A stretch of DNA of 64,000 nt. It comes from Photobacterium halotolerans DSM 18316. GTDB lineage: Bacteria; Pseudomonadota; Gammaproteobacteria; Enterobacterales; Vibrionaceae. This document shows, in pieces, positions 1 through 64,000 of the stretch. How positions within the stretch are numbered: position 1 is the first letter of the stretch; each line of letters starts with the position of its first letter. Both the position numbers and the translations under genes were made by a program. The stretch is from positions 62,001-126,000 of the forward strand of contig NZ_AULG01000017.1 in NCBI RefSeq assembly GCF_000425165.1, read 5' to 3'. The notes below the pieces were generated by a model. The model had not been told where the DNA came from. It worked only from the letters and a program-made list of their open reading frames with translations, and searched no databases.

Positions 1-948
1 GTCTGTCGCGGGAAACGTTATCCCCATAAAAGCAAACGCCGGCGCTGAAAACCCGGCCACGAAGCTCATCGCCCGGGTGACATCCATCGCAAGGAAAAAG
101 AACAGCACGGCCACACTCTGACAAGCAATGACCATCAAACACTGTGCCACCAGCAAAATGCTCCAGCTACCGTGCATTGGCCAGCCCAGCAGCGAATACA
201 TGCCCCACAGAAACAACACACCCTGCAGAATAAACACCGCCGCATAAGGTATAAGCTTGGCGACGAGTTGCTGCACCGGATGTTGCCCCAGCCAGGCCAG
301 TAATCCCTGCCGCCGCTGCTCTGCTGCCAGTGCCATGACAGTCGTGGCAATGATAAATATCTGCCACATGGCAGGAATAGCCGCCGAGACCAGAAACTGC
401 CCATAGTGCGAGTTACTGTTAAATAACGGGGTTATCTGATTGCGGACTGGCAAGGCCTGCCCCAGCGCCTGTAGCGGTACTGGTGTGCCAGTCACCATAT
501 TGCTTACCGTATCTATACTGGCGGCATAGGTAGTCTGCGCCGACACGAAAGCGCTGTTTATCAGCTTGGCAATCAAAATAAACTGGGCGTTATAAAACAC
601 AGTCACAGACGGAGAGCGCCCGAGCAATGTGTCTTTTTCCAGAGAATCAGGAATCACTACCAGCGCATAAATCTCACCGTTCCGCATTAACGCTGTACCT
701 TCTTCCACCTCGCTCAATTGTCGGGCAACCGACAGGGTCGGGCTGGCATCGTAGTATCGGATCAATCCGCGGGACAGACGGCTGTGATCCAGATCGACCA
801 CACCGACGGGCAGATCGCGGGCGATCCCTTGCGAGAATATCCACCACATCAGAACAAACAGACTTAAAGGCAAAAAGAACAGCATCGCCTTCAGCCAGGG
901 TTCCTGACGTATGAGCCGCCACTCTCGCTGCATTGTGTTTAACCACAT
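1..948 (-). CDS. ABC-2 type transporter permease (partial, runs off left edge)
   Basis: This frame stays open for 316 codons from an ATG at 948 to base 1, so the C-terminus lies outside the window. The N-terminus (MWLNTMQREWRLIRQEP) is followed by one hydrophobic segment at about residues 21-40. A long extracytoplasmic stretch follows, then a cluster of membrane segments from about residue 195. This layout is typical of the YhhJ/YbhS/YbhR group of ABC-2 permeases. The start lies one base after the stop of the HlyD-like gene, so the genes are translated as an operon. The protein probably forms the inner-membrane channel of a tripartite exporter with the HlyD-like adaptor and TolC-like channel next to it. 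No ATPase is visible; it or a second permease may lie to the left. The substrate is unknown. Confidence 0.85.
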   Translation of the reverse strand, partial: MWLNTMQREWRLIRQEPWLKAMLFFLPLSLFVLMWWIFSQGIARDLPVGVVDLDHSRLSRGLIRYYDASPTLSVARQLSEVEEGTALMRNGEIYALVVIPDSLEKDTLLGRSPSVTVFYNAQFILIAKLINSAFVSAQTTYAASIDTVSNMVTGTPVPLQALGQALPVRNQITPLFNSNSHYGQFLVSAAIPAMWQIFIIATTVMALAAEQRRQGLLAWLGQHPVQQLVAKLIPYAAVFILQGVLFLWGMYSLLGWPMHGSWSILLVAQCLMVIACQSVAVLFFFLAMDVTRAMSFVAGFSAPAFAFMGITFPATD

Positions 949-949
949 A

Positions 950-1927
950 TCAGCGTTCTACCAACACACTCATACCGACACGCAATCCGTCAACGGGCTG
1001 CAAAGGGCGCGCTTCAACTTCAAAAGTGCGCATATCGAAACCTTGCTGAGTATCCGTTGCCCGCCATGTCGCAAAATCCCCCATGACGGAAACATGCGTC
1101 ACAGTAAACGGGATGGCTTGATCCCCTAATGCCGGTATCTTAGCTTCAAATTGAGTCCCCTTGGCAAAATCAGCCAGCCTGTCTTCCCGGACGTGAAACA
1201 CCGCCCAGGCATCGTCCATATCTATGATGCTGACCACCGGAAAACCTTGTGGTGCCAATTCACCACCATGAAGCAGGATCTGGCTGACCTCGCCATCATG
1301 CCAGCTGGAAATTTTAGTATCCGCCGCATAGGCTTCGACTTCTGCGACAGCCCCGGCAGCCATACGCTCTTTTTCCTGTGCAGCGCGTTTGGTTTCTTCC
1401 CGCGCCCCTTCTTTGGCCATTTCAAACATCTGATAAGCCGCTTGCTCTGTATAGCGGGCCGCCTGCCATTGCGTGTAAGCTTCATCCCTTTTTTGTTCTG
1501 CGACAACGCCGTCGCGATAAAGATTGTTTATCCGCCGATAGGTTTTTTCTCCCAGTGCCGATGCCGCTTTGGCTTTTTGCCACTGATCGCTGGCAGCCGC
1601 AACTTCCTGAGCCCGTGCGCCATTTTGTGCTTCATCAGCCAGAGCCCCTGCTGCCTGCTGACTGGCTTTCGCCTGCTCGAGCTTGGCATCAATTTCAGGA
1701 CTCAGTAAGGTAAAGATCAATTGCCCTTCGGTGACTTTATCCCCTTTACGCACCAGTACCTGATCGATACGACCGGCGACTTTTGAGGAGATATTGTATT
1801 GCTGAGCTTCAATCTGGCCCTGTAATCGCTCAGCATCCGGCTGATAAGCGTTCCAGAACCGGTATCCCAACCAAGCGGCCAGCCCAACAGCCGGTAATAC
1901 GACGGCAAGAGTTTTTAGCTTACTCAT
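950..1927 (-). CDS. HlyD-family membrane fusion protein (efflux adaptor)
   Basis: The protein has 325 aa from the ATG at 1927 (MSKLKTLAVV); a longer frame upstream overlaps the TolC-like gene and is not preferred. An N-terminal signal anchor at about residues 5-22 is followed by a lipoyl-type half-motif (QIEAQQYNISSKVAGRI). Next come a long alanine/glutamate-rich coiled-coil hairpin (about 75-190), the second lipoyl half, and a beta-barrel domain ending in a typical GLRVGMSVLVER. Proteins of this family bridge an inner-membrane ABC permease to an outer-membrane TolC channel. The start lies one base after the TolC-like stop and the stop one base before the permease start, so the three genes are tightly coupled. 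Confidence 0.9.
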   Translation of the reverse strand: MSKLKTLAVVLPAVGLAAWLGYRFWNAYQPDAERLQGQIEAQQYNISSKVAGRIDQVLVRKGDKVTEGQLIFTLLSPEIDAKLEQAKASQQAAGALADEAQNGARAQEVAAASDQWQKAKAASALGEKTYRRINNLYRDGVVAEQKRDEAYTQWQAARYTEQAAYQMFEMAKEGAREETKRAAQEKERMAAGAVAEVEAYAADTKISSWHDGEVSQILLHGGELAPQGFPVVSIIDMDDAWAVFHVREDRLADFAKGTQFEAKIPALGDQAIPFTVTHVSVMGDFATWRATDTQQGFDMRTFEVEARPLQPVDGLRVGMSVLVER

Positions 1928-1928
1928 T

Positions 1929-3362
1929 TCAGTTAACCTTAAGTCCTTTGTAATTTTCATATTGGTGGAAGGTATTGATATCACCGCTGACAGCCAGTAG
2001 TCGGGACAATGCTGTGACATAATGATAAGCCGCTGCCAGGCGCTGTGTTTTTACACTTGCCAGATACAATTCGGCATCGACCACATCCAGAGAGGTCGAC
2101 AGGCCCTGACTAAAGGCTTTCTCACGTAACACCACACTTTCCTCGGCCAGTGCAATACTGGAGGCCAGCCCGTCATATTCTTCCAGTGCCTGAGAGGCTT
2201 CCCGGTATGTTTTCTCCACCAGCACGCTCAGATCCTGCTCTGCCTGTGCGCGCAGGTAATTCACCTGTGTCATTGCACTGTGAGCCGCTTTAACCTTGTC
2301 TGAACGGCCTGAAGAGTCGAGTAGCGGTATACTGACACCAACACCCACAGCCCAGTCTGGCGTTGTTTTTGCTGCGAGCGTGTCTTCTTCATAAAGGTTG
2401 TAATTACCGTACAGAAAAACCTCAGGGTAGTATTTGCCCTTTTCTGCATCTAACACACCGCTGGCCTGCTTTTTCTTGGCATCAAGAATATGAAGACCGG
2501 GATAATCATTAAGGGTTTTATCAATAAAGGTGGTCATTGCCGGTAGTCCTTCATTGACGAACAAGGACGTTGAAGGCAATGCAGGGGTTTGTAATTTAAG
2601 TAGCCGTGTCAGGGCAACTTGTGCAATTTCCAGATCGCGCTGGGCTTTAAGACGCTCAACGCGGGCTTTATCAAAAGACGACTGTGCCTGTAAACGCTCA
2701 ACTTTGGCTATCTGTCCTTGCGATTCTAACTTCAGGGCATTTTTATAATGCTTTTCCAATCCACGTTCCGCTTCCTGACGCGTGTCCAGCACTTGCTGCG
2801 CTAACACCACACCAAAATAATAGGTCGACAGGTCTTCAAATTTGGCATGCTCTTTCATCTCAAGCATGTATCTGGCTTCCTGGGTTTTTCCTTTGGCGAT
2901 GTCCTGCGCCGCCATCACTCTTCCCCCGAGAAATACCGGCCAGATAGCGCGGACTGAACTGGTCAGAATATCTCTGTCGGTCAGTTGTGAGGTGAACATT
3001 TTATCGAACTGACCCGGGGTCATCCCCATGAGTTGAGCCAGGCCACCTAAACTGTTTGCCTGACTACGCCCGGCTGGGGTGCTCGCAATCAAATCTGAAG
3101 GCGCTATCTCGACAGGACCGTCCAGATAGGTATAGTTGGCGGACACCGTCACTCTGGGTAACGACAGTGCTTTAGACGCCTCTTGCAGGTATGCGGCCTT
3201 TTCTACGTTGCTCTTTTCTGCCGCCAGTTCATCGCTATTGTTCCGGACAATGCGCCACGCATCGTCAAAACTGACAGTCGCCGCTTTCACCGGCAAACAC
3301 ACGGAACTTATCAGCAACGCCAGGGTGATGGGTTTAGCCAGAGTCGGCCTTACATTCATCAT
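1929..3362 (-). CDS. TolC-family outer membrane channel protein
   Basis: The protein has 477 aa with a Sec signal peptide (cleavage likely after PVKAA, about residue 28). Two long coiled-coil halves follow, which is the repeated helical plan of outer-membrane efflux proteins. Motifs such as YPEVFLYGNYNLYEED and VGVGVSIPLLDSSGR are typical of the second beta-strand pair in this family. It is the first gene of the exporter operon and would form the trans-periplasmic tunnel for the adaptor and permease encoded downstream. The initiator could be either of two adjacent ATG codons (MMNVRP). The substrate cannot be told from sequence. Confidence 0.92.
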   Translation of the reverse strand: MMNVRPTLAKPITLALLISSVCLPVKAATVSFDDAWRIVRNNSDELAAEKSNVEKAAYLQEASKALSLPRVTVSANYTYLDGPVEIAPSDLIASTPAGRSQANSLGGLAQLMGMTPGQFDKMFTSQLTDRDILTSSVRAIWPVFLGGRVMAAQDIAKGKTQEARYMLEMKEHAKFEDLSTYYFGVVLAQQVLDTRQEAERGLEKHYKNALKLESQGQIAKVERLQAQSSFDKARVERLKAQRDLEIAQVALTRLLKLQTPALPSTSLFVNEGLPAMTTFIDKTLNDYPGLHILDAKKKQASGVLDAEKGKYYPEVFLYGNYNLYEEDTLAAKTTPDWAVGVGVSIPLLDSSGRSDKVKAAHSAMTQVNYLRAQAEQDLSVLVEKTYREASQALEEYDGLASSIALAEESVVLREKAFSQGLSTSLDVVDAELYLASVKTQRLAAAYHYVTALSRLLAVSGDINTFHQYENYKGLKVN

Positions 3363-3486
3363 ATATCCTTAATGACCTCAAGAATGACTGCCCATATTAG
3401 AGCAAAAACTCTATTTAACAAGCTTCAATGAAGTATTTATTGACAAGCAGATCACAAGATATTGTTTTAAAAGCATAACAAAAGAA

Positions 3487-3508
3487 AAAGCCCTCGGTTG
3501 AGGGCTTT
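3487..3508 (-). terminator. Rho-independent terminator of the Nramp-like gene
   Basis: AAAGCCCTC and GAGGGCTTT form a perfect 9-bp stem around a GGTT loop. On the minus strand the stem is followed by a T-rich run, as expected for the gene that ends at 3533. Confidence 0.85.
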
Positions 3509-3532
3509 GACACTTAATTCCAAGAATGTGGC

Positions 3533-4810
3533 TTACATCAACCATTTCCACCAGATAAAAATAGCCAGAAAACCGTAAAGATAAGTTAAACCTGCCCATG
3601 ACAGCAGTTTCATTGATTTAGTCAGCTTCAAATCTTCTGGCAATGATGCAGTGGACACCAAGCGATAATTTAAATAGGCAAAGACAGGTGTCGTCATGAA
3701 GGCCAGGATCATGGCAAAGTCCATCATTGGCATCAGCGCTGAGGTGAAGAACAGAATGATCGCCATCGCAAACACACTGATAACAATCATCCATGCATTA
3801 ATATAGCTGTTTTGCTCCAGTGGTTTTTTCTGAATAACCAGTTGCGCTTCAGCGAGTGCGCGAGAATAACCGTCAATAACGGTAATCGTACTGCCAAAAA
3901 TACAGAAGAAAGCAATCACCGCGATCAAGTAGCGAGACCACTCACCGATGGTAGACGCATACATGCTCACTAACTGGTGAGAAAAACCGATCCCTGACGC
4001 TTTCAGCTCGGTACCCGTTCCATACAGCACCAAGGCACCCAGTGACAGAAACACAACCGCCAGAATGGCCGTACCAATGTAGCCTACGTTGAAGTCAAAC
4101 AATGCCGAACGCGTTGTCACTGTTTGCTCTTTACGCTGACTTTTCAGCCAGAGTGATGTCAGGCATGAAATTTCAATCGGAGCCGGCATCCAACCCATCA
4201 TCACGACAATGAACCCGAAAGACGCCAGGGTCCAGGCAGAAGGTCCCTGATACTCAGCGGGGGCGGCACTGCCATTGCCTGCGGCTATCACCACCGCTGA
4301 AATGGTCGCGATAACCAACACCGACATTATGACTTTTGACAGCCCGTCCAGCGCTTTATAGTGACCAGCCATCAATATAGCCAGACACGCCACAAGCACA
4401 ATGGCAGAGAGAACAGGCAGAGGTAAATTGCCCGGCATAAAATAACCCAGCAGGCTCGCACTGAACAGCAGCAGCGCTGCTGTGTTCACAATACCGGATA
4501 ACAGGTTAAGCCCGGAAAATACCCAAAGATAGCCGCGCCCTAATTCGTCGTAGCCCTCTACCAGGCTTTTGCCTGTTCCCATTGTGTATTGAATACCGGC
4601 CCTGAAAAATGGGTATTTAAAAAGGTTTACCAGCAAAATAATCGCAGCCAGTTGCCAGCCGTATATGGCTCCGGCTTTGGTTGATGCCACCAAGTGTGAT
4701 CCGCCAACCGCGGCCGACGCCATCATGATCCCGGGACCTAACGATTTGATTAATTGCTTGATGCCACTTCCCTGTCTGGATTGCGGCGGGATAGATACTG
4801 TGTCTGACAT
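3533..4810 (-). CDS. Nramp-family (NRAMP-like) transporter with altered metal site
   Basis: The protein has 425 aa and about 11 hydrophobic helices. The first helix begins SLGPGIMMASAAVGGSHL, which aligns with the GPA..DPGN segment of Nramp transporters, but DPGN is replaced by GGSH. The sixth helix has GWMPAPIEIS where Nramp has MPH; the methionine is kept. In characterised Nramp proteins the DPGN Asp and Asn coordinate Mn or Fe, so this carrier may use a different ion or mechanism. It stands alone, with a terminator downstream and a 350-bp upstream region shared with the divergent ydbH. The superfamily assignment is firm; the substrate is open. Confidence 0.8.
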   Translation of the reverse strand: MSDTVSIPPQSRQGSGIKQLIKSLGPGIMMASAAVGGSHLVASTKAGAIYGWQLAAIILLVNLFKYPFFRAGIQYTMGTGKSLVEGYDELGRGYLWVFSGLNLLSGIVNTAALLLFSASLLGYFMPGNLPLPVLSAIVLVACLAILMAGHYKALDGLSKVIMSVLVIATISAVVIAAGNGSAAPAEYQGPSAWTLASFGFIVVMMGWMPAPIEISCLTSLWLKSQRKEQTVTTRSALFDFNVGYIGTAILAVVFLSLGALVLYGTGTELKASGIGFSHQLVSMYASTIGEWSRYLIAVIAFFCIFGSTITVIDGYSRALAEAQLVIQKKPLEQNSYINAWMIVISVFAMAIILFFTSALMPMMDFAMILAFMTTPVFAYLNYRLVSTASLPEDLKLTKSMKLLSWAGLTYLYGFLAIFIWWKWLM

Positions 4811-5162
4811 TCAAATACGTCCTGTGTAGTTTTTTATAGTAATGAGCTTCTTTGTCTCAGGTTTAAATAAGTTGTGCAATCCCCTATTTGAGCTGGATTT
4901 AGTGATAACAACTGAAATATTGCCACACTAAGCATATGTCTCTGCACCTCGTGACATTTGCATCAGTAAATGTCATTAACCTTGCTAAAAAAACGATAAA
5001 AAAAACATCACATCTTATAGTCACTATCGATTCTGGTACGTAAAAGCGATCAGTCTGCTTCATCATAACGCCATGATTTACCCAAATATTCCACACTCCC
5101 ACCGGGTTGGGCTTATTCTTGTAAAGAATGCACCATACATTTTCATACTCGCTTGAGCCCAT
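4811..5162. other. Divergent intergenic region (Nramp-like / ydbH)
   Basis: No gene is visible in these 352 bases. The stretch is AT-rich and must hold the promoters of both divergent genes. The only clear structure is the dyad at 4952-4975, listed separately. Confidence 0.6.
4952..4975. promoter_or_regulatory. Dyad, possible operator
   Basis: TGACATTT and AAATGTCA form a perfect 8-bp inverted repeat with an 8-bp spacer. It lies about 140 bp before the Nramp-like start and 190 bp before ydbH. The shape suits a dimeric regulator, but I do not recognise the motif. Confidence 0.3.
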
Positions 5163-8100
5163 ATGCCAACAACAGAACACACCAACAGCGCCCAAGCTTC
5201 CTCTTCCAGCCTCCTTTGCCGGATTCGACGGGGCCTGCTATGGGTTTTCATTTTCGCCACCTGCAGCTTAGTCACTTTAGCTGTGGGTGTGACTTTCTGG
5301 TTAGCCAGTGAAGGGATTCAGTTAGGATCAGTCTCTGGCATCAGTCTGTCGCAGCAAGGCATGTCAGTTAAAAATCTCAGTATCAAGATCAGAGATAATG
5401 AGTTTGAGCTGAATAACGTATTGTTGTTTCACCGCTACACCGCAGAGCAACACCCAATAATTCAACCCCGACATCAAGATTCCCGAGCCACAGGCTGGTT
5501 AGTTCAGGCCGACAGGCTGACAGTGGTGATTCCGTCGGCACTGCGCAGAGCTTTACTTGAAAATGGGCTCATCGCTGACATCGTTACTTTCGATAAGGTA
5601 AAGCTGATGACGCAGGGGGCACTGACCGACGGGCGTTTTATGATTACCGCCGATCTTGCTGACGCATTACTGGCTACGCCATTATCGAAAACCACCTATC
5701 AGCAGTCTTTGCATGGCATCAGTATCAGCGTTTCAACAGCACCGAATTTACAGATCAGTGGCGCAGTCGGGCGTGGTGATATTCAGCCACCATTGGCCGC
5801 TTTCATCAAAGATGGCTATCACAGAGATAATTTACGCAAAGATGACTACCGTAAAGATAACCACCACAAGAATGGTTACCCCGTCACGTTCAAGACACTT
5901 TCTTTTGCATTAATGCCGGCAGAGGATGGCACGCAGCCCTTTTCAGTCTCTATTGCTCACATTGCGTCGGCAACAGCAGCGTCAGAGCAATCTGAACGGG
6001 ATGGAGTTCACCAGTTATCTCTGGCTGTCGATTTATTATCGCCGCAGAGCTCACTCGATCTGCGCATTAAAACGTTACGCTGGGATCCTGCGCCATTCCT
6101 ACCTCAGGATCAGGCTTCAGCATCAACCGGCTTTCCCCGCCTCGGGCAAATTACCAGCCTGCTGTTTCAGGTTCCGGTTAAACACATTGAAATCGACTCA
6201 ATAACAATCATCGATTACTTGTCTCAGGCCAGATTCATTTTTCAGCGAGATGCAGAAAACACACGGTTTGAATTAGAGGGAAAGGTGCAAACAGCCAAAA
6301 ATACGTTATTGCCTGTTACCAGCTACTTTCTGGCTTCTGAACACAAACCGGCTGTTTTTACTGTACAGCTCACTGACACTGATCACACAAGTCCTTCTGG
6401 CATTGATTTGGTCAGCTGTCATGCCAGCTGGCAATTGACGTCTGACATGCCACAATCTCTCAACTGTAAAAGTGACAATGTCACTAAGGTGCTGAATTAT
6501 TTTTCCATCCAGTCCATATCGCTCCCAGACCCGAATCAACAACAGGCTGTCTTTGAGGCAAAACTGACAGAAACTGACCAACCCCAAAAAAAACAACTAA
6601 AGAAAAGGCAACCTGAGAAAAAAGATCACCAACCAGATTCAGCCTCTGAGCCAGATTCGCTCTCGCCGGTATGGCACTATGCGATTGAGATAAGCGCACC
6701 CGGCAGCATCCAATTCAGATTGCCCCGCTCACATCAGCACAGCGGGCCAAACGATTACAGTGTCATAGCGTTAAACCATGACGGTATCTGGAAATGGGCA
6801 CTGTCGCTTGATCAGCAACAGGCACAGTTAAGGTTAACAAACCCGGAGCAGTTAGATATTAACGTTGAACGCCCGGCAGCACAGGGACAAATTGTGATAA
6901 ACACCCTCACCTGCCATGTGACGTTAACCATACCGGCCCAGCAAACAGAAACCGCCCTGCCTCAATGCCGCAGCACCAATACGCTTACCGCACAGGCGCC
7001 TCTTCTTGAACTCGAGTCACTGAAAATCAGTCATCTGCAGTTATCACAGCGCATCGATATACAAAGCTCTGGCAGCTCACTCAAGCTGAATCTGGAAAAC
7101 ACCCGGCTCAGCGCACAAACGATCGTCTTGCCTGACTATGCTGATCAAAAGCAAAACCGCTTAAGTCAGGTACGCATAGAGATACCTGACACAGCCATTC
7201 AGCTGGACAATCTCTTATCCTCTGCATCAGCGCCAGAAAATACCTCGCAAGTATGGCTGCTCGATGTCGGCGAAGCGCCGGCCACATTGAGTGCGGCATT
7301 CAGCAGCTTGCGCACGATTAACGCTGACACTGAGCCGGGAAAGCATCAAGGTTCTCTCCCCGTACAGCAATTTGAAGGTAATCTCGCGATCATGTCAGGC
7401 GGGTTAAGAGCAGAGAAAAACGCTCAGGCATGGAAGCTCGCCAGCAATTATTCGACACAACTGGCGCTCAGTGTGAATAACCAGGCGCTGCCTGTCATCC
7501 GCAATCAGGGAAAACTGACACTCAATTCAGACGCACTCGCCATAACCGGTTTGCTTAGTACCGCACAAAGTCAGCCATGGTTAGATTTTTCATTCACTCA
7601 GGAATGGAAAAGTCGTATCAGCCGTGTTCAGATAGTACAAAAGCCCATTTCTTTTTCCGCAAAACAGAGTCTGCAAAAATACTATCTCGCGCCACTGCCT
7701 GTCAGTGCTGATCTGCATAATGGCAGCATAAGTCTCCGCGCGGATCTGCAATATCAGAATGCTCTCTGGTCTGGCACGCTGGATATTTTCACCACGCATT
7801 TAAGCGGACATATCAAAGACACCCACTTTGCCGATCTGAACGTGTCATTGACCAGCCTGGTGACTGACAATACGATACGGAGCCGTCAGCCGATGACTGT
7901 TCACGCCGGTTGGTTACACTTTGGTACTTTGTTTCAGGACGTCACTGCCAGCTTTCATTTCGATACAGATGAACCTCTTTATACGCTGCACAGAGCAACC
8001 GCCAACGTCCTTGGTGGTCAGTTAAGCACCCGCAACGTAGTGAGCCGTTCTTTGACCAATATTGACGTCATTCCTTTGCGTATCCAGAGTCTCAATCTTA

Positions 8101-8552
8101 AGAAATTAATGGATTTATTTAACCCTGAAAATGTTGAGTTGACGGGGTCACTGGATGGCTTACTGCCCATCCGCATTGTGAGCGGAAATCCCGTCATTGA
8201 AAAAGGTGCTTTATTTTCAAGAAGTCCGGGCGGCGTTCTGCGATATAAAGAAGGGACAAGTATCGATGATAACGTCAGAGCCGGAGGCGAAAACAGCCTC
8301 AAAGTGATCACCAGGATTCTCAGAAATTATCAATACGACTCTCTTGCGGTTGATATAGACTATTCCAAAGAGGGTCAATTAAATGCTAGTGCCAGGTTCA
8401 AAGGCCGGAATCCTCACTTTCAGAATGGAAGACCGGTCAACATCAATCTGAACATTGAAGACGATATACCAGCACTGATCAAAACGCTCAACACGATAAA
8501 TACTTCTCAGTTTGAGCGGATTTTTGTGAAGCAGCTTGGTCTTGAAAATTAG
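5163..8552 (+). CDS. ydbH: YdbH-family intermembrane lipid transport protein (AsmA/TamB-like)
   Basis: The protein has 1129 aa. A hydrophobic anchor at about residues 24-46 is followed by a long beta-rich periplasmic body. The C-terminal segment resembles YdbH, including SLNLKKLMDLFNPENVELTG and the closing PVNINLNIEDDIPALIKTL. In E. coli, YdbH is one of three partly redundant AsmA-like proteins (with TamB and YhdP) thought to carry phospholipid to the outer membrane, and it works with YnbE. The same gene order, ydbH-ynbE-ydbL, is present here. Residues 216-240 form five degenerate KDxYx-type pentapeptides encoded by a 15-bp repeat. A lysine/glutamine-rich patch lies near 470-500. It is larger than E. 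coli YdbH (about 880 aa), mainly through such insertions. Confidence 0.88.
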   Translation: MPTTEHTNSAQASSSSLLCRIRRGLLWVFIFATCSLVTLAVGVTFWLASEGIQLGSVSGISLSQQGMSVKNLSIKIRDNEFELNNVLLFHRYTAEQHPIIQPRHQDSRATGWLVQADRLTVVIPSALRRALLENGLIADIVTFDKVKLMTQGALTDGRFMITADLADALLATPLSKTTYQQSLHGISISVSTAPNLQISGAVGRGDIQPPLAAFIKDGYHRDNLRKDDYRKDNHHKNGYPVTFKTLSFALMPAEDGTQPFSVSIAHIASATAASEQSERDGVHQLSLAVDLLSPQSSLDLRIKTLRWDPAPFLPQDQASASTGFPRLGQITSLLFQVPVKHIEIDSITIIDYLSQARFIFQRDAENTRFELEGKVQTAKNTLLPVTSYFLASEHKPAVFTVQLTDTDHTSPSGIDLVSCHASWQLTSDMPQSLNCKSDNVTKVLNYFSIQSISLPDPNQQQAVFEAKLTETDQPQKKQLKKRQPEKKDHQPDSASEPDSLSPVWHYAIEISAPGSIQFRLPRSHQHSGPNDYSVIALNHDGIWKWALSLDQQQAQLRLTNPEQLDINVERPAAQGQIVINTLTCHVTLTIPAQQTETALPQCRSTNTLTAQAPLLELESLKISHLQLSQRIDIQSSGSSLKLNLENTRLSAQTIVLPDYADQKQNRLSQVRIEIPDTAIQLDNLLSSASAPENTSQVWLLDVGEAPATLSAAFSSLRTINADTEPGKHQGSLPVQQFEGNLAIMSGGLRAEKNAQAWKLASNYSTQLALSVNNQALPVIRNQGKLTLNSDALAITGLLSTAQSQPWLDFSFTQEWKSRISRVQIVQKPISFSAKQSLQKYYLAPLPVSADLHNGSISLRADLQYQNALWSGTLDIFTTHLSGHIKDTHFADLNVSLTSLVTDNTIRSRQPMTVHAGWLHFGTLFQDVTASFHFDTDEPLYTLHRATANVLGGQLSTRNVVSRSLTNIDVIPLRIQSLNLKKLMDLFNPENVELTGSLDGLLPIRIVSGNPVIEKGALFSRSPGGVLRYKEGTSIDDNVRAGGENSLKVITRILRNYQYDSLAVDIDYSKEGQLNASARFKGRNPHFQNGRPVNINLNIEDDIPALIKTLNTINTSQFERIFVKQLGLEN
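5808..5882 (+). repeat. Five degenerate 15-bp tandem units inside ydbH
   Basis: Five in-frame 15-bp units begin AAAGAT or a near variant and encode KDGYH, RDNLR, KDDYR, KDNHH and KNGYP. They form a charged, histidine-rich insertion in the periplasmic body of YdbH. Confidence 0.7.
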
Positions 8553-8599
8553 ACTTTTGCGCTGAATTTATTGCAAATGACTTGAAAAGGTCGACGCCC

Positions 8600-8815
8600 A
8601 TGGATATTCAGTTTAAGTATTACTGTATGACAGGCTGTTTAGCAGTGATATTCTTACTAATGACTTCTGGTTTGGTCGGCTGCACACCTACTGTACAGGT
8701 TGCAGCCTCTGACAAGCCGATAGAAGTTAATCTGAACGTGAAAATTGAACATGAAATCAGGATTAAGGTAGATAAGGAAATCGATGATCTTTTCAGTGAT
8801 GATGATGTCTTCTGA
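8600..8815 (+). CDS. ynbE: YnbE-like outer membrane lipoprotein
   Basis: This is a 71-aa lipoprotein precursor. A hydrophobic signal (TGCLAVIFLLMTSGLVGC) ends in an LVGC lipobox, and the mature part is short, with SDKPIEVNLNVKIEHEI typical of YnbE. The ATG at 8600 is preferred to an in-frame TTG at 8582 because AAAAGG lies 9-10 bases before it. In E. coli, YnbE multimers extend the YdbH bridge at the outer membrane. The gene follows ydbH by 47 bp and precedes ydbL by 18 bp, consistent with one operon. Confidence 0.88.
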   Translation: MDIQFKYYCMTGCLAVIFLLMTSGLVGCTPTVQVAASDKPIEVNLNVKIEHEIRIKVDKEIDDLFSDDDVF

Positions 8816-8833
8816 CAAGGCGGAGTGCCTGTT

Positions 8834-9157
8834 ATGAAACGCATACTGACTTACCTGGCAATGTTGCTGTTTTGCGCACATGCATTCGCGCTCGATTTAC
8901 AACAAGCGAAAGCACAAGGCTTAGTCGGTGAAGCTAACAATGGCTACATAGCCGCTTTGGCACCGTCACCTTCAGCGGAAGTGCGCCAGCTGATTCAAAC
9001 CGTAAACAGTGAACGAAAAGAAAGTTACCAGCGTATCGCCGTATCACATGGGCTGACGCTGCCCGAAGTAAGCCGCCTTGCGTATAAAAAAGCGATAGAA
9101 AAAACCGAAAGCGGCCATTTCTATCAGAGCCCAAGTGGCCTGTGGGTCAAAAAGTAA
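8834..9157 (+). CDS. ydbL: YdbL-family periplasmic protein (DUF1318)
   Basis: The protein has 107 aa with a signal peptide ending at AHAFA. The mature domain begins LDLQQAKAQGLVGEANNGYIA and ends GHFYQSPSGLWVKK, both characteristic of the YdbL/DUF1318 family. In E. coli, YdbL is a periplasmic partner that modulates YdbH-YnbE assembly. I chose the ATG at 8834 over an upstream GTG at 8825 because AGGCGGAG sits about 8 bases before it. It is the last gene of the ydbH operon. Confidence 0.9.
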   Translation: MKRILTYLAMLLFCAHAFALDLQQAKAQGLVGEANNGYIAALAPSPSAEVRQLIQTVNSERKESYQRIAVSHGLTLPEVSRLAYKKAIEKTESGHFYQSPSGLWVKK

Positions 9158-9284
9158 ACGTGATTTCAGCACACCATTCAGTCACCCCGAACAGATAACA
9201 CACCTTAATGACTGAAATTTTCAGTCATATTCACTACCAAGAAGAGGTATACTTCAGCTCTCATTGTCTGTGTGCTGTAGAAAG

Positions 9285-10241
9285 ATGCTGTTCCAACCTG
9301 CCTTACTGAAACAACAGCTAACGCGCTATCCCTTTTTCTGGCTTAGTGCGCTGATTTGCCTGATGCCATTCATCAACTCCCCGGTGGCGCTGATTCTGGG
9401 TTTCTCGCTCGCCACCTTAGGACTTGTCCCTGCCGATATTCCTGTCGCCGCCATCACAAAGAAATTGCTGTCGATGGCAATCATCGGTCTGGGGTTCGGC
9501 ATTCAGCTTGATGTTGCGATTGCAGCGAGCAAGGCCGGTTTATGGCTCATTGTTGCGTCCATTGTCGTGACGTTAGCCATGGGATGGGTACTCACCCGAT
9601 GGCTGAAGATAGACAGCAAAACAGGACATCTGATTGCATCCGGCACAGCAATTTGCGGTGGTAGCGCAATCGCAGCCGTTTCTCCGGCAATCAGCGCTAA
9701 CAGCCATCAGACCTCGCTGGCACTGGCGACGGTTTTCATACTGAACTCAGCAGCGCTCTTCTTGTTTCCCTCTGTTGGCCATTTGCTGGATATGACGCAA
9801 CATGAGTTTGGTGTCTGGGCTGCCATTGCCATTCATGACACCTCCTCAGTGGTGGGTGCAGCCGGGGCTTATGGCGACGAGGCGTTAAAAACAGCTACCA
9901 CGCTCAAATTAGCCAGAGCCTTGTGGATAATCCCGCTCGCGTTTGTCAGTGCTCTGATGTTTCGGGGGAAAGAAAAAAAACTCGCCGTACCAATGTTCAT
10001 CGTCTTCTATTGTATTGCCATGCTGACGGCGCACTGGCTTCCCCAATTCTCTGAGCTGTATCAGGGGATCTTCGCCCTCTCGAAACGCCTGTTGGTGGTG
10101 TGCTTATTTATGATTGGGGCAGGAATTACAGTACAGAAACTGCGTGCGGCCGGTTTCAAACCGCTGTTACTGGGTGTGATGCTGTGGTTAATTATTGGCC
10201 TGGGTTCACTGCTTGCTATATCGCTCGGGTTTGCCCAATAA
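9285..10241 (+). CDS. YeiH/UPF0324-family inner membrane protein
   Basis: The protein has 318 aa and about 10 hydrophobic helices. Family landmarks include SGTAICGGSAIAAVSPAI, HDTSSVVGAAGAYG and a C-terminal FMIGAGITVQKLRAAG. These match the UPF0324 (YeiH, PSE) family, sometimes annotated as putative sulfate exporters; the substrate is not firmly known. A longer frame from TTG at 9264 is possible, and neither start has a strong ribosome-binding site. It stands alone and converges on the UspE-like gene ending at 10275. No LysR gene is adjacent, unlike the usual yeiE-yeiH pair. Confidence 0.85.
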   Translation: MLFQPALLKQQLTRYPFFWLSALICLMPFINSPVALILGFSLATLGLVPADIPVAAITKKLLSMAIIGLGFGIQLDVAIAASKAGLWLIVASIVVTLAMGWVLTRWLKIDSKTGHLIASGTAICGGSAIAAVSPAISANSHQTSLALATVFILNSAALFLFPSVGHLLDMTQHEFGVWAAIAIHDTSSVVGAAGAYGDEALKTATTLKLARALWIIPLAFVSALMFRGKEKKLAVPMFIVFYCIAMLTAHWLPQFSELYQGIFALSKRLLVVCLFMIGAGITVQKLRAAGFKPLLLGVMLWLIIGLGSLLAISLGFAQ

Positions 10242-10274
10242 CCTGACCATGCGCGCTGGCAGATGATGTCAGCG

Positions 10275-11252
10275 TCACACAACCGGCGTTTTGAATCCCT
10301 CAGGCTTTATTGCTAATACAGAGCATTTGACTTGTTCTAAAATAGACTCTGCCGTATTGCCGATGATCAAACCGGGTATTCCAACCCGACCTACCGTACC
10401 CATCACGATGAGGTCTATGCCATATTTGTCTGTCATTAGTGGGATCTCTCTGGATGGTTTCCCTTTCACTAAGTGAATTCTGGGAAGAAGATACTTAATC
10501 GCATCTTTTCCTAACATGTCGTTCATTTCCCTAACAAGTATATCCAGTTTATCCGAGCATTTACGGCGTACTTGTTCGGTATATTGATCAACGTCTTTTT
10601 CTGGCAAATGAGTAAAAGCGCCATAACGATAAAAGTTTTCTGCATACGCATCCCAAGCACTTCCGACATGAAGTTGTGTCAACTCAGGCAGGCATAAAGT
10701 CACACTATACTCAAGCACTTGTCTGTTAAGCGCTTCCTGAACGCGCCCCTTATCCAGTTCACTGAAACTATCATTGACCGATACCGTTGCCAGGATATTT
10801 CGGAATCTGTCATCTTGCCCAGGCTTCAGAATTAAAACCGGACAGGGGCATTTGCGAAGTAAGTGCATATCTTCACTTCCAAATATACGGCTCAGCCAAT
10901 CAGATTCTTCGGCACACTTGACGACCAAATCGTGCTGATTTTTAAGCACGCTTTTTATGATCTCTATAAATCCGATACCGGAATAAACCTCAATGTTTGG
11001 CTTCACAGTGAGAGCCATTACCGATAGTCTGCTTGCGATTGTTGCTCGTTGGCTCTCCATTTGTTCGTCAAGAAACTTATGGTGATCCTCCTCTGGGTGG
11101 AGGGTCGATCGCCAGAAACCGACTGTTCCGATAACTGAAACAAATGTGATATCCGCCTGATGATCACTGGCAATTCTTATTGATTGGCTAACGGCTGTAT
11201 CAAAGGTGTGCTCAGAGTCAATCACACACAAAATACTGTTAAATCGTTTCAT
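10275..11252 (-). CDS. uspE: Tandem universal stress protein (UspE-like)
   Basis: The protein has 325 aa and two Usp domains. The second carries the nucleotide-binding pattern GTVGRVGIPGLIIGNTAE (G-x2-G-x9-GNT). The first has LRKCPCPVLILKPG at the equivalent end. The start is supported by GGTGGAGCT before ATG-AAA-CGA. UspE proteins are cytoplasmic stress-response factors in Gammaproteobacteria. The gene lies 39 bases downstream of the CPA2 antiporter on the same strand, so the two are probably co-transcribed. A paralogue with the same plan lies at 14013-14948. Confidence 0.9.
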   Translation of the reverse strand: MKRFNSILCVIDSEHTFDTAVSQSIRIASDHQADITFVSVIGTVGFWRSTLHPEEDHHKFLDEQMESQRATIASRLSVMALTVKPNIEVYSGIGFIEIIKSVLKNQHDLVVKCAEESDWLSRIFGSEDMHLLRKCPCPVLILKPGQDDRFRNILATVSVNDSFSELDKGRVQEALNRQVLEYSVTLCLPELTQLHVGSAWDAYAENFYRYGAFTHLPEKDVDQYTEQVRRKCSDKLDILVREMNDMLGKDAIKYLLPRIHLVKGKPSREIPLMTDKYGIDLIVMGTVGRVGIPGLIIGNTAESILEQVKCSVLAIKPEGFKTPVV

Positions 11253-11291
11253 AGCTCCACCTTTGTGCTAATGAACGGCACTCGCACTTTT

Positions 11292-12983
11292 TTACGTATT
11301 TAATGCCACTTTCATGCGTTCAACCGCCTGTTCAGCCGCATCGTGAAAAGGTAACAGTATCAATGTCGCCCCTTTCTCTTTCAGAAGTTGCTGGTCATGT
11401 AATTGTTGAGTGGATATGGCTATACCGCCAGTATAATGTTGCTGTTTCAACCCCTCTATCAATAATAAGCGAGGATCTTCATGAGTCACACCAATGTCAT
11501 GTTGCGGCATTGCCGACACCACCCATTTAACTCCATTAAGCGGTAAGTCACTAACGAATACAGGGTCACTAGCATCACCGTACATAACCTTATGCCCTTG
11601 GTTACGCCAACGTCGCACTTCATCGGGATTAAAATCAACAGCCAGAAAGCTAAAACCTTCTTTTTGAAGATAATGCGCTATTGCTTTGCCATAACGCCCC
11701 ATACCAAAAAGAATGACATCGTAGGATTGCTTGCCGATATGATGATCCTCAAGCGCTTCTTCCCGATAAGGTTTGCTGCGCTCAAAGATGCCCAGCCAAG
11801 GTTCCAGCAGACTGTACAGACTGTGAGAATAAGTAATCATATAAACAGACATAGCGATGGTGATAAGGCCAACCAAGGTGACCAGGCCGAGAGATTCTGC
11901 TGTGACATGCCCCAGGCTCAGCCCCATCGCCATAAATATAAGTGAAAATTCACTGATCTGTGCCACCGTCAAACCTGCCAGAAACCCCGTACGTTTCCGG
12001 TAACCCATCATCCCCATAATCACTATCACTATCAGTGGATTGCCTACCAGTACAAAAACGGAAAGAATCAAAGCGGGAGTAACTTGCGAACCTAGTAAAC
12101 CGAAATCAAGCTGCAAGCCCAGCGCAATGAAGAAAAACAACAGCAAAAAATCGCGCAATGAAGCAAGTCGCGCCACAATAGCTTCTCTGAAAGGTGTTGA
12201 CGCAAGAGATATGCCAGCAAGCAGACCGCCCAATTCTTTACTTAGCCCCAACTGACTGCCGATGGCAGCCAAAAGAGCCGCCCAGCCAATAGCAAAGGTA
12301 ATCAGCAGTTCATGGGAGCGGGCGATCCGACTCACAAGCGGAGTGGCCAGGTAACGAATAAACAGCAGCACAAAGCCCAGCATCATCAAACCGTAAAGCA
12401 GTACACTCCCGATATGATCTAATGCAGAGTCTCCCGCACCTGCTTGCGCTCCAATACCAAAAGCGGATAACGCCATCATTGCCAGCACGACAACCAAATC
12501 CTGTACAATCAAAAAACCGACCGCAATACGCCCGTGAAGAGAATCGACTTCCCTTTTGTCAGACAGCAGCTTGACGATGATAATCGTACTGGAAAACGTC
12601 AGTGCTACCGCGACATAGAGCGAAGTGACAGTATCCAGGCCCAAGATAATTCCCAGCACGAAACCGAAAGCCGAAGTAAATGCCACCTGCCCCAATCCAG
12701 TAGCAAGAGCAACCGGACCGAGCGTGCGAATCAGCTTTAGATCAAGCTTTAGACCAACCAGAAACAGCAAGACCACGATTCCCAGCTCTGCCAGTAACTC
12801 GATATGCTCATGCGATTGAACAATGTCCAGCAACGACGGTCCCGCCAGCACCCCAACAGCAATGAAACTGACAATCATGGGCTGACGCAGAAGCACACCC
12901 AAAAAACCTATGACTGCAGCCACTACAATCAATGCGGTTAATTCATAGAAAGGTGAAGCGTGAATAAAATTTAAGTCTGGCAT
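11292..12983 (-). CDS. CPA2 cation:proton antiporter with RCK/TrkA-N domain
   Basis: The protein has about 563 aa. A 12-13-helix Na+/H+ exchanger domain fills residues 1-390. A cytoplasmic TrkA-N (Rossmann) domain follows, with DVILFGMGRYGKAIAHYL and acidic VDFNPDE. This is the YbaL/KefB/KefC architecture, in which the nucleotide-binding domain gates K+ or Na+ exchange. The ATG at 12983 and the overlapping GTG at 12986 both follow GAGGAAAG; I chose the ATG. The UspE-like gene follows in the same direction. Pairing of an antiporter with Usp proteins is seen in many bacteria and suggests regulation by a nucleotide or by stress. Confidence 0.88.
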   Translation of the reverse strand: MPDLNFIHASPFYELTALIVVAAVIGFLGVLLRQPMIVSFIAVGVLAGPSLLDIVQSHEHIELLAELGIVVLLFLVGLKLDLKLIRTLGPVALATGLGQVAFTSAFGFVLGIILGLDTVTSLYVAVALTFSSTIIIVKLLSDKREVDSLHGRIAVGFLIVQDLVVVLAMMALSAFGIGAQAGAGDSALDHIGSVLLYGLMMLGFVLLFIRYLATPLVSRIARSHELLITFAIGWAALLAAIGSQLGLSKELGGLLAGISLASTPFREAIVARLASLRDFLLLFFFIALGLQLDFGLLGSQVTPALILSVFVLVGNPLIVIVIMGMMGYRKRTGFLAGLTVAQISEFSLIFMAMGLSLGHVTAESLGLVTLVGLITIAMSVYMITYSHSLYSLLEPWLGIFERSKPYREEALEDHHIGKQSYDVILFGMGRYGKAIAHYLQKEGFSFLAVDFNPDEVRRWRNQGHKVMYGDASDPVFVSDLPLNGVKWVVSAMPQHDIGVTHEDPRLLLIEGLKQQHYTGGIAISTQQLHDQQLLKEKGATLILLPFHDAAEQAVERMKVALNT

Positions 12984-12986
12984 CAC

Positions 12987-13597
12987 ACTTTCCTCATCTA
13001 CCGATACATAAGTCGCATCTGTTTTTCTATCTCAATGTCCGTAAACAGGGCAACCCCGCGCCAACGATCATCAAACCACCCGGGTACAGGATACCGAGTC
13101 CAATGAACGTAGTAGAATGTTCAAAACGGTTTAAATCGGACTGGCAGACGGTATTACCAGCAGTAAGACTACGACTATCGCCATTGCTTCATCGGCGTTG
13201 TCCGGCTGCGTCCACCTGATGACTTTTTGAAGATTTTCGCGCACGGCATGTCCCAATGGCAAATGTCAACAATGTTGCTCAGCACTTCTTTAATACTGTA
13301 TTCAGAGTAGTATAGATTCACAAATGAGCTATCGTTCAATAGAGGGTTGGTGTTAGCCAATGGTGATTTTATTATCGCCCATTCGGGGTTACGATGCGTT
13401 TGATTACTGTATGTATGCATCCATGCGAGCTGCGGAAACAAAAAACAGCATCGGAGCGCTTCATCGTCCTGCGATTGGCCAATAGAATGGCAAGTACTTT
13501 ATTGAAGATGATAGAAGGGGGTACGAAGTAACCCACGGCTTCTTTGAGACTGCACATCTCAAAAACGACAGATTTTCATTCAAATATTCCGCAGGTT
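12987..13597. other. Gene-poor region with no recognised content
   Basis: About 600 bases upstream of the antiporter contain short open frames on both strands, but none has a recognisable product or a good ribosome-binding site. The longest, minus 13175-13441 (about 88 codons), has no hydrophobic or domain signature. It may be a decayed gene, but I see no homology to support that. Confidence 0.5.
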
Positions 13598-13801
13598 CTA
13601 GTCGGTATGAAAAAAATGTGCTTTTCCTTTTTTACTGCACTGGTTATTGGCAGACCAGGCTCTTGTGGCAACCTGATAAAAAAGCAGCGAAAAAGCCATC
13701 AGGCTCAGCAAAGCGCTCCAGCCGCCCGTTGTCACTGTTGCGCCTAATGTCAGCAGCAATACCAGTGCTACCCATTTCTTTGTCTTTTCCATCTGAGTCA
13801 T
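13598..13801 (-). CDS. Small hypothetical membrane protein
   Basis: This is a 67-aa frame. Residues 8-47 are strongly hydrophobic (KKWVALVLLLTLGATVTTGG and SALLSLMAFSLLFYQV), enough for two short membrane helices with a small turn. A basic, polar tail follows. AGGAAAG lies about 12 bases before the ATG at 13801; an internal ATG at 13792 is an alternative. It sits alone between the antiporter and the second uspE-like gene. I do not recognise a family. The regular hydrophobic pattern makes it a better candidate than the other short frames nearby. Confidence 0.45.
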   Translation of the reverse strand: MTQMEKTKKWVALVLLLTLGATVTTGGWSALLSLMAFSLLFYQVATRAWSANNQCSKKGKAHFFHTD

Positions 13802-14012
13802 TACTGCTTTTATCTTTCCTGATGCTTATTATTGTTTAAGCACCACTGCAGATAAAAATACCTAATCACACTAAGAAAGCAGGTTTCGTTATAACCATAA
13901 GTAGTTAAAGCACGATTTTTATACCGCTAGTTATTATCACCCGGAGACACTCAACCCCGGTACTTTGGTCTAGGCTAACAATACACCTCTGTAAGCACCG
14001 GAGATCATGCAT

Positions 14013-14948
14013 ATGCGCCGATTTGAAAATTTGCTCTTTATCAGTGATGGTGTGCAGGATGAATCGGATGGATTGAAACAGGCATTGAGCCTGTCGCATA
14101 GCCACCACTGTAGCCTGACAGTGCTGATTATTTATCCTGAGTTACCTGAAACGCTGGGAAATTACCGGACCAATTGGGAACAGGCACTGATTGAGAACAC
14201 CAAACTGCAGATTGCGCAGACAAAATCAGCGCTGTCTCTGTCTGAACAATCTGTGATGCCGATCATTCTGGCGGAAAGCAGCAAAAAACCCTCTACCTTA
14301 ATTATTCAGCATGTACTCAGAGACAATTATGACATGGTGATCAAATCCGCCAGTTTCAGTCAAAGCGAAACTGGGCTGAAAGCGATGGATATGGAATTAC
14401 TCCGGCAGTGCCCCTGCCCGGTCTGGTTATGCCGTCCCATTACCCATGCACAGAAGAAGGTCCATGTTGCCGTTGCTATTGATGCTGAAAACGATAGCAG
14501 GGAAGAAACCGATCTGGATCTGATGCTGCTCCAGTTGTCCCGATCACTGGCAGACAGTTGTGACGGCAGTCTGAACATCATTTCCTGCTGGGATTTCCCG
14601 TACGAAGAAATTGCCGGCAACCCGTTTATTCATGTCCCTGAGCAAGAGCTTCAGCAATCCATCAAAGAGGCGGAACAAAAACACATTAATGGGCTGAAAG
14701 CACTGATCACACTATCTGGCATTGGCGGGCCAGTAAAAGAATTCCACCCCAAAGGTCTTCCGCAGAAGTGCATCCCTGACATCATTGAACGCGAAGGCAT
14801 TGAGTTGCTGATTATGGGAACAGTTGCCAGATCGGGCATACCCGGATTTATTATGGGAAATACTGCCGAAGACATTATCCAGAACACTAAATGCTCCATT
14901 CTGGCGCTCAAGCCCAAAGGGTTTGTGACGGACGTAAAAGCTTACTAA
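14013..14948 (+). CDS. Tandem universal stress protein (second UspE-like paralogue)
   Basis: The protein has 311 aa and two Usp domains. The second ends with GTVARSGIPGFIMGNTAE, the ATP-binding pattern of Usp proteins; the first ends LRQCPCPVWLCRP. I chose the ATG at 14013 (MRRFENLLFI) rather than 14007. GGAG at 14000-14003 is then 9 bases away, and the N-terminus matches the MKRFNSILCVID of the paralogue at 10275-11252. It is divergent from the antiporter side and has its own terminator. The two paralogues flank the antiporter region, so they may respond to the same stress. Confidence 0.88.
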   Translation: MRRFENLLFISDGVQDESDGLKQALSLSHSHHCSLTVLIIYPELPETLGNYRTNWEQALIENTKLQIAQTKSALSLSEQSVMPIILAESSKKPSTLIIQHVLRDNYDMVIKSASFSQSETGLKAMDMELLRQCPCPVWLCRPITHAQKKVHVAVAIDAENDSREETDLDLMLLQLSRSLADSCDGSLNIISCWDFPYEEIAGNPFIHVPEQELQQSIKEAEQKHINGLKALITLSGIGGPVKEFHPKGLPQKCIPDIIEREGIELLIMGTVARSGIPGFIMGNTAEDIIQNTKCSILALKPKGFVTDVKAY

Positions 14949-14992
14949 ACAAACATTGCCGGTAGAGAACGAGTCAGGTATGACAACAAACA

Positions 14993-15019
14993 ATACGGGC
15001 TGCCAACGGCAGCCCGTAT
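14993..15019. terminator. Bidirectional terminator (uspE-like / chitinase)
   Basis: ATACGGGCTGCC and GGCAGCCCGTAT form a perfect 12-bp stem with an AAC loop, between the convergent stops at 14948 and 15045. Short T-rich stretches flank it on both sides. Confidence 0.85.
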
Positions 15020-15044
15020 TTCATTTAAAGCCATAAGGCATATG

Positions 15045-17585
15045 TTACTGCGCGTTCATCGCATCCAGCTTGGCACCTACCGGGCCGGAGAAGTTATAAC
15101 CGTCGTGTTTATCCCAGTTAATTGACCAGGTCATGACCCCGGCATAATTGCTGTAATTAAACGCCGGAACCACAGCTTGGCAATGAGTACCGACAGTCAG
15201 GCAGTCTAACGCATCCAGAATATTCTGAGTCGGCGCCTGACCTGAGTTGGCAGAGCTGGGCCCGGACGGCAGACCTATGGCGACCTGATCATCACGCAGT
15301 GGCGCAAACTGCTCGCCATTGGCTAACGTGAATCCTTCGATCAGCATTTTGGACTGTGCCACCATCATGTCCACCGAGCCTTCTGGCGCCGCACCTGACA
15401 GATATGGGTTGGGCAAACCGCCATTGTTATATAACTGCACATGCAGCAGATCCAAGGTATCGCGCAGTGCATTAATCAGTGGAATGTAAGCGCCCCAGAT
15501 ACCGGAATACGCCACCATACCTCCCTGCACATACGGATGTTCAGGAGCCATGGTCAGGTACATGTCACCGCCCATATTCGCTTCAATCTGCTTCAGCGCA
15601 CGAGGCAGACGGGCCTGAATCTGAGAGCCGTGAACCAGATTGGACCCGCTTTCAAGATCAATGTCCAGCCCGTCAAACCCCCATTCGTCGATAAGCGCAG
15701 TCAGGCTGCTGACAAAGTGCTGCTCATCAGAATCCGTATTGAGGGTAATGGTTCCCTCGGCACCGCCCAGAGACAGCACGAATTTCTTACCCTGGGCCTG
15801 AAGTGCGGCCATATCCTGCTTGAATTTCTGAGGATCCAGCGCCGGACAGCTGCTGTGCATATCACCACTGTACAGATTGAAATGGACAGTGCCCGTACTG
15901 TTGCGATCGTTCTCCGCAAAGGCAATATCGATGATATCCCATGCATCCGACATCTCACTGAGGTTGATAGGACAACCCGCACCATTAACAAAGTTATGCC
16001 AGTAACCAATCAGCTTATGGGTTTTCACTGACTGCTGAAGCACCTTGACGGTAGAGGCAGCAGATGTAACGGCCAGTCCGGTTGCATCTGTTGCCCTCGC
16101 AGAGACTGTGTAATTACCCACAGCGCCCGGCGTCCAGTTGGTGCTGTATGGCGAGCTGGTATCTGTCGCAACGACTGCACCATTGACCAGGAAATCGACG
16201 CTGCTCACCGTGCTGTTCAGTGAAGCCGCATCAGCAGACACCGTCACTGTTTTACCTAAGCCCACAGAAGTGCCGGATGATGGTGAGGTCAGAGTGACAA
16301 CCAATGGTTCGTCACTGACATTGACCAGCACACCCGCACTGCCCTGATTGTCTTCATTATCTGTCGCCACAGCCGACAAACTGACAGCCCCGGTCCCTGT
16401 CGCTGTCCATGTCGCACTGTAGGGTGCTGACGTATCGATGCCTAAGCTTTGTCCCGCCGCAAAGAATTCCACTTGCGACACAGAGCCATCGGCATCCGTT
16501 GCATCCACTGCCAGTGTGACAACGTCACCATTTAGCACTGTTGCATTGTCGGCCGGAGAGCTAAAGGTGACTGTCGGCACAACCGCACATATTCCCTGCT
16601 CTGTCCAGGCATCGGTCCAATACAGGCCGGTGCCCGGTTCGTAGGCCCAGGCGGAATCAGATGAACACCAGCCAGAAACATCACAGCTATATTTGTAATT
16701 TGCACTTTGGACCAGATCACCCACCTGATAACTGGTGCCAGCCTGATAGACAGGTACGCCAGCACAGCCGCCACCGGTAGCACCGGAAACCGCGACAGTA
16801 ACCACTGAGCTCCAGGTCACCGCACCGTTATCGTCTGTGGCTTTCGATTTAAATTCGTGGCTGCCCGCGGTGGCAGACCAGACAGATTCAAAGGGCGAGG
16901 AGCTTGCTGTCCCCACCAGTTGGTCATCCACATAAAATTCAACGGAAGTCACTGTGCCATCCTGATCCGAGGCATCAGCGCTAATAGTGACAACGTCACC
17001 TTCCTTAATTTGTGATACGGTCGTCGGATTCGTCAGTGCCACACTAGGGGGTTGGTTGTTACCTTCGGCCACCACGGTGATAGTCACGGAATCGGTTCGG
17101 CTCGCCCCTTTATCATCGGTTGCCACAACGGTGACAGAATGACTACCTTCAACCGTATCCCACGGCACTGAATACGGGGCGGTATCATCAATGCCTATGG
17201 TATTGCCGTCCACTTTAAACGTGACGTCAATCACCTGACCATCACTGTCCGCCGCATTGGCGGTCAAAGAAATCGCTTGGTTGACACCAAACTGAGCATT
17301 ATTCAACGGTGACGTCAAAGTTACTGTCGGGGGCTGATTACCGTCTGGTGCATCACACACACCCAGCAATGACCATTCTTCGTAGGGATCAGAATACTGA
17401 ACGGGATCCTTATCCTGGCTCCACCAATTTGCCTGATAGGCATTATCAAGATGCTGTACTTGTGTCCCTCCGTTATATGGAGTTCCACTTGCCCAGACAG
17501 GCAAAGCTGTACAGTCAATCGCATAGGCCGATACTGGGCTCGCCAATACCAATGCAATTGCCGTATGAACGAGGGTTTTTCGCAT
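15045..17585 (-). CDS. Secreted multidomain GH18 chitinase
   Basis: The protein has 846 aa from the ATG at 17585, 8 bases after AAGGA; the signal peptide ends near ASPVSAYA. Domains in order: a ChtBD3/CBM5-12-type chitin-binding module (CTALPVW...EEWSLLGVC); two Ig-like modules opening NQPPTVTLTSP and NQPPSVALTNP; a second chitin-binding module (about 270-335); two more Ig-like modules; and a C-terminal GH18 barrel from about 545. The GH18 catalytic motif DGLDIDLE is at residues 638-645, with E645 the expected acid/base. It would be exported and cut chitin, a usual marine carbon source. It is monocistronic with terminators on both sides. The Ig-like modules resemble each other and are probably internal duplications. 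Confidence 0.93.
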   Translation of the reverse strand: MRKTLVHTAIALVLASPVSAYAIDCTALPVWASGTPYNGGTQVQHLDNAYQANWWSQDKDPVQYSDPYEEWSLLGVCDAPDGNQPPTVTLTSPLNNAQFGVNQAISLTANAADSDGQVIDVTFKVDGNTIGIDDTAPYSVPWDTVEGSHSVTVVATDDKGASRTDSVTITVVAEGNNQPPSVALTNPTTVSQIKEGDVVTISADASDQDGTVTSVEFYVDDQLVGTASSSPFESVWSATAGSHEFKSKATDDNGAVTWSSVVTVAVSGATGGGCAGVPVYQAGTSYQVGDLVQSANYKYSCDVSGWCSSDSAWAYEPGTGLYWTDAWTEQGICAVVPTVTFSSPADNATVLNGDVVTLAVDATDADGSVSQVEFFAAGQSLGIDTSAPYSATWTATGTGAVSLSAVATDNEDNQGSAGVLVNVSDEPLVVTLTSPSSGTSVGLGKTVTVSADAASLNSTVSSVDFLVNGAVVATDTSSPYSTNWTPGAVGNYTVSARATDATGLAVTSAASTVKVLQQSVKTHKLIGYWHNFVNGAGCPINLSEMSDAWDIIDIAFAENDRNSTGTVHFNLYSGDMHSSCPALDPQKFKQDMAALQAQGKKFVLSLGGAEGTITLNTDSDEQHFVSSLTALIDEWGFDGLDIDLESGSNLVHGSQIQARLPRALKQIEANMGGDMYLTMAPEHPYVQGGMVAYSGIWGAYIPLINALRDTLDLLHVQLYNNGGLPNPYLSGAAPEGSVDMMVAQSKMLIEGFTLANGEQFAPLRDDQVAIGLPSGPSSANSGQAPTQNILDALDCLTVGTHCQAVVPAFNYSNYAGVMTWSINWDKHDGYNFSGPVGAKLDAMNAQ

Positions 17586-17821
17586 TGTTAACGTCCTTAT
17601 TCTCTCAAATGAAGGTTTTTCCAAAGAGATACTTACTTGGTTCAGATAGAAAATTATCCAAACCAATCATGGACGACTTTTTAAGTAATGATAAATAAGA
17701 CAGCAGAGAATTGAATACAATCCTCTGTGGGCTCTCATTTTCAGTCCAATACATACAAAATACAGGCAGTAAGACCGAAGAAAGATCACTTTTGACGGGA
17801 AAGTAGATAGAAGATAGACCA

Positions 17822-17841
17822 AGGGGGCATAATAGCCCCCT
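17822..17841 (-). terminator. Hairpin downstream of the Ca2+/Na+ exchanger
   Basis: AGGGGGC and GCCCCCT form a perfect 7-bp stem with a 6-base loop, 25 bases past the exchanger stop. The T-run is better on the plus strand than on the minus strand. It is probably the exchanger's terminator, and it also isolates the chitinase promoter. Confidence 0.55.
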
Positions 17842-17865
17842 CTCTTTTTGCTGCCTGTAAAATAA

Positions 17866-18837
17866 TCAGTCGGCTACAGTGCTGAATAAAAATAAGTTAT
17901 AGGCAACGATGGCAATCAGTAGTAACAAACCTTCAAAGCGGTTGATGCGACCCGGACCACGGAAGCCCATGCACATCGCAACCAGGGCAATGGTCAGCCC
18001 CATCATAACGGCCCAGTCACGGGCAAACACTTCAACGCCAATGCCGCTGATCGGAGAAATCACCCCAGCGATACCAATAACTGCCAGTATATTGAACATA
18101 TTTGAACCGACAACATTACCAATCGCGATATCGTGTTCGCCTTTGCGTGCCGCAGCCACAGAAGCCGCCAGTTCAGGTAATGACGTCCCCAGAGCCACAA
18201 TTGTCAGACCGATTATCAGATCACTGACACCGAGTGCCTGAGCAATACTCACCGCGCCCCAAACCAGAATTCGGGAGCTTACCACCAAAAGCACTAAACC
18301 AATTAGCAACCACATGACAGCTTTCTTTAACGGCATGGCATGTGCTTTCAGCTCGCTTTCCGTCTCAGCTTCCAGCGCATCGCCTTTACCTCTCAAAGCA
18401 GAATAGATAGACCAGCCAATCAAGCCGAAAAATCCAATCAGCAAGACAACCGCTTCGACGCGCGTCAGCTCGCCATCCCAGAGCAGAATACCAGCGAGGA
18501 TACCGATAAGTACCAGGAGAGGAAGTTCTTTTCGGATGATGTTTGAATGAACAGCAATAGGCGCAATGATTGCCGTAATCCCCAGAATCAGACCGATATT
18601 GACAATATTGGAACCAAGGGCATTCCCGAGCGCCAGATCCGGTTTACCGTCGATGGACGCCATGGCAGAGACAACCATTTCAGGTGCCGAAGTGCCAAAG
18701 CCCACGATAACCATGCCAATAAGCAATGGCGGCATACCCAGATGGCCGGCGCTGGCCGCAGCCCCATCGACAAATTTATCTGCACTCCAGACAAGTAGAG
18801 CAAAACCCAGCAATATGGCTATTGATGCGGTGATCAT
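17866..18837 (-). CDS. CaxA/YrbG-type calcium/sodium antiporter
   Basis: The protein has 323 aa from the ATG at 18837 (MITASIAILLGF); the same frame extends upstream to ATG 18849 and TTG 18864. It contains two inverted repeats of five helices, each with the alpha motif of the CaCA superfamily. The first is GFGTSAPEMVVSA with GNALGSNIVNIGLI; the second is ALGTSLPELAASV with GNVVGSNMFNILAV. Such proteins exchange Ca2+ or K+ for Na+ across the inner membrane. It is monocistronic. The family is clear; ion specificity is not. Confidence 0.9.
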   Translation of the reverse strand: MITASIAILLGFALLVWSADKFVDGAAASAGHLGMPPLLIGMVIVGFGTSAPEMVVSAMASIDGKPDLALGNALGSNIVNIGLILGITAIIAPIAVHSNIIRKELPLLVLIGILAGILLWDGELTRVEAVVLLIGFFGLIGWSIYSALRGKGDALEAETESELKAHAMPLKKAVMWLLIGLVLLVVSSRILVWGAVSIAQALGVSDLIIGLTIVALGTSLPELAASVAAARKGEHDIAIGNVVGSNMFNILAVIGIAGVISPISGIGVEVFARDWAVMMGLTIALVAMCMGFRGPGRINRFEGLLLLIAIVAYNLFLFSTVAD

Positions 18838-19145
18838 ATGTATATACATCCCAATGTTTAACAATAAATGACGTTCAAAAATGAGTAAAAAACAGGTTAT
18901 ACGAACGTATTTGCTGACACTGGAATCAAGCGGCGCAAAGAATAATGGGTTTACGGGTTTTATGGTAGCAAAATTATCACATTACACTGATAAATCTCAC
19001 TGACCGGTTCACTGCATACGACGTGCTGCAACACGCAGTGAATCAATCAAAAAACGATCTGATTACCGGTAAAAACACCCAGCGGCAAACAACCGCAAGG
19101 CGTTATCACTATAGACAATCGCAGACAGACAGTCGTAACTAACAG
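18838..19145. other. Intergenic region upstream of the exchanger
   Basis: About 300 bases separate the exchanger start from the stop of the DUF4105 gene on the same strand. I see no gene. It should hold the exchanger promoter. Confidence 0.5.
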
Positions 19146-20993
19146 TCACAAATAGACAAAGAACCGCAATGTGGAAGACAGCTCATCACGTTGCCACTGC
19201 TGATAGGTAACTTCGGTGCGTAATCCCAGCTGCTGGCTAAGCGCCCAGTGCCAACTTGCCTGTGATTTCGTACGCCAGCGCATAGCATCCCACTGATACA
19301 ACCCCTGGGCGGACAGGGCCAGTTTATGCTCTTCGTTAGCCTGCCAGACCAAGCCCGACTCCATCCCCAGCCCCAGCGACAGGTTCTCATCCTGAGCATC
19401 AAAATAGTTCAGCTCAGACGACACTAGCGCATAAGCGTGGAGACGGTTAGCATCTCCCCAAGATTTACCGTACCCGCCCTGCATGAAGTACCGACCAGTC
19501 AAGCCGGTAGTATCTGGCTGCCGGTCGTAGCCGGCACGGATATTCCAGGATAAGGAATCAAATACCCGATAATCAGGCGCCAGTGACATGGCGTCGAGCA
19601 GATAAAGCTGGTTAAGATCCACATCGCCATCCTGGTCAACCCCTAGCTGCAGGTCGAAAAAGCTGATCTGTGCCCCCGGAATGTAACCGCCAGCGTTATC
19701 CAGTAAATCATGATAGGCCACTCGCCATTCCAGCAGCGCCTGATCGGCGTCATGATGGCTGTAGCGGTATCCCAATCCTAACCGGCTTGAATTGTGGCCT
19801 TCATCAGGCGATACGGCAGGCCTTGCGGGTTCAGAAAATGGCGATGAGGTATTCAGCTTGCTTCTGGCAATCAACAATTTCTGTAACTGAGGCGCAATGT
19901 CTTCCCGGGCGAGCGCCTGATCATAAAATTCAAAGTTGAGCCACTCATAAGCCATTTCCAGAATGGCGGCTCTTTCGCTCAGTGAACCTTCAGTCGGGTA
20001 CTGGCCCGTCATGGCAGCCCGGGCGGCCAGCAGTTGTTGATCATCCAGTTGCTGAGCATAGTGCATTAAACGTGTACCAAAAGAGGCCCGGTATTTGGGA
20101 ATTTCAATCAGTCCGTTTTCTCTGAGCACTTTGACTGTGTCTGATGGAATTGCCCGATAATCAAAACCGGATGTCAGATCCAGCCCTTCCCTGCCCGCTT
20201 CAAGTAAAGCCAGCAACTGATAGGAACAATTCTCATCGATGAAATAGTAGTCAAATTCAACACCGTTCATTTCCCAGAGATGGCGCAGCACCTGCTGAAC
20301 TTCTTCCTCGTCCAGATTTAGTGCATATTCCCAAATATCTCTTGATTCTAAATCGTTGTATTCACGCACTTTGCGATAATACGGCATGACACTGAACGTG
20401 CCGGGATAATTCCCGAACAGTCCTTTTGCCGCGTACAGAAACGCATTGTCATTGCTCTCTGGCGTGGCGGCAAAATTGATGGCAAAGGCCACTAATTCGC
20501 GGTTTCGATTCTGATCTTTGGCATCAACACGCAGCAAAGTATGCCCGAACATAGACGATGGGCTGTTCATAAATGCTGTCGGGAAGACCAGTGTCAGCCC
20601 CTTGGGATTCAGCGCCTGCTTCCAGAGGGTTTGCTCAGGGCAGACGGCTACTGGCCAATCTGTATGTAATTTTTGTTTTAACCAATGGAAACGGGCCGGA
20701 TACCGGCAGCTCAAACTCTGATCATTGGGTGAGCTATCGGGCTGTTTCGCTTCGCGTTCAAACCCCTCGACGGTGGCATTAAGCTCGGCCAGAGGATCAT
20801 CTTTTCCCTGCGGACTGACAAAGAAAGAAGGCGAATCGACCAGGCTTGTGAACGAGCCGGTCACTCCGGACTGATAATGCCCCAGGGTATGCCAATAATC
20901 AGAGGCGGAAAGATGCACCAGATCTTGCTGGGTATACGCAAAAGCTGTGCTGCTGAAAACGCTGAGAGGGAGCAGAGATAACCAGAACTTCAT
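19146..20993 (-). CDS. DUF4105 family exported protein
   Basis: The protein has 615 aa with a signal peptide (MKFWLSLLPLSVFSSTAFA). Residues 20-330 hold the DUF4105 region, including AFMNSPSSMFGHTLLRVD and YYFIDENCSYQLLALLEAG. This resembles NlpC/P60-like papain folds in having conserved His (GHTLLR) and Cys (NCSYQLL). The C-terminal half (about 380-615) is rich in alternating aromatic and polar strands and ends FFVYL, like an outer-membrane barrel. It is likely an envelope protein with a possible hydrolase domain. It lies downstream of the DUF3015 gene on the same strand, separated by that gene's terminator. The function is unknown. Confidence 0.82.
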   Translation of the reverse strand: MKFWLSLLPLSVFSSTAFAYTQQDLVHLSASDYWHTLGHYQSGVTGSFTSLVDSPSFFVSPQGKDDPLAELNATVEGFEREAKQPDSSPNDQSLSCRYPARFHWLKQKLHTDWPVAVCPEQTLWKQALNPKGLTLVFPTAFMNSPSSMFGHTLLRVDAKDQNRNRELVAFAINFAATPESNDNAFLYAAKGLFGNYPGTFSVMPYYRKVREYNDLESRDIWEYALNLDEEEVQQVLRHLWEMNGVEFDYYFIDENCSYQLLALLEAGREGLDLTSGFDYRAIPSDTVKVLRENGLIEIPKYRASFGTRLMHYAQQLDDQQLLAARAAMTGQYPTEGSLSERAAILEMAYEWLNFEFYDQALAREDIAPQLQKLLIARSKLNTSSPFSEPARPAVSPDEGHNSSRLGLGYRYSHHDADQALLEWRVAYHDLLDNAGGYIPGAQISFFDLQLGVDQDGDVDLNQLYLLDAMSLAPDYRVFDSLSWNIRAGYDRQPDTTGLTGRYFMQGGYGKSWGDANRLHAYALVSSELNYFDAQDENLSLGLGMESGLVWQANEEHKLALSAQGLYQWDAMRWRTKSQASWHWALSQQLGLRTEVTYQQWQRDELSSTLRFFVYL

Positions 20994-21061
20994 GAAAACA
21001 TCGATGGGATCAAATAGGTTCAGTCAAGCGCGTTGAATGAACAAGGCACCAGATTAGAAAA

Positions 21062-21089
21062 AGATACAGCGCCCATTGGCGCTGTATCT
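21062..21089 (-). terminator. Terminator of the DUF3015 gene
   Basis: AGATACAGCGCC and GGCGCTGTATCT form a perfect 12-bp stem with a 4-base loop. On the minus strand it is followed by TTTTTCT, 24 bases past the stop codon. Confidence 0.9.
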
Positions 21090-21112
21090 GAGCGGTTCAC
21101 ACCTGTAATAAA

Positions 21113-21595
21113 TTACAGAGCGTAAGCTGCCAGCGTATTCTGATCAGCAACCATAGTGTTCAGGTTAGCCAGAACATCTGCAGAAGTAACATTTTCAGAA
21201 GCGAAGATAGACGCATAGTTATTACGAGCAGTCGCGTTAAATTCCGCTTTTGCTTCTTCGCTCATGCCCCAAACGTCAGTCAGAGTTGCCAGCGTTTCAC
21301 CTTCGCCACGTGCGATATCACGAGCCAGGTTATCCATGTTACCGTCGATAAACATAGCCAGTTTTTCTTGAGAAGTGATCACGCCGTTGCCGTCACAACC
21401 CAGTGTGCCGAAAGTGATACCGAAAGTTTGGTTACCTGAAGTACCGTTCGTTGTCGCACCCAGTACTTTAAATACTTTGCCTTCTTGGCCAGCAAAAACC
21501 ATAGAGCCCAGGCCACAACCGATATCTTGGTCAGCCATTGCTTGAGAGAAAGGCATCATGCCCGCGAAAACTGCCACTGCAAATACTTTTTTCAT
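21113..21595 (-). CDS. DUF3015 family periplasmic protein
   Basis: The protein has 160 aa with a signal peptide ending SQAMA. The mature protein starts DQDIGCGLGSMVFAGQEGK and contains TTNGTSGNQTFGITFGTLGC, the core pattern of DUF3015. Two cysteines (in IGCGLG and TLGCDG) could form a disulfide. The ribosome-binding site is AAGGAATAACA before the ATG. The role is unknown. DUF3015 and DUF4105 genes are neighbours here, on one strand, with a strong terminator between them, so any co-expression would depend on separate promoters. Confidence 0.88.
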   Translation of the reverse strand: MKKVFAVAVFAGMMPFSQAMADQDIGCGLGSMVFAGQEGKVFKVLGATTNGTSGNQTFGITFGTLGCDGNGVITSQEKLAMFIDGNMDNLARDIARGEGETLATLTDVWGMSEEAKAEFNATARNNYASIFASENVTSADVLANLNTMVADQNTLAAYAL

Positions 21596-21823
21596 TGTTA
21601 TTCCTTAGACTTAATTAACACAAATTGCTTGCATCACTTTTATGCGTCCAAAATCATAACAACTTAAAGCTATATTTCAATTTATACAGGGCAAAAAGTT
21701 ATTTGTTTACATTTTCTTAGCTCAAAATCCACTTTTTAAAAAATCCGCCCATTTTAGTTGAGTTAAAAATAACCAATCAGGGCGGAGTCGCTTAACGCAA
21801 TATCGTTATTTTTGTTCAGAACT

Positions 21824-22585
21824 TCACTCATTATTCTTATTAGCGATATTTTTGACTTTATCGACTAAGTCGATAGGCAAAGGGAATACTATGGTTGATG
21901 TCCTGTCGTTGGCAATCTCAGTCAGTGTCTGCAGATAACGAAGTTGAATCGCATTCGGCGCTTTATTCAGCACTTCTGCTGCTTCCATTAATTTTTTAGA
22001 CGCTTCCAGTTCACCCGTAGCATGAATGACTTTTGCACGACGTGAACGCTCGGCCTCAGCCTGACGGGCTAATGCCCGCACCATACTGTCATCCAGATCG
22101 ACATGTTTGATTTCAACATTGGCTATCTTTATGCCCCAGTTGTCGGTGTGCATATCAAGAATGCCCTGCAAATCTTTATTCAGTTCATCTCTTGCCGACA
22201 GCAATTCATCCAACTCATGCTGACCAAGCACTGATCGTAATGTTGTCTGGGACAGCTGGCTGGTGGCTTCAAGATAATTTTCGACATTGATGATCGCCAT
22301 TTTGGGATCAATAACCCGAAAATAAACCACGGCATTAACCTTAACCGATACATTATCTTTGGTGATCAGATCCTGTGTAGGCACATCCAGCACAATTGTT
22401 CTCAGATCCACCCGAACCATTTGTTGAATAATTGGGATAATAATGATCAACCCAGGACCTTTGACTTCATAAAAGCGCCCCAACAAAAAGACGACGGCAC
22501 GCTCATACTCACGCAGCACTCTGAACATGCTGATAATCAGCACGAGTACCAGCACAATGATGGTTGCCAGGGAATAGGTAATCAT
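21824..22585 (-). CDS. SPFH/stomatin-like (slipin) membrane protein
   Basis: The protein has 253 aa. One N-terminal membrane segment (about 5-22) is followed by the SPFH domain with [27 protein letters not shown] and [21 protein letters not shown] helical tail carries [18 protein letters not shown]. This is the bacterial slipin (YbbK/QmcA-related) class, which forms large membrane rings. It lies 3 bases after the NfeD protease gene, the conserved partner of slipins, and archaeal homologues are cleaved by that protease. Confidence 0.92.
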
Positions 22586-22588
22586 GAT

Positions 22589-23983
22589 TTATTCCTTCTC
22601 TTTGGCCACAACATGTAAACACAAGCCGTCAACTTGCTTCACAACAATTTCCTGGCCTACCCGCAATGGCGTATCACAGCGGGCTTGCCAGATTTCACCT
22701 TCAACCAGCACCCGTCCCTCTCCGGGAAAGCCACTGACCACTTTACCGTGATCACCAAGGAGCATTTCAACCCCGGTTGAAACAGGCTTACGACGGGTTT
22801 TTAGCAATAAGGTAAGAATAACAAAGGTAAACAGTGCGGACGTAGCTGTCAGACCCACGATCAAAGGGACGGCAATTTGATACCCTGGCTCTTCGGTATC
22901 CATCAGCATGACTGACCCCATAACAAAGGAAACGATACCGCCCAGACCCAATATACCAAAGCTGGGACTGAAGGCTTCTGCCACCATCAGAATGATCCCC
23001 AGGATGATCAATCCCAGTCCCGCATAGCTGACCGGCAGAAGTTGCAGCGAATACATCGCCAGAATCAGACAAATCCCGCCGAGCACCCCAGGTAACCCCA
23101 CTCCGGGATTGTAAAACTCTAACAGTAAGCCATAGATACCTATCAGCATGAGTATGTAGGCCACGTTCGGGTTGGTAATGACAGCCAGAAATTTAAACCG
23201 CCAGTCCTGTTCGCGTTCTACATATGCAACATTTTCCAGCGATAATGTCTGTTGTACCCCGTTAATAAGCACGGTACGGCCATTAATCTGATTAACCAGA
23301 TCATCCAGATCTGTGGCCATAAAATCGATGACATTTTCTTTCAATGCCCCTTCGGCATCCAAGCTTGCCGCTTCCCGCACCGCTTTCTCTGCCCAGACTT
23401 CATTTCTGCCATGCAATTTAGCCAGGCTGGTGATATACGCTGCGGCATCATTAATGACTTTCTTTTCCATTGCTGTTTCAGCTTTTACTTCCTCACTGGG
23501 CTGTGTTGCTTGCTCTGACTGTTTAGCCGCGTCATCTTTCCCGGCGGAGTCCTGATCGTCAGAGTCATCAAAAGGATTGTCTTTTTTCCCGCCTGGTGAC
23601 CCGCCTGTCAGGGATACAGGCGTAGCGGCGCCAAGATTTGTACCCGGCGCCATAGAGGCAATATGGCTGGCATAGAGAATATATGTACCGGCGCTCGCCG
23701 CTCTGGCACCCGAAGGGCCAACCCAGGTGGCCACTGCAACCGGAGATGTTGTGATAGCGCGGATAATTTCCCGCATAGAGGTATCTAAACCGCCCGGGGT
23801 GTCCATTTTGAGCACGATAAGTGCAGCCTGTTCTTCCTGAGCATGGTTAATTTCACGTGATACAAAATCACTGACCGCAGGTCCGATCCCGCCTTTGATA
23901 TCAATTAACCATACATCGGATGCCTGAGAGCACATTGACCAAAGCGCAGCCAGCCATAATGTCAGAATGGAAAACAGCTTCAT
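22589..23983 (-). CDS. nfeD: NfeD-family membrane-bound serine protease (ClpP class)
   Basis: The protein has 464 aa. A signal peptide is followed by a ClpP/crotonase-like protease domain (about 23-230), with GGLDTSMREIIRA and the catalytic-serine context GARAASAGTYILYAS. An acidic/serine-rich insert (about 130-165) interrupts the domain before the helix with the likely catalytic lysine. Four to five membrane helices (about 270-390) and a C-terminal OB-fold NfeD domain (GKVVSGFPGEGRVLVEGE) follow. This is the long NfeD1b class, paired with a slipin just downstream. GGGAG lies 8 bases before the ATG. Confidence 0.92.
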   Translation of the reverse strand: MKLFSILTLWLAALWSMCSQASDVWLIDIKGGIGPAVSDFVSREINHAQEEQAALIVLKMDTPGGLDTSMREIIRAITTSPVAVATWVGPSGARAASAGTYILYASHIASMAPGTNLGAATPVSLTGGSPGGKKDNPFDDSDDQDSAGKDDAAKQSEQATQPSEEVKAETAMEKKVINDAAAYITSLAKLHGRNEVWAEKAVREAASLDAEGALKENVIDFMATDLDDLVNQINGRTVLINGVQQTLSLENVAYVEREQDWRFKFLAVITNPNVAYILMLIGIYGLLLEFYNPGVGLPGVLGGICLILAMYSLQLLPVSYAGLGLIILGIILMVAEAFSPSFGILGLGGIVSFVMGSVMLMDTEEPGYQIAVPLIVGLTATSALFTFVILTLLLKTRRKPVSTGVEMLLGDHGKVVSGFPGEGRVLVEGEIWQARCDTPLRVGQEIVVKQVDGLCLHVVAKEKE

Positions 23984-24138
23984 GACGCATGCTCCCAGTA
24001 GATGTACCAGACTGAACCAGATAGGAAAACCTGAACTCTTAGACGTTGGTTATCCACCCCTTAAGCATAGCGCACAGAATTCGCTACAGGATTGATCGCC
24101 GTGCAGAACCATGACAGCCTGCAACAGCGGCTGGTAAC

Positions 24139-25593
24139 TCAGGAAATATGACGAGAGAAAAGTCGGCCAAGCGCCGAGGGATGGTGAGACCAGTGCGTAT
24201 CAAACATCTCCATCAAAGCCGGGTTGCCGTACCGTGACAGACAAACGGCATGGAAACGATTCTTATGCTGTTTCAGTTTTGCTACACGCTCCTGCATCTC
24301 GGGCGATTGCGACGGTGCAATGAAATCGGACAGCACGATGAGATCCGCATTTTTATACTTATCGCCACTCATCAGCATCAGAGACTGATCCAGCACGGGC
24401 GTTAAATCTGTACCGCCATGAAATGAATAAGAAAGGAAATTCAGCACTTCACTTAAGCCATCCTGCCGCGTCAGCTCATACGTAATGTGCTGGGTGGAAA
24501 ACAACATGACATAACAGTCTCTGTCATCGGCAAGTGCAATCTGCATCAATCCGTAAGCCAACGCTTTCGCGCACTGCTCTGGGTAACCGGACATTGAGCC
24601 AGAGGCATCAATGCAAACAATAAACGGCCCCTTGTCCTGTTCGACCTGCTTACTTTGTTTCCTGTAGGCTTTCACTTTACGCAGTTTGCGCTGAGCCCCC
24701 TGCATTCTGTAATTCATCAAACGCTTATCAACAAGATGCTTGTAGAACACCACCTCAAGTTCTGGATAGGCAAGAAACATCGCCTCATTAGGGAGTAAAC
24801 GCGCCAGATCATCGCTGGGATGCACGCCCACTATGTCATCAGTGACGTTGTCACTCTTTTCTTCGACCATTTTCAGCTCTTCTGTCTGAACCCTGGCCTG
24901 ACTCGGATCATCAACCTCGTTAGCCATTCTGCCTAGCTTGTCGGCAATCTCCTGAATTTCATTATTTTTTTGAAGAAACCTTGCGATAGATTTTAAACGT
25001 TCCACATCCGTTTTAGTCAGTTTGGCTTTTGCCATATCCCACAGCCGGCCAGCGCGTTTTTCATCTCCCGTTTCATCAACTTTTTCCATTTGCTGCATGG
25101 TTTCAATACGCTGATACAGATCTTTCAGCAATGCTTCTTTATGATGCTCTAACTCAGATTCCTGCGCTTTTTTCAGTGCTACTTGCAAATGTTCATACCA
25201 CTGGTGACAAAAGTAGCTGTGAAACATGGGGTTATGCTTCTTCTGGTCATGGTCAAGCAACCGGCGTGCTTTAAAATAAAAGCCGGACGTCGTTTCAAGT
25301 TCACTGACTACCTGCTCTGCATTGTCCATAAAAGTGTCCGCAGACCATTGCCGAACTTTTTGGTACATAGCCAGCTCCTGACTGAAGCGCTCGGCCACAT
25401 CCACTTTTGCGATGCGATGCTGTACATAGCTGCGCCACTTGCCGATCTGCAGCTTCATAGACGATTTAATTCCCGGACTGGAGTCCGCTGCCATCATCAA
25501 CTGTGGCCGGGTCATCAGCTCGTTGACTGCATTTTCAATGATACCCGACTCAGTCAGCATCAGAGCCAGATTAATACCTTCGGTGACTGGCAT
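24139..25593 (-). CDS. viaA: ViaA, VWA-domain partner of RavA
   Basis: The protein has 484 aa. The N-terminal two thirds are helical and charged. The C-terminal von Willebrand A domain has the MIDAS motif DASGSMSG, with threonine (GGTDLTP) and aspartate (VLSDFI) at the other metal positions. It lies 13 bases downstream of ravA, as in Enterobacteria. A strong GGAGGAGACA ribosome-binding site precedes the ATG. RavA-ViaA acts as a MoxR chaperone pair linked in E. coli to respiratory complexes and aminoglycoside sensitivity. Confidence 0.93.
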   Translation of the reverse strand: MPVTEGINLALMLTESGIIENAVNELMTRPQLMMAADSSPGIKSSMKLQIGKWRSYVQHRIAKVDVAERFSQELAMYQKVRQWSADTFMDNAEQVVSELETTSGFYFKARRLLDHDQKKHNPMFHSYFCHQWYEHLQVALKKAQESELEHHKEALLKDLYQRIETMQQMEKVDETGDEKRAGRLWDMAKAKLTKTDVERLKSIARFLQKNNEIQEIADKLGRMANEVDDPSQARVQTEELKMVEEKSDNVTDDIVGVHPSDDLARLLPNEAMFLAYPELEVVFYKHLVDKRLMNYRMQGAQRKLRKVKAYRKQSKQVEQDKGPFIVCIDASGSMSGYPEQCAKALAYGLMQIALADDRDCYVMLFSTQHITYELTRQDGLSEVLNFLSYSFHGGTDLTPVLDQSLMLMSGDKYKNADLIVLSDFIAPSQSPEMQERVAKLKQHKNRFHAVCLSRYGNPALMEMFDTHWSHHPSALGRLFSRHIS

Positions 25594-25606
25594 TGTCTCC
25601 TCCCGG

Positions 25607-27244
25607 CTATGCGAAGTATTCGGTCAGACGGGTTAAACGCATAGCACTTTTGTCCAAATGCCGCTGGATTGTCGCAATTTCATCACTTGCAGTAGCCAGA
25701 CTTTGCTCAATCAGTACCGGAAATTCAGGGTCAACGAAGTTGTGCGGCAGTGCCCCGTGAAAACGGCTCCGTGCCAGTTTCAGTAAGTGAGCCGCCTCAC
25801 TGATGGCATCCGTTGCTTGCTCGACTTTTTGCTGCCAGCCAACCAGCTGTTCCTGGCTGACTCCGTAATCTCCGGCCATGCCAACCAGCACATTCCGGTT
25901 AGCAATATCTTTGATCACCAGGCGATCTGTGGCATCAATTTCAAAATGCAGCCTGCATAAATGCGTGTTCTTATTAACAAAGCCATAGATATCGCATTGT
26001 CCGGCTTTAATCTTTTTCTCGAACTCATCACCATCTACATACACCCAGCGGCTATCACCGGTTTCCTGTTCAGAAACGGAAGGATTATGCTGCAGCATCA
26101 CCAGTTTGATCATGCGCGGGTTGTTATTAACCGTGTAGCGCTTGGCGCCGGAAAAATCGTACTTGTATCTTTCCTTGCCCATCAGCGTGTCATGCCCGAA
26201 TGTCACGCACAGCTTGCTGGCAACCGCCTGGTGGACTTCCTCTATCTGATGCTGCGCCGTATCAGCCTGCTGAGTCGCGGCTTGCTGCCCGAAGACTTGA
26301 TTAACAGCAAAGTCGCGTAAGATCTCCCGGATATCCTGTCGGGATTCCGGGCTGTGCCACAAACACTCCTGCAGCAACAGCAAATCAAGCGGATTGATAC
26401 TGTCCCGGCCATTAAAGAAAGCACTGGCTTTGAGCAGCCTTACCGACTTTTTCCATCGCCGGTCTGAAATGTAAAGCTCGCTGCTGCCCGATTCCACTTT
26501 CTCCTCAATGATGGATTTCAGCTGATAAATGGTTTCGAATGTCGCCTCATCAAGCTGGATATGATCGATCAATGCCTGCCATTGCTGATATTCTTCTTCT
26601 TTAATTTTCAGCTCAGCGGGCAAACTTGCCATCTCTGGGCCTTCACCCAGCAGCATGGCTTTGAAATTTTGTTTTTCCTGTATGCGATTAACGAACACAC
26701 GAACCAGCATACGGTCGTACAACGCTTCCAGACCGCTGTCTTCATCCGGTAATTCGTTGGATGCCGTAATCAGCAAACGCATCGGCACGTTCAGCGTGTC
26801 CTGACCATTTTTAAACGTCCGTTCGTTAACGACAGTCAGTAAGGTATTCAAAATTGCAGGGCCTGCTTTCCAGATTTCATCCAGGAAAACGACTTCCGCT
26901 GTGGGCAAGTAGCCATCAACCAAACGAACATATTTGCCGTGGTCTTTCAGTTCCTGAATCGATAAAGGCCCGAACACTTCTTCAGGAGTTGAAAAACGCG
27001 TCATCAGATAATCAAAGAAGCGGCTGCCATCAAAGGCTTCAATCAATCGCTTAGCAATCAGGCTTTTTGCTATTCCGGGAGGACCCAGCAGGAAGACACT
27101 CTCACCAGACAACGCCGCCAGCAGACACAGGCGAATGGTATGCTCTCTTTCATAGACCCCGTTTGACAGAGCCTGGATCAGTTTCTCTACCCGCTCAGCA
27201 AGCAGCGCTTTATTGGGTAGGCTATTGGCCGCCATAGATAGCAT
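25607..27244 (-). CDS. ravA: RavA, MoxR-family AAA+ ATPase
   Basis: The protein has about 545 aa. A Walker A sequence (GPPGIAKS) lies near residue 55 and Walker B ([10 protein letters not shown]) near 120. [21 protein letters not shown] is nearly the same as in E. coli RavA. A LARA-like C-terminal part follows. I chose the ATG at 27244 because GAGGAA lies 9 bases upstream; an ATG at 27253 directly abuts that site. RavA forms a hexamer and works with ViaA, encoded next. Confidence 0.93.
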
Positions 27245-27572
27245 ATTGGTCATTTCCTCGAGGCAATAGGGTCTGATGTAGAAATGAAATGGGTGGAGCT
27301 GAAAAATCTCATTCTAGCCACAGAATAGCTGTAAAAAACACATTGTTACAAGTATGTTAATATACATATTTTGTTACAAACAGGGTATATCAAACTGGGT
27401 AGGCAACCAACATAGATCAATCATTGATTTCATTTTTGATGCACTCAGGGTGAGCACAGGATCACAGAATGTAATGGGTTACGCTACATGTTCAGGATGG
27501 GGACTATGTCTCGATTTGTTATTACATTGCGCTATCTCAACACAAATCATCGTGTTAGTATTTTAATCAATT
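27245..27572. other. Divergent promoter region (ravA / GGDEF gene)
   Basis: About 330 AT-rich bases lie between two divergent genes. A 70-codon open frame at plus 27354-27566 lacks a ribosome-binding site and a recognisable product, so I treat the region as regulatory. Confidence 0.5.
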
Positions 27573-28439
27573 ATGAAGAAGATCTCTCAATTGCCTGTCG
27601 GGCTGACAATTTTTGTATGTTTTGGGGTGCTGATAACCACCTTTATCCCCATGCAAGGTAACCTGGATGCGGTTACTTCGAGCCTGACACTGGTGCTGAT
27701 TATCCTGCTGGTCCGCGAAGTCGCCAGTAAAGAAATGAAGTTTTTATTACTTCTGTCTGCCTGTACCTACGGGATTGGTGTAATTGCAGATCTTCTTGAC
27801 GACATTCCGGAGCTTGCAACTCACTGGTTGCTGATACGCGCCGATGATGTATTCAGCAATATTGGTGTTTTTTTACTGTGCTTCTGCTTCATTAGACTTT
27901 TGCATCAACGCCGTAAATTAATACAAAAACTCAAGCAGCAAATTGCTAAATCCCGTCAACTGGAGCTGGAACTCAGCCGGCAGGCCTTGCAAGATGACTT
28001 GACCAGATTGCAAAACAGACGCTCACTTTTCAGACGATTTGATCACATGGCGATTAACCTTAATCGCGGCATTATGGCTTACATTGATGTAGATAATTTC
28101 AAACAGGTTAACGACCGTCTTGGTCACCGGCAGGGAGATTTAGTGCTGATTGAAATCGCCAATATCATTTTCAGGCATTCACCAACCGGCAGTCAGGTCT
28201 ATCGCATAGGCGGTGACGAATTCATTGTTCTACTGCCCAGTGAAGATCAATGTCAAAGCCAGGAGTGGCTTGATCAGTTATATGAGCAAACTCAAGATCT
28301 AAGAGACACATTCAAACTTGGCATCAGTGTCGGCCTTGTTCCTTTCCATCCTGGCAACCTCAGTGATCCGGACTTACTGCTCGCTAAAGCAGATAGCGCC
28401 ATGTATCAGGAAAAAGAGCAAAAAAGCCGTGTCGAGTAA
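27573..28439 (+). CDS. Membrane-anchored GGDEF diguanylate cyclase
   Basis: The protein has 288 aa. Four to five hydrophobic segments fill residues 10-112. A short coiled coil (LIQKLKQQIAKSRQLELELSR) leads into a GGDEF domain with DDLTRLQNRRSLF and an intact active-site GGDEF at residues 213-217. It should make cyclic di-GMP at the inner membrane. No RxxD inhibitory site is present at the usual place before the motif, so product inhibition at that site is unlikely. The upstream ribosome-binding site is weak. No partner gene is adjacent. Confidence 0.9.
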   Translation: MKKISQLPVGLTIFVCFGVLITTFIPMQGNLDAVTSSLTLVLIILLVREVASKEMKFLLLLSACTYGIGVIADLLDDIPELATHWLLIRADDVFSNIGVFLLCFCFIRLLHQRRKLIQKLKQQIAKSRQLELELSRQALQDDLTRLQNRRSLFRRFDHMAINLNRGIMAYIDVDNFKQVNDRLGHRQGDLVLIEIANIIFRHSPTGSQVYRIGGDEFIVLLPSEDQCQSQEWLDQLYEQTQDLRDTFKLGISVGLVPFHPGNLSDPDLLLAKADSAMYQEKEQKSRVE

Positions 28440-28460
28440 CCTCGATTCAGATTCACAATT

Positions 28461-28478
28461 CTGTCATATCCTCGTCAT
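28461..28478 (+). promoter_or_regulatory. Pho box (PhoB-binding site) before the pstS-like gene
   Basis: CTGTCATATCCTCGTCAT matches the PhoB consensus of two CTGTCAT half-sites separated by four bases (second half TCGTCAT). It ends 42 bases before the ATG, consistent with replacing the -35 box. Confidence 0.75.
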
Positions 28479-28520
28479 ACCATAGCGTCTTCCCCCGTAG
28501 TTCAATTTTGGAGAGACGCA

Positions 28521-29339
28521 ATGTTGCTTCGCCTGGCTTCTTTATTGGCCGTTATTACCCTATTACCCATTCAGGCTAATGCCAAAACCGTTACCGTATC
28601 AGGTTCCACATCTGTCAGTCATATACTTGAGATATTGGCTGAGCAATATGAGCAGCAACATTCCGATGCTTCCATTGCCGTGCAAGGGACTGGATCATCT
28701 GCTGGCATTTCAGCAGTCAAACAAGATGCCGCTGAGCTCGGAATGAGTTCGCGATTTCTGAAAGAAGACGAGATACGTCCGGATGTATCAACCACATTAA
28801 TTGCCCATGATGGCATCGCGCTGGTCGTCAACAAAAACAACCCGATCGACACTCTGAGCAAAGCACAGGTTATGGGGATTTATCAGGGGAAAATTACCAA
28901 CTGGAAACAAGTCGGTGGCGATGACCTCCCCATTGCGGTTGTCAGCAGAGAAAACGCTTCCGGTTCACGGTTTTCTTTTGAAGATTTTATGGGTCTGACA
29001 CGTACTATTGGTGATAAAAGCGTCTCTGATATCAATGCTAAAGCTCTGGTGGTTAACACTAATGGCATGGTAAAAAGCCTGATCGCCAGAAACAAGCACG
29101 CCATTGGCTATATGTCGCTCGGCTCTGTTGATGATTCGGTAAAACCATTGGCTTTTGAAGGTATCTCACCCAGCCTGGCCAACCTGGAATCGGGACAGTA
29201 TAAAATCTCCCGTCCTTTCATCATGCTTTATAAAAGCAAAAAGATCACATCGGATGGTCGTGACTTCCTCCATTACCTCCTGTCCGAAAACAGCCAGAAA
29301 ATATTGCATGATCGCGGTTACATTCCCGTGGTGCATTAA
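28521..29339 (+). CDS. pstS: PstS-like phosphate-binding protein
   Basis: The protein has 272 aa with a signal peptide ending IQANA. The mature part begins KTVTVSGSTSVSHILEILAEQY and contains VQGTGSSAGISAVKQDAAELGMSSR, the phosphate-loop pattern of PstS-type binding proteins. GIYQGKITNWKQVGG and SRENASGSRFSFEDFM complete the family signature. GGAGAG precedes the ATG. A Pho box lies upstream, so it is probably induced under phosphate starvation. No pstC, pstA or pstB gene is adjacent, so it must work with a transporter encoded elsewhere. Confidence 0.9.
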   Translation: MLLRLASLLAVITLLPIQANAKTVTVSGSTSVSHILEILAEQYEQQHSDASIAVQGTGSSAGISAVKQDAAELGMSSRFLKEDEIRPDVSTTLIAHDGIALVVNKNNPIDTLSKAQVMGIYQGKITNWKQVGGDDLPIAVVSRENASGSRFSFEDFMGLTRTIGDKSVSDINAKALVVNTNGMVKSLIARNKHAIGYMSLGSVDDSVKPLAFEGISPSLANLESGQYKISRPFIMLYKSKKITSDGRDFLHYLLSENSQKILHDRGYIPVVH

Positions 29340-29355
29340 ACAACAAACAACCTTT

Positions 29356-29381
29356 GGCTTACCTGAAAAATCAGGTAAGCC
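29356..29381. terminator. Terminator between the pstS-like gene and sseA
   Basis: GGCTTACCTGA and TCAGGTAAGCC form a perfect 11-bp stem with an AAAA loop, between convergent stops at 29339 and 29391. It can serve both directions. Confidence 0.85.
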
Positions 29382-29390
29382 ATTGTTCGC

Positions 29391-30245
29391 TCAGGATACT
29401 ACCGGATATTTCATGCCAGCCCCCCATTCCGTCCAGGAACCGTCATAGACAGTCAGGTTTTTCCGACCCGCTACATCAGCCGCCAGAGCCAGAATGCACG
29501 CCGTTACCCCGGAACCGCAACTGAAAATCAGCTGCTGATCGTGTTCTGAAATCGCATCAAAACGTTGTTTCAGTATTGATTGTGACACCAACCTGTTGTC
29601 TTTTACCAACTGACCAAACGGAAGGCTTTTGGCATTCGGCATATGGCCACTGCGTATGCCTTCTCTCGGCTCTGGCTGCTGGGCATAAAAACGTGCCGCG
29701 GGGCGTGCATCCAGCACCACAACCTGAGGGTCTGCTAATTTTCCCATCAATGTCTGAGCATCAATCACCCATTCAGATCTGAACTGGGCAGAAAATTGCC
29801 CTATCTCCGGTGCTTCAGTCACGACACCCGATTCTAACGAGCCCCCGCTCGCTTTCCAGGCAGGCAATCCGCCATCCAGCACCGCGACCTTGTCATGCCC
29901 CATCACTTTAAACATCCACCACACGCGCGGTGATGAAAACAGTCCGTGAGAATCATAAACAACGATAGTGTCTTTGTTGCTGATACCTAACTCCGACACT
30001 TGGCTGGCAAACTGCTCTGCACCGGGCAACATATGCGGAAGGCTGGAATCCTTATCGCATATCTCTTTATCGAAATCGAAAAAAACAGCACCGGGAATAC
30101 GTTCACTCACCCACTCAGCTCTGGCATCACGGCCACTGCCCGGCATGAACCAGCTCGCATCCAGTATCACAATATTTTCCGCATCGGCATGCTCCAGCAA
30201 CCAGTCAGCACTGACAACAGACGACGATAATGAATTCTTTGCCAT
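29391..30245 (-). CDS. sseA: 3-mercaptopyruvate sulfurtransferase
   Basis: The protein has 284 aa and two rhodanese domains. The N-terminal inactive one contains SADWLLEHADAENIVILDAS. The C-terminal one has the catalytic loop CGSGVTA with C243, the signature of mercaptopyruvate rather than thiosulfate sulfurtransferases. VWWMFKVMGHDKVAVLDGGLPAW is typical of SseA. It transfers sulfur from 3-mercaptopyruvate to thiophilic acceptors in the cytoplasm. It is monocistronic and divergent from the siroheme synthase gene. Confidence 0.93.
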   Translation of the reverse strand: MAKNSLSSSVVSADWLLEHADAENIVILDASWFMPGSGRDARAEWVSERIPGAVFFDFDKEICDKDSSLPHMLPGAEQFASQVSELGISNKDTIVVYDSHGLFSSPRVWWMFKVMGHDKVAVLDGGLPAWKASGGSLESGVVTEAPEIGQFSAQFRSEWVIDAQTLMGKLADPQVVVLDARPAARFYAQQPEPREGIRSGHMPNAKSLPFGQLVKDNRLVSQSILKQRFDAISEHDQQLIFSCGSGVTACILALAADVAGRKNLTVYDGSWTEWGAGMKYPVVS

Positions 30246-30503
30246 ACTCTAAGCACCTATCCCTATGAAATTCAGCTGTTTGTATGAAACCAGAGAACTG
30301 TGTTCCTCGCAGCCACTCAGGTTATCACTCCTACATGGTGATAGTGATAGCAGGTAATACGATCAGACTAAACCTTTTTCTCAGTAATCCAGCCACTTGC
30401 CACAGTAAACAGAAGCAGGCTGAGCTTGAATCCGATTGTTCATCGGGTTAATGTCCCTGAACTCAGTGCCCGCACTTTTCTGATTTTTTGCAAGGACGCG
30501 AAT

Positions 30504-31442
30504 ATGGACTACTTTCCGGTCTTCACCCAATTACACAACAAACCAGTACTGGTCATAGGTGGCGGAGAAGTTGCCTGTCGTAAAGTCGATCTTTTATTGC
30601 GGGCAGGCGCAGCAATCACGCTGATATCGCCACGCCTGCATCCTGCTTTACAAAAGCTGGCCAGCCAGCAAAAACTGCGCTGGCTGGCAGAATCTTACCA
30701 GCCGGGAAGCCTGGGGGGCTATTATCAGGTGTGGACAACGACGGATGATCGCGAGCTGAATAAGCGTATCTTTCATGATGCCCAGCAGAAGAAAATTTGG
30801 GTTAATGCCGTCGACGATCCTGCCCATTGCGATTTTATTACCCCATCCATGATAGATCGCTCCCCCATTCAGGTGGCCATATCCAGTGGTGGCGCTTCAC
30901 CGGTACTCGTACGTTACCTCAGAGAAAAGCTGGAAACCCAGCTCGCGCAAAATTTGTCTCTTCTGGCAGATTTCGCAGGAAAACAAAGAAACCGCCTGAA
31001 ACAACATTACGATACCGTCGATAAACGAAGACACTTTTGGGAGCTCTTCTTCCGCTTGCCTCAGGTAGAAAATGCCCAGTCTGTTGAGGTGCTTGAAGCA
31101 GCGTTTGTCCAGCTACTGGCCCAAGACAATCAGGCAACAGGAACAGTCTGTGTGATAGAAACCGGCGCAGATGTTGAAATGCTGACATTGAAAGCGTTGC
31201 GACTGATGCAGCAGGCCGAAATGGTGCTTTACACCGATGAAGAGAGTCAGGCTGATTTCATTGATCTTTGCCGCAGAGATGCTGATCGTGAAGCTTGCAG
31301 TGAGGAGAATCTGTTGCAAAAAGCGGATGCCCTGCTCAGCCAGGCTGTCCGCGTCTGTATTCTGGTCAAAAAAGGAAGGACTTCTGCATCACTGTCTGCT
31401 TTTTGTCAGCAGCACAAGGGTGAGGTACTTCCCTCACTATAA
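30504..31442 (+). CDS. cysG: Siroheme synthase (CysG/Met8-like) with degenerate methyltransferase half
   Basis: The protein has 312 aa from the ATG at 30504, which follows AAGGA. Residues 1-150 are the precorrin-2 dehydrogenase/ferrochelatase domain, with VLVIGGGEVACRKVDLLLRAGA, NAVDDPAHCDFITPS and ISSGGASPVL. The dimerisation domain follows to about 215. From about 240 the sequence still resembles the SUMT methyltransferase of CysG (LTLKALRLMQQAEMVLY, RRDADRE), but the SAM loop GAGPGD is replaced by ETGADV and the rest of the domain is missing. Full-length CysG is about 460 aa. The first domain is probably active; methylation must be done elsewhere. Confidence 0.85.
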   Translation: MDYFPVFTQLHNKPVLVIGGGEVACRKVDLLLRAGAAITLISPRLHPALQKLASQQKLRWLAESYQPGSLGGYYQVWTTTDDRELNKRIFHDAQQKKIWVNAVDDPAHCDFITPSMIDRSPIQVAISSGGASPVLVRYLREKLETQLAQNLSLLADFAGKQRNRLKQHYDTVDKRRHFWELFFRLPQVENAQSVEVLEAAFVQLLAQDNQATGTVCVIETGADVEMLTLKALRLMQQAEMVLYTDEESQADFIDLCRRDADREACSEENLLQKADALLSQAVRVCILVKKGRTSASLSAFCQQHKGEVLPSL

Positions 31443-31446
31443 CCGT

Positions 31447-31956
31447 TTATTTTGTAGAGGCAGCGGCGGGCGCAAGTTCAGACTTAAACGCTGCCTTCTG
31501 CGCGCGTTTTTCACTTTGCGCCTTCAGCCACAAACCGGATGTTTTCATCGCATAACCAAATACCACGCCGAGCATTAGCGAAGGGATAACCAGTTGCCAG
31601 TTACCCGCGGCAGCAAATGTCGCACAACAGCCGATAAATGTGCCCGGAATAAAGCTCAGCCACTCACGCTTTGCCTGCACACACATCAGAAATGAAATAA
31701 TACCCGTCGCGATGTAGCCGAACAACTCAATATCTATCCATGTTGAGCCGTGAATGATCAACATTGCCCAGGCGACACCACTCACATTGGTCGCCATACT
31801 GATACCCATGCCCTTTAAGCCATCCTGAGGTGCCGCAAAATAGGTGGTACACCCCAAAAATCCGCCCCAGCTCAACAAGCCAAGTGAAACCGCTACCCAG
31901 CCCCACAGACCAGATAACAGACCGGTTGTTATTGCTATAGCGATTAATGCTGACAT
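31447..31956 (-). CDS. DUF1097 family inner membrane protein
   Basis: The protein has 169 aa from the ATG at 31956, 6 bases after AGAGGT. Five to six hydrophobic helices and the segments GGFLGCTTYFAAPQDG and PGTFIGCCATFAAAGNW match the DUF1097 family (E. coli YcdZ-like). A lysine/alanine-rich tail is cytoplasmic. It converges on the siroheme synthase gene, with only 4 bases between the two stops and no hairpin. The function is unknown. Confidence 0.8.
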   Translation of the reverse strand: MSALIAIAITTGLLSGLWGWVAVSLGLLSWGGFLGCTTYFAAPQDGLKGMGISMATNVSGVAWAMLIIHGSTWIDIELFGYIATGIISFLMCVQAKREWLSFIPGTFIGCCATFAAAGNWQLVIPSLMLGVVFGYAMKTSGLWLKAQSEKRAQKAAFKSELAPAAASTK

Positions 31957-32229
31957 GTTAAGACCTCTGAAAACGCTTATTGGATATTGCCGGTGCGATG
32001 AATGCCGAAGTCTAATCACTCTGCCCGCCCAATAAATTGATATTAATCACATAATAAATGAAATAAGTGAAACACAATGTTTTACATAGTGAACAATGCC
32101 ACAATAATCAGTTAACTGACGCCATCTTCAATCAGCAAAATGCGGTTTTGACTCTGATCAGCTTGTGATAACTTAATGCTTTCTAAAAGCTATGTTTCTT
32201 CTGAGATGCAGTCAAAACGGAGTGCCACC

Positions 32230-33234
32230 ATGGGGCCTTTAATGCTAGATGTGTCAGGTTTCGAACTTGATGCCGAAGAGCGTGAAATTCTTCAACACCC
32301 CACAGTAGGCGGAGTCATTTTTTTCGCCCGCAACTACCACGACAAAGAGCAGTTGTTTGCTCTGACACAATCCATTCGTCAGGCAGCAAAACGTCCTTTG
32401 ATCATTGCGGTGGATCAGGAAGGCGGACGAGTCCAACGCTTTCGTGAGGGTTTTACTTTACTGCCTCCTGCCCGGGCATTTGCAACGGCCGACAATGGAG
32501 TCAACCTTGCCCGTCAGGGGGGCTGGCTGATGGCCGCGGAATTACTGGCTATGGATATCGATCTCAGCCTGGCTCCTGTATTGGATATCGGCTTTGACTG
32601 TAAAGCCATTGGAGACCGCGCGTTTTCAGATCAGCCTGAAAAAATCATTCAATTTGCCAGTGAGTTTATACGCGGTATGAAAGAGGCAGGAATGGCGGCA
32701 ACAGGTAAACATTTCCCCGGACACGGTGGCGTTATCGCAGATTCGCATCATGAAACCCCTGTTGATGAGCGCAGTGATATTACCGTTCGTGATATGTCGG
32801 TATTTAAAGCATTAATCGAGGAACAATTACTCGATGCCATGATGCCAGCCCATGTGATTTATCCTTCCTACGATGATAAGCCCGCCAGCGGCTCGGAATA
32901 CTGGTTAAAGAAGGTGCTTCGGCAACAGCTTAACTTTAAAGGGGTTATCTTTTCAGATGATCTGAACATGAAAGGTGCCGATGTACTGGGCTCCTACGGC
33001 GATCGTGCTGTTGCTTCTCTGCAAGCCGGCTGCGATATGGTGATGTTATGTAATAACCGCAGTGGAGCGATTGAGGCACTTGAAGCATTGCCACAAACCC
33101 AGACACCCGTGCTTAATCACTTACTCAAAAAGCCATTTCCACAATACGCAGAGATGATAAGAACGACTGAATGGAAACAGCGCTCTGAAGCCATTCGCCG
33201 ACTGCAACATGAATGGCAGGAAAAAACACACTAG
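32230..33234 (+). CDS. nagZ: Beta-N-acetylhexosaminidase NagZ
   Basis: The protein has 334 aa from the ATG at 32230, 7 bases after CGGAG; the open frame extends 18 codons upstream without support. It is a GH3 fold with [19 protein letters not shown], the substrate signature KHFPGHGG (H161), the flexible-loop D171-S-H173 and the nucleophile D243 in [10 protein letters not shown]. NagZ removes GlcNAc from anhydromuropeptides during cytoplasmic peptidoglycan recycling, which can feed AmpC signalling. The length is close to E. coli NagZ (341). It is monocistronic. Confidence 0.95.
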
Positions 33235-33289
33235 TGCTTTTTTACCTGTTGGGTGTCCCATTCAGCTCAGCGAAATACAAACGCCCGGA

Positions 33290-33311
33290 TGACCGGGCGT
33301 TGTTGTCGCTG
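33290..33311 (+). terminator. Terminator after nagZ
   Basis: AACGCCCGG and CCGGGCGTT form a perfect 9-bp GC-rich stem with an ATGA loop, 56 bases after the stop. The following T-run is short (GTTGT). Confidence 0.75.
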
Positions 33312-33474
33312 CAGGATATGTGGCTGTGATTCAAACAACTCAGATTGATGAAGCCAGTTAAAATGCGGAGTTAAGCGAAGAAGCCGCCGGAAGTGGTACA
33401 CAGCGGCTGTTATAGGTCAAGCTACGAAAAGAAGAGGGTAAAGGAAACGAAAAAAATCAGTTCAAAAGTTAGGA

Positions 33475-34122
33475 TTATTCGTTAGCAATAAGTGTCGACA
33501 ATAATCGTTTTAACGTTTTCGACACAATATCCTGATTGAAGTTTTGGTCACCACTGACCAAAGCAAACTCGAACTCCCTGAAGGTAAAAATGACCAGGTT
33601 AGCATCAATTTCAGGATACGGGCTGCCTATCAATTCAGCCGTCTTTTCGATCAAACGCATCACTTGCAACTTATACTCACTGACTCGCTTGACCAGCATC
33701 TCAGACTGCCCAAGCGCAAACAGAAAATGGCAGCGAATTGTCAGTTGCTTACGGCGCGCCTCATCTGTCAACTCCGTCGAAATGTATTGTGTTAACAATT
33801 CGGTTAGCTGCAGAACACATGATTCACGATCCTCGGTCGTTCCTTTTGCTAGGTATTCCCTGAGTATCTTGTCCACTTGTTCCTGAATCCATTCAATCTG
33901 TTTCACTTCACGCTGGGCAAATTCTTCAAATGCGCTAAGAATCAAATGATCCATGCTTTCAAAGTAATAACTGGTCAGTGATAACCGAACCTGAGCAGCA
34001 TTAGCAATATTCCGATGTGAGAGGCTGTTTAAGCCTGTAGTCGCAATCAAATCCAATGTTGCTTCAATGATTTTTTGTCGGGTAAGCTCTCCCTTTGTCG
34101 TTTTTCGAGAACTAGCTGCCAT
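33475..34122 (-). CDS. TetR/AcrR-family transcriptional regulator
   Basis: The protein has 215 aa. The N-terminal HTH (about 12-58) contains TRQKIIEATLDLIATTGLNSLSHRNIA followed by SLTSYYFESMDHLI, the TetR DNA-binding pattern. The C-terminal helical domain is not recognisable and would bind an unknown ligand or partner. No obvious target gene is divergent from it: the nearest upstream gene is a 35-aa membrane protein on the same strand. Confidence 0.88.
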   Translation of the reverse strand: MAASSRKTTKGELTRQKIIEATLDLIATTGLNSLSHRNIANAAQVRLSLTSYYFESMDHLILSAFEEFAQREVKQIEWIQEQVDKILREYLAKGTTEDRESCVLQLTELLTQYISTELTDEARRKQLTIRCHFLFALGQSEMLVKRVSEYKLQVMRLIEKTAELIGSPYPEIDANLVIFTFREFEFALVSGDQNFNQDIVSKTLKRLLSTLIANE

Positions 34123-34335
34123 CTCGACTTATCCTTGATGTTTATGAAAAGTAAAAGTTTGCATTCATGGCAATAATATCGAAAACACTTCATTACATAA
34201 ACTCCAGTGTTTCACTTTTGGTCAGCATGCCCATACTTGCCAGCCCGGAGCTTCTCACCGACAGATTTTTGGCACCATACAGGTGAATTTCTGTACAGTT
34301 AATTGCCTGATTTTTGTCTGAAAATCTGTAAAAAA

Positions 34336-34360
34336 AATCCCCGAGCAATGCTCAGGGATT
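34336..34360 (-). terminator. Terminator of the 35-aa membrane protein gene
   Basis: An 11-bp stem (AATCCCTGAGC / GCTCGGGGATT in the minus-strand transcript, one G-U pair, ATT loop) is followed by about eight T. It is a classic intrinsic terminator 56 bases past the small gene's stop. Confidence 0.9.
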
Positions 34361-34415
34361 GATATGTAAGGAGGCGTTCTTATACCGCCAGATGTTAGTG
34401 AATCTCTGTGCTAAC

Positions 34416-34523
34416 TTACAGTGATTTACTGGAGTAGTTAATGTTCTTGCAGGTTTTCTTTTCTTTTAATACAACCACAATCCCGCCAACAATAAACGCC
34501 ATTACCAGTAGTGTCTCGAACAT
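34416..34523 (-). CDS. 35-aa single-helix membrane protein
   Basis: The small frame runs from ATG at 34523, preceded by GGGGAAAG, to TAA at 34416. The peptide has one hydrophobic helix (TLLVMAFIVGGIVVVL) and a basic tail (KEKKTCKNINYSSKSL), the usual layout of bacterial small membrane proteins, with the tail in the cytoplasm. A strong terminator follows and a dyad lies upstream, so it has its own transcription unit. I do not recognise a family. Small proteins of this type often tune a transporter or sensor; the partner is unknown. Confidence 0.6.
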   Translation of the reverse strand: MFETLLVMAFIVGGIVVVLKEKKTCKNINYSSKSL

Positions 34524-34842
34524 AACTTTCCCCAAATTCAGATAATCACTGCAGTCTTAAACGACCAGCCAAGAAAAAATAAACAGAGCAGCTAAAATCT
34601 ACATAAAAGTAGTTTTTCAGTCTCCGGTCAGGCGGTTATCAGTTCAGGCAGCACATCCGAAAGGGACTCAGTATCAATAGCATACTGAGAAAAAGGTTCA
34701 AATCCGGCTTTCCAACTGAAAGTTTGCTATAACATTCCGGCGACTAATTTTTAGCCACGCGTATTTTGCGCTTTATTCGCACAAAGTTCCAGCAAAATTT
34801 GCCTTATGATTCTTTGATTTTGATATAAGTTTAACTAATAAA
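34524..34842. other. Leader/promoter region of the 35-aa gene
   Basis: About 320 bases contain no further gene that I can support. The main structure is a perfect 8-bp dyad (CTCAGTAT / ATACTGAG) at 34667-34689. The stretch should hold the promoter of the small gene. Confidence 0.5.
34667..34689. promoter_or_regulatory. Dyad upstream of the 35-aa gene
   Basis: CTCAGTAT, a 7-base spacer and ATACTGAG form a perfect inverted repeat. It is not followed by a T-run on either strand, so an operator or an RNA structure is more likely than a terminator. Confidence 0.35.
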
Positions 34843-34868
34843 AAATGCGGCCCGAGTGGACCGCATTT
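34843..34868 (-). terminator. Terminator of the CDF transporter gene
   Basis: AAATGCGG and CCGCATTT pair across a short interior that can itself pair (CC/GG). The minus-strand product ends in TTTTTTATT. It lies 24 bases past the stop. Confidence 0.85.
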
Positions 34869-34891
34869 CATTTATCTATCTGCCTGATGCA

Positions 34892-35806
34892 TTACAGCCA
34901 GCGTTTTTGACCGGTAAATGTGACAGACAGCCATGTATCACCCAGCTCGCCTTTCAATTTATCCCACAATAATTGACGAATCTTGTCCTGGCGCTTTGTG
35001 GTCCAGTATTTATCGTCTTTTACAAGGATGTTGATTTCCAGATCGTACTGACGACCTGTTTTAGCAAAATGGTGAGTATAGTCATCGAAGTTGTACTGTT
35101 TAGACAGATCTTCAATCACACTATCCACCCGGTTCTGCACCTGATCATGAGGAGCAACCAACAGCACCTCACGCAAGTTACGGCGTAAAACCTTAATCGG
35201 CAGGACCGACGCAGCAATCGCCATTGCAGAGACCAGAATGGGATCGACATAAGCATTCCAATGTGAATAGCCTATTTTGTCGAACACCATTACCAGCATA
35301 AAACCAACTAAAATTGCGGCACTCAAGATGCCATCGACCAACCATTCCTGTGAGTCGACCCGAACGAGTTCGGAGTCTACCTTACGGGCAATGTGAGTTT
35401 CCGTGAAATAGATGCCAAAACAACTGATGGTAGACAACACTGCGTATACCATTGCATGTTCCAGCACAACTTCATGGCCACCGTTGACAATGGTTTGCAC
35501 ACCACTAACGAGTGCAAACAAACAGGTTACCAAGATGAGCAAGCCATTGACGACATTGATCAAAGGTTCGATGTGGGCGTAACCAAACTGGAAGTGGTTA
35601 TCGTCCGGTCTTGAGACCAGGTAGGCGGTATACAGACTCAGGCCTGTCATACCCATACTCAGAAAAGAGAACATGCCGTCGAGCAGAATCGCACTAGATC
35701 CCACATACAACCCATAACCTATACCCATAGTGGCAAGCAGGACCGTACCGGCAAGAGACATTTTCAGTGCCAGACGTTCCTTACTAATTTTACGGCTGAT
35801 AGCCAT
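34892..35806 (-). CDS. Cation diffusion facilitator-like transporter with altered metal site
   Basis: The protein has 304 aa and six membrane helices followed by a cytoplasmic ferredoxin-like domain (about 210-304). HFQFGYAHIEPLINVVNGLLIL matches the conserved H-x-FGYG-x-E segment of CDF proteins. The transport-site residues differ from the usual D-D-H-D: helix 2 reads LLDGMFSFLS (second Asp becomes Ser) and helix 5 reads EWLVDGIL (His becomes Glu). It may therefore carry something other than Zn, or use a modified site. AGGAGG precedes the ATG. It is monocistronic with its own terminator. Confidence 0.85.
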   Translation of the reverse strand: MAISRKISKERLALKMSLAGTVLLATMGIGYGLYVGSSAILLDGMFSFLSMGMTGLSLYTAYLVSRPDDNHFQFGYAHIEPLINVVNGLLILVTCLFALVSGVQTIVNGGHEVVLEHAMVYAVLSTISCFGIYFTETHIARKVDSELVRVDSQEWLVDGILSAAILVGFMLVMVFDKIGYSHWNAYVDPILVSAMAIAASVLPIKVLRRNLREVLLVAPHDQVQNRVDSVIEDLSKQYNFDDYTHHFAKTGRQYDLEINILVKDDKYWTTKRQDKIRQLLWDKLKGELGDTWLSVTFTGQKRWL

Positions 35807-35933
35807 AAATTCCTCCTCATTTTTCCCAAAGTGTTGATATCAGTATCAGCTTTAAACGGTTGACCTATAGTCAGTCAACCATTGAAGCATGACGATTTAA
35901 TGAACCTGCGAAACTCGCTTTGGTGGCCGACAC

Positions 35934-36362
35934 TCAATCGAGTGCTTCTTCAAGCCATTGCAAAAACGCAGGTTTTCGTAATGCGGTGTTCAAGGTAGCC
36001 TGCTGGCGCCCTTTTCTGAAAACCAGAACAGTCGGAACACCTCTTACTCTGTAGCGCTTTGCCAGATCCGGATGCTGATTAACATTCACCCTGACAAAAC
36101 GGTATTGCTTTTTCTGTTTGGCGACTTGCTCAACCACTGGCTTAAATGCCTGACAGGGAGCACAATTATTACCCCAAAACGTCACTACCACCGGTTTGGG
36201 ACTTTGAATCAGCATAGCAAAGTTCTTACTGTCTGCTTCAACCGGGCCGCTATCCAACACTGCTCTGGAACAATGTGTGCATGAGACGGTATTCGACAAC
36301 GAAGAGGTCTGCAGAGACACTGCCTTCTGACAATGTGGGCAGCTCACAGTAAAGCTTGGCAT
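35934..36362 (-). CDS. trxC: Thioredoxin 2-like protein with CAPC active site
   Basis: The protein has 142 aa. The N-terminal zinc-ribbon has two CxxC pairs (CPHC, CTHC), as in thioredoxin 2. The thioredoxin fold follows with VVVTFWGNNCAPCQAFKPVVEQ and the cis-proline context RVRGVPTVLVFRKG. The usual WCGPC is replaced by NCAPC, so Trp is Asn and Gly is Ala; this should shift the redox potential. The length fits TrxC (139 in E. coli). It acts in the cytoplasm in disulfide reduction, in E. coli under OxyR control. It is monocistronic. Confidence 0.88.
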   Translation of the reverse strand: MPSFTVSCPHCQKAVSLQTSSLSNTVSCTHCSRAVLDSGPVEADSKNFAMLIQSPKPVVVTFWGNNCAPCQAFKPVVEQVAKQKKQYRFVRVNVNQHPDLAKRYRVRGVPTVLVFRKGRQQATLNTALRKPAFLQWLEEALD

Positions 36363-36530
36363 GTTTTCCCTATTTCCCGGCCTGCTCTTTGTTGCTCAGA
36401 CAGGCCGTCTGATACAAATTTTCGCCAGTATACCACAACTTATAAAAAACCAGGATAACGGCAAGTACCAGCCCCGTTAACTTAACTCAATATCACAGAG
36501 TGGGACAAGCCGCTGTTTCTGCCGCCAAAT

Positions 36531-36995
36531 TCAAAAATCAGTGCGCTGCAACTGAAGCCGTTCAATATCGCTGAAAAATGAGATAATCTTGGCCCGACTG
36601 ACACTGTACATGAACTTAGAGCCATCACACATTTCAGAATCGGCTATTTTTATCTGGGGCGATTTCAGCTGCATGAACTCGCAGGCAGCCTGTTCTTCAC
36701 ACGCAAGATCTCTCTCGTCGTTCAGTGTTTGCCAATAGTCAGCAAAATGATTCAACGCTGTATCCAACTGCTGGTAATTTTCCGAACTTAGCTCTGGCCG
36801 AAGAACTTTCAGTTCCTTTTTTCGCTCAGTCAGGAAAATGTTGAAGTTCTCAGCGTAACTGTCTATGGCTGAATGACTGTAACATGCCTGCTGCACATAT
36901 CTCTCTTGCTGGGCATAGACATTATCGCCACCACGTTGAGAAGAACAGGCAGATGCAGTAAAGCAGGCAATAAAGACAATAAAATACAACTTCAT
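36531..36995 (-). CDS. Hypothetical lipoprotein
   Basis: The protein has 154 aa. A signal sequence (KLYFIVFIACFTASAC) ends in an ASAC lipobox, so it should be lipidated at Cys17. The mature part is mostly helical and contains four further cysteines (QACYSH, DLACEEQAACEF, SEMCDG) that could form two disulfides. No family is recognised. It is monocistronic between the thioredoxin and MOSC genes. Confidence 0.75.
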   Translation of the reverse strand: MKLYFIVFIACFTASACSSQRGGDNVYAQQERYVQQACYSHSAIDSYAENFNIFLTERKKELKVLRPELSSENYQQLDTALNHFADYWQTLNDERDLACEEQAACEFMQLKSPQIKIADSEMCDGSKFMYSVSRAKIISFFSDIERLQLQRTDF

Positions 36996-37187
36996 TTCTC
37001 ACACTTCCCGTTCCTGAATCCGGGCAGCGTCAGCACATTGCTGCCCTTCATATATAGAAAAGTATGCCTGAAATACCCTGTTCAACACGCCCAAAGACCG
37101 CGATTTCTTAGCACTGAGACATCTTGATATCTATTGAGAAAACGGCGTCTGTGAAAACTATGACACAGAAACCGACGCCTGAGAAAC

Positions 37188-37637
37188 CTAAGACTCAGCC
37201 TGAGTAACAAGCTGCACACTGTTCCCCAGTTGAATATCGCCGTCTGATAACACACGGCAGCATACTCCACCGCGCCATTCCGGCCTGAGCGCCTGAGTCA
37301 TCCCCTGAAATTGCTCATCCATACGGGGGCAGGGATCGGTTTCTCGTGTAATTTGAAGCTGCAAGCTACCAATCGCGATGACATCGCCGACATTGCGTTC
37401 GGAAAAGCGTATCCCCTCCACCAGCAGATTGGCTCGGCGGATGGTCCAGGGCAATGTCTCCCCCACTTCACCACAGGCATCTTGCCAGGAATCAAGCGAC
37501 AATACTGTCACCTGTCGCTTACCGGGTTTACCACGAAAGTCACCTTCTACACCGTTTTCACAGCTTACATTGACTTGATTTAATTCTTCCATAACAGCAC
37601 GTGACGCTTTACGTCTGGCGATTCCAATCAACTTCAT
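37188..37637 (-). CDS. MOSC-domain protein
   Basis: The protein has 149 aa from the ATG at 37637, 8 bases after GGGAG; a longer frame to 37673 lacks support. It is a single MOSC domain with GVEGDFRGKPGKRQVTVLS, ETLPWTIRRANLLVEGI and TDPCPRMDEQF, whose cysteine sits at the position that binds molybdenum cofactor in related proteins. MOSC proteins of this small size (YiiM-like) handle N-hydroxylated compounds or sulfur transfer to the cofactor. It is monocistronic, so the substrate is not hinted at by neighbours. Confidence 0.88.
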   Translation of the reverse strand: MKLIGIARRKASRAVMEELNQVNVSCENGVEGDFRGKPGKRQVTVLSLDSWQDACGEVGETLPWTIRRANLLVEGIRFSERNVGDVIAIGSLQLQITRETDPCPRMDEQFQGMTQALRPEWRGGVCCRVLSDGDIQLGNSVQLVTQAES

Positions 37638-37938
37638 CCAAACATCTCCCTGACACCCATAAAAATACAGCATTTAACACTGGAAAATAACCTGCTGTAC
37701 CGAATTCTTTACTATGTTGGCAATGCGCTACCAACGCATTTTTTAACACTTTGATTACAATTAGAAGTGTTCGCCACTCCATGTATGTAAAACACCTACT
37801 ATACCCAAAAATGCCAGGTTGCAGCGAAACTTATTGCAACATTGAAGATGAATGGGATAGCCAGGGTTAGCAATACACAATTAACAATAGTGACTTTTCT
37901 GCCCTAATGGTTTCGGGCAGTGACAGAAGGAGCTTGAT
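37638..37938. other. Divergent region (MOSC gene / dehydrogenase operon)
   Basis: About 300 bases hold no gene. They contain a terminator-like hairpin (37722-37745) and a GTTGCA / TGCAAC dyad at 37818-37840, about 100 bases before the operon start. The latter may be an operator for the dehydrogenase operon. Confidence 0.45.
37722..37745 (+). terminator. Terminator-like hairpin with no gene upstream
   Basis: AATGCG, a 7-base loop and CGCATT are followed by a run of T. No plus-strand gene precedes it, so it could be an attenuator in a leader of the dehydrogenase operon, or chance. Confidence 0.3.
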
Positions 37939-39027
37939 ATGAATGTTCAAGCCACAAGCATGCACCGCTACTTAGATTATCAGGGGCAACTGCTCTCGCC
38001 TCTCCCGGCATGGGCGGATATCCCTACGCTGCAAGGCTTTTACCGGGACATGGTGCTGACCAGAGTTTACGACAATAAAGCTGTCGCGCTTCAGCGCACA
38101 GGTAAACTTGGGACCTACCCATCCCATTTAGGATCCGAGGCCATAGGTATTGCTGTTGGCCGCGCCCTCAGACAAGACGATGTGTTTGTGCCTTACTACC
38201 GCGACATGCCTGCAATGTGGGCGCGCGGAATAGTAATGGAAAAAAATCTCCAATACTGGGGCGGTGACGAGCGAGGCAGCGATTTCGCGTTTAACGACCA
38301 GCCCTGTCGTGATCTGCCTTTTTGTGTGCCTATTGCCACGCAATGCACGCATGCTGTTGGCGTTGCAGCGGCACTGAAAATCCAGGGTGGCCATCATGCT
38401 GCACTCGTCACCTGTGGTGATGGTGCAACATCAAAAGGGGATTTTTTAGAATCCATCAATTGCGCCGGTGCCTGGAACATCCCTTTGGTGTTTGTGATTA
38501 ACAATAATCAGTGGGCAATTTCTGTGCCCCGCAAGTTACAGTGCGGCGCCGAGTTTCTGTCGGATAAAGCCAAAGGGGCCGGCATACCCGGCATCACTGT
38601 CGACGGTAATGACATCATCGCCATGTATGACATCATTATCAAAAGTCTGGACCGAGCGCGAAAAGGTAAAGGTGCGACCTTAATTGAAGCCGTCAGTTAT
38701 CGCTTAGGTGATCACACTACCGCTGACGATGCCAGCCGCTACCGGAGTGAAGATGAACTGCAGCAAGCCTGGCAGTATGAGCCGGTCAAACGCCTGAAAG
38801 CGTTTCTTGTGTCGCAAAGCGCCTGGTCTGAAGACGATGAAAAACACTGGCTGGCTCAGTGCCGTAAAATCGTGGAAGAAGCCGTAGAGCGCTATCTTGC
38901 CATTGCTCCTCAACCTCCTGAGGCTGCTTTCGATTATCTGTATGAACAACCCACTGATGACATGCATCCCCAGCGGGATGCCATTATCAATAAAGCAATG
39001 CGCATGCAGGGAGGTCGTCATGGCTGA
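37939..39027 (+). CDS. pdhA: 2-oxoacid dehydrogenase E1 component, alpha subunit
   Basis: The protein has 362 aa. The thiamine diphosphate motif GDGATSKGDFLESINCAG...INNNQWAIS (GDG...NN) is intact, and HLGSEAIGIAVGRAL and YRDMPAMWARG are typical of E1-alpha. Strong GAAGGAG precedes the ATG. With the next two genes it forms a heterotetrameric-E1 2-oxoacid dehydrogenase that decarboxylates pyruvate or branched-chain 2-oxoacids. Many relatives also carry homodimeric AceE, so this set may serve branched-chain substrates. The stop overlaps the E1-beta start by 8 bases. No E3 gene is adjacent. Confidence 0.9.
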   Translation: MNVQATSMHRYLDYQGQLLSPLPAWADIPTLQGFYRDMVLTRVYDNKAVALQRTGKLGTYPSHLGSEAIGIAVGRALRQDDVFVPYYRDMPAMWARGIVMEKNLQYWGGDERGSDFAFNDQPCRDLPFCVPIATQCTHAVGVAAALKIQGGHHAALVTCGDGATSKGDFLESINCAGAWNIPLVFVINNNQWAISVPRKLQCGAEFLSDKAKGAGIPGITVDGNDIIAMYDIIIKSLDRARKGKGATLIEAVSYRLGDHTTADDASRYRSEDELQQAWQYEPVKRLKAFLVSQSAWSEDDEKHWLAQCRKIVEEAVERYLAIAPQPPEAAFDYLYEQPTDDMHPQRDAIINKAMRMQGGRHG

Positions 39028-40003
39028 GATTACCATGCTGGAAGCCGTCAACCTCGCTCTGCATCACGAAATGGCCAGGGATCCCAACGTGGTCATACTG
39101 GGTGAAGATGTGGGTGATAACGGCGGTGTCTTTCGTGCCACCGTAGGTCTGAAGAAGGAATTTGGTCTTAAGCGTGTGATTGACACACCATTAGCTGAAT
39201 CTCTGATTGGCGGTGTCACTATAGGGATGGCAAGCCAGGGGTTACGCCCGGTCGCTGAATTTCAATTTCAGGGCTTTGTCTTCCCTGCGCTTGAACATCT
39301 GATCTGCCATGCTGCTCGCTGGCGTAACCGTACCCGTGGCCGGCTCACCTGCCCGGCCGTTTTCCGCGCTCCTTTCGGGGGTGGAATTCATGCCCCGGAG
39401 CATCACTCAGAAAGTGTTGAGGCGATTTTTGCCCACACTCCGGGTTTGAAAGTGGTTATTCCTTCATCACCGAAACGTGCCTATGGCCTGCTGCTCGCGG
39501 CTATCCGCAGTAATGACCCCGTTATGTTCTTCGAACCTAAACGCATCTACCGGACAGTAAAATCAGAGGTCATCGACAACGGCGAAGCACTTCCGCTCGA
39601 TACCTGTTTCACACTGCGTAAAGGACGAGATCTGACATTAGTCACCTGGGGAGCCTGCGTTGTCGAAAGCCTGGACGCAGTGAATGAACTCTCCAAAATG
39701 GGCATTGAAGCCGAAGTCATTGATCTGGCCTCAATCAAACCCATCGACATTAATACCATTATTGCCTCGCTGGAAAAAACCGGTCGATTGCTGGTGGTGC
39801 ATGAAGCCAGTAAAACCTGTGGTGTCGGTGCCGAGTTGCTGGCACAGGTGTCTGAGAAGGCATTGTGCCTGTTAAAAGCGCCACCCATTCGGGTAACGGG
39901 TATGGATACTGTCATGCCTTATTACCGCAATGAAGAGTATTTCATGATTAATAAAGACGATATTGTCATTGCGGCCAAACAACTTGTGGAGGGATGGAAA
40001 TGA
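39020..40003 (+). CDS. pdhB: 2-oxoacid dehydrogenase E1 component, beta subunit
   Basis: The protein has 327 aa from the ATG at 39020, which follows GGGAGG and overlaps the end of E1-alpha; the frame continues upstream without a good start. TMLEAVNLALHHEMARDPNVV, GEDVGDNGGVFRATVGL and HAPEHHSESVEAIFAH are standard E1-beta sequences, including the conserved HHSES. The C-terminal half carries the transketolase C domain (LLVVHEASKTCGVGAELLA). It forms the E1 tetramer with the alpha subunit and ends over the start of E2. Confidence 0.92.
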   Translation: MAEITMLEAVNLALHHEMARDPNVVILGEDVGDNGGVFRATVGLKKEFGLKRVIDTPLAESLIGGVTIGMASQGLRPVAEFQFQGFVFPALEHLICHAARWRNRTRGRLTCPAVFRAPFGGGIHAPEHHSESVEAIFAHTPGLKVVIPSSPKRAYGLLLAAIRSNDPVMFFEPKRIYRTVKSEVIDNGEALPLDTCFTLRKGRDLTLVTWGACVVESLDAVNELSKMGIEAEVIDLASIKPIDINTIIASLEKTGRLLVVHEASKTCGVGAELLAQVSEKALCLLKAPPIRVTGMDTVMPYYRNEEYFMINKDDIVIAAKQLVEGWK

Positions 40004-41157
40004 AGACGTTTTCCTTGCCGGATCTGGGCGAAGGACTCGCCGAATCTGAAATTATTGAATGGCATGTCAGCGTTGGCGATACCGTGGAAGTTGATCAGGT
40101 CGTGCTGACAGTTGAAACAGCAAAAGCCACGGTTGAAGTACCCGCGCCCTACAGTGGCACCATCGTAAGCCGACACGGCAACGAAGGCGATGTCATTACT
40201 ATAGGCAGCCTGCTGCTGGAAATCGACGAAACAAATTCTACCGATGCCGGTGTTGAAAAAGCCAGCCAATCGGAAAAAGAACAACGTGCCGATGCCGCCA
40301 CTGTGGTGGGCAACGTTTCTCACCACGCACAGAGCGTCAGCGTTGATGAATTTTGGGTTGGCAGTCAGGTAAAACCATCATCAGAACAGATCAGCGCCTT
40401 ACCTGCCGCCCGCATGCTGGCTCAGAAACTGGGGGTAAACCTTAAGCAGATCAACGGAAGCGGACCTAATGGCGTCATTGTCGAAGCCGATGTCTACCGG
40501 GCCTGCGATCAGCAACTGCCGGGCACTGAAGTGCTAAAAGGCGCTCGCCGTACTATGGTCGGCAGCATGACAGAAGCCCATCAGCAGGTCGCTGCGGTTA
40601 CCATCACAGAAGAAGCACTGCTGGACAAATGGCCGAAAGACGAAGACATCACCACCCGTATTATTCAGGCCATCGTCTCTGCCTGTGAACAAGAATCGGC
40701 TTTGAATGCCTGGTTTGATGCCGAAACCATGACGCGCTGCGTGCACAATAAAGTCAATATTGGTATCGCGGTAGACAGTCCGCATGGTCTGTATGTTCCG
40801 GTACTCAGGGATGCAGGCAGTCTGAATCCCAAAGCCATCCGGCGCTGGATAGACGAAACAGCAGAAGGTATCAGGGCCAGGAAAATAGGCCGGGAAGAGT
40901 TTCAGCATGCCACCATCACACTGTCTAACTTCGGTGCGATTGCGGGCATTTATGCAACGCCGGTCGTCACTCCGCCACAGGTGGCCATTGTAGGGGCCGG
41001 CCGGCTCATTGATAAACTCGTGATGAAAGATAATAAACCGCTTTCTGTAAAAGCCATGCCATTGTCAGTGACCTTTGATCACAGAGCCTGCACCGGGGGC
41101 GAAGCTGCCCGGTTTGTCAGAGCCCTTGTTCAACACCTGTCAAAACCGCATGGTTAA
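40000..41157 (+). CDS. pdhC: 2-oxoacid dehydrogenase E2 (dihydrolipoyl acyltransferase)
   Basis: The protein has 385 aa from the ATG at 40000, 6 bases after GGAGGG; an ATG at 39994 directly abuts that site. There is one lipoyl domain (1-80) with the lipoyl-lysine motif VETAKATVEVP. A linker and a peripheral-subunit-binding domain (SALPAARMLAQKLGVNLKQI) follow, then the acyltransferase core. The core ends FDHRACTGGEAARFV: the active-site His is present, but the usual Asp of DHRxxDG is Thr. This change recurs in some E2 proteins of this operon type as far as I recall, and catalysis may still be possible. It overlaps the E1-beta stop by 4 bases. Confidence 0.9.
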   Translation: MKTFSLPDLGEGLAESEIIEWHVSVGDTVEVDQVVLTVETAKATVEVPAPYSGTIVSRHGNEGDVITIGSLLLEIDETNSTDAGVEKASQSEKEQRADAATVVGNVSHHAQSVSVDEFWVGSQVKPSSEQISALPAARMLAQKLGVNLKQINGSGPNGVIVEADVYRACDQQLPGTEVLKGARRTMVGSMTEAHQQVAAVTITEEALLDKWPKDEDITTRIIQAIVSACEQESALNAWFDAETMTRCVHNKVNIGIAVDSPHGLYVPVLRDAGSLNPKAIRRWIDETAEGIRARKIGREEFQHATITLSNFGAIAGIYATPVVTPPQVAIVGAGRLIDKLVMKDNKPLSVKAMPLSVTFDHRACTGGEAARFVRALVQHLSKPHG

Positions 41158-41182
41158 CGCATAAAAAGTTAACGCATAAAAA
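41153..41182 (+). repeat. Perfect 15-bp tandem duplication across the E2 stop
   Basis: GTTAACGCATAAAAA occurs twice head to tail (41153-41167, 41168-41182). The first copy contains the TAA stop of the E2 gene, so the duplication changes only the 3' untranslated part. Confidence 0.85.
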
Positions 41183-41211
41183 AACAGGCCAGTGCAAGCT
41201 GGCCTGTTTTT
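41180..41211. terminator. Bidirectional terminator (E2 / DEAD-box helicase)
   Basis: AAAAACAGGCCAG and CTGGCCTGTTTTT form a perfect 13-bp stem with a 6-base loop, between convergent genes. The A and T ends give U-tracts in both directions. Confidence 0.92.
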
Positions 41212-41230
41212 CTTCAGTTCTGTTCTTCAG

Positions 41231-42574
41231 TTATTCGTCATCTGCTGACGGCTCTGCCGGTTTTCTCTTTTTCGGCATGAAGACATTGTCCCCGACAGCC
41301 ATGTTGTCGTAGAAGCGTTTATCCAGCTTCTTCTTCGGTTTAGACGCCGCTTTGGCTTTATCCTGCTGAGGTTTCGCCTTGGTATTTTTCTTCGGCTGAT
41401 AAGTTTTCTTAGGCGCAGGTTTCAGCCCTTTAAACTTACCTTCCAGCCCTTCCAAGGCGGTGAAACTGATTTGTTTCTGCAGGAAAGCTTCCACATTCTT
41501 AAAGCTTTTCCAGTCTTTCGGTCCCACCAGCGACACCGCGTCACCTTTATTACCGGCCCGGCCAGTACGTCCGATACGGTGAACATATTCTTCGGCATGC
41601 TTGGGCATATCAAAGTTAATCACGTGTGAGACTTTACTGATATCCAAACCACGCGATGCAATATCCGTCGTCACCAGAATCTTGTGAACATTGCGCTCAA
41701 ACTGGCTCATGATGTTGTTACGTTGCGTTTGATTCAGGTTACCACTCAAGGCCACCGCTTTGAGTTTGCGTTCATTGAGTAACTCAGTCAGGCGGTTTGT
41801 GTCTTCGCGAGTCGCGGTAAAAATAATGACCTGGTCATAATTTTCCTGCTCCAGCAAGCGATCCAAAATAGCCTGCTTGTGATCCAGGTGATCACACAAG
41901 ATAAAGCGTTGCTCAATATCACCATGGTCCTGAGCCGCATGACCAACAGCAATACGCTTAGGTTCATTCAGCATTTCAGATGCGATATCAATCACTTCCG
42001 GATCATCTAATGTGGCGGAAAACATCAGGGTCTGACGGCGTCTGTGATCAGCGGCCTGGTGAATTTTACGCAACTCCGGCGCAAAACCCAGATCCAGCAT
42101 GCGATCCGCTTCATCCATGATCAGCATTTCCAGACCGTTCAGGTGGGTGCTGCGGTGCTCCAGATGATCCGCTAAACGGCCAGGTGTTGCCACCACAAAC
42201 ATTGGGTCATTACGCAGCGCTTTTACCTGATCATTAAAGTTCTCGCCACCTACGATCAGCGTGCTGTCATAAGGTGTACCGGCATTCAGGGTGCGTAACT
42301 GTGCATAAACCTGCTTTGCCAGCTCGCGGGTCGGTGTCAGAATGACCACTCGCGGGTCACGCTTGGTAAAAGGTTTACCGCGGTACATGCGCTGCATGGC
42401 CGGCAGCAAAAATGCCAGAGTTTTACCGGAACCGGTTTTCGAGGAAGCCAGCAAATCTTTTCCAGCAATCGCAACAGGAATAGCTTGCTGCTGGATTTCT
42501 GTCGCCTGCGAGAAGGCCATATGATTCAATTTTTTCAACAGTCGCTGATCAAGACCAAGATCTTTAAAGTGCAA
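41231..42574 (-). CDS. DEAD-box ATP-dependent RNA helicase (SrmB/RhlE group)
   Basis: The protein has 447 aa starting at a TTG at 42574, which has GGAG 7 bases upstream. All helicase motifs are present: Q-motif (FSQATEIQQQAI), I (SSKTGSGKT), Ia (PTRELA), II (DEAD), III (SAT), V (TTDIASRGLDI) and VI (HRIGRTGRAG). The tail (about 380-447) is lysine-rich and probably binds RNA. Such proteins help ribosome assembly or RNA turnover, especially in the cold. It is distinct from the shorter helicase at 55738-56931. The exact subgroup is uncertain. Confidence 0.9.
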   Translation of the reverse strand: MHFKDLGLDQRLLKKLNHMAFSQATEIQQQAIPVAIAGKDLLASSKTGSGKTLAFLLPAMQRMYRGKPFTKRDPRVVILTPTRELAKQVYAQLRTLNAGTPYDSTLIVGGENFNDQVKALRNDPMFVVATPGRLADHLEHRSTHLNGLEMLIMDEADRMLDLGFAPELRKIHQAADHRRRQTLMFSATLDDPEVIDIASEMLNEPKRIAVGHAAQDHGDIEQRFILCDHLDHKQAILDRLLEQENYDQVIIFTATREDTNRLTELLNERKLKAVALSGNLNQTQRNNIMSQFERNVHKILVTTDIASRGLDISKVSHVINFDMPKHAEEYVHRIGRTGRAGNKGDAVSLVGPKDWKSFKNVEAFLQKQISFTALEGLEGKFKGLKPAPKKTYQPKKNTKAKPQQDKAKAASKPKKKLDKRFYDNMAVGDNVFMPKKRKPAEPSADDE

Positions 42575-42777
42575 AGTATTGCTCCGGTAAAACGCTCTAA
42601 AACAAGAATATTTCCCGCTGATTGCTTGTGATCTGGCTCACAGCCGGAAGAAAATTTAGCGGCGGATTATACCATAGTTATCCTGATTAACCACGACAAG
42701 ATAACAGGACATCGTACAACAGATTCTGATCATCGCCACTGTGTTAAACCGTCATCAGAAACAGTAAAGTCTGAAAC

Positions 42778-42809
42778 AAAATGGCCCCAGTCATCACTGA
42801 GGCCATTTT
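42778..42809 (-). terminator. Terminator of the phoX gene
   Basis: AAAATGGCC and GGCCATTTT pair, with an inner CAGT/ACTG extension and a CATC loop. The one mismatch becomes G-U in the minus-strand transcript, which ends TTTTG. It lies 47 bases past the stop. Confidence 0.85.
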
Positions 42810-42855
42810 CGTTTGGGTTATTACTGCGCTGTTAATGTTTCGCTATCACACGCCA

Positions 42856-44730
42856 TCAGGCACCAATCATGCCCCCATCCTCCCGGGTGATCATCATGAT
42901 AGTCGAGCGCGGTTTGGTGTTACCGCCGTAAGGGAAATGCGATGGCGCACCTTCTTCGCCCGGATGCTGAACGCCCACGAACATGGTTTTGTTATCCGGC
43001 GAGAATGCCAGCCCCGTAATTTCGCAAGCGACCGGTCCGGTCAGGAACCGGCGCACTTCGCCCGTCATAGGGTCACCGCACAGCATCTGGTTATTACCCT
43101 GCCCGGCAAAATCGCCTTTATTCGAGTAGTTACCGTCCGTCTGAATCCACAAACGGCCTGCGCTGTCGAACCCGATGCCATCGGGGCTGTTGAACATGTT
43201 ACCGGCATTAATATTGTCGCTGCCGGCGTACAAGTCACCGTTATGAACCGAAGGGTTGCCTGCAATCAGATACAAATCCCAGACAAAACCTTCACTGGTG
43301 TGATCGCCATTTAATGGCATCCAGCGCAGGATCTGACCATAGTGGTTCTTAGCTCGTGGATTCGGCCCCCCAACAGGCTGCCCTTCTTTACCACGGTTCT
43401 TATTATTCGTCAGTGTACAAAACACATGCTTGTTGTCCGGATGCACAGCCACCCACTCAGGACGGTCCATAGTAGTTGCACCTACCTGAGTGGCAGCCCG
43501 ACGGGCAAAAATCAGCACTTCGGCCTGATCATTAAACCCATTTTCCGGTGTTAAACCATGCTTGCCGAACGTCAGTTCAATCCACTTCCCCTGACCTTTC
43601 AGCTGATCGTCATTCATACCGAACTGGGCAACATACAGAGTGCCTTCCTCCAGCAATTTACGGTTAGCGGCATCGTTGCCTTGCTGAAAACGGTGCTTAG
43701 ATACAAATTTATACAGGTGCTCGCCGCGTTCATCATCACCCAGATACACCACAGCATGACCATCTTTATTCAGCGTCAGTGCCGCATTTTCATGTTTGAA
43801 ACGGCCTAGAGCTGTACGTTTCATCGGCGTTGATTGCGGATCATTCGGATCGATCTCAACGACCCAGCCAAAGCGGTTAGCTTCATTCGGGTTTTTCAGT
43901 ACATCAAAGCGCTCATCATGCTGATGCCATTTGTAATCACTGGGTGACGCCGAAATGCCATAACGGGCCTGCTCCGCGTTGACATCCCCTTTTTCATCGC
44001 TGCCGAAGAAAGCATCAAAATTTTCTTCGCAGGTCAGATAGGTACCCCAGGGCGTTTGACCGTTTGCACAGTTATTAAACGTGCCTAATGGCCTGATTCC
44101 TGCCGGATCCGCCTTGGTTTTCATCAGTTCATGACCCGCGGCCGGCCCTGTGAGCATCATAGGCGTATTGGCAGTAATACGACGATTTCGTTTACCGCTT
44201 TTATCAATAGCCCACTGGCCGTTTTTACGCACAACTTCAACGATAGTCACGCCGACGGCTGCCTGTGCCTTACGCACGTCATCCGCCGTCATGTTGTCAC
44301 CCTGGTGATCAAACAAATACTCGTAGTTGGTGTATTCGTTATTGATAGCAAGAACGCCGCGATCTTCACTGATAGCAAAAAAGCTCATGCCATCTGTGTT
44401 ATCACCGAACTGACGTTCCTGTGAGCGTGAATCCTGTTTTCCGCTTTGATCAAATTCAGGCGCACCGGGAAAAATAGGATCTCCCCATGACATCAGCGGA
44501 GTTGCCTTATAGCCTTTTGGTACCACAACTGTGTCTGCGGTAGAAGCGGGCACGGCTTCAAAATTCAGCAGAGAGGATGAAGGTGAAGCGGCCACGGCTT
44601 TAGCTACCGGGTTTAATGCCAGAAATGCCCCTGCACCTGCAGCAGCGGTTCCAGTCAGAAAATGACGGCGCGATAATCTCGCCTCAATCATTTTAGTTAG
44701 TTGCGAGTCCTGCTCATCACGCTTCCACAT
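42856..44730 (-). CDS. phoX: PhoX-family alkaline phosphatase (DUF839), Tat-exported
   Basis: The protein has 624 aa from the ATG at 44730, 7 bases after AAGGAG; the frame continues upstream without a ribosome-binding site. A twin-arginine signal (LSRRHFLTGTAAAGAGAFL) shows folded export. PhoX landmarks include LTCEENFDAFFG, RFGWVVEIDP, GRFKHENAALTL and YLGDDERGEHLYKF, which supply the Ca/Fe ligands in characterised PhoX. It would hydrolyse phosphomonoesters in the periplasm or outside the cell for phosphate scavenging. A Pho-box-like 11-bp repeat lies about 100 bases upstream. Confidence 0.92.
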   Translation of the reverse strand: MWKRDEQDSQLTKMIEARLSRRHFLTGTAAAGAGAFLALNPVAKAVAASPSSSLLNFEAVPASTADTVVVPKGYKATPLMSWGDPIFPGAPEFDQSGKQDSRSQERQFGDNTDGMSFFAISEDRGVLAINNEYTNYEYLFDHQGDNMTADDVRKAQAAVGVTIVEVVRKNGQWAIDKSGKRNRRITANTPMMLTGPAAGHELMKTKADPAGIRPLGTFNNCANGQTPWGTYLTCEENFDAFFGSDEKGDVNAEQARYGISASPSDYKWHQHDERFDVLKNPNEANRFGWVVEIDPNDPQSTPMKRTALGRFKHENAALTLNKDGHAVVYLGDDERGEHLYKFVSKHRFQQGNDAANRKLLEEGTLYVAQFGMNDDQLKGQGKWIELTFGKHGLTPENGFNDQAEVLIFARRAATQVGATTMDRPEWVAVHPDNKHVFCTLTNNKNRGKEGQPVGGPNPRAKNHYGQILRWMPLNGDHTSEGFVWDLYLIAGNPSVHNGDLYAGSDNINAGNMFNSPDGIGFDSAGRLWIQTDGNYSNKGDFAGQGNNQMLCGDPMTGEVRRFLTGPVACEITGLAFSPDNKTMFVGVQHPGEEGAPSHFPYGGNTKPRSTIMMITREDGGMIGA

Positions 44731-44829
44731 TGTATGCTCCTTATTATTCTTCGCATATCCAAATAGGTTTAACGAGCGGAGCATATGCACTAAATTTTAC
44801 AAACTCATGAAGATTATGTGTCTTAACGA

Positions 44830-44847
44830 TGAAAAGGCATTGAAAAG
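44830..44847 (-). promoter_or_regulatory. Possible Pho box upstream of phoX
   Basis: TGAAAAG occurs twice with an 11-bp period (44830, 44841). On the minus strand this reads CTTTTCA-ATGC-CTTTTCA, the spacing of PhoB half-sites but with a poor match to CTGTCAT. The support comes from spacing and gene function. Confidence 0.45.
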
Positions 44848-44873
44848 CAGTGAGTTAATCATATTGCGCAAGT

Positions 44874-44904
44874 AAAAAGCCGCCTTCTGAGAAGGCGGCT
44901 TTTT
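44874..44904 (-). terminator. Strong hairpin between galE and phoX
   Basis: AAAAAGCCGCCTTC and GAAGGCGGCTTTTT form a perfect 14-bp stem with a TGA loop and U-tracts both ways. It is the last of three hairpins that follow galE. Confidence 0.88.
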
Positions 44905-44910
44905 ACAATC

Positions 44911-44931
44911 ACCACCGCCATCGGCGGTGGT
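44911..44931. terminator. GC-rich hairpin between galE and phoX
   Basis: ACCACCGCC and GGCGGTGGT form a perfect 9-bp stem with an ATC loop. It has no T-run of its own, but sits between two terminators. Confidence 0.6.
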
Positions 44932-44954
44932 TTAGGGATGACAATAAAAAAAAT

Positions 44955-44969
44955 GGCCCGTCATGGGCC
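44955..44969 (-). terminator. Terminator of galE
   Basis: GGCCC and GGGCC form a short GC stem. In the minus-strand transcript it is followed by ATTTTTTTTATTG, 26 bases past the galE stop. Confidence 0.75.
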
Positions 44970-44994
44970 GTTTTTGCAATACATATCGCTACTG

Positions 44995-46014
44995 TTAATG
45001 GCTGTCCGGATAACCTTGCGGGTTCTGAGACTGCCAGCGCCAGGTATCGCGCGTCATTTGATCAACAGTACGGGACGCAGCCCAATGCAGTTCTTTCTTT
45101 GCTTTACCTGGATCTGCCCAGCATTCTGCAATATCACCGGGACGTCGCGGTGCAATCTGGTAAGGCACCGCTTTCTCTGAGGCTTTGGCAAAGGCTTCAA
45201 CCATTTGTAAGACGCTCAGACCATTGCCTGTTCCCAGATTATAAATATGCAGACCGGCTTCTTTCCCTTTGTGTGTCAGTGCTGCCACGTGGCCATCAGC
45301 CAGATCGACAACATGAATGTAATCACGTACACCCGTACCATCAACCGTTGGGTAATCATCGCCAAACACAGACAGAAATTCACGACGGCCCACGGCGACC
45401 TGAGCAATAAACGGCATCAGGTTGTTAGGGATCCCCTGAGGATCTTCACCCATTTCTCCAGATTCATGCGCCCCTACCGGGTTGAAGTAACGCAGCAGTG
45501 TAATGCTCATTTCAGGGTGAGCATGCTGAATATCTGTCAGGCACTCTTCTACCATCAGCTTACTGCGGCCATAAGGGTTGGTCGCACTGGTCGGGAAAGA
45601 TTCAAGAATCGGCACACTCGCCGGATCGCCATATACCGTAGCCGAAGAACTGAAGATAAGGCTGTTCACTCCGGCTTCACGCATGGCTTCAACCAGCACA
45701 AGCGTTCCGTGAACATTGTTGTCATAGTATTCCAGCGGCTTTGCAACCGATTCACCCACGGCTTTCAAACCTGCAAAGTGAATCACTGATTCAACATCAT
45801 TCTCACGGAATACTTTATCCAGAAATGCGCGATCACGAATATCACCTTCAAAAAACGCCGGTCTGACGCCGGTCAGTTTTTCAATTCGCTCCAGCACGGT
45901 CTTCTTGCTGTTGTACAGGTTGTCGACAATGATTGGGGTCATCCCCGCTTCTATCATTTGTACGCAGGTATGACTGCCAATATAACCCATACCGCCTGTG
46001 ACCAGAACGCGCAT
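44995..46014 (-). CDS. galE: UDP-glucose 4-epimerase
   Basis: The protein has 339 aa. The NAD-binding motif TGGMGYIGSH is at residues 6-15. The catalytic YxxxK occurs as YGRSK, and the preceding serine lies in SSATVYGDP. RYFNPVGAHESG and RDYIHVVDLADGHV are standard GalE sequence. It interconverts UDP-glucose and UDP-galactose for galactose use and surface polysaccharide. AAGGAG precedes the ATG. No other gal gene is adjacent. Confidence 0.96.
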   Translation of the reverse strand: MRVLVTGGMGYIGSHTCVQMIEAGMTPIIVDNLYNSKKTVLERIEKLTGVRPAFFEGDIRDRAFLDKVFRENDVESVIHFAGLKAVGESVAKPLEYYDNNVHGTLVLVEAMREAGVNSLIFSSSATVYGDPASVPILESFPTSATNPYGRSKLMVEECLTDIQHAHPEMSITLLRYFNPVGAHESGEMGEDPQGIPNNLMPFIAQVAVGRREFLSVFGDDYPTVDGTGVRDYIHVVDLADGHVAALTHKGKEAGLHIYNLGTGNGLSVLQMVEAFAKASEKAVPYQIAPRRPGDIAECWADPGKAKKELHWAASRTVDQMTRDTWRWQSQNPQGYPDSH

Positions 46015-46238
46015 ACAATCTCCTTGTTTTTTAGTTCTTCATTATGCTGCAGATGCTGAGTATATCAGAGAATCTTCAACCGTCATCTGCGCATGGCTTG
46101 TGGCGCTTCGCTCGTGGCCCACAAACCGAAAATTTCTTTCTCATCAATGCCAGACATTATCGCAGCGATAAACACTCTGCCCTGCCTTCAGTGTTACACT
46201 GACTGACACATTCAGTTATGAGAACACATTGAGGCAAT

Positions 46239-46754
46239 ATGAAATCACAAACCCTGTGCCAATGGAAAGGCTTTTCCGTAGAACAAGGGACACACCAATT
46301 ACCGGATGGACGCGACATCACTTTTACCACAGTCCGCCATCCGGGCGCGGTGGTCATTGTGCCTGTCACGGCGCACGGGGAACTGGTTCTGTTACGCCAA
46401 TACCGTCCTGCAATCGGACGCTGGATTCTGGAATTCCCCGCAGGCACTCTGGAAAAAGGTGAAGAGATCGCATACTGCGCGAAGCGAGAGCTGGCGGAGG
46501 AAACGCAACTCGCCGCCAGTGAGTGGCTGGCTCTGGGTGAACTCCTGCCTGTTCCCGGTTTTTGTGATGAGGTTCAGCATGTCTTTCTGGCTAAAGGGCT
46601 TTCGCCGGCTGAAGGTGATCTTGATGCAGATGAAATCCTCGAAGTCGTGACTATGACCGTTGAGGCTTTCACCGAAAAGGTGGTCAGCAATGAGATCCAG
46701 GATGCCAAAACGCTGGCAGTCTTTCTGAAATTACAGGTCATGGGACTGATCTGA
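46239..46754 (+). CDS. Nudix hydrolase, ADP-sugar pyrophosphatase type
   Basis: The protein has 171 aa. Its Nudix box is GTLEKGEEIAYCAKRELAEE followed by TQL, matching G-x5-E-x7-REL-x-EE-x-G-L except that the late Gly is Gln. RQYRPAIGRWILEFPAGTLE is typical of the ADP-ribose/ADP-sugar pyrophosphatase group. GAGGC precedes the ATG. It is likely cytoplasmic and cleaves nucleoside diphosphate derivatives; the exact substrate is unknown. It is divergent from galE. Confidence 0.9.
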   Translation: MKSQTLCQWKGFSVEQGTHQLPDGRDITFTTVRHPGAVVIVPVTAHGELVLLRQYRPAIGRWILEFPAGTLEKGEEIAYCAKRELAEETQLAASEWLALGELLPVPGFCDEVQHVFLAKGLSPAEGDLDADEILEVVTMTVEAFTEKVVSNEIQDAKTLAVFLKLQVMGLI

Positions 46755-46792
46755 CAACAAGCCATTATTCTTCGTTTTTCACATCACCAATA

Positions 46793-46808
46793 TTAGCTAT
46801 ATAGCTAA
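46793..46808. promoter_or_regulatory. hipBA operator 1
   Basis: TTAGCTATATAGCTAA is a perfect 16-bp palindrome. It is the first of three copies set 39 bp apart before hipB, and is the likely HipB site. Confidence 0.75.
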
Positions 46809-46831
46809 CTTTGTAACCATTCAATTTTAAG

Positions 46832-46847
46832 TTAGCTATATAGATAA
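46832..46847. promoter_or_regulatory. hipBA operator 2
   Basis: TTAGCTATATAGATAA differs from operator 1 by one base and starts exactly 39 bp later. Confidence 0.75.
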
Positions 46848-46870
46848 CTTACAAACTATCAACTACACTG

Positions 46871-46886
46871 TTTGCTATATAGCTAA
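46871..46886. promoter_or_regulatory. hipBA operator 3
   Basis: TTTGCTATATAGCTAA differs from operator 1 by one base and starts exactly 39 bp after operator 2. It ends just before the hipB ribosome-binding site. Confidence 0.75.
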
Positions 46887-46898
46887 TAGGATTTCAAC

Positions 46899-47153
46899 AT
46901 GGCCAGCAGAGAGAGCATAGGTAAAGCAATAGCCACAGCAAGAAAAGCCAGAGGCACGACACAGAAAGCCATGGCAGAGCAGACAGGTATTAACAAAACC
47001 ACCCTGTCAGAAATTGAAAACGGTCGCTTTACCGGCTCCCTGGACATTTTCGAGCGCTACCTGGATGCCGTAGGTTTGCAATTACAAGTATCACCCAAAC
47101 ACCATCAGTTACCAGACTGGGATGATATCGACACACTGTTTGATGAGGACTGA
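46899..47153 (+). CDS. hipB: HipB-type antitoxin and autorepressor
   Basis: The protein has 84 aa. The XRE-type helix-turn-helix is clear: TTQKAMAEQTGINKTTLSEIENGRF. The C-terminus (DDIDTLFDED) is acidic and flexible, as in HipB where the tail contacts HipA or is degraded. It should bind the three palindromes upstream, repress the operon, and hold HipA inactive. The gene is followed 2 bases later by hipA. It lies at the left end of the accessory stretch between the Nudix gene and dsdA. Confidence 0.92.
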   Translation: MASRESIGKAIATARKARGTTQKAMAEQTGINKTTLSEIENGRFTGSLDIFERYLDAVGLQLQVSPKHHQLPDWDDIDTLFDED

Positions 47154-47155
47154 GC

Positions 47156-48376
47156 ATGGCCCTTGATCATCTGCCCGCCAAAATAGAAAAGATAACTGTA
47201 TGCCTGGAAGAAGACGAATTAGGCGTGTTAACGCACGGCTCCGTTCATCATTATCAGCCGATACAAACTCAACGCCATGCCTCTCTTACCATGACAAAGC
47301 CTAATCTGGATGGTTATTCCTCCGGTGCATTACACCCTATTTTTGCGCAGAATCTGCCCGAAGGCTTCAATCGCCGGTTCATTGCTGAAAAACTGGCAAG
47401 ATATGCCCGGGTCAATGACATGTATCTGCTCGCACTGCAGGGTAAACACAGCATAGGTATGCTCAGCTACCAGAGTGAATTACAGCTTCCGGAAGCTGAT
47501 TCGGTATCCCTGACTGATATTCTGACTTATCAGGGTGATACCCCCTTATTTCCGCAACTGCTCGAAAAGTATTACCTGCGTAATGCGCTGGCCGGTGTGC
47601 AGCCTAAGGTCAGCATTCCCAAAACAGACCGAACGGTTGAACAAAAAGATCTGATCGTTAAATCTTTCGATGCAGAGTTTCCATTACTGACAGTCAATGA
47701 ATATGTCTGTATGGAAGCGGCACGCCATTGCGGCTTAAAACCGCCGGCTACCTATCTGTCCGACAACATGGAAACCTTTGTTGTCGAACGTTTTGACAAA
47801 CCAGATGACCAGTTACTGGGGTATGAAGACTTCACCACCTTATTGAAAAAGCCCAACCACCCGGATGCCAAATATACAGGCAGCTACGAAACTCTGCTCA
47901 AAGCAACTCACCTGTACACCAACAGTTTGGCTGAGGTAGAGAAAATGTATAGATACATTGTCTTTAACTGCCTGATCGGTAACGGTGATGCACACCTGAA
48001 AAACTTCGCATTGCAATACACACAAGATATGCAACACATATTTGTCTCTCCGCCTTTTGATATCACCCATACCCTGATTTACGACACCATTGACAATAAA
48101 ATGGCACTCAAGATGGCGAACAGCAAAGTCTTCCCGGATAAACACCACCTGTTAAAGCTGGCCGAATCCACCAGCTTCAGAATTCGGCAGGCAGATAAGA
48201 TCATTGAAAAGCTGGCACAAGACATCAAAGACTATATAGATCGATCAGAGGAAATCCTGTTAATGGAAGGACTAAAAGCCTCCATAGATAAATCAGTGTC
48301 TGAGACCATGGTATCCAGCTACAGTGCAAAGTCGTATCGGCACGACAAAAAGCGTAAGTTTGAACAATTCACCTGA
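47156..48376 (+). CDS. hipA: HipA-type serine/threonine kinase toxin
   Basis: The protein has 406 aa. The N-terminal couple-HipA region contains GALHPIFAQNLPEGFNRR. The kinase core has the LAGVQPKVSI loop, with a catalytic loop GNGDAHLKNFAL (D278, N283) and metal-binding SPPFDI. All expected kinase residues are present, so the toxin looks intact. E. coli HipA phosphorylates glutamyl-tRNA synthetase and causes persistence; the target here is unknown. The C-terminus ends in a lysine/arginine-rich tail (YRHDKKRKFEQFT). The terminator is unclear. Confidence 0.93.
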   Translation: MALDHLPAKIEKITVCLEEDELGVLTHGSVHHYQPIQTQRHASLTMTKPNLDGYSSGALHPIFAQNLPEGFNRRFIAEKLARYARVNDMYLLALQGKHSIGMLSYQSELQLPEADSVSLTDILTYQGDTPLFPQLLEKYYLRNALAGVQPKVSIPKTDRTVEQKDLIVKSFDAEFPLLTVNEYVCMEAARHCGLKPPATYLSDNMETFVVERFDKPDDQLLGYEDFTTLLKKPNHPDAKYTGSYETLLKATHLYTNSLAEVEKMYRYIVFNCLIGNGDAHLKNFALQYTQDMQHIFVSPPFDITHTLIYDTIDNKMALKMANSKVFPDKHHLLKLAESTSFRIRQADKIIEKLAQDIKDYIDRSEEILLMEGLKASIDKSVSETMVSSYSAKSYRHDKKRKFEQFT

Positions 48377-48759
48377 AACAGTAATATATGTTTATATACC
48401 ATCTTAAACAGGATATTACGCTGCATATTTCCATTGAAAATGTTAAATAAACTCCTGTATACCTATATACCAGAAATGCTAACCGGTCTTAGTGACCGTA
48501 ATTACATCTATATCAACCTTACCATAAGTCATCACCAGACAAGAAAGCATCAATCGCAATATTTATAAAACCTTCAGTCCTTAAACAAAAGAATCCTAGT
48601 GCATAATACAAAGCTGTTAGTGATTATCTCAAAGGAAATATAGAGATAACTCTCTTACAGTTACTACTGTGACAGCAATGAAATTGCTAACACATACAAC
48701 GTCAGAGCGTTACTTAACAGTACGCCAATATAAGAAATAATTAATAAAGGAATATCAAA
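48377..48759. other. AT-rich leader between hipA and the regulator of the uncharacterised locus
   Basis: About 380 AT-rich bases contain no gene. A weak CGGTC/GACCG hairpin at 48484-48498 may end hipA transcription. The 13-bp motif at 48695-48707 recurs before the next gene. Confidence 0.5.
48695..48707 (+). promoter_or_regulatory. 13-bp motif, copy 1
   Basis: TACAACGTCAGAG occurs here, 53 bases before the ATG at 48760, and again at 49727-49739 before the 132-aa gene. A shared regulatory element is possible. Confidence 0.4.
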
Positions 48760-48810
48760 ATGAATATAACAAACTGTAAAAAAAATACTTTTCATTGGCA
48801 TGGGTACTGA
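48760..48810 (+). pseudogene. Out-of-frame 5' end of the regulator gene (or leader peptide)
   Basis: ATG at 48760 follows a strong AAAGGA and opens a 16-codon frame (MNITNCKKNTFHWHGY) that stops at 48808. The tract of eight A (48778-48785) lies within it. One extra A, or a -1 shift, would give MNITNCKKKYFSLAWVLSEK and join the long regulator frame. This looks like the true start of the regulator, put out of frame here. Confidence 0.6.
48778..48785 (+). repeat. A8 homopolymer at the frame junction
   Basis: Eight A in a row lie between the well-initiated 5' end and the body of the regulator gene. Slippage by one base here would switch the regulator on or off. Confidence 0.6.
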
Positions 48811-49580
48811 GTGAAAAACCAACTTACTCCATAGAACTGCAAGAAAAGCTATTTAAGGGGAATGTTCTTTTTTCTCATAAAAATATCAAAAGCATCTCAC
48901 AGTTACAATTTAGAGACACACCTGACTTGGTCATTATTGATGCGATCAACAATGATTTTGAACTCATAAAGGTCACAAAAAATGCGCTAACATTCCGCTT
49001 TCTACTGCAACAAACAACACCACCTGATTTCATTGCAATTATTAACAGTGAATACAATCACAAGAAGCAATTATTTGACATAGGTATCACTGATTACATT
49101 AGCTGTCCATTCATCAGCAAAGAGATCAACTACCGAATAATGCACATACTGCATTCCAATGAAAAAATAAAAAACACACATCAATCTAATGAATCCTTAT
49201 CTGCTCAAACATACAAAAACAACAATCTGGATTCCATGGATTCACAACTTATTTTAATTGAAAAGTGCATCAAACACCTCAATAGTACGATATCTGAAGA
49301 TGTCAGGCTAGAAACACTTTGCCGGCTACTTGGAACAAACAGAAACAAACTCAATCAGGTATTCAAAGATCACTTAGGCATGACTGTCTTCGAATGGCTG
49401 CGAAAACAAAGAATGTATAAGGCAGCAGAATTACTCGAAACGTCATCTCTCAACATTGTTCAAATCGCAGAAAAAGTGGGATACATGGACTCAAACAATT
49501 TTTCAACGGCATTCAAGCGTATCTACCATAATTGTCCCAGTCAGTTTAGAAAGCAATTTAAATCCTCTATACAGAATTAA
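48795..49580 (+). CDS. AraC-family regulator with receiver-like N-terminal domain
   Basis: The open frame is 261 codons from a TTG at 48795 that has no ribosome-binding site; the likely true start is the ATG at 48760 in another frame. The first 120 residues follow a response-regulator receiver plan: PDLVIIDA with the Asp position, PPDFIAIINSE, and FDIGITDYISCPFISKEINYRI. The conserved Lys is Cys, so normal phosphorylation is doubtful. Residues 160-258 form an AraC double helix-turn-helix (RLETLCRLLGTNRNKLNQVF, NIVQIAEKVGYMDSNNFSTA). No kinase is adjacent. It probably controls the four genes that follow. Confidence 0.75.
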   Translation: MAWVLSEKPTYSIELQEKLFKGNVLFSHKNIKSISQLQFRDTPDLVIIDAINNDFELIKVTKNALTFRFLLQQTTPPDFIAIINSEYNHKKQLFDIGITDYISCPFISKEINYRIMHILHSNEKIKNTHQSNESLSAQTYKNNNLDSMDSQLILIEKCIKHLNSTISEDVRLETLCRLLGTNRNKLNQVFKDHLGMTVFEWLRKQRMYKAAELLETSSLNIVQIAEKVGYMDSNNFSTAFKRIYHNCPSQFRKQFKSSIQN

Positions 49581-49726
49581 ACCCTGGCTTAAACTATCAG
49601 TAATCATGCGCAGTTCAAAGTTATAGATGATTTCAAAAAAGGAAAACATATCAGCATGACCTAACATTAAGTTACTCTTGAGAAAGTAAAGGTCTAAGTC
49701 AAAGAGCAATACATAGAAATATCTAC

Positions 49727-49739
49727 TACAACGTCAGAG
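49727..49739 (+). promoter_or_regulatory. 13-bp motif, copy 2
   Basis: TACAACGTCAGAG is identical to copy 1 and ends directly at the AAGGAG ribosome-binding site of the 132-aa gene. A diverged form, TACAAGCGTCAG, lies at 50344-50355 before the next gene. Confidence 0.4.
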
Positions 49740-49752
49740 AAGGAGCTTTACC

Positions 49753-50151
49753 ATGGCAGTTAACGTACAACAAACAGGAGCCATCAACAATATATACCCT
49801 GGCTCACCTGGTGTGTTTAATAACAATCAGAAAGAAGCGGTTTATAATGTTATAGGACAACTTACCTATGCAGATATCTACCGTAATAACGCGGGAACAA
49901 TTGTCCAAAACCAAACCATGCGTCTGGACATGCAGGGCACCTTTATGCAAGGTAACTATCGTTTTCATAACCTTCAGGTCCAGGTAAATGGTGTTAATGG
50001 TAATAGCACTGTTGCTCACGCCAATGTTTCTGAAGAAACAATGACAAACGATCAACCTAACCAGCAAGGCGTATTAAGAAAAGTGCAATCAGCACTTAAT
50101 CAAAGCTTTGATAACGCTGCAAGCTATCAGGTTACGGGTACTGCGCCATAA
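49753..50151 (+). CDS. Uncharacterised 132-aa protein (locus gene A)
   Basis: The ribosome-binding site is strong (AAGGAG, 7 bases). The protein has no signal peptide and no membrane segment. It is rich in Asn and Gln, with a middle of alternating polar and hydrophobic residues (MRLDMQGTFMQGNYRFHNLQ) that suggests beta structure. The C-terminal half has one likely helix (GVLRKVQSALNQSFDNAASY). There are no cysteines. I do not recognise a family. A long terminator hairpin follows, so this gene may be expressed well above the three genes downstream. Confidence 0.7.
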   Translation: MAVNVQQTGAINNIYPGSPGVFNNNQKEAVYNVIGQLTYADIYRNNAGTIVQNQTMRLDMQGTFMQGNYRFHNLQVQVNGVNGNSTVAHANVSEETMTNDQPNQQGVLRKVQSALNQSFDNAASYQVTGTAP

Positions 50152-50170
50152 TCTATACGTCTTTGCCATA

Positions 50171-50203
50171 AAAATAAAAGCTCATTCTATGGGCTTTTAT
50201 TTT
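50171..50203 (+). terminator. Terminator after locus gene A
   Basis: AAAATAAAAGCTCAT and ATGGGCTTTTATTTT form a 15-bp stem with one G-T pair and a 3-base loop, ending in T. It lies 20 bases past the stop. Confidence 0.88.
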
Positions 50204-50376
50204 ATAAAAAACAAAGCACGTCACATTAAAAAATAAAAACCATGATGACACAAAGAAAATAAGGTATTAAACAAAGGTTATCAGCACAAACTAACATTAT
50301 CTTTATCGTGTGCCTGAAAAATCAAGCACCATTAACCAACAAATACAAGCGTCAGTTAATCTATGAGGAAAACAAT

Positions 50377-51003
50377 ATGTCACAGTCACAAATCAACTTA
50401 AACTTTATTAACCGCTCTAATGATGTCAACAACAGCGAAGTGGTTATTTTCCAGAAAAATGTCGCCGAGAGTTTTGATGAAATAGCCATTGCCTGGCGGG
50501 TTATCCAAAACTGTGGACGTAATGATAACCATCCTTTCGTTTATCCTCTGAAATTCGAAGTCTGTGCGAGTGATTCCTTCGGTAATTACACACCACAGAT
50601 GACAGCCTACGACGGCCAGGCCTACGAAATGGTGAAAGACACGTCAGGTGATGTACTTCGGCTTGCCAGTACACCCGCCGTATCTCAACAGGAAGTCGAA
50701 CTTCGTAACAACCTGAGCAGCGGTTCAATTAATGCCAATATCTATCGTGACGGAAAGTTACTGGCTGCTAAAACCAATGTCTCACCTGGTCAGAAAGGGG
50801 TTTTCCAATTCCATCCAAGTATTTTCGTCGGGGTTGCATCACAAGTGGTTGAAGGTGAGGTGATGAATTCAGCGATTATCCAGCAAGTGAACACTGAAAT
50901 TAACCTGTTTGGTATTCAAAGCGCTGATCTTGTTATGACTGGCGGTGGTTCAGGACCAACAGCTTCGCCATTTGAATTCCATCTGGAAAACATCAATAAA
51001 TAA
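50377..51003 (+). CDS. Uncharacterised 208-aa protein (locus gene B)
   Basis: I chose the ATG at 50377 (MSQSQINLNF), 8 bases after GAGGAA; the open frame upstream has no such support. The protein has no signal peptide or membrane helix and looks beta-rich. Segments shared with gene D include VVIFQKN, IAWRVIQNC, SFGNYTPQ and a C-terminal VMTGGGSGPTASPFEFHL. The two are diverged paralogues. I do not recognise a named family. It may be cytoplasmic or released without a Sec signal. The hairpin at 51018-51044 separates it from gene C. Confidence 0.75.
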   Translation: MSQSQINLNFINRSNDVNNSEVVIFQKNVAESFDEIAIAWRVIQNCGRNDNHPFVYPLKFEVCASDSFGNYTPQMTAYDGQAYEMVKDTSGDVLRLASTPAVSQQEVELRNNLSSGSINANIYRDGKLLAAKTNVSPGQKGVFQFHPSIFVGVASQVVEGEVMNSAIIQQVNTEINLFGIQSADLVMTGGGSGPTASPFEFHLENINK

Positions 51004-51017
51004 AACTTAATAACCCG

Positions 51018-51044
51018 GGTGTTACAGCTTTTTACTGTAGCACC
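51018..51044 (+). terminator. Hairpin between locus genes B and C
   Basis: GGTGTTACAG and CTGTAGCACC form a 10-bp stem (one G-T pair) with a CTTTTTA loop. The T-run after it is poor, so it may attenuate rather than stop transcription. Confidence 0.55.
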
Positions 51045-51079
51045 TGCTTCAATCAACTCTTCTGTAAAGAGACATTATT

Positions 51080-51655
51080 ATGACGGACACTCAAACACTC
51101 TCAAATTCACACACCTGGCAGTCTGGCGACTGGAAAGATAAAGCCAACAGCCAAGCTCCTTATAACGGCATCCAGATCACTGGTATTCCGCAATATAATG
51201 ATAACGGCGCGTTTGTGTCAGCGGCCATTACCATTACGGATTATACGAATGATCCGGCGGGCATCAGCAGTAACATTCAGGCATTAACGATCGCACAAGG
51301 AAAAATAAACATCCCAGCCCCTGAAGCGCCGACAGATTCCGCTGACGCTGACAACAGCAATGAAACGACAAATTCAGATTCAGAACCAAACACTGCGCCT
51401 GATAACAGCGATACCGCCACGGTAGACGCCACTTCAGAACAAATCAACGCGGAGCCGGAAAATAATCAGAACGCGCAGCCTGATCCAAGTGATGATAAAA
51501 ATAACGACTTTACCGTTAATGGATGGCTTGCTCTGGAAAGCAATACCATGGATCTTTTTCTGCGGGTGCATTTTATGTACGGTCTCGAACCCTTTCAAAA
51601 GGAAGAGCTTGGCTACATTATGGGCTTCAGTGCGTTATTGAAAAGTGACGACTGA
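51080..51655 (+). CDS. Uncharacterised 191-aa protein with acidic linker (locus gene C)
   Basis: Three parts are visible. Residues 1-75 look structured (TWQSGDWKDKANSQAPYNGI, then AAITITDYTND). Residues 80-145 are disordered, rich in Asp, Glu, Asn, Ser and Pro. Residues 147-191 form a compact C-terminal segment (NGWLALESNTMDLFLRVHFM, then YGLEPFQKEELGYIMGF). There is no signal peptide. It lies between the two paralogues B and D on the same strand. The two-domain plan with an acidic tether suggests an adaptor or carrier role, but this is inference; no family is recognised. Confidence 0.7.
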   Translation: MTDTQTLSNSHTWQSGDWKDKANSQAPYNGIQITGIPQYNDNGAFVSAAITITDYTNDPAGISSNIQALTIAQGKINIPAPEAPTDSADADNSNETTNSDSEPNTAPDNSDTATVDATSEQINAEPENNQNAQPDPSDDKNNDFTVNGWLALESNTMDLFLRVHFMYGLEPFQKEELGYIMGFSALLKSDD

Positions 51656-51691
51656 GACGTTCAGTTGTTCAATTATCGGGGACAGGAAAGT

Positions 51692-52273
51692 ATGCAAACG
51701 GATATTTCCTTTCGCAACTTATCATTGAACACTCATTTGCCGAGTGTCACTATTTTTCAGCGAAATCATCTTAATAACAGTACAAGGTGTATTGCATGGA
51801 AAGTCATAACGCACTGCCAGTACAAATGGAGTCATCCGTTCAGAATAGAGACAAGTTACAGTTACCGGCTCTGCGATAGCCATGGTAATTACAGTACCGC
51901 CAGAAACCTATCTCTGGAGAAACTCCCCCATCACGACGAACATGGCCTGCTAATCACTCGGGACACCAACATTATCAGTGTGAGGAAAACCACAGACAAT
52001 AAATATACAGGTATTCAGTTGCTGAAGAACAATCGCGTCATTGCCAATAACGCATTAAGTAATGACTTTCACACGTCGTTTCAACTGACGGACACATTTT
52101 ATATCGCGGCAGATCTGAGGACATCACAAGGAAAACTCATACACCCCATCAATATGAACATGAGTCTGACAGGCTTTGATATTCACGATAAAACCAGAAT
52201 CGATATTACTATGACAGGTGGCCAACCGGGGGCGGAGTCCAGCCCCCTGACGTTTCAGATTTCAGCTATTTAA
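51692..52273 (+). CDS. Uncharacterised 193-aa protein (locus gene D, paralogue of B)
   Basis: I chose the ATG at 51692 ([11 protein letters not shown]), which follows AGGAAAG; a longer TTG frame from 51665 lacks a site. It shares with gene B the landmarks [24 protein letters not shown] and a C-terminal [16 protein letters not shown]. The identity between B and D appears low outside these, so the duplication is old. There is no signal peptide. Its stop codon overlaps the stop of dsdA on the other strand, with no terminator between. Confidence 0.75.
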
Positions 52274-53613
52274 GACACAGTATCAACACCCGATTTGGCA
52301 AGATACGACGCCATTTCTTCAGGTGGTACCATGCCACCGCCCGTTGCCCAGACAAGATGAGTCGCATTTTTCATTTTCTGGTGATCAAACAGCATGCGAG
52401 CGGCATAGTCATGGTCCCGGCTGACATGCACGGGACCGGGCATACCTGCCAAGGCAGACGGCTCCAGTTTAATGCCCTCGCTTTGCGCTAACTGCCCCAG
52501 TAAACGGTACATGTGCTCATCCGACAGCGTGAAATACCCGTCCAGCATTCTCTCCATAGCCCGCCCCACAAAACCAGACGCCCGGCCTACTGCCAGCCCA
52601 TCGGCTGCCGTCAGATTATCCAGGCCAATATCCTGTACAGAGATCGCATCATGCAAACCGGTATGCACCCCCAGTAACATGCAGGGCGAATGGGTGGGTT
52701 CAGCAAAAATACAGTGAACGTGATCGCCAAACGCCATTTTTAATCCAAATGCAACACCACCAGGCCCGCCACCAACGCCGCATGGCAGGTAAACGAACAG
52801 CGGGTGCGTATCATCAACCACAATCCCCTGCTCTGCAAATTGCTTTTTCAGACGCTCACCAGCCACAGAATAACCAAGAAACAAGGTACGGGAATTTTCA
52901 TCATCAATAAAAAAACAGCGCGGATCTTTCTCAGATTCTTTGCGCCCTTTTTCTACCGCAACGCCATAATCCTGTTCATACTCCACTACATTCACGCCAT
53001 GATCTCTGAGCTTCTGCTTTTTCCACTCTCTGGCATCCGCTGACATGTGAACCGACACAGAGAAGCCCAGTTTGGCACTCATAATGCCAATCGACATCCC
53101 CAGATTACCTGTCGAGCCGACCGCAATACTGTACTGGCTGAAAAAATCCCTGAAAGCGTCCGAATACAATTTACTGTAATCATCGGATACAGACAGCAAC
53201 CCGGCTTGTGTCGCCAGTTTTTCAGCGTGTGTCAGGACTTCGTAAATACCGCCCCGCGCTTTGATCGAGCCGGAAATAGGCAGATGGCTGTCTTTTTTCA
53301 GCATCAAACGACCCGCAATCTCAGTGCCGTAACAAGCCTCAAGAGACTGCTTCATCGCAGGGATATCAACCAGCTCAGACTCAATCAAACCGTTTGTCTT
53401 TGCCGTTTCAGGAAATACAGTTGCCAGAAAAGGTGCAAACCTTGCCAGCCTGTCACTGGCATCCTGAATGTCCTGAGCATCTAAACCTACGTGAGGCAAG
53501 GCTTTACTCACACTGGTGACAGCCGGGTTAAACCAGCACACTTCCTCCAAAGCAGTCAATTGATTAAGTAATGGGTAATCAGCCTTAAGCTTTTCCACAT
53601 CAATGGGAGTCAT
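52270..53613 (-). CDS. dsdA: D-serine ammonia-lyase
   Basis: The protein has 447 aa from the ATG at 53613, which has AAGGA 7 bases upstream; the open frame extends to 53802 without support. E. coli DsdA has 442 aa. The PLP-lysine motif is [16 protein letters not shown], and the phosphate loop is [17 protein letters not shown]. It converts D-serine to pyruvate and ammonia in the cytoplasm. No dsdC regulator or dsdX transporter is nearby. The stop overlaps that of locus gene D by 3 bases. Confidence 0.94.
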
Positions 53614-53859
53614 GGCAGGTTCCTTTTGGTAACTAAAGACAACGAAGAGATTGCTGAGCAAAGTGATTCTAAGTGGAGTGAGGACAGATAGAAAGCACTC
53701 CGAAACTATCACGCTGACTGTGGGTAGACAGCCCATTACAAAAATACAAATACGAAACAAAAATAACACAATGATCACAAATAAATAACATTTGTGAGGC
53801 AAGGCTGAATTTTGCCACTATGATTCCAACTCATCGGAGGTCTAACAAGGAGAGTAACA

Positions 53860-54801
53860 TTGAAACAATTAATCAGTTTCTTCATCTGTTGTATCGCAAC
53901 CTTTACCTGCCAGGCAGGGAGTAGCACTGCCGGCGTATCAGGAAAAGGCTATACCGAAACCCAATACCCCATCATATTGGTTCATGGGCTGTTTGGTTTT
54001 GATTCCTTAGCTGGAATTGATTACTTCTACGGTATCCCACACGCACTGAACAAGGATGGCGCGACCGTTTATGTCGCTCAGGTCTCAGCCACAAACAGCA
54101 CCGAATTACGCGGTGAGCAGCTATTGGCACAAGTGGAAGATGTGCTGGCCATCAGCGGAGCTGAAAAAGTGAACCTGATTGGACACAGCCACGGTGGCCC
54201 GACCGCTCGCTACGTCGCTTCAGTTGCACCTGAACTGGTTGCTTCTGTAACCAGTATCGGCGGAGTGAATAAAGGCTCGCGCATTGCTGATATTGTCCGG
54301 GGCACGATACCGGAAGACTCTCTGCCGGAAGGCATCGCCGTTGAACTGGCACAGGGACTGGTCACCTTGATCAACCTTTTATCCGGCGGCAGTGAATTAC
54401 CGCAAGACCCGCTTGAGTCACTGGCCGCTCTCACCACTGAAGGCTCGCTGGCATTTAATCAGAAATACCCGGAAGGCATCCCCACCACCCGATGCGGTGA
54501 AGGGGACTATGTTGCTGACAATGGTGTGTATTACTTCTCGTGGAGCGGCACAGGCAATTTCACCAATGCACTGGACCCGACCGATGCCGCAATGACTGTG
54601 CTGGGCATGGCATTTGACGAGCCGAATGATGGTCTGGTGGGTCGTTGCAGTTCGCACCTGGGCAAAGTGATACGTGATGATTATAAGATGAATCATCTCG
54701 ATGAAATCAACGGCTTGCTGGGCATTACGCATTTGTTCGAAACCGCGCCTACCACACTGTACCGCCAGCATGCGAACCGTTTACAGCTACAGGGCTTATA
54801 A
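53860..54801 (+). CDS. Secreted triacylglycerol lipase, family I
   Basis: The protein has 313 aa starting at a TTG at 53860, supported by AAGGAGAG 6 bases upstream. The signal peptide ends FTCQA. The alpha/beta-hydrolase fold has an oxyanion segment (PIILVHGLFGFDSLAGIDYF) and the nucleophile elbow GHSHGG with S110. Two cysteines (TTRCGEGD, VGRCSSH) can form the disulfide typical of Pseudomonas-type lipases. It needs the foldase encoded 3 bases downstream to fold in the periplasm before type II secretion. Substrates are probably long-chain triglycerides. Confidence 0.93.
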   Translation: MKQLISFFICCIATFTCQAGSSTAGVSGKGYTETQYPIILVHGLFGFDSLAGIDYFYGIPHALNKDGATVYVAQVSATNSTELRGEQLLAQVEDVLAISGAEKVNLIGHSHGGPTARYVASVAPELVASVTSIGGVNKGSRIADIVRGTIPEDSLPEGIAVELAQGLVTLINLLSGGSELPQDPLESLAALTTEGSLAFNQKYPEGIPTTRCGEGDYVADNGVYYFSWSGTGNFTNALDPTDAAMTVLGMAFDEPNDGLVGRCSSHLGKVIRDDYKMNHLDEINGLLGITHLFETAPTTLYRQHANRLQLQGL

Positions 54802-54804
54802 ATA

Positions 54805-55674
54805 ATGAAAAAGACCGTACTTTCACTCATAGGTGTAGCAGCAGCGGCGAGTGCGGTCTGTTTCTACTACCCAACGACCTCCGATGCACCCGCTATACAA
54901 GTGCCTTCCCAGCAAGACACGAAGGTAGACACTTATTCATCACGCGATACTTTTGATTATTTTCTGTCAGGTCTTGGCGAGGCAGATCTTGAGACTCTAA
55001 AGACACATTTCAACACTTACAATGCCGGACAGCCGGAGGCTTATCAGCTGGACAACGACTTGTTCGAGCGATTCATTCAATATCGGGCGGCACTGAGCAA
55101 TCTTAACCCCGGCAACCGGCATCCATTAAATACTGAAAGCCTGCAGCGATTAAACGATCAGGTCATGCAAACCCAGTCTGCATTTTTCAGTGCCGAAGAA
55201 CAGCAAAGGCTGTTTGGTGAAGAAAATATGCAGCGGCAACTCGCCTTGCGGCAGCTTGAATTAAAAGACCACATAATCAACCAGGACGATTACTACAATG
55301 CCTGGGAGCAGGAAATCAATACCCTGCCACCTGTGATGCAGCAGAGCTACCGAAATGCCGCAGTGTTATCGCAGTTGCAAGCTACAAACTCCCTAGAGGA
55401 ACAGGACAGATATCTGAAACAGCAAGCATTAGTGGGGCCTGAAGCCGCTGACAGACTGGTGGCTTTGCGCAAAACACGAGAAGCTTTTCAAACTAAGCTG
55501 GAGCACTATTTTCAGCAGCGGGATGCAATTTTAACGGATAACAACCTGGCGAAAGAACAAGAGCAACAGGCGTTGAATGAACTCAGACAGACCTTGTTTA
55601 CTGCCAGCCAGATCCGTCGTGTTCAGGCTCTGGAATCCATCAGGGATACTCAGCTCGTTGCTAAAAGCCAGTAA
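54805..55674 (+). CDS. lifO: Lipase-specific foldase (LifO)
   Basis: The protein has 289 aa with an N-terminal membrane anchor (LSLIGVAAAASAVCFYY). The steric-chaperone motif RxxFDYFLS occurs as SRDTFDYFLSGLGE, with Ala replaced by Gly in its last place. The rest is helical and rich in Gln and Leu, like the clamp that embraces the lipase. It follows the lipase gene by 3 bases, the standard pair. It would fold the neighbouring lipase in the periplasm. Confidence 0.93.
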   Translation: MKKTVLSLIGVAAAASAVCFYYPTTSDAPAIQVPSQQDTKVDTYSSRDTFDYFLSGLGEADLETLKTHFNTYNAGQPEAYQLDNDLFERFIQYRAALSNLNPGNRHPLNTESLQRLNDQVMQTQSAFFSAEEQQRLFGEENMQRQLALRQLELKDHIINQDDYYNAWEQEINTLPPVMQQSYRNAAVLSQLQATNSLEEQDRYLKQQALVGPEAADRLVALRKTREAFQTKLEHYFQQRDAILTDNNLAKEQEQQALNELRQTLFTASQIRRVQALESIRDTQLVAKSQ

Positions 55675-55682
55675 ATAGAATA

Positions 55683-55706
55683 TGCCCCGGCTATCTGGCC
55701 AGGGCA
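55683..55706 (-). terminator. Hairpin between lifO and rhlE
   Basis: TGCCC-GGC pairs with GCC-GGGCA with one mismatch that becomes G-U on the minus strand. It probably ends the helicase transcript and may also end lifO. Confidence 0.65.
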
Positions 55707-55737
55707 AACAAGCATTGGTGACAATATCAGCCTTGCA

Positions 55738-56931
55738 TCAGTCTTTTTGGGGACGTTTGTGTTTCGGGACATAATTGAGCACAGTCACCGGCACAGGTTT
55801 TTTCGGCGCAAAACCTTCGACTTCCCGGCGCTCAATCAAATGTCCAAGACGACTCTCGATCATGCACAGGTTTTTGAAGTTATCTTTTGACACAAAAGAG
55901 ATAGCTTCACCTGTCGCATCTGCACGTCCGGTTCGGCCGATACGGTGCACGTACTCATCTGCCGGGAATGGCAAATCGTAATTGACCACACGTGACAATT
56001 CTTCAATGTCGATACCACGAGCACCGACGCCAGTCGCTATCAGATACTTAATCTTGCCTGCTTTAAAATCCGCCAGCAATTGAGCACGTATAGCCTGGCT
56101 GCGCCCACTGTGAAACGCTTCGGCTTCAATACCGCGTTTTTCCAGCTGAGAGGCCAGTTTCGCTGCACCGTGCTTGGTTTCTATGAAGATCAATGCCTGA
56201 TCCCACTGATTTTCCTGAATCAGGTGACTCAGGAGCGCAGATTTTTTGTCTTTATCAACCGTTATTAACCATTGTGAAATATTCGCTTTTGATGCCTGAT
56301 TGGCCGCGATGCTTATTTCATACGGGTTATTGACAACCGATTTTGCCAGATCCCGCACCTTGTTCGACAAGGTGGCAGAAAACAGCAAAAACTGACTATT
56401 GTCTGGCAGACGATCCAGGATCTTGTTGATGGCTTCAATAAAGCCCATATCCAGCATCCGGTCCGCTTCATCCAGCACCACCATCTCGATTTCTTCGAAA
56501 TACACGGCACGCTGACCATACATATCAATCAAACGGCCCGGCGTTGCCACCAGCACATCCACACCGTCGATCAGACGTTGCTTTTGCTGCTGCTCATCGA
56601 CACCGCCGTACATCGCCAGCGACGTCAAACCCAGGTGCTTACCGTAATGGGTGACCTTTTCTTCCACCTGCATCGCCAGCTCGCGGGTTGGCACCAGAAT
56701 TAGGGATCGAACGCGCTTTTTACGCTGGGTCTGACCTTGACTCAGTCTTTCCAGCATTGGCAACACAAAACTGGCTGTTTTACCTGTACCTGTCTGGGCG
56801 GCAGCAATAAGATTCTGCCCTTCCAGTATCACAGGAATGGCTTTCGCCTGAATCGTTGTCGGTTTTGTGTAACCCAGCTCGGCCACTGCTTTATTCAGTG
56901 GTGCACTAAGTCCGAGAGTAGAAAATGGCAT
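55738..56931 (-). CDS. rhlE: DEAD-box RNA helicase, RhlE type
   Basis: The protein has 397 aa. Motifs: Q (YTKPTTIQAKAI), I (AAQTGTGKT), Ia (PTRELA), II (DEAD), III (SAT), V (IATGVGARGIDI) and VI (HRIGRTGRAD). Motif V has GVG where most have DIA or DVA; the ARGIDI part is intact. The tail is short and basic (VPKHKRPQKD). MPFSTLGLSAPLNKAVAELG resembles RhlE starts. The likely role is in ribosome assembly or RNA decay. It differs from the longer helicase at 41231-42574. Confidence 0.9.
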   Translation of the reverse strand: MPFSTLGLSAPLNKAVAELGYTKPTTIQAKAIPVILEGQNLIAAAQTGTGKTASFVLPMLERLSQGQTQRKKRVRSLILVPTRELAMQVEEKVTHYGKHLGLTSLAMYGGVDEQQQKQRLIDGVDVLVATPGRLIDMYGQRAVYFEEIEMVVLDEADRMLDMGFIEAINKILDRLPDNSQFLLFSATLSNKVRDLAKSVVNNPYEISIAANQASKANISQWLITVDKDKKSALLSHLIQENQWDQALIFIETKHGAAKLASQLEKRGIEAEAFHSGRSQAIRAQLLADFKAGKIKYLIATGVGARGIDIEELSRVVNYDLPFPADEYVHRIGRTGRADATGEAISFVSKDNFKNLCMIESRLGHLIERREVEGFAPKKPVPVTVLNYVPKHKRPQKD

Positions 56932-57077
56932 GTATCGCCCCTGGTTGATCTGAACGCGGTAAAAGTAGAGCTGCCCCTACATCAAGCGCGGGAGTTTACC
57001 ACGGAGTCTGCTGACCAGTGAGAAGAATTATCTCCCGATTTCCCTCCCTGAATATTGAGAGGGAAGCCGGAGCCAGA

Positions 57078-57743
57078 TCAAACCCTTTGTGCAACGTCTG
57101 TGCCCGCTTCATCTTCCGGCACAATATCGGTTTCCTGCAAAGCCTCTTTCAACCAGGCTTTGACCGCTGCCGACTGCAGTACTTTGTCCATATAACGCTT
57201 GCTGAGTTCGGAGACCTCAATACCATACGTTTTAAAACGAAGCACAACAGGCGCAAACATACAGTCCGCGATACTCCACTCACCGAACAGCCAGCCGCCA
57301 TTGTCACTGTATTTAAGCATCTGGTCACGCCAGATCTGATCAATCCGGGCGATATCATTCTGCGCCGCCTCAGACAACTCAACATGCCGTCGGGCACGGC
57401 AGTTCATCGGCATTTCATTGCGCAGTGCAGTAAAGCCTGAGTGCATTTCACAACTGATTGCCCGCGCCTTTGCCCGCTCAATATTATCCTGCGGCCAGGC
57501 ACGTCCCTGACAGTAAGTTTCATTTATGTACTCACATATCGCCAGCGAATCCCAAACCGTGACATCACCATCAATCAACACAGGTACTTTCGCGGCCGGC
57601 GAGTAAACTTCCAGCGTGCGGTAAAAACTGTCGGTAAACAGCGTAAGCTTATTTTCATTAAAAGGTATACCATTCTGAACCAGCATCAGCCAGCCGCGAA
57701 AAGACCAGCTTGAATAGTTTTTATTGCCGATAATCAATTGCAT
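57078..57743 (-). CDS. Glutathione S-transferase family protein
   Basis: The protein has 221 aa. A thioredoxin-like N-terminal domain starts MQLIIGNKNYSSWSFRGWLM and has the cis-proline/glutathione site PAAKVPVLIDGDVTVWDSLA (VPxL, then D-S). An all-helical C-terminal domain with GEWSIADCMFAPV follows. The SSWS serines are candidates for activating glutathione. The subfamily is close to the YfcF or maleylacetoacetate isomerase-like groups, but I cannot settle which. It is monocistronic and divergent from the Tle1-like gene. Confidence 0.88.
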   Translation of the reverse strand: MQLIIGNKNYSSWSFRGWLMLVQNGIPFNENKLTLFTDSFYRTLEVYSPAAKVPVLIDGDVTVWDSLAICEYINETYCQGRAWPQDNIERAKARAISCEMHSGFTALRNEMPMNCRARRHVELSEAAQNDIARIDQIWRDQMLKYSDNGGWLFGEWSIADCMFAPVVLRFKTYGIEVSELSKRYMDKVLQSAAVKAWLKEALQETDIVPEDEAGTDVAQRV

Positions 57744-57823
57744 ATCTTGCCCTCATCCTGAACAGTGTCTAAACGTTTCAGTACACCCTACGCCTTTCCC
57801 GGCATAGTGACTAACGCATAATT

Positions 57824-57840
57824 CTGATAGCACATATCAG
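57824..57840. promoter_or_regulatory. Dyad 1 before the Tle1-like gene
   Basis: CTGATA, a 5-base spacer and TATCAG form a perfect inverted repeat. Outer ATT/AAT bases extend it imperfectly. Confidence 0.3.
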
Positions 57841-57876
57841 GATTCAGAATGGGTATTCATCCCTTTTTATGTCGCG

Positions 57877-57894
57877 ATGAATACATACATTCAT
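57877..57894. promoter_or_regulatory. Dyad 2 before the Tle1-like gene
   Basis: ATGAAT, a 6-base spacer and ATTCAT form a perfect inverted repeat, about 210 bases before the start. Confidence 0.3.
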
Positions 57895-58106
57895 ACTTCG
57901 CATGCCGGAATCTTTAGTGACTTTGAGCACATTTTTATACTTCACGTTTAATATTTTTGCGAACCACTCTGCAGTTTAAAAAACACCTGCAAAAAAAGTG
58001 AAAATGACAGGGTAAAACGACACTCAGCCTATAAATAAGTCATTCACATCAATAATTTACATCTGTACAATCGCCAGACATTCTTTGGCCTCTTCGATAA
58101 AAAACT

Positions 58107-60716
58107 ATGTCGCTCAATAACAATAAACCCAAAAGGTTTGTAAAAGCGGGTTATAAACTACTGGAAGATTATAGCCCGTCGAACAAGCCATCAGTCACTG
58201 CATCCAGTAAGACTCAGCAACCTGTCGCTGAGTACGCATGTAACCTGCTGATTTATTGTTCTCTGAATGAACTCAGCAGCTTGCAGGTTGGCTGCTGGAC
58301 CCTGAAACGTACCGCTGCAGAAAACGCAGTGACGACCTGGGAAAAGTCACCGGAAAAGAGCGGGCACAGCATACTGACTGTCTACTGTATTGAGCAGGAA
58401 GAAAAACACCTTTTGCACGAAGTTTTCCAGCAGGCGGGATTGGCATCCTCTTATAATATTCAGCCTCAGCCAATAAACACCGGCCATATTAACGCAGAAT
58501 TTGTACCGGTAAAGTTAGCCGTACAACTGGAAAAATGGCTCGGTTGGCCAACCCTTGGCTACTTTTATTATTTTTGCGACAGCAAGCTGGCTAAAGAATG
58601 TAAACTGACCGGTGATGACAGATGGAGCTTTCAGTTCACCCGCTCTGACGCCACAACACTGACCGACGAATTATTGTCTGATCATCATTACAGCAGCCTG
58701 CTGCTGCCTTATAAAATCGAAGGGCAGCCCGTCTCAGATCAGTACATACTGTTTCGCAAACAAAAGCTCTCTGACGACGAGTTTGCCAAACTCTCACCAG
58801 CCTGGCTGGAAGAGCATGCCGTTGCGCTGGATATGCAGAGTATTGTTGCCAGCCGCACGCAGGCACTGCTTGAGCGCAGCACTCAGGAAACCGCACCGTC
58901 AGAAAACGCCGCCGCGAAAACACACCACACTGTCAAAATGCAGCCTGATACCCGGCAACGTGAAAGCTGGCCGGAAATCGCAGAACAATACGGTCTGACT
59001 GCAAAGCAATTACTGGATCTGAACCCTCAGTACAACGATGATCCCCTTAAACTACAAGTCGGCGATACTTTACAAATCACCGAGCTGAGCAGTAACACAC
59101 AGCCCAAACAACCCGATGCCCCCTCTCCGCTCACCGACATAGAAACAGGAAAAGCTTATCCTTTTGGTAATGTGTGGGGCACCTACAACCAGCGCTACAT
59201 GATGTCGGACCTGCTGCATATTCAGGCGAACAGTAAAATTCTCGCCCATACACCTGTCGTCAATACCACACAGGTAAAACAGCGCATCCTGCGAATCGGC
59301 GTATTCTTCGACGGCACCGGCCAGAACAAAGACAATGACTTGTATAAAGAGACCTATGGCAACAAGTCCCGTTCGAATATTGGGCGTTTATTCGATGCCT
59401 ATGAAGAAAAAGAAGGCGAAATAGCTAAAATCTATGTCTCTGGTGTAGGAACAGTAGATGGTGCCCATCAAGATCCTGGTGAGATTGATGATGGCGATGA
59501 TGAAAAAACCTTTGGTCAGGCATTGGGGGTCTTTGATTCAACAGGAGCCTTTGCCAAATGGCAAAACTTACTCAAACAACTCGCTAGTATTATCAAGATC
59601 ATAGATACAAAAGGTTCTTACAATGCAATAACTCAGATTGAATTTGATGTCTTCGGCTTCAGTCGAGGCGCGGCTTTAGCCCGTCATTTTGTCAATGCTG
59701 CGTTAAAGGGGCTTCCCGATTACACTCGCAGACGTCAAGGGAGAGACTCTCTTGGTATCACTCCCAACCTGTTAGGGACAGAAGACGCTCACTGGTTTAA
59801 CAGTGAAGAAGGCTATGCATTGGATACATCGCGACAGGTCAGTGTCCGTTTTGTCGGACTGTTTGACACTGTCGGATCGTTTTACTGGCCCGGCAATGCC
59901 GATGAGGGCAACTTCCAGCTTGTACTACAGCCGGATTGTGCGCAAAGCGTTGTGCAGTTGTGCGCACATCACGAAGTCCGAGTGAATTTTCCATTAACGA
60001 CACTGAAAACCAAGGGTACACTGCCAGACAACTTTTATGAGGAAGTCTTCCCCGGCGCCCACTCGGATGTCGGTGGTGGTTATTCCGCTATTGAACAGTA
60101 TGATAAAAAAGGCCTGGACGAACGGTATGAATTCCCCATGCTCACGACTTACAACAGAGAGTTGCTCAAATCAGAATCACTGGTCGGTAAAGTGATTCAG
60201 ACCAGTGACGGAGTGAGAACGGTTCCCGAAAATCCAGACAGTAAATTGATCCCATACCTTGAGTTTTTAATAACTGAGATAGAGCCTGGCTGGATACAGC
60301 ACTGCCAGGATACATATGGGCAATATGGTGCTGTCAAACGAGATAAAGCCGTATTGCATTATTACCGCCTGCAACCGGTCAACAACGCACTATCCGGTCT
60401 AACTCAGGAACGCATGAAACAACAGGCGGAAAGCATCGGGATCAAATGGATTGCATCCGCTTACGAGCAACCCAAAGACTTTGTCACAGATGGTGATATT
60501 CAGCAACTTTGGCAGAAACTAACCGCTCTTCCGGTGGGGACCATCTCACAAGAGCACTGGCAAGCTAACGTAGAAAAACACGGTCACAAATGGATCCATC
60601 GCCCACATGATGCACTCATTAACCCTGGATACTTTGAGGTCTATGAATGGCTTGTGAATAAACCTAATCGTAACGACGACGATAAAATAGTAAGGGACAT
60701 ATTTGAAAATGCTTAA
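58107..60716 (+). CDS. DUF2235 (Tle1-like) phospholipase effector with LysM-like domain
   Basis: The protein has 869 aa without a signal peptide. Residues 1-260 are not recognised. A LysM-like domain at about 275-327 (SWPEIAEQYGLTAKQLLDLN, KLQVGDTLQI) may bind peptidoglycan. From 395 the DUF2235 lipase domain has VFFDGTGQN (D402), the nucleophile elbow GFSRG with S519, and GAHSDVGGGY (H652, D654). Tle1 effectors of this fold are phospholipases injected by type VI secretion. The next two genes encode lipoproteins of the kind that protect against Tle1. No VgrG, PAAR or Hcp gene is adjacent. The start has a weak ribosome-binding site. Confidence 0.85.
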   Translation: MSLNNNKPKRFVKAGYKLLEDYSPSNKPSVTASSKTQQPVAEYACNLLIYCSLNELSSLQVGCWTLKRTAAENAVTTWEKSPEKSGHSILTVYCIEQEEKHLLHEVFQQAGLASSYNIQPQPINTGHINAEFVPVKLAVQLEKWLGWPTLGYFYYFCDSKLAKECKLTGDDRWSFQFTRSDATTLTDELLSDHHYSSLLLPYKIEGQPVSDQYILFRKQKLSDDEFAKLSPAWLEEHAVALDMQSIVASRTQALLERSTQETAPSENAAAKTHHTVKMQPDTRQRESWPEIAEQYGLTAKQLLDLNPQYNDDPLKLQVGDTLQITELSSNTQPKQPDAPSPLTDIETGKAYPFGNVWGTYNQRYMMSDLLHIQANSKILAHTPVVNTTQVKQRILRIGVFFDGTGQNKDNDLYKETYGNKSRSNIGRLFDAYEEKEGEIAKIYVSGVGTVDGAHQDPGEIDDGDDEKTFGQALGVFDSTGAFAKWQNLLKQLASIIKIIDTKGSYNAITQIEFDVFGFSRGAALARHFVNAALKGLPDYTRRRQGRDSLGITPNLLGTEDAHWFNSEEGYALDTSRQVSVRFVGLFDTVGSFYWPGNADEGNFQLVLQPDCAQSVVQLCAHHEVRVNFPLTTLKTKGTLPDNFYEEVFPGAHSDVGGGYSAIEQYDKKGLDERYEFPMLTTYNRELLKSESLVGKVIQTSDGVRTVPENPDSKLIPYLEFLITEIEPGWIQHCQDTYGQYGAVKRDKAVLHYYRLQPVNNALSGLTQERMKQQAESIGIKWIASAYEQPKDFVTDGDIQQLWQKLTALPVGTISQEHWQANVEKHGHKWIHRPHDALINPGYFEVYEWLVNKPNRNDDDKIVRDIFENA

Positions 60717-61299
60717 ATGGTTATCCATCTTATTGATTTCGTGCACTGCCCTCTCTGCATGCTCATTTACGCCCTACAGTCCGAAAATTGCAGAGATTGG
60801 CAATGCAGGAAGTACAACTGGCCCACATATTATTAAACGAATGACTGTGACCGATACGAATAGCGGGCGGTCAAGCTTTGCTTATGGCGCAGTTAGTAGT
60901 TATCCCGGCGCTAGTGCTGATATCGGACGAATAGGAATACCAAAAAAAGTTGAAGGTTATTGGTCTAAAGGCTGGGATGAGTATGAAGAGTACTACTATA
61001 TTTCGTCTCTTATCGACAGCAAACTAGCTGAGAATAAAATCGATACATTAAGAGACTATTACAAAAATCACGGAGATTATATGGCGGCAATGGTACTTGC
61101 TGTTGATGGCCCGCGTGTTCGTCTCATTTACACATTGAACTGTTTTGCAAAATTTAATGACTGCGCGCCCAGAAAAAACGCTGACCCCAATGGTTGGGTT
61201 GTTCGCTCTCCGGATGACACCACCGAAGTAGTCGTACTCTTCGACGGCACTGGTGAAGCCTCCGATACTCCGTTTCCTGGCTCACCTTACGATAAATGA
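60709..61299 (+). CDS. DUF2931-like lipoprotein, putative Tli1 immunity protein (copy 1)
   Basis: The protein has 196 aa from the ATG at 60709, inside the last codons of the effector gene; a TTG at 60703 is an alternative. The signal ends in an LSAC lipobox, so it is probably lipidated and faces the periplasm. The mature part contains IGNAGSTTGPHIIKRM, SFAYGAVSSYPGASADIG, VDGPRVRLIYTLNCF and the C-terminal LFDGTGEASDTPFPGSPYDK. The DUF2931 assignment is by general resemblance. The overlap with the effector supports an immunity role. It overlaps copy 2 by 4 bases. Confidence 0.8.
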   Translation: MLKWLSILLISCTALSACSFTPYSPKIAEIGNAGSTTGPHIIKRMTVTDTNSGRSSFAYGAVSSYPGASADIGRIGIPKKVEGYWSKGWDEYEEYYYISSLIDSKLAENKIDTLRDYYKNHGDYMAAMVLAVDGPRVRLIYTLNCFAKFNDCAPRKNADPNGWVVRSPDDTTEVVVLFDGTGEASDTPFPGSPYDK

Positions 61300-61889
61300 A
61301 TAGCAAACTCTTCATCATACCCATGATTTGCAGCCTGTTTACAGGCTGTTCAAATACCCCAGTACCTATTGCCTCGATTGGCACGGCAGGCAGTACTTCC
61401 GGCAATCACAGCATCAAAAGGATGTACATCAAAGATACTCGTGGAAGCGGTGCTAGCTTTGCCTATGGCGCGGTGAGTGGTTATTCCGGTGCGAGTGCAG
61501 ATATCGGCAGCATTGGTATCCCTAAACATATTGACGGTTATTGGGCCAAATATCATGCTGACGAAGATGAATTGATTAATTTTTATCGCATCTCTTCACC
61601 CATTGACAGTAATCTGGCAAAGCAAAAAATTGAAACACTGCGTAATTACTACAAAAACCATAAAACTTTTAACACCAGTATGCATCTGATTGTTGATGGC
61701 CCACGCGTTAGACTGTATTACACAATGAATTGCTTTTCTTATCGTATGGACTGCAGCCCGAAAGAAAATGCTGACCCCAATGGCTGGGTTATTCATCAGT
61801 CAAATGATGCCACTCAGCTCGTATTACTCTTCGACGGTACTGGCGAAGCCTCCGATACTCCGTTTCCTGGTTCGCCATATGACAAATAA
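61296..61889 (+). CDS. DUF2931-like lipoprotein, putative Tli1 immunity protein (copy 2)
   Basis: The protein has 197 aa with an LFTGC lipobox. It aligns along its whole length with copy 1, with near-identical blocks such as SFAYGAVSGYSGASADIG, VDGPRVRLYYTMNCF and the same last 20 residues. The middle (residues 85-130) differs more. It starts at ATGA over the stop of copy 1. It arose by tandem duplication. The two copies may protect against variants of the toxin, or one may be redundant. Confidence 0.8.
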   Translation: MNSKLFIIPMICSLFTGCSNTPVPIASIGTAGSTSGNHSIKRMYIKDTRGSGASFAYGAVSGYSGASADIGSIGIPKHIDGYWAKYHADEDELINFYRISSPIDSNLAKQKIETLRNYYKNHKTFNTSMHLIVDGPRVRLYYTMNCFSYRMDCSPKENADPNGWVIHQSNDATQLVLLFDGTGEASDTPFPGSPYDK

Positions 61890-61994
61890 AAACACCATTA
61901 AACATTCATTCACTAAGCTGTCGCCTATCTGAAAGAGCTAATTACAGTGTTAACCGTTTCATCACGATCTTTTTTTCTTACTTAAAGGTACAAA

Positions 61995-62462
61995 ATGAAC
62001 TCATCTTTAAAACCAACCAAAGCGTTCGTGTTCACATCGTGGGCGGCACTCGCGATTGCACTATGTGCCTATGCCGTCGGATTACTGAATGCCGATCTTC
62101 AGCTCAATGAAAAAGGCTACTATCTTGTTGTCATGCTCTTTGGCCTGTTCAGTGTGATCACTTTACAAAAGACGGTACGGGATGAAATGGAAGGCATTAA
62201 AGTCACCAGCGCATATAAAATGCTGGTGATTGCCTGTGTGGCTATCGCCTGTGCGTTAATGGTCATTGGTCTGTGGAACGCCGATACACTGGCACTGAAT
62301 GAAAAAGGCTTTTTTGCCATTGCATTTGTGCTCGCGCTGTTCAGCGCAATTGTGACTCAGAAAAATGTCCGTGATCTCTCTTATTTTGAACAAGAATCGC
62401 CTCATAACATTGCAAGTTCACCTTCAACGGAAACTGCCGATACTGCATCCGAAAAGCTGTAA
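61995..62462 (+). CDS. yiaA: YiaA-like inner membrane protein (two YiaAB domains)
   Basis: The protein has 155 aa. Two repeats each have a helix pair: GLLNADLQLNEKGYYLVVML, then VITLQKTVRDE; and GLWNADTLALNEKGFFAIAF, then IVTQKNVRDL. This is the duplicated YiaAB domain of E. coli YiaA. A polar tail follows. AAAGG precedes the ATG. The function is unknown in any species I can name. It has its own terminator. Confidence 0.9.
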   Translation: MNSSLKPTKAFVFTSWAALAIALCAYAVGLLNADLQLNEKGYYLVVMLFGLFSVITLQKTVRDEMEGIKVTSAYKMLVIACVAIACALMVIGLWNADTLALNEKGFFAIAFVLALFSAIVTQKNVRDLSYFEQESPHNIASSPSTETADTASEKL

Positions 62463-62500
62463 TAGTCTGTCTCTCAACTCTATCCCTCCCTGTCACGATC

Positions 62501-62525
62501 ACAGGCAGCCCTCATGGCTGCCTGT
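62501..62525 (+). terminator. Terminator after yiaA
   Basis: ACAGGCAGCC and GGCTGCCTGT form a perfect 10-bp stem with a CTCAT loop, followed by GTTGTTTG. It lies 38 bases past the stop. Confidence 0.8.
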
Positions 62526-62620
62526 GTTGTTTGCTGGGTTTAGCTTCGTGACATTTTGGTCACACTCGCTGTATGCTTGCCTGACTCTTACATGTAGATG
62601 GATTTTCGTCAGGGACGCTT

Positions 62621-63544
62621 ATGGATATTGATGCGCTGCGCAGCTTTCTCGCTTTTATCGATACAGGGAGTTTCACCCGGGCAGCAAAACAGACCTTCAG
62701 AACACAGTCTGCTATCAGTATGCAGATGAAAAAACTGGAACAGGAATTAGATAAATGCCTGTTTCAGCGTGAAGGTCGTCAATTGGTGCTGACTCACGAG
62801 GGGCAACAATTAGCAAGCTATGCCCGCCGCTTGTTAAGCCTGCATGACGAGGCAGTGTCCAGCCTGAAGTCGAATACTGACACCCAGCCTTTGCTGATCG
62901 GTTGCCCGGATGATTATGCTGAAACCTTGCTGCCGCACCTTGTCTTCCTGATCCGCGAGCAACTTGGTCCGGTTCAGATACATGTCACCTGTGCGTCCAG
63001 CGTGCGTTTAAGACAACTGATGGATAAAGGCGAATTAGATGCCGCCATGCTGACACGCCACCCGGACTCGGAAGAAGGCCACTTTCTGATGCATGATCAG
63101 GGAGTGTGGTACGGCACATCACAAACCGATTTACTTCATCGTCGTCCACTGCCCATTGCGCTTTTCCAGGCAGATTGTAAATTTCATGCGGCGGCGCTGG
63201 ATGGTTTGATGAAACAGGAAATCAGCTTTGATCTGATCAGTTGCAGCAGCAGTGCAACAGCACAACGCGGTATGGTGCGGGCCGGACTGGCTATCGGGGC
63301 AATGGCACGAAGCAGTATGGCGCCGGATTTACGGGTCCTCAATGCCGATTGGCTGCCATCACTGCCGAATATTGATATCGTGCTGGCGCTGACATCCCGG
63401 TCACAGTCCCGACTGACGGCCCAGCATGCAAAGTCGATCAGTCATGCATTTCAGCGTAATCCGCCCGTGATTCCATGTGATTCACAGCTGATGGACACAC
63501 CTCACGGAATCACAATGATGAAAACTGCAATCAAATGTGAATAG
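62621..63544 (+). CDS. LysR-family transcriptional regulator
   Basis: The protein has 307 aa. The N-terminal winged helix-turn-helix is typical: DIDALRSFLAFIDTGSFTRAAKQTFRTQSAISMQMKKLEQ. A substrate-binding domain follows from about 90 (PLLIGCPDDYAETLLPHLV). AGGGACG precedes the ATG. The target and the effector molecule are unknown. The small membrane gene at 63625 follows on the same strand, and no divergent target gene is visible, since yiaA is co-directional. Confidence 0.92.
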   Translation: MDIDALRSFLAFIDTGSFTRAAKQTFRTQSAISMQMKKLEQELDKCLFQREGRQLVLTHEGQQLASYARRLLSLHDEAVSSLKSNTDTQPLLIGCPDDYAETLLPHLVFLIREQLGPVQIHVTCASSVRLRQLMDKGELDAAMLTRHPDSEEGHFLMHDQGVWYGTSQTDLLHRRPLPIALFQADCKFHAAALDGLMKQEISFDLISCSSSATAQRGMVRAGLAIGAMARSSMAPDLRVLNADWLPSLPNIDIVLALTSRSQSRLTAQHAKSISHAFQRNPPVIPCDSQLMDTPHGITMMKTAIKCE

Positions 63545-63624
63545 CACTCGCCTGCCGGTTTATTTTGTGGCATTGTCCCGCGACAGAAAACTGCCCTACG
63601 CACTAACCCGAAGATATTAAAACT

Positions 63625-63744
63625 ATGCCCGATACCCAGCCTAAATGGATGTCACTACTGACTAAAATCACTGTTTACCTGTCGCTGCTGATGCTGGTCA
63701 TTGGTGGCGGACTCGCCTTGTACGCCATCGTGTACGGCCCCTAG
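63625..63744 (+). CDS. 39-aa single-helix membrane protein
   Basis: The small frame has a short polar start (MPDTQPKWMSLLTK) and one hydrophobic helix (VYLSLLMLVIGGGLALYAIV), ending YGP. The layout suits a single-pass inner-membrane peptide. It lies 80 bases after the LysR gene, on the same strand, and ends before a terminator hairpin. The ribosome-binding site is weak (GAAGA). I do not recognise the family with confidence. Confidence 0.55.
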   Translation: MPDTQPKWMSLLTKITVYLSLLMLVIGGGLALYAIVYGP

Positions 63745-63776
63745 TTTATCGACAGTACTTTACTGGCCAGCAATTG

Positions 63777-63796
63777 ACGGGCCAGTGATGGCCCGT
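63777..63796. terminator. Bidirectional terminator (39-aa gene / SDR gene)
   Basis: ACGGGCC and GGCCCGT form a perfect 7-bp stem with a 6-base loop. Flanking CAAT/ATTG can extend it across a 2-base bulge. It lies between convergent genes. Confidence 0.75.
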
Positions 63797-63832
63797 ATTG
63801 CCTGAAGTCTTAGTCAAACAGAAAAACGCTGA

Positions 63833-64000
63833 CTACATTCTCATACCGCCATCCACTTCCAGCACCCGCCCGGTGAAATAGTCATTTTCCAGAATAAATT
63901 TCACCGCATGAGCAATTTCTTTGGCCTGACCAACACGCTTTAACGGGATCATTTTCTCAAGCCTGTCTATCGCTTCCTGCGGCATTTGATCAGCCATTGC
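63833..64000 (-). CDS. Short-chain dehydrogenase/reductase (C-terminal part)
   Basis: Only the last 55 codons are in the window; the gene continues to the right. The end of the protein reads IPLKRVGQAKEIAHAVKFIL and then YFTGRVLEVDGGMRM. This is the standard C-terminus of FabG-like SDR oxidoreductases: P-L-x-R-x-G, E-[IV]-A and TGxxxxVDGG. Cofactor and catalytic motifs lie outside the window, so the substrate is unknown. Confidence 0.85.
   Translation of the reverse strand, partial: AMADQMPQEAIDRLEKMIPLKRVGQAKEIAHAVKFILENDYFTGRVLEVDGGMRM

Follow-up and report, generated by a model that had tools for sequence, protein, structure and literature searches.

The window, a 64,000-nucleotide stretch of DNA from the marine bacterium Photobacterium halotolerans DSM 18316, carries what is best explained as the front part (activator-B-C-D) of a longer conserved operon that is nameless in all libraries searched. 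On this explanation, to which we give an even chance of being right as a whole, a slippage-gated activator would control the building of a multi-protein assembly in the cytosol. That the activator is split is well supported by sequence comparison, the regulator being encoded in two frames that meet at a run of eight adenines (A8). The features of the locus are as follows.

46899-48376, hipBA (HipA_C, E 8e-43)
48746..48752, + strand, Shine-Dalgarno-like AAAGGAA before the leader ATG, read from the sequence
48760..48810, + strand, 16-aa leader frame (ATG to TGA) that supplies the zero frame of the split regulator
48778..48785, + strand, A8 slip run, read A_AAA_AAT in the zero frame
48780..49580, + strand, regulator in the -1 frame, with the N-terminal part and the AraC HTH
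49753..50151, + strand, gene A, 132 aa, N/Q-rich, a variable slot outside the core
~50171..50203, + strand, terminator-like stem-loop after A
50377..51003, + strand, gene B, 208 aa, a widespread family
51080..51655, + strand, gene C, 191 aa, acidic linker between two conserved parts
51692..52273, + strand, gene D, 193 aa, start ATG 51692, a diverged paralogue of B
52270-53802, - strand, gene called dsdA in the sequence-only reading of this DNA

The ORF map places the regulator and A, B, C and D on the + strand between hipBA and the minus-strand gene, and ORF positions and strands confirm the earlier description of five co-directional genes between hipBA and dsdA. The end of D overlaps the end of the minus-strand gene by 4 bases. 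The stretch is AT-rich, as had been described, with a GC content of 0.32-0.46 in 500-base windows starting at 48250-51750 vs mostly 0.42-0.55 outside.

The regulator harbors an AraC HTH (HTH_18, E 1.1e-22, residues 175-254), the C-terminal two-HTH DNA-binding domain that places it in the AraC/XylS type. It had been described as a receiver-like AraC regulator; the AraC part stands, and the receiver likeness is one seen by eye, since the window protein, when translated from TTG 48795, has no Response_reg domain at E<=1. The regulator does not simply start at 48760, the first position given in the earlier reading: the ATG there lies in another frame and is joined to the regulator frame only via a shift at the A8. 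That reading overlooked this split and also that the window covers just the first part of a longer operon. The arrangement is strictly kept. In all seven Photobacterium species, the leader ATG lies exactly 18 nt before the run, the run has exactly eight A and the -1 slippery heptamer A_AAA_AAT stands in the zero frame, and AGGAAT or AGGGAT occupies the Shine-Dalgarno place in the seven sequences.

From the run onward, the -1 frame is under purifying selection, even in species without a start codon there. Over the first 43 codons of L023 vs L024, this frame gave dS 0.77 and dN 0.09, the other frames giving 0.15/0.15 and 0.04/0.24. The selection test concerns the downstream frame, the 18-nt upstream part being too short for one, and in two of seven species pairs (WIN-L022 and L020-L022) another frame also had dS slightly above dN. 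The sequence features of a slippage gene are thus found together, namely a conserved homopolymer at the junction and a downstream frame selected without its own start.

A simpler layout would have the regulator start at TTG 48795 or further inside, with the ATG frame acting as a small upstream frame that controls the regulator and B-C-D forming an ordinary accessory operon. The ORF list does open the regulator at this TTG (48795-49580, 261 aa), the entire AraC HTH lies inside that frame, and an upstream frame could couple translation. In the window, L020, L021 and L022, codon 6 of the regulator frame is a TTG, which could act as a poor internal start in those four. Nevertheless, no Shine-Dalgarno sequence is visible ahead of the TTG, and in L023, L024 and L019 the first in-frame start comes 24, 43 and 97 codons in, yet the first 43 codons are under protein-level selection. 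The loci L083 and L093 also argue against it, as their break falls, judged by eye, on the border of the first AraC HTH; compared with each other, they give pS 0.77 and pN 0.18 over the 23 codons preceding any start in L083. We regard an internal start as distinctly improbable.

The gene directly upstream of B is split at A-runs also in Flavobacteriia, Labilibaculum, Rhodospirillales and Nitrospinaceae. When the 2.6 Mb of fetched loci were scanned on both strands under strict conditions, 12 sites came up among 628 runs of A>=7, and 8 of the 12 fell in the gene upstream of B. In the same scan, 628 runs of T>=7 gave no site and 378 G or C runs gave four, none of them the regulator. The hypergeometric P for the 2.3 kb before B is 2e-5, with the interval picked after seeing the sites and related species counted separately. 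Three repeats of Photobacterium loci among the 90 locus records (L086, L090 and L092) were left out of the slippage scans, and two B. stagnalis records (L017 and L051) were kept. Six loci with this same split layout are absent from the strict scan: the window, L020, L021 and L022 because a TTG follows closely on the run, L074 because it has two A9 runs, and L091 because its run is A6. Three regulators of this type, those of L076, L079 and L099, have no split, which counts against gating.

The A8 could also be a phase-variation (contingency) switch, in which heritable DNA slippage changes the frame and the sequenced genomes happen to be OFF. Such A-tract variants are described in Vibrio cholerae, for wbeL (A8 to A7) and manA (A9 to A8), and in the portion of that report dealing with these genes reversibility is confirmed for manA only (PMC3441752). 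These cases share with the present one an A-tract of 7-9, in frame there, and the bacterial family, and additional in-frame runs inside split regulators (A10 in L083, A9 in L097 and A8 in L089) would also suit a contingency locus. In V. cholerae, however, full length is the norm as described and OFF variants arise from it, whereas the run here is exactly A8 in all seven species, each time leaving the regulator in the same wrong frame. By our own estimate, which treats species as independent, chance would produce this with a probability of ~(1/3)^6 for three equal frame states, or (1/2)^6 for two OFF states. Phase variation is therefore unlikely in our view, and from these comparisons slippage during expression is the likely explanation of the A8.

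In the slippage mechanism, the making of full-length activator would be confined to the minority of messages, or of ribosomes, undergoing a slip at the A8. The simplest route would be the addition of one A by RNA polymerase; -1 ribosomal slippage on A_AAA_AAT would also fit. Plain folding of six sequences, without pseudoknots, gave no shared stimulatory structure downstream (z of -0.8, -0.6, -1.4, -2.1, +0.8 and +1.0). This is not decisive, because the account of frameshifting in PMC4066793 names, among the cases it presents, a proven -1 frameshift without a known stimulator. Considering both the lack of a common structure and the +1 shift required by L097 and L089, transcriptional slippage fits better than a single -1 ribosomal signal. 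With activator made only by the slipping minority, the operon would be kept low, perhaps firing in few cells.

The closest precedent is MxiE of Shigella, an AraC-family activator whose full-length product is described as arising by transcriptional slippage (PMC9769918, PMC5009743). MxiE would share with the present regulator the AraC family, the dependence on slippage and the control of accessory genes; it serves type III secretion, and the present regulator precedes another operon. A survey of the E. coli genome lists, in the part concerned, four predicted regulators among its frameshift candidates, without functional proof (PMC4066793), and the term 'AraC' is absent from the main text of PMC3711429. 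No description of the operon was found in the portions of the open-licence PMC literature that the search covered. Because simple ORF callers truncate such regulators, this type of control would be missed in annotation.

A total of 109 GTDB stretches encoding B relatives were identified and 80 were fetched, the gene calls in fetched loci being ORF picks made in this analysis. The regulator, B, C and D form a conserved core, adjacent and with an unchanged gene order across phyla from Photobacterium to Bacteroidota. Among 50 B genomes searched (out of the 80), C was found in 12, in single copy and with coordinates inside the B locus. It occurred in one of 299 genomes of the family sample, namely the B-bearing centre, and in seven of 99 relatives, which are the seven Photobacterium with B. 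Homologues of B, C and D thus travel together with the regulator, and the earlier reservation that they might be scattered and never together does not hold for these three. Each locus carries one to four related copies of the B/D family. In the 90 locus records, no locus holds both C, present in 22, and the S32 family, present in 7; the models for these counts were seeded from the loci in which they were counted, so that the counts of D, S32 and the NUDIX-like family lean upwards.

B and D had been proposed as diverged paralogues, and this is borne out by an identity of 22% across 209 columns, with a blastp E of 1.6e-12 in a set of 13 proteins, and by the recovery of D in a genome search with B (E 1.5e-8). 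The acidic tether noticed in C is likewise present, as residues 79-140 form a low-complexity linker with 16 D/E and 1 K/R between the two conserved parts. Hydrophobicity means over residues 1-30 showed no hydrophobic N-terminus in A-D (best 11-residue mean 0.78), in agreement with the proposed absence of a Sec signal, and no TM-like segment was found in them. The dN/dS pairs for the window vs L021 were 0.013/0.30 for A, 0.004/0.41 for B, 0.12/0.49 for C and 0.08/0.48 for D. B is the most constrained of the four (dN/dS about 0.01), and 67 of 72 aligned rows are 43-77% identical to the window B, the remaining five being D-type.

As had been anticipated, only the regulator is recognizable by family. 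A-D have no convincing family match in Pfam, NCBIfam, PHROGs or PADLOC, and their weak Pfam, NCBIfam, PHROG and PDB matches (E 0.004 to 1) were short or under cut-off. Among these, a Pumilio fragment matched by the B/D profile in the PDB (E 0.004 over 61 positions) was judged to be chance, and the best E for the C profile against PDB chains was 0.05. The earlier suggestion of an accessory system with its own regulator and no family name is supported by the cross-phylum co-occurrence and the lack of a curated match.

Gene A, which had been counted as a member of this system, does not belong to the core. Judged from its neighborhoods, A is a passenger: two of the seven Photobacterium species carry an unrelated gene at its position, and in three annotated records of rhizobial and Variovorax plasmids the relatives of A have different neighbors. 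The slot would carry an exchangeable passenger, N/Q-rich in some cases and bearing Cys-His-Asp motifs in others. The protein in the window is indeed Asn/Gln-rich as described (27% N+Q), and the strong terminator assigned to it corresponds to a 15-pair stem of -14.7 kcal/mol that is found by folding and is absent from the consensus-scan list. No relative of A was present among the phage records searched. A match of A to Rad60-SLD_2 (E 0.008, 16.8 bits) lay under the cut-off of 23 and was rejected.

In most C loci outside Photobacterium, the operon is longer: 10 of these 12 loci continue into a ~950-aa protein, usually together with a phage-tail-collar protein (8 of 12), and related loci have GH25, phage lysozyme, GH18 and Rv2525c-like hydrolase enzymes as neighbors. 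The ~950-aa protein has no convincing Pfam or NCBIfam family and no match among PDB chains at E<=1. C was considered as a copy of its N-terminal part (hhalign E 0.076 over 43 columns); with an hhalign probability of only 0.7%, no kinship is claimed. The window version has no large protein, collar or lysin, and GJ3, alone among the seven Photobacterium genomes, encodes the large protein, at a distance of 620 kb from its B.

On the basis of these fuller loci, we infer, more weakly, that B/D and C would serve in the cytosol as components of a hetero-multimeric assembly. Where the operon is fuller, the ~950-aa protein would form the base of the assembly and the tail-collar protein its tip, and the lysozyme-type enzymes would free the assembly or open a wall. 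The earlier proposal of a self-assembling particle, unconventional export or a contact function could fit, as the collar, the cell-wall hydrolases and the multiple B copies in other phyla point that way, with the choice of role staying conjectural. More tentatively, an undescribed trans-phylum assembly may exist whose activators, of varied regulator types and with runs at varied positions, were repeatedly and independently put under homopolymer slippage, recoding noise picking the few cells that build it. If true, several activator families split at A-runs before the same operon in different phyla would mean that slippage is selected as a form of control, and these loci would be a natural set for studying it. 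Since B, C, D and the ~950-aa protein are conserved yet match no Pfam or NCBIfam family convincingly, solving B by itself would be enough to open a new family.

Instead of being structural, B, C and D could function as cargo or as immunity-type proteins for a system of injection or contact and have moved as a cassette, the Photobacterium locus then being an orphan cassette. The exchange of the A slot between species, the patchy distribution of the locus (7 of 52 Photobacterium genomes) and the occurrence of eCIS_core-type proteins at two places, ahead of the B genes of L064 and in the vicinity of the GJ3 large protein, are in keeping with this. B, however, is unlike fast-evolving effectors because of its strong constraint and its high identity across most aligned rows. 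Moreover, the T4/eCIS tube family (PF06841) is found in only 6 of 26 genomes and in none of the seven Photobacterium, and in G104, G127 and G148, three of the six with both positions, it lies away from the B locus. We consider a mobile cassette quite unlikely, and the same tube counts led us to reject an eCIS accessory as a general rule.

Other known systems resemble the proposed assembly in part. Its fuller operons encode a collar protein like those of phage tails and tail fibres (PF07484), unlike the window, which has none, and B, C, D and the ~950-aa protein show only short, weak matches to phage proteins. A phage or prophage origin was rejected, as searches of IMG/VR contigs and of 50,697 phage records gave no confirmed relative of B. 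R-bodies were considered because the large-protein/collar locus of GJ3 has RebB genes (PF11747) at a distance of a few kb; they were rejected since an IS-type gene (by eye) stands between the two and the GJ3 Reb proteins had no phmmer match at E 0.01 in other loci. A PADLOC defence system was also rejected, A, B, C and the large protein having no model match and the match of D to MTase_II (E 0.018 over 53 residues) being judged chance. Separately, a NUDIX-like protein of L083, absent from the window, matches PDC-S07 with E 2e-6.

The AT-rich stretch of the window between hipBA and the gene read as dsdA harbors five co-directional genes, an AraC-type regulator followed by the small genes A, B, C and D, with B and D being diverged paralogs. 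Gene calls and sequence comparison uphold this observation of the sequence-only reading. Its interpretation holds in part: the regulated accessory system, which is conserved, was retained, but A is a passenger rather than a member and the system is longer elsewhere. A profile search, which that reading had called for, gave no convincing match for A–D in Pfam, NCBIfam, PHROGs or PADLOC. Likewise, PDB sequences showed no convincing match to B alone, to the B/D profile, to the C profile or to BIG, a ~950-aa protein of the fuller operons, and no hydrophobic N-terminus was present in A–D. The most striking feature of the system, beyond the earlier reading, is a split activator, which begins as follows.

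48760, + strand: leader frame, opening with ATG and a Shine-Dalgarno sequence, in a different frame from the regulator
48778-48785: run of eight A (A8), at the junction of the two frames
48795, + strand: regulator frame, opening with TTG, with no Shine-Dalgarno sequence seen before it

From its ATG, the leader frame runs 18 nt to A8 and stops 25 nt beyond it; either a -1 shift or a single A added to the message joins the two frames. In all seven Photobacterium species with B and D, the ATG, its 18-nt distance from the run and a run length of exactly eight A are preserved, despite the leader differing between two clades. The regulator frame runs for 24, 43 and 97 codons before its first start codon in loci L023, L024 and L019, respectively, and the protein is conserved over that stretch. 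Over the first 43 codons of the L023/L024 pair, the -1 frame shows a dS of 0.77 and a dN of 0.09, with corresponding values of 0.15 and 0.15, and 0.04 and 0.24, in the other frames. For the other six pairs, the dS/dN ratio of the -1 frame is between 2.7 and 10, and dN is larger than or nearly equal to dS in the other frames, except that one other frame has dS slightly above dN in each of the pairs window–L022 and L020–L022. Because dS exceeds dN in the -1 frame and not generally in the others, this frame reads as translated.

Among Photobacterium, B and D were found in 7 of the 52 genomes searched. P. galatheae, P. arenosum, P. salinisoli and Photobacterium sp. GJ3 carry the same locus as the window, and the upstream and downstream order is identical in the loci read except in P. 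galatheae, which lacks hipBA. A GTDB scan with one genome per species gave 187 pattern matches, and 109 of them code for a relative of B. The 80 best of these 109 loci, which were taken further, come from Burkholderiales, Colwellia, Alphaproteobacteria, Desulfobacteraceae, Nitrospinaceae, Enhygromyxa, Nannocystis, Acidobacteriota, Candidatus Anammoxibacter, Melioribacteraceae and many Bacteroidota. A Calothrix plasmid also carries a B relative; none was confirmed in viral contigs and phage records. In an alignment of 73 proteins, window B is 43-77% identical to its relatives in 67 of 72 rows, the remaining five being D-type proteins (18-32%).

Splits at A-runs recur in the gene before B in other phyla. 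In L083 and L093, this gene is of AraC type with two HTH domains by eye and is split at an A8 with a -1 offset (pS 0.77, pN 0.18 over 23 codons ahead of any start in L083). The split is at A8 in L097 and at A7 in L089, both +1, with a weaker case (A6, +1) in L091, a relative of L089. The AraC-like gene of L074 (5353-6241) occupies three frames with two A9 runs, each needing a -1 shift, and a TPR histidine kinase is split at A10 in L081. Unsplit regulators of the same type occur in L076, L079 and L099, and the LuxR-type regulator of L068 and the Mor-type regulator of genome G074 are whole Pfam matches. Further long A-runs lie in frame inside split regulators at L083 5993 (A10), L097 7513 (A9) and L089 5969 (A8).

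The fetched loci were scanned under strict criteria, namely an ATG-opened frame before the run with a stop at most 30 codons after it, and a shifted frame open for at least 120 codons and lacking a start codon in the stretch that ends 15 codons beyond the run. The scan returned 12 sites among 628 A-runs of at least seven, eight of them in the gene upstream of B, and none among 628 such T-runs; 378 runs of G or C gave four, but not at the regulator. With 83 of the 628 A-runs within 2.3 kb before B, the hypergeometric P is 2e-5, a generous figure since the region was chosen after the sites were seen and related species were counted apart; independent lineages number about five.

A message of normal length would yield only the short peptide, and slippage at the run would limit the amount of activator. 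From sequence, transcriptional slippage is preferred over a ribosomal -1 shift, because folding of the downstream sequences gave no common structure after the run and because L097 and L089 would need the opposite shift; ribosomal -1 slippage on A_AAA_AAT is possible. The main rival is phase variation at the A-run, which is favored by the A-tract variants known in V. cholerae (PMC3441752) and by the further in-frame A-runs inside some regulators, and is opposed by the identical A8 in seven species. The closest known likeness is the slippage-made activator MxiE of Shigella (PMC9769918, PMC5009743).

Gene order was compared in 90 locus records (the best 80 B loci, nine others and the window; three are repeats) using profiles built from these loci. 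C occurs in 22 records and a D-type protein in 19 (15 by model Dp, four by D44), every one a C locus. BIG is present in 32, a phage-tail-collar protein in 31, a glycosyltransferase in 23 and the S32 family in seven, with C and S32 never in one locus. The 12 C loci outside Photobacterium include BIG in 10, collar in eight and glycosyltransferase in four, some loci ending before that point. The fullest order, in L083, is regulator-B-C-D-(NUDIX-like)-BIG-collar-glycosyltransferase. The NUDIX label comes from PHROG matches of the L083 protein; the L076 protein has no Pfam match. The L083 protein (9795-10460, between D and BIG) also matches the PADLOC candidate PDC-S07 (E 2e-6). In Ruegeria loci L076 and L079, collar is followed by a GH25-type gene, and the L079 regulator is on the opposite strand. 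Since the operon goes on in other loci, the window holds the front part of a longer operon. Of the seven Photobacterium genomes, only GJ3 encodes BIG. There it is accompanied by a collar protein, ~620 kb away from B, and PatG-like, eCIS_core, AAA and RebB genes are nearby. In this second GJ3 locus (L107, 3081-17418), BIG and collar adjoin the PatG-like, eCIS_core and AAA ATPase genes, and the RebB (R-body) genes lie past an IS-type gene, called by eye.

Loci of Burkholderia and relatives are a different flavor of the system, with up to three B copies adjoining a phage-type lysozyme, DUF2589 and a phasin-like protein (Phasin_2 match below its cut-off), and no match to the C or BIG models. DUF2589 was matched in 18 loci, for example L017 (2072-7296) with tandem B, phage-type lysozyme and phasin-like protein. 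Cell-wall enzymes recur, namely GH25 in three checked proteins, phage lysozyme in two, and GH18 and an Rv2525c-like protein in one each; two more candidates, in L064 and L085, have no Pfam match. The multiple B copies, the lack of export signals, the collar protein and the wall enzymes suggest that the operon would produce an assembly in the cytosol, to be released or delivered across the cell wall.

The core genes travel together, as a neighborhood check proposed with the earlier reading bore out. C occurs in 12 of 50 whole genomes (a subset of the best 80 B genomes), once each and in all 12 within the B locus. It was found in one of 299 genomes of a family sample searched for C only, the B-bearing center genome, and in seven of 99 relatives, the same seven Photobacterium as B; G074, the eighth B-bearing genome among these relatives, lacks C. 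In L020 (4085-4666; G039:C2:1366084-1366662), one TAA was counted in the aligned D stretch, and the called ORF is nonetheless 193 aa.

Gene A, which had been proposed as a member, is a passenger. It is present in five of the seven Photobacterium, and in P. galatheae and GJ3 its slot is taken by another protein.

L024 5548-6327 and L019 3906-4748: A-slot replacement protein, ~245 aa, with conserved Cys...His...Asp motifs

These motifs look papain-like, and the protein is possibly a papain-like protease; the GJ3 copy has no Pfam match and the P. galatheae copy one PHROG match (E 0.09). One relative of A (34%) lies in G053, a further genome of the Vibrionaceae. Eleven plasmids (seven Rhizobium, three Sinorhizobium and one Variovorax) carry others, with unrelated neighbors in the three annotated plasmid records examined. 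On pRL10 of Rhizobium johnstonii 3841 (L126, 5947-6312), a lone A relative lies directly downstream of nif genes and fdxB.
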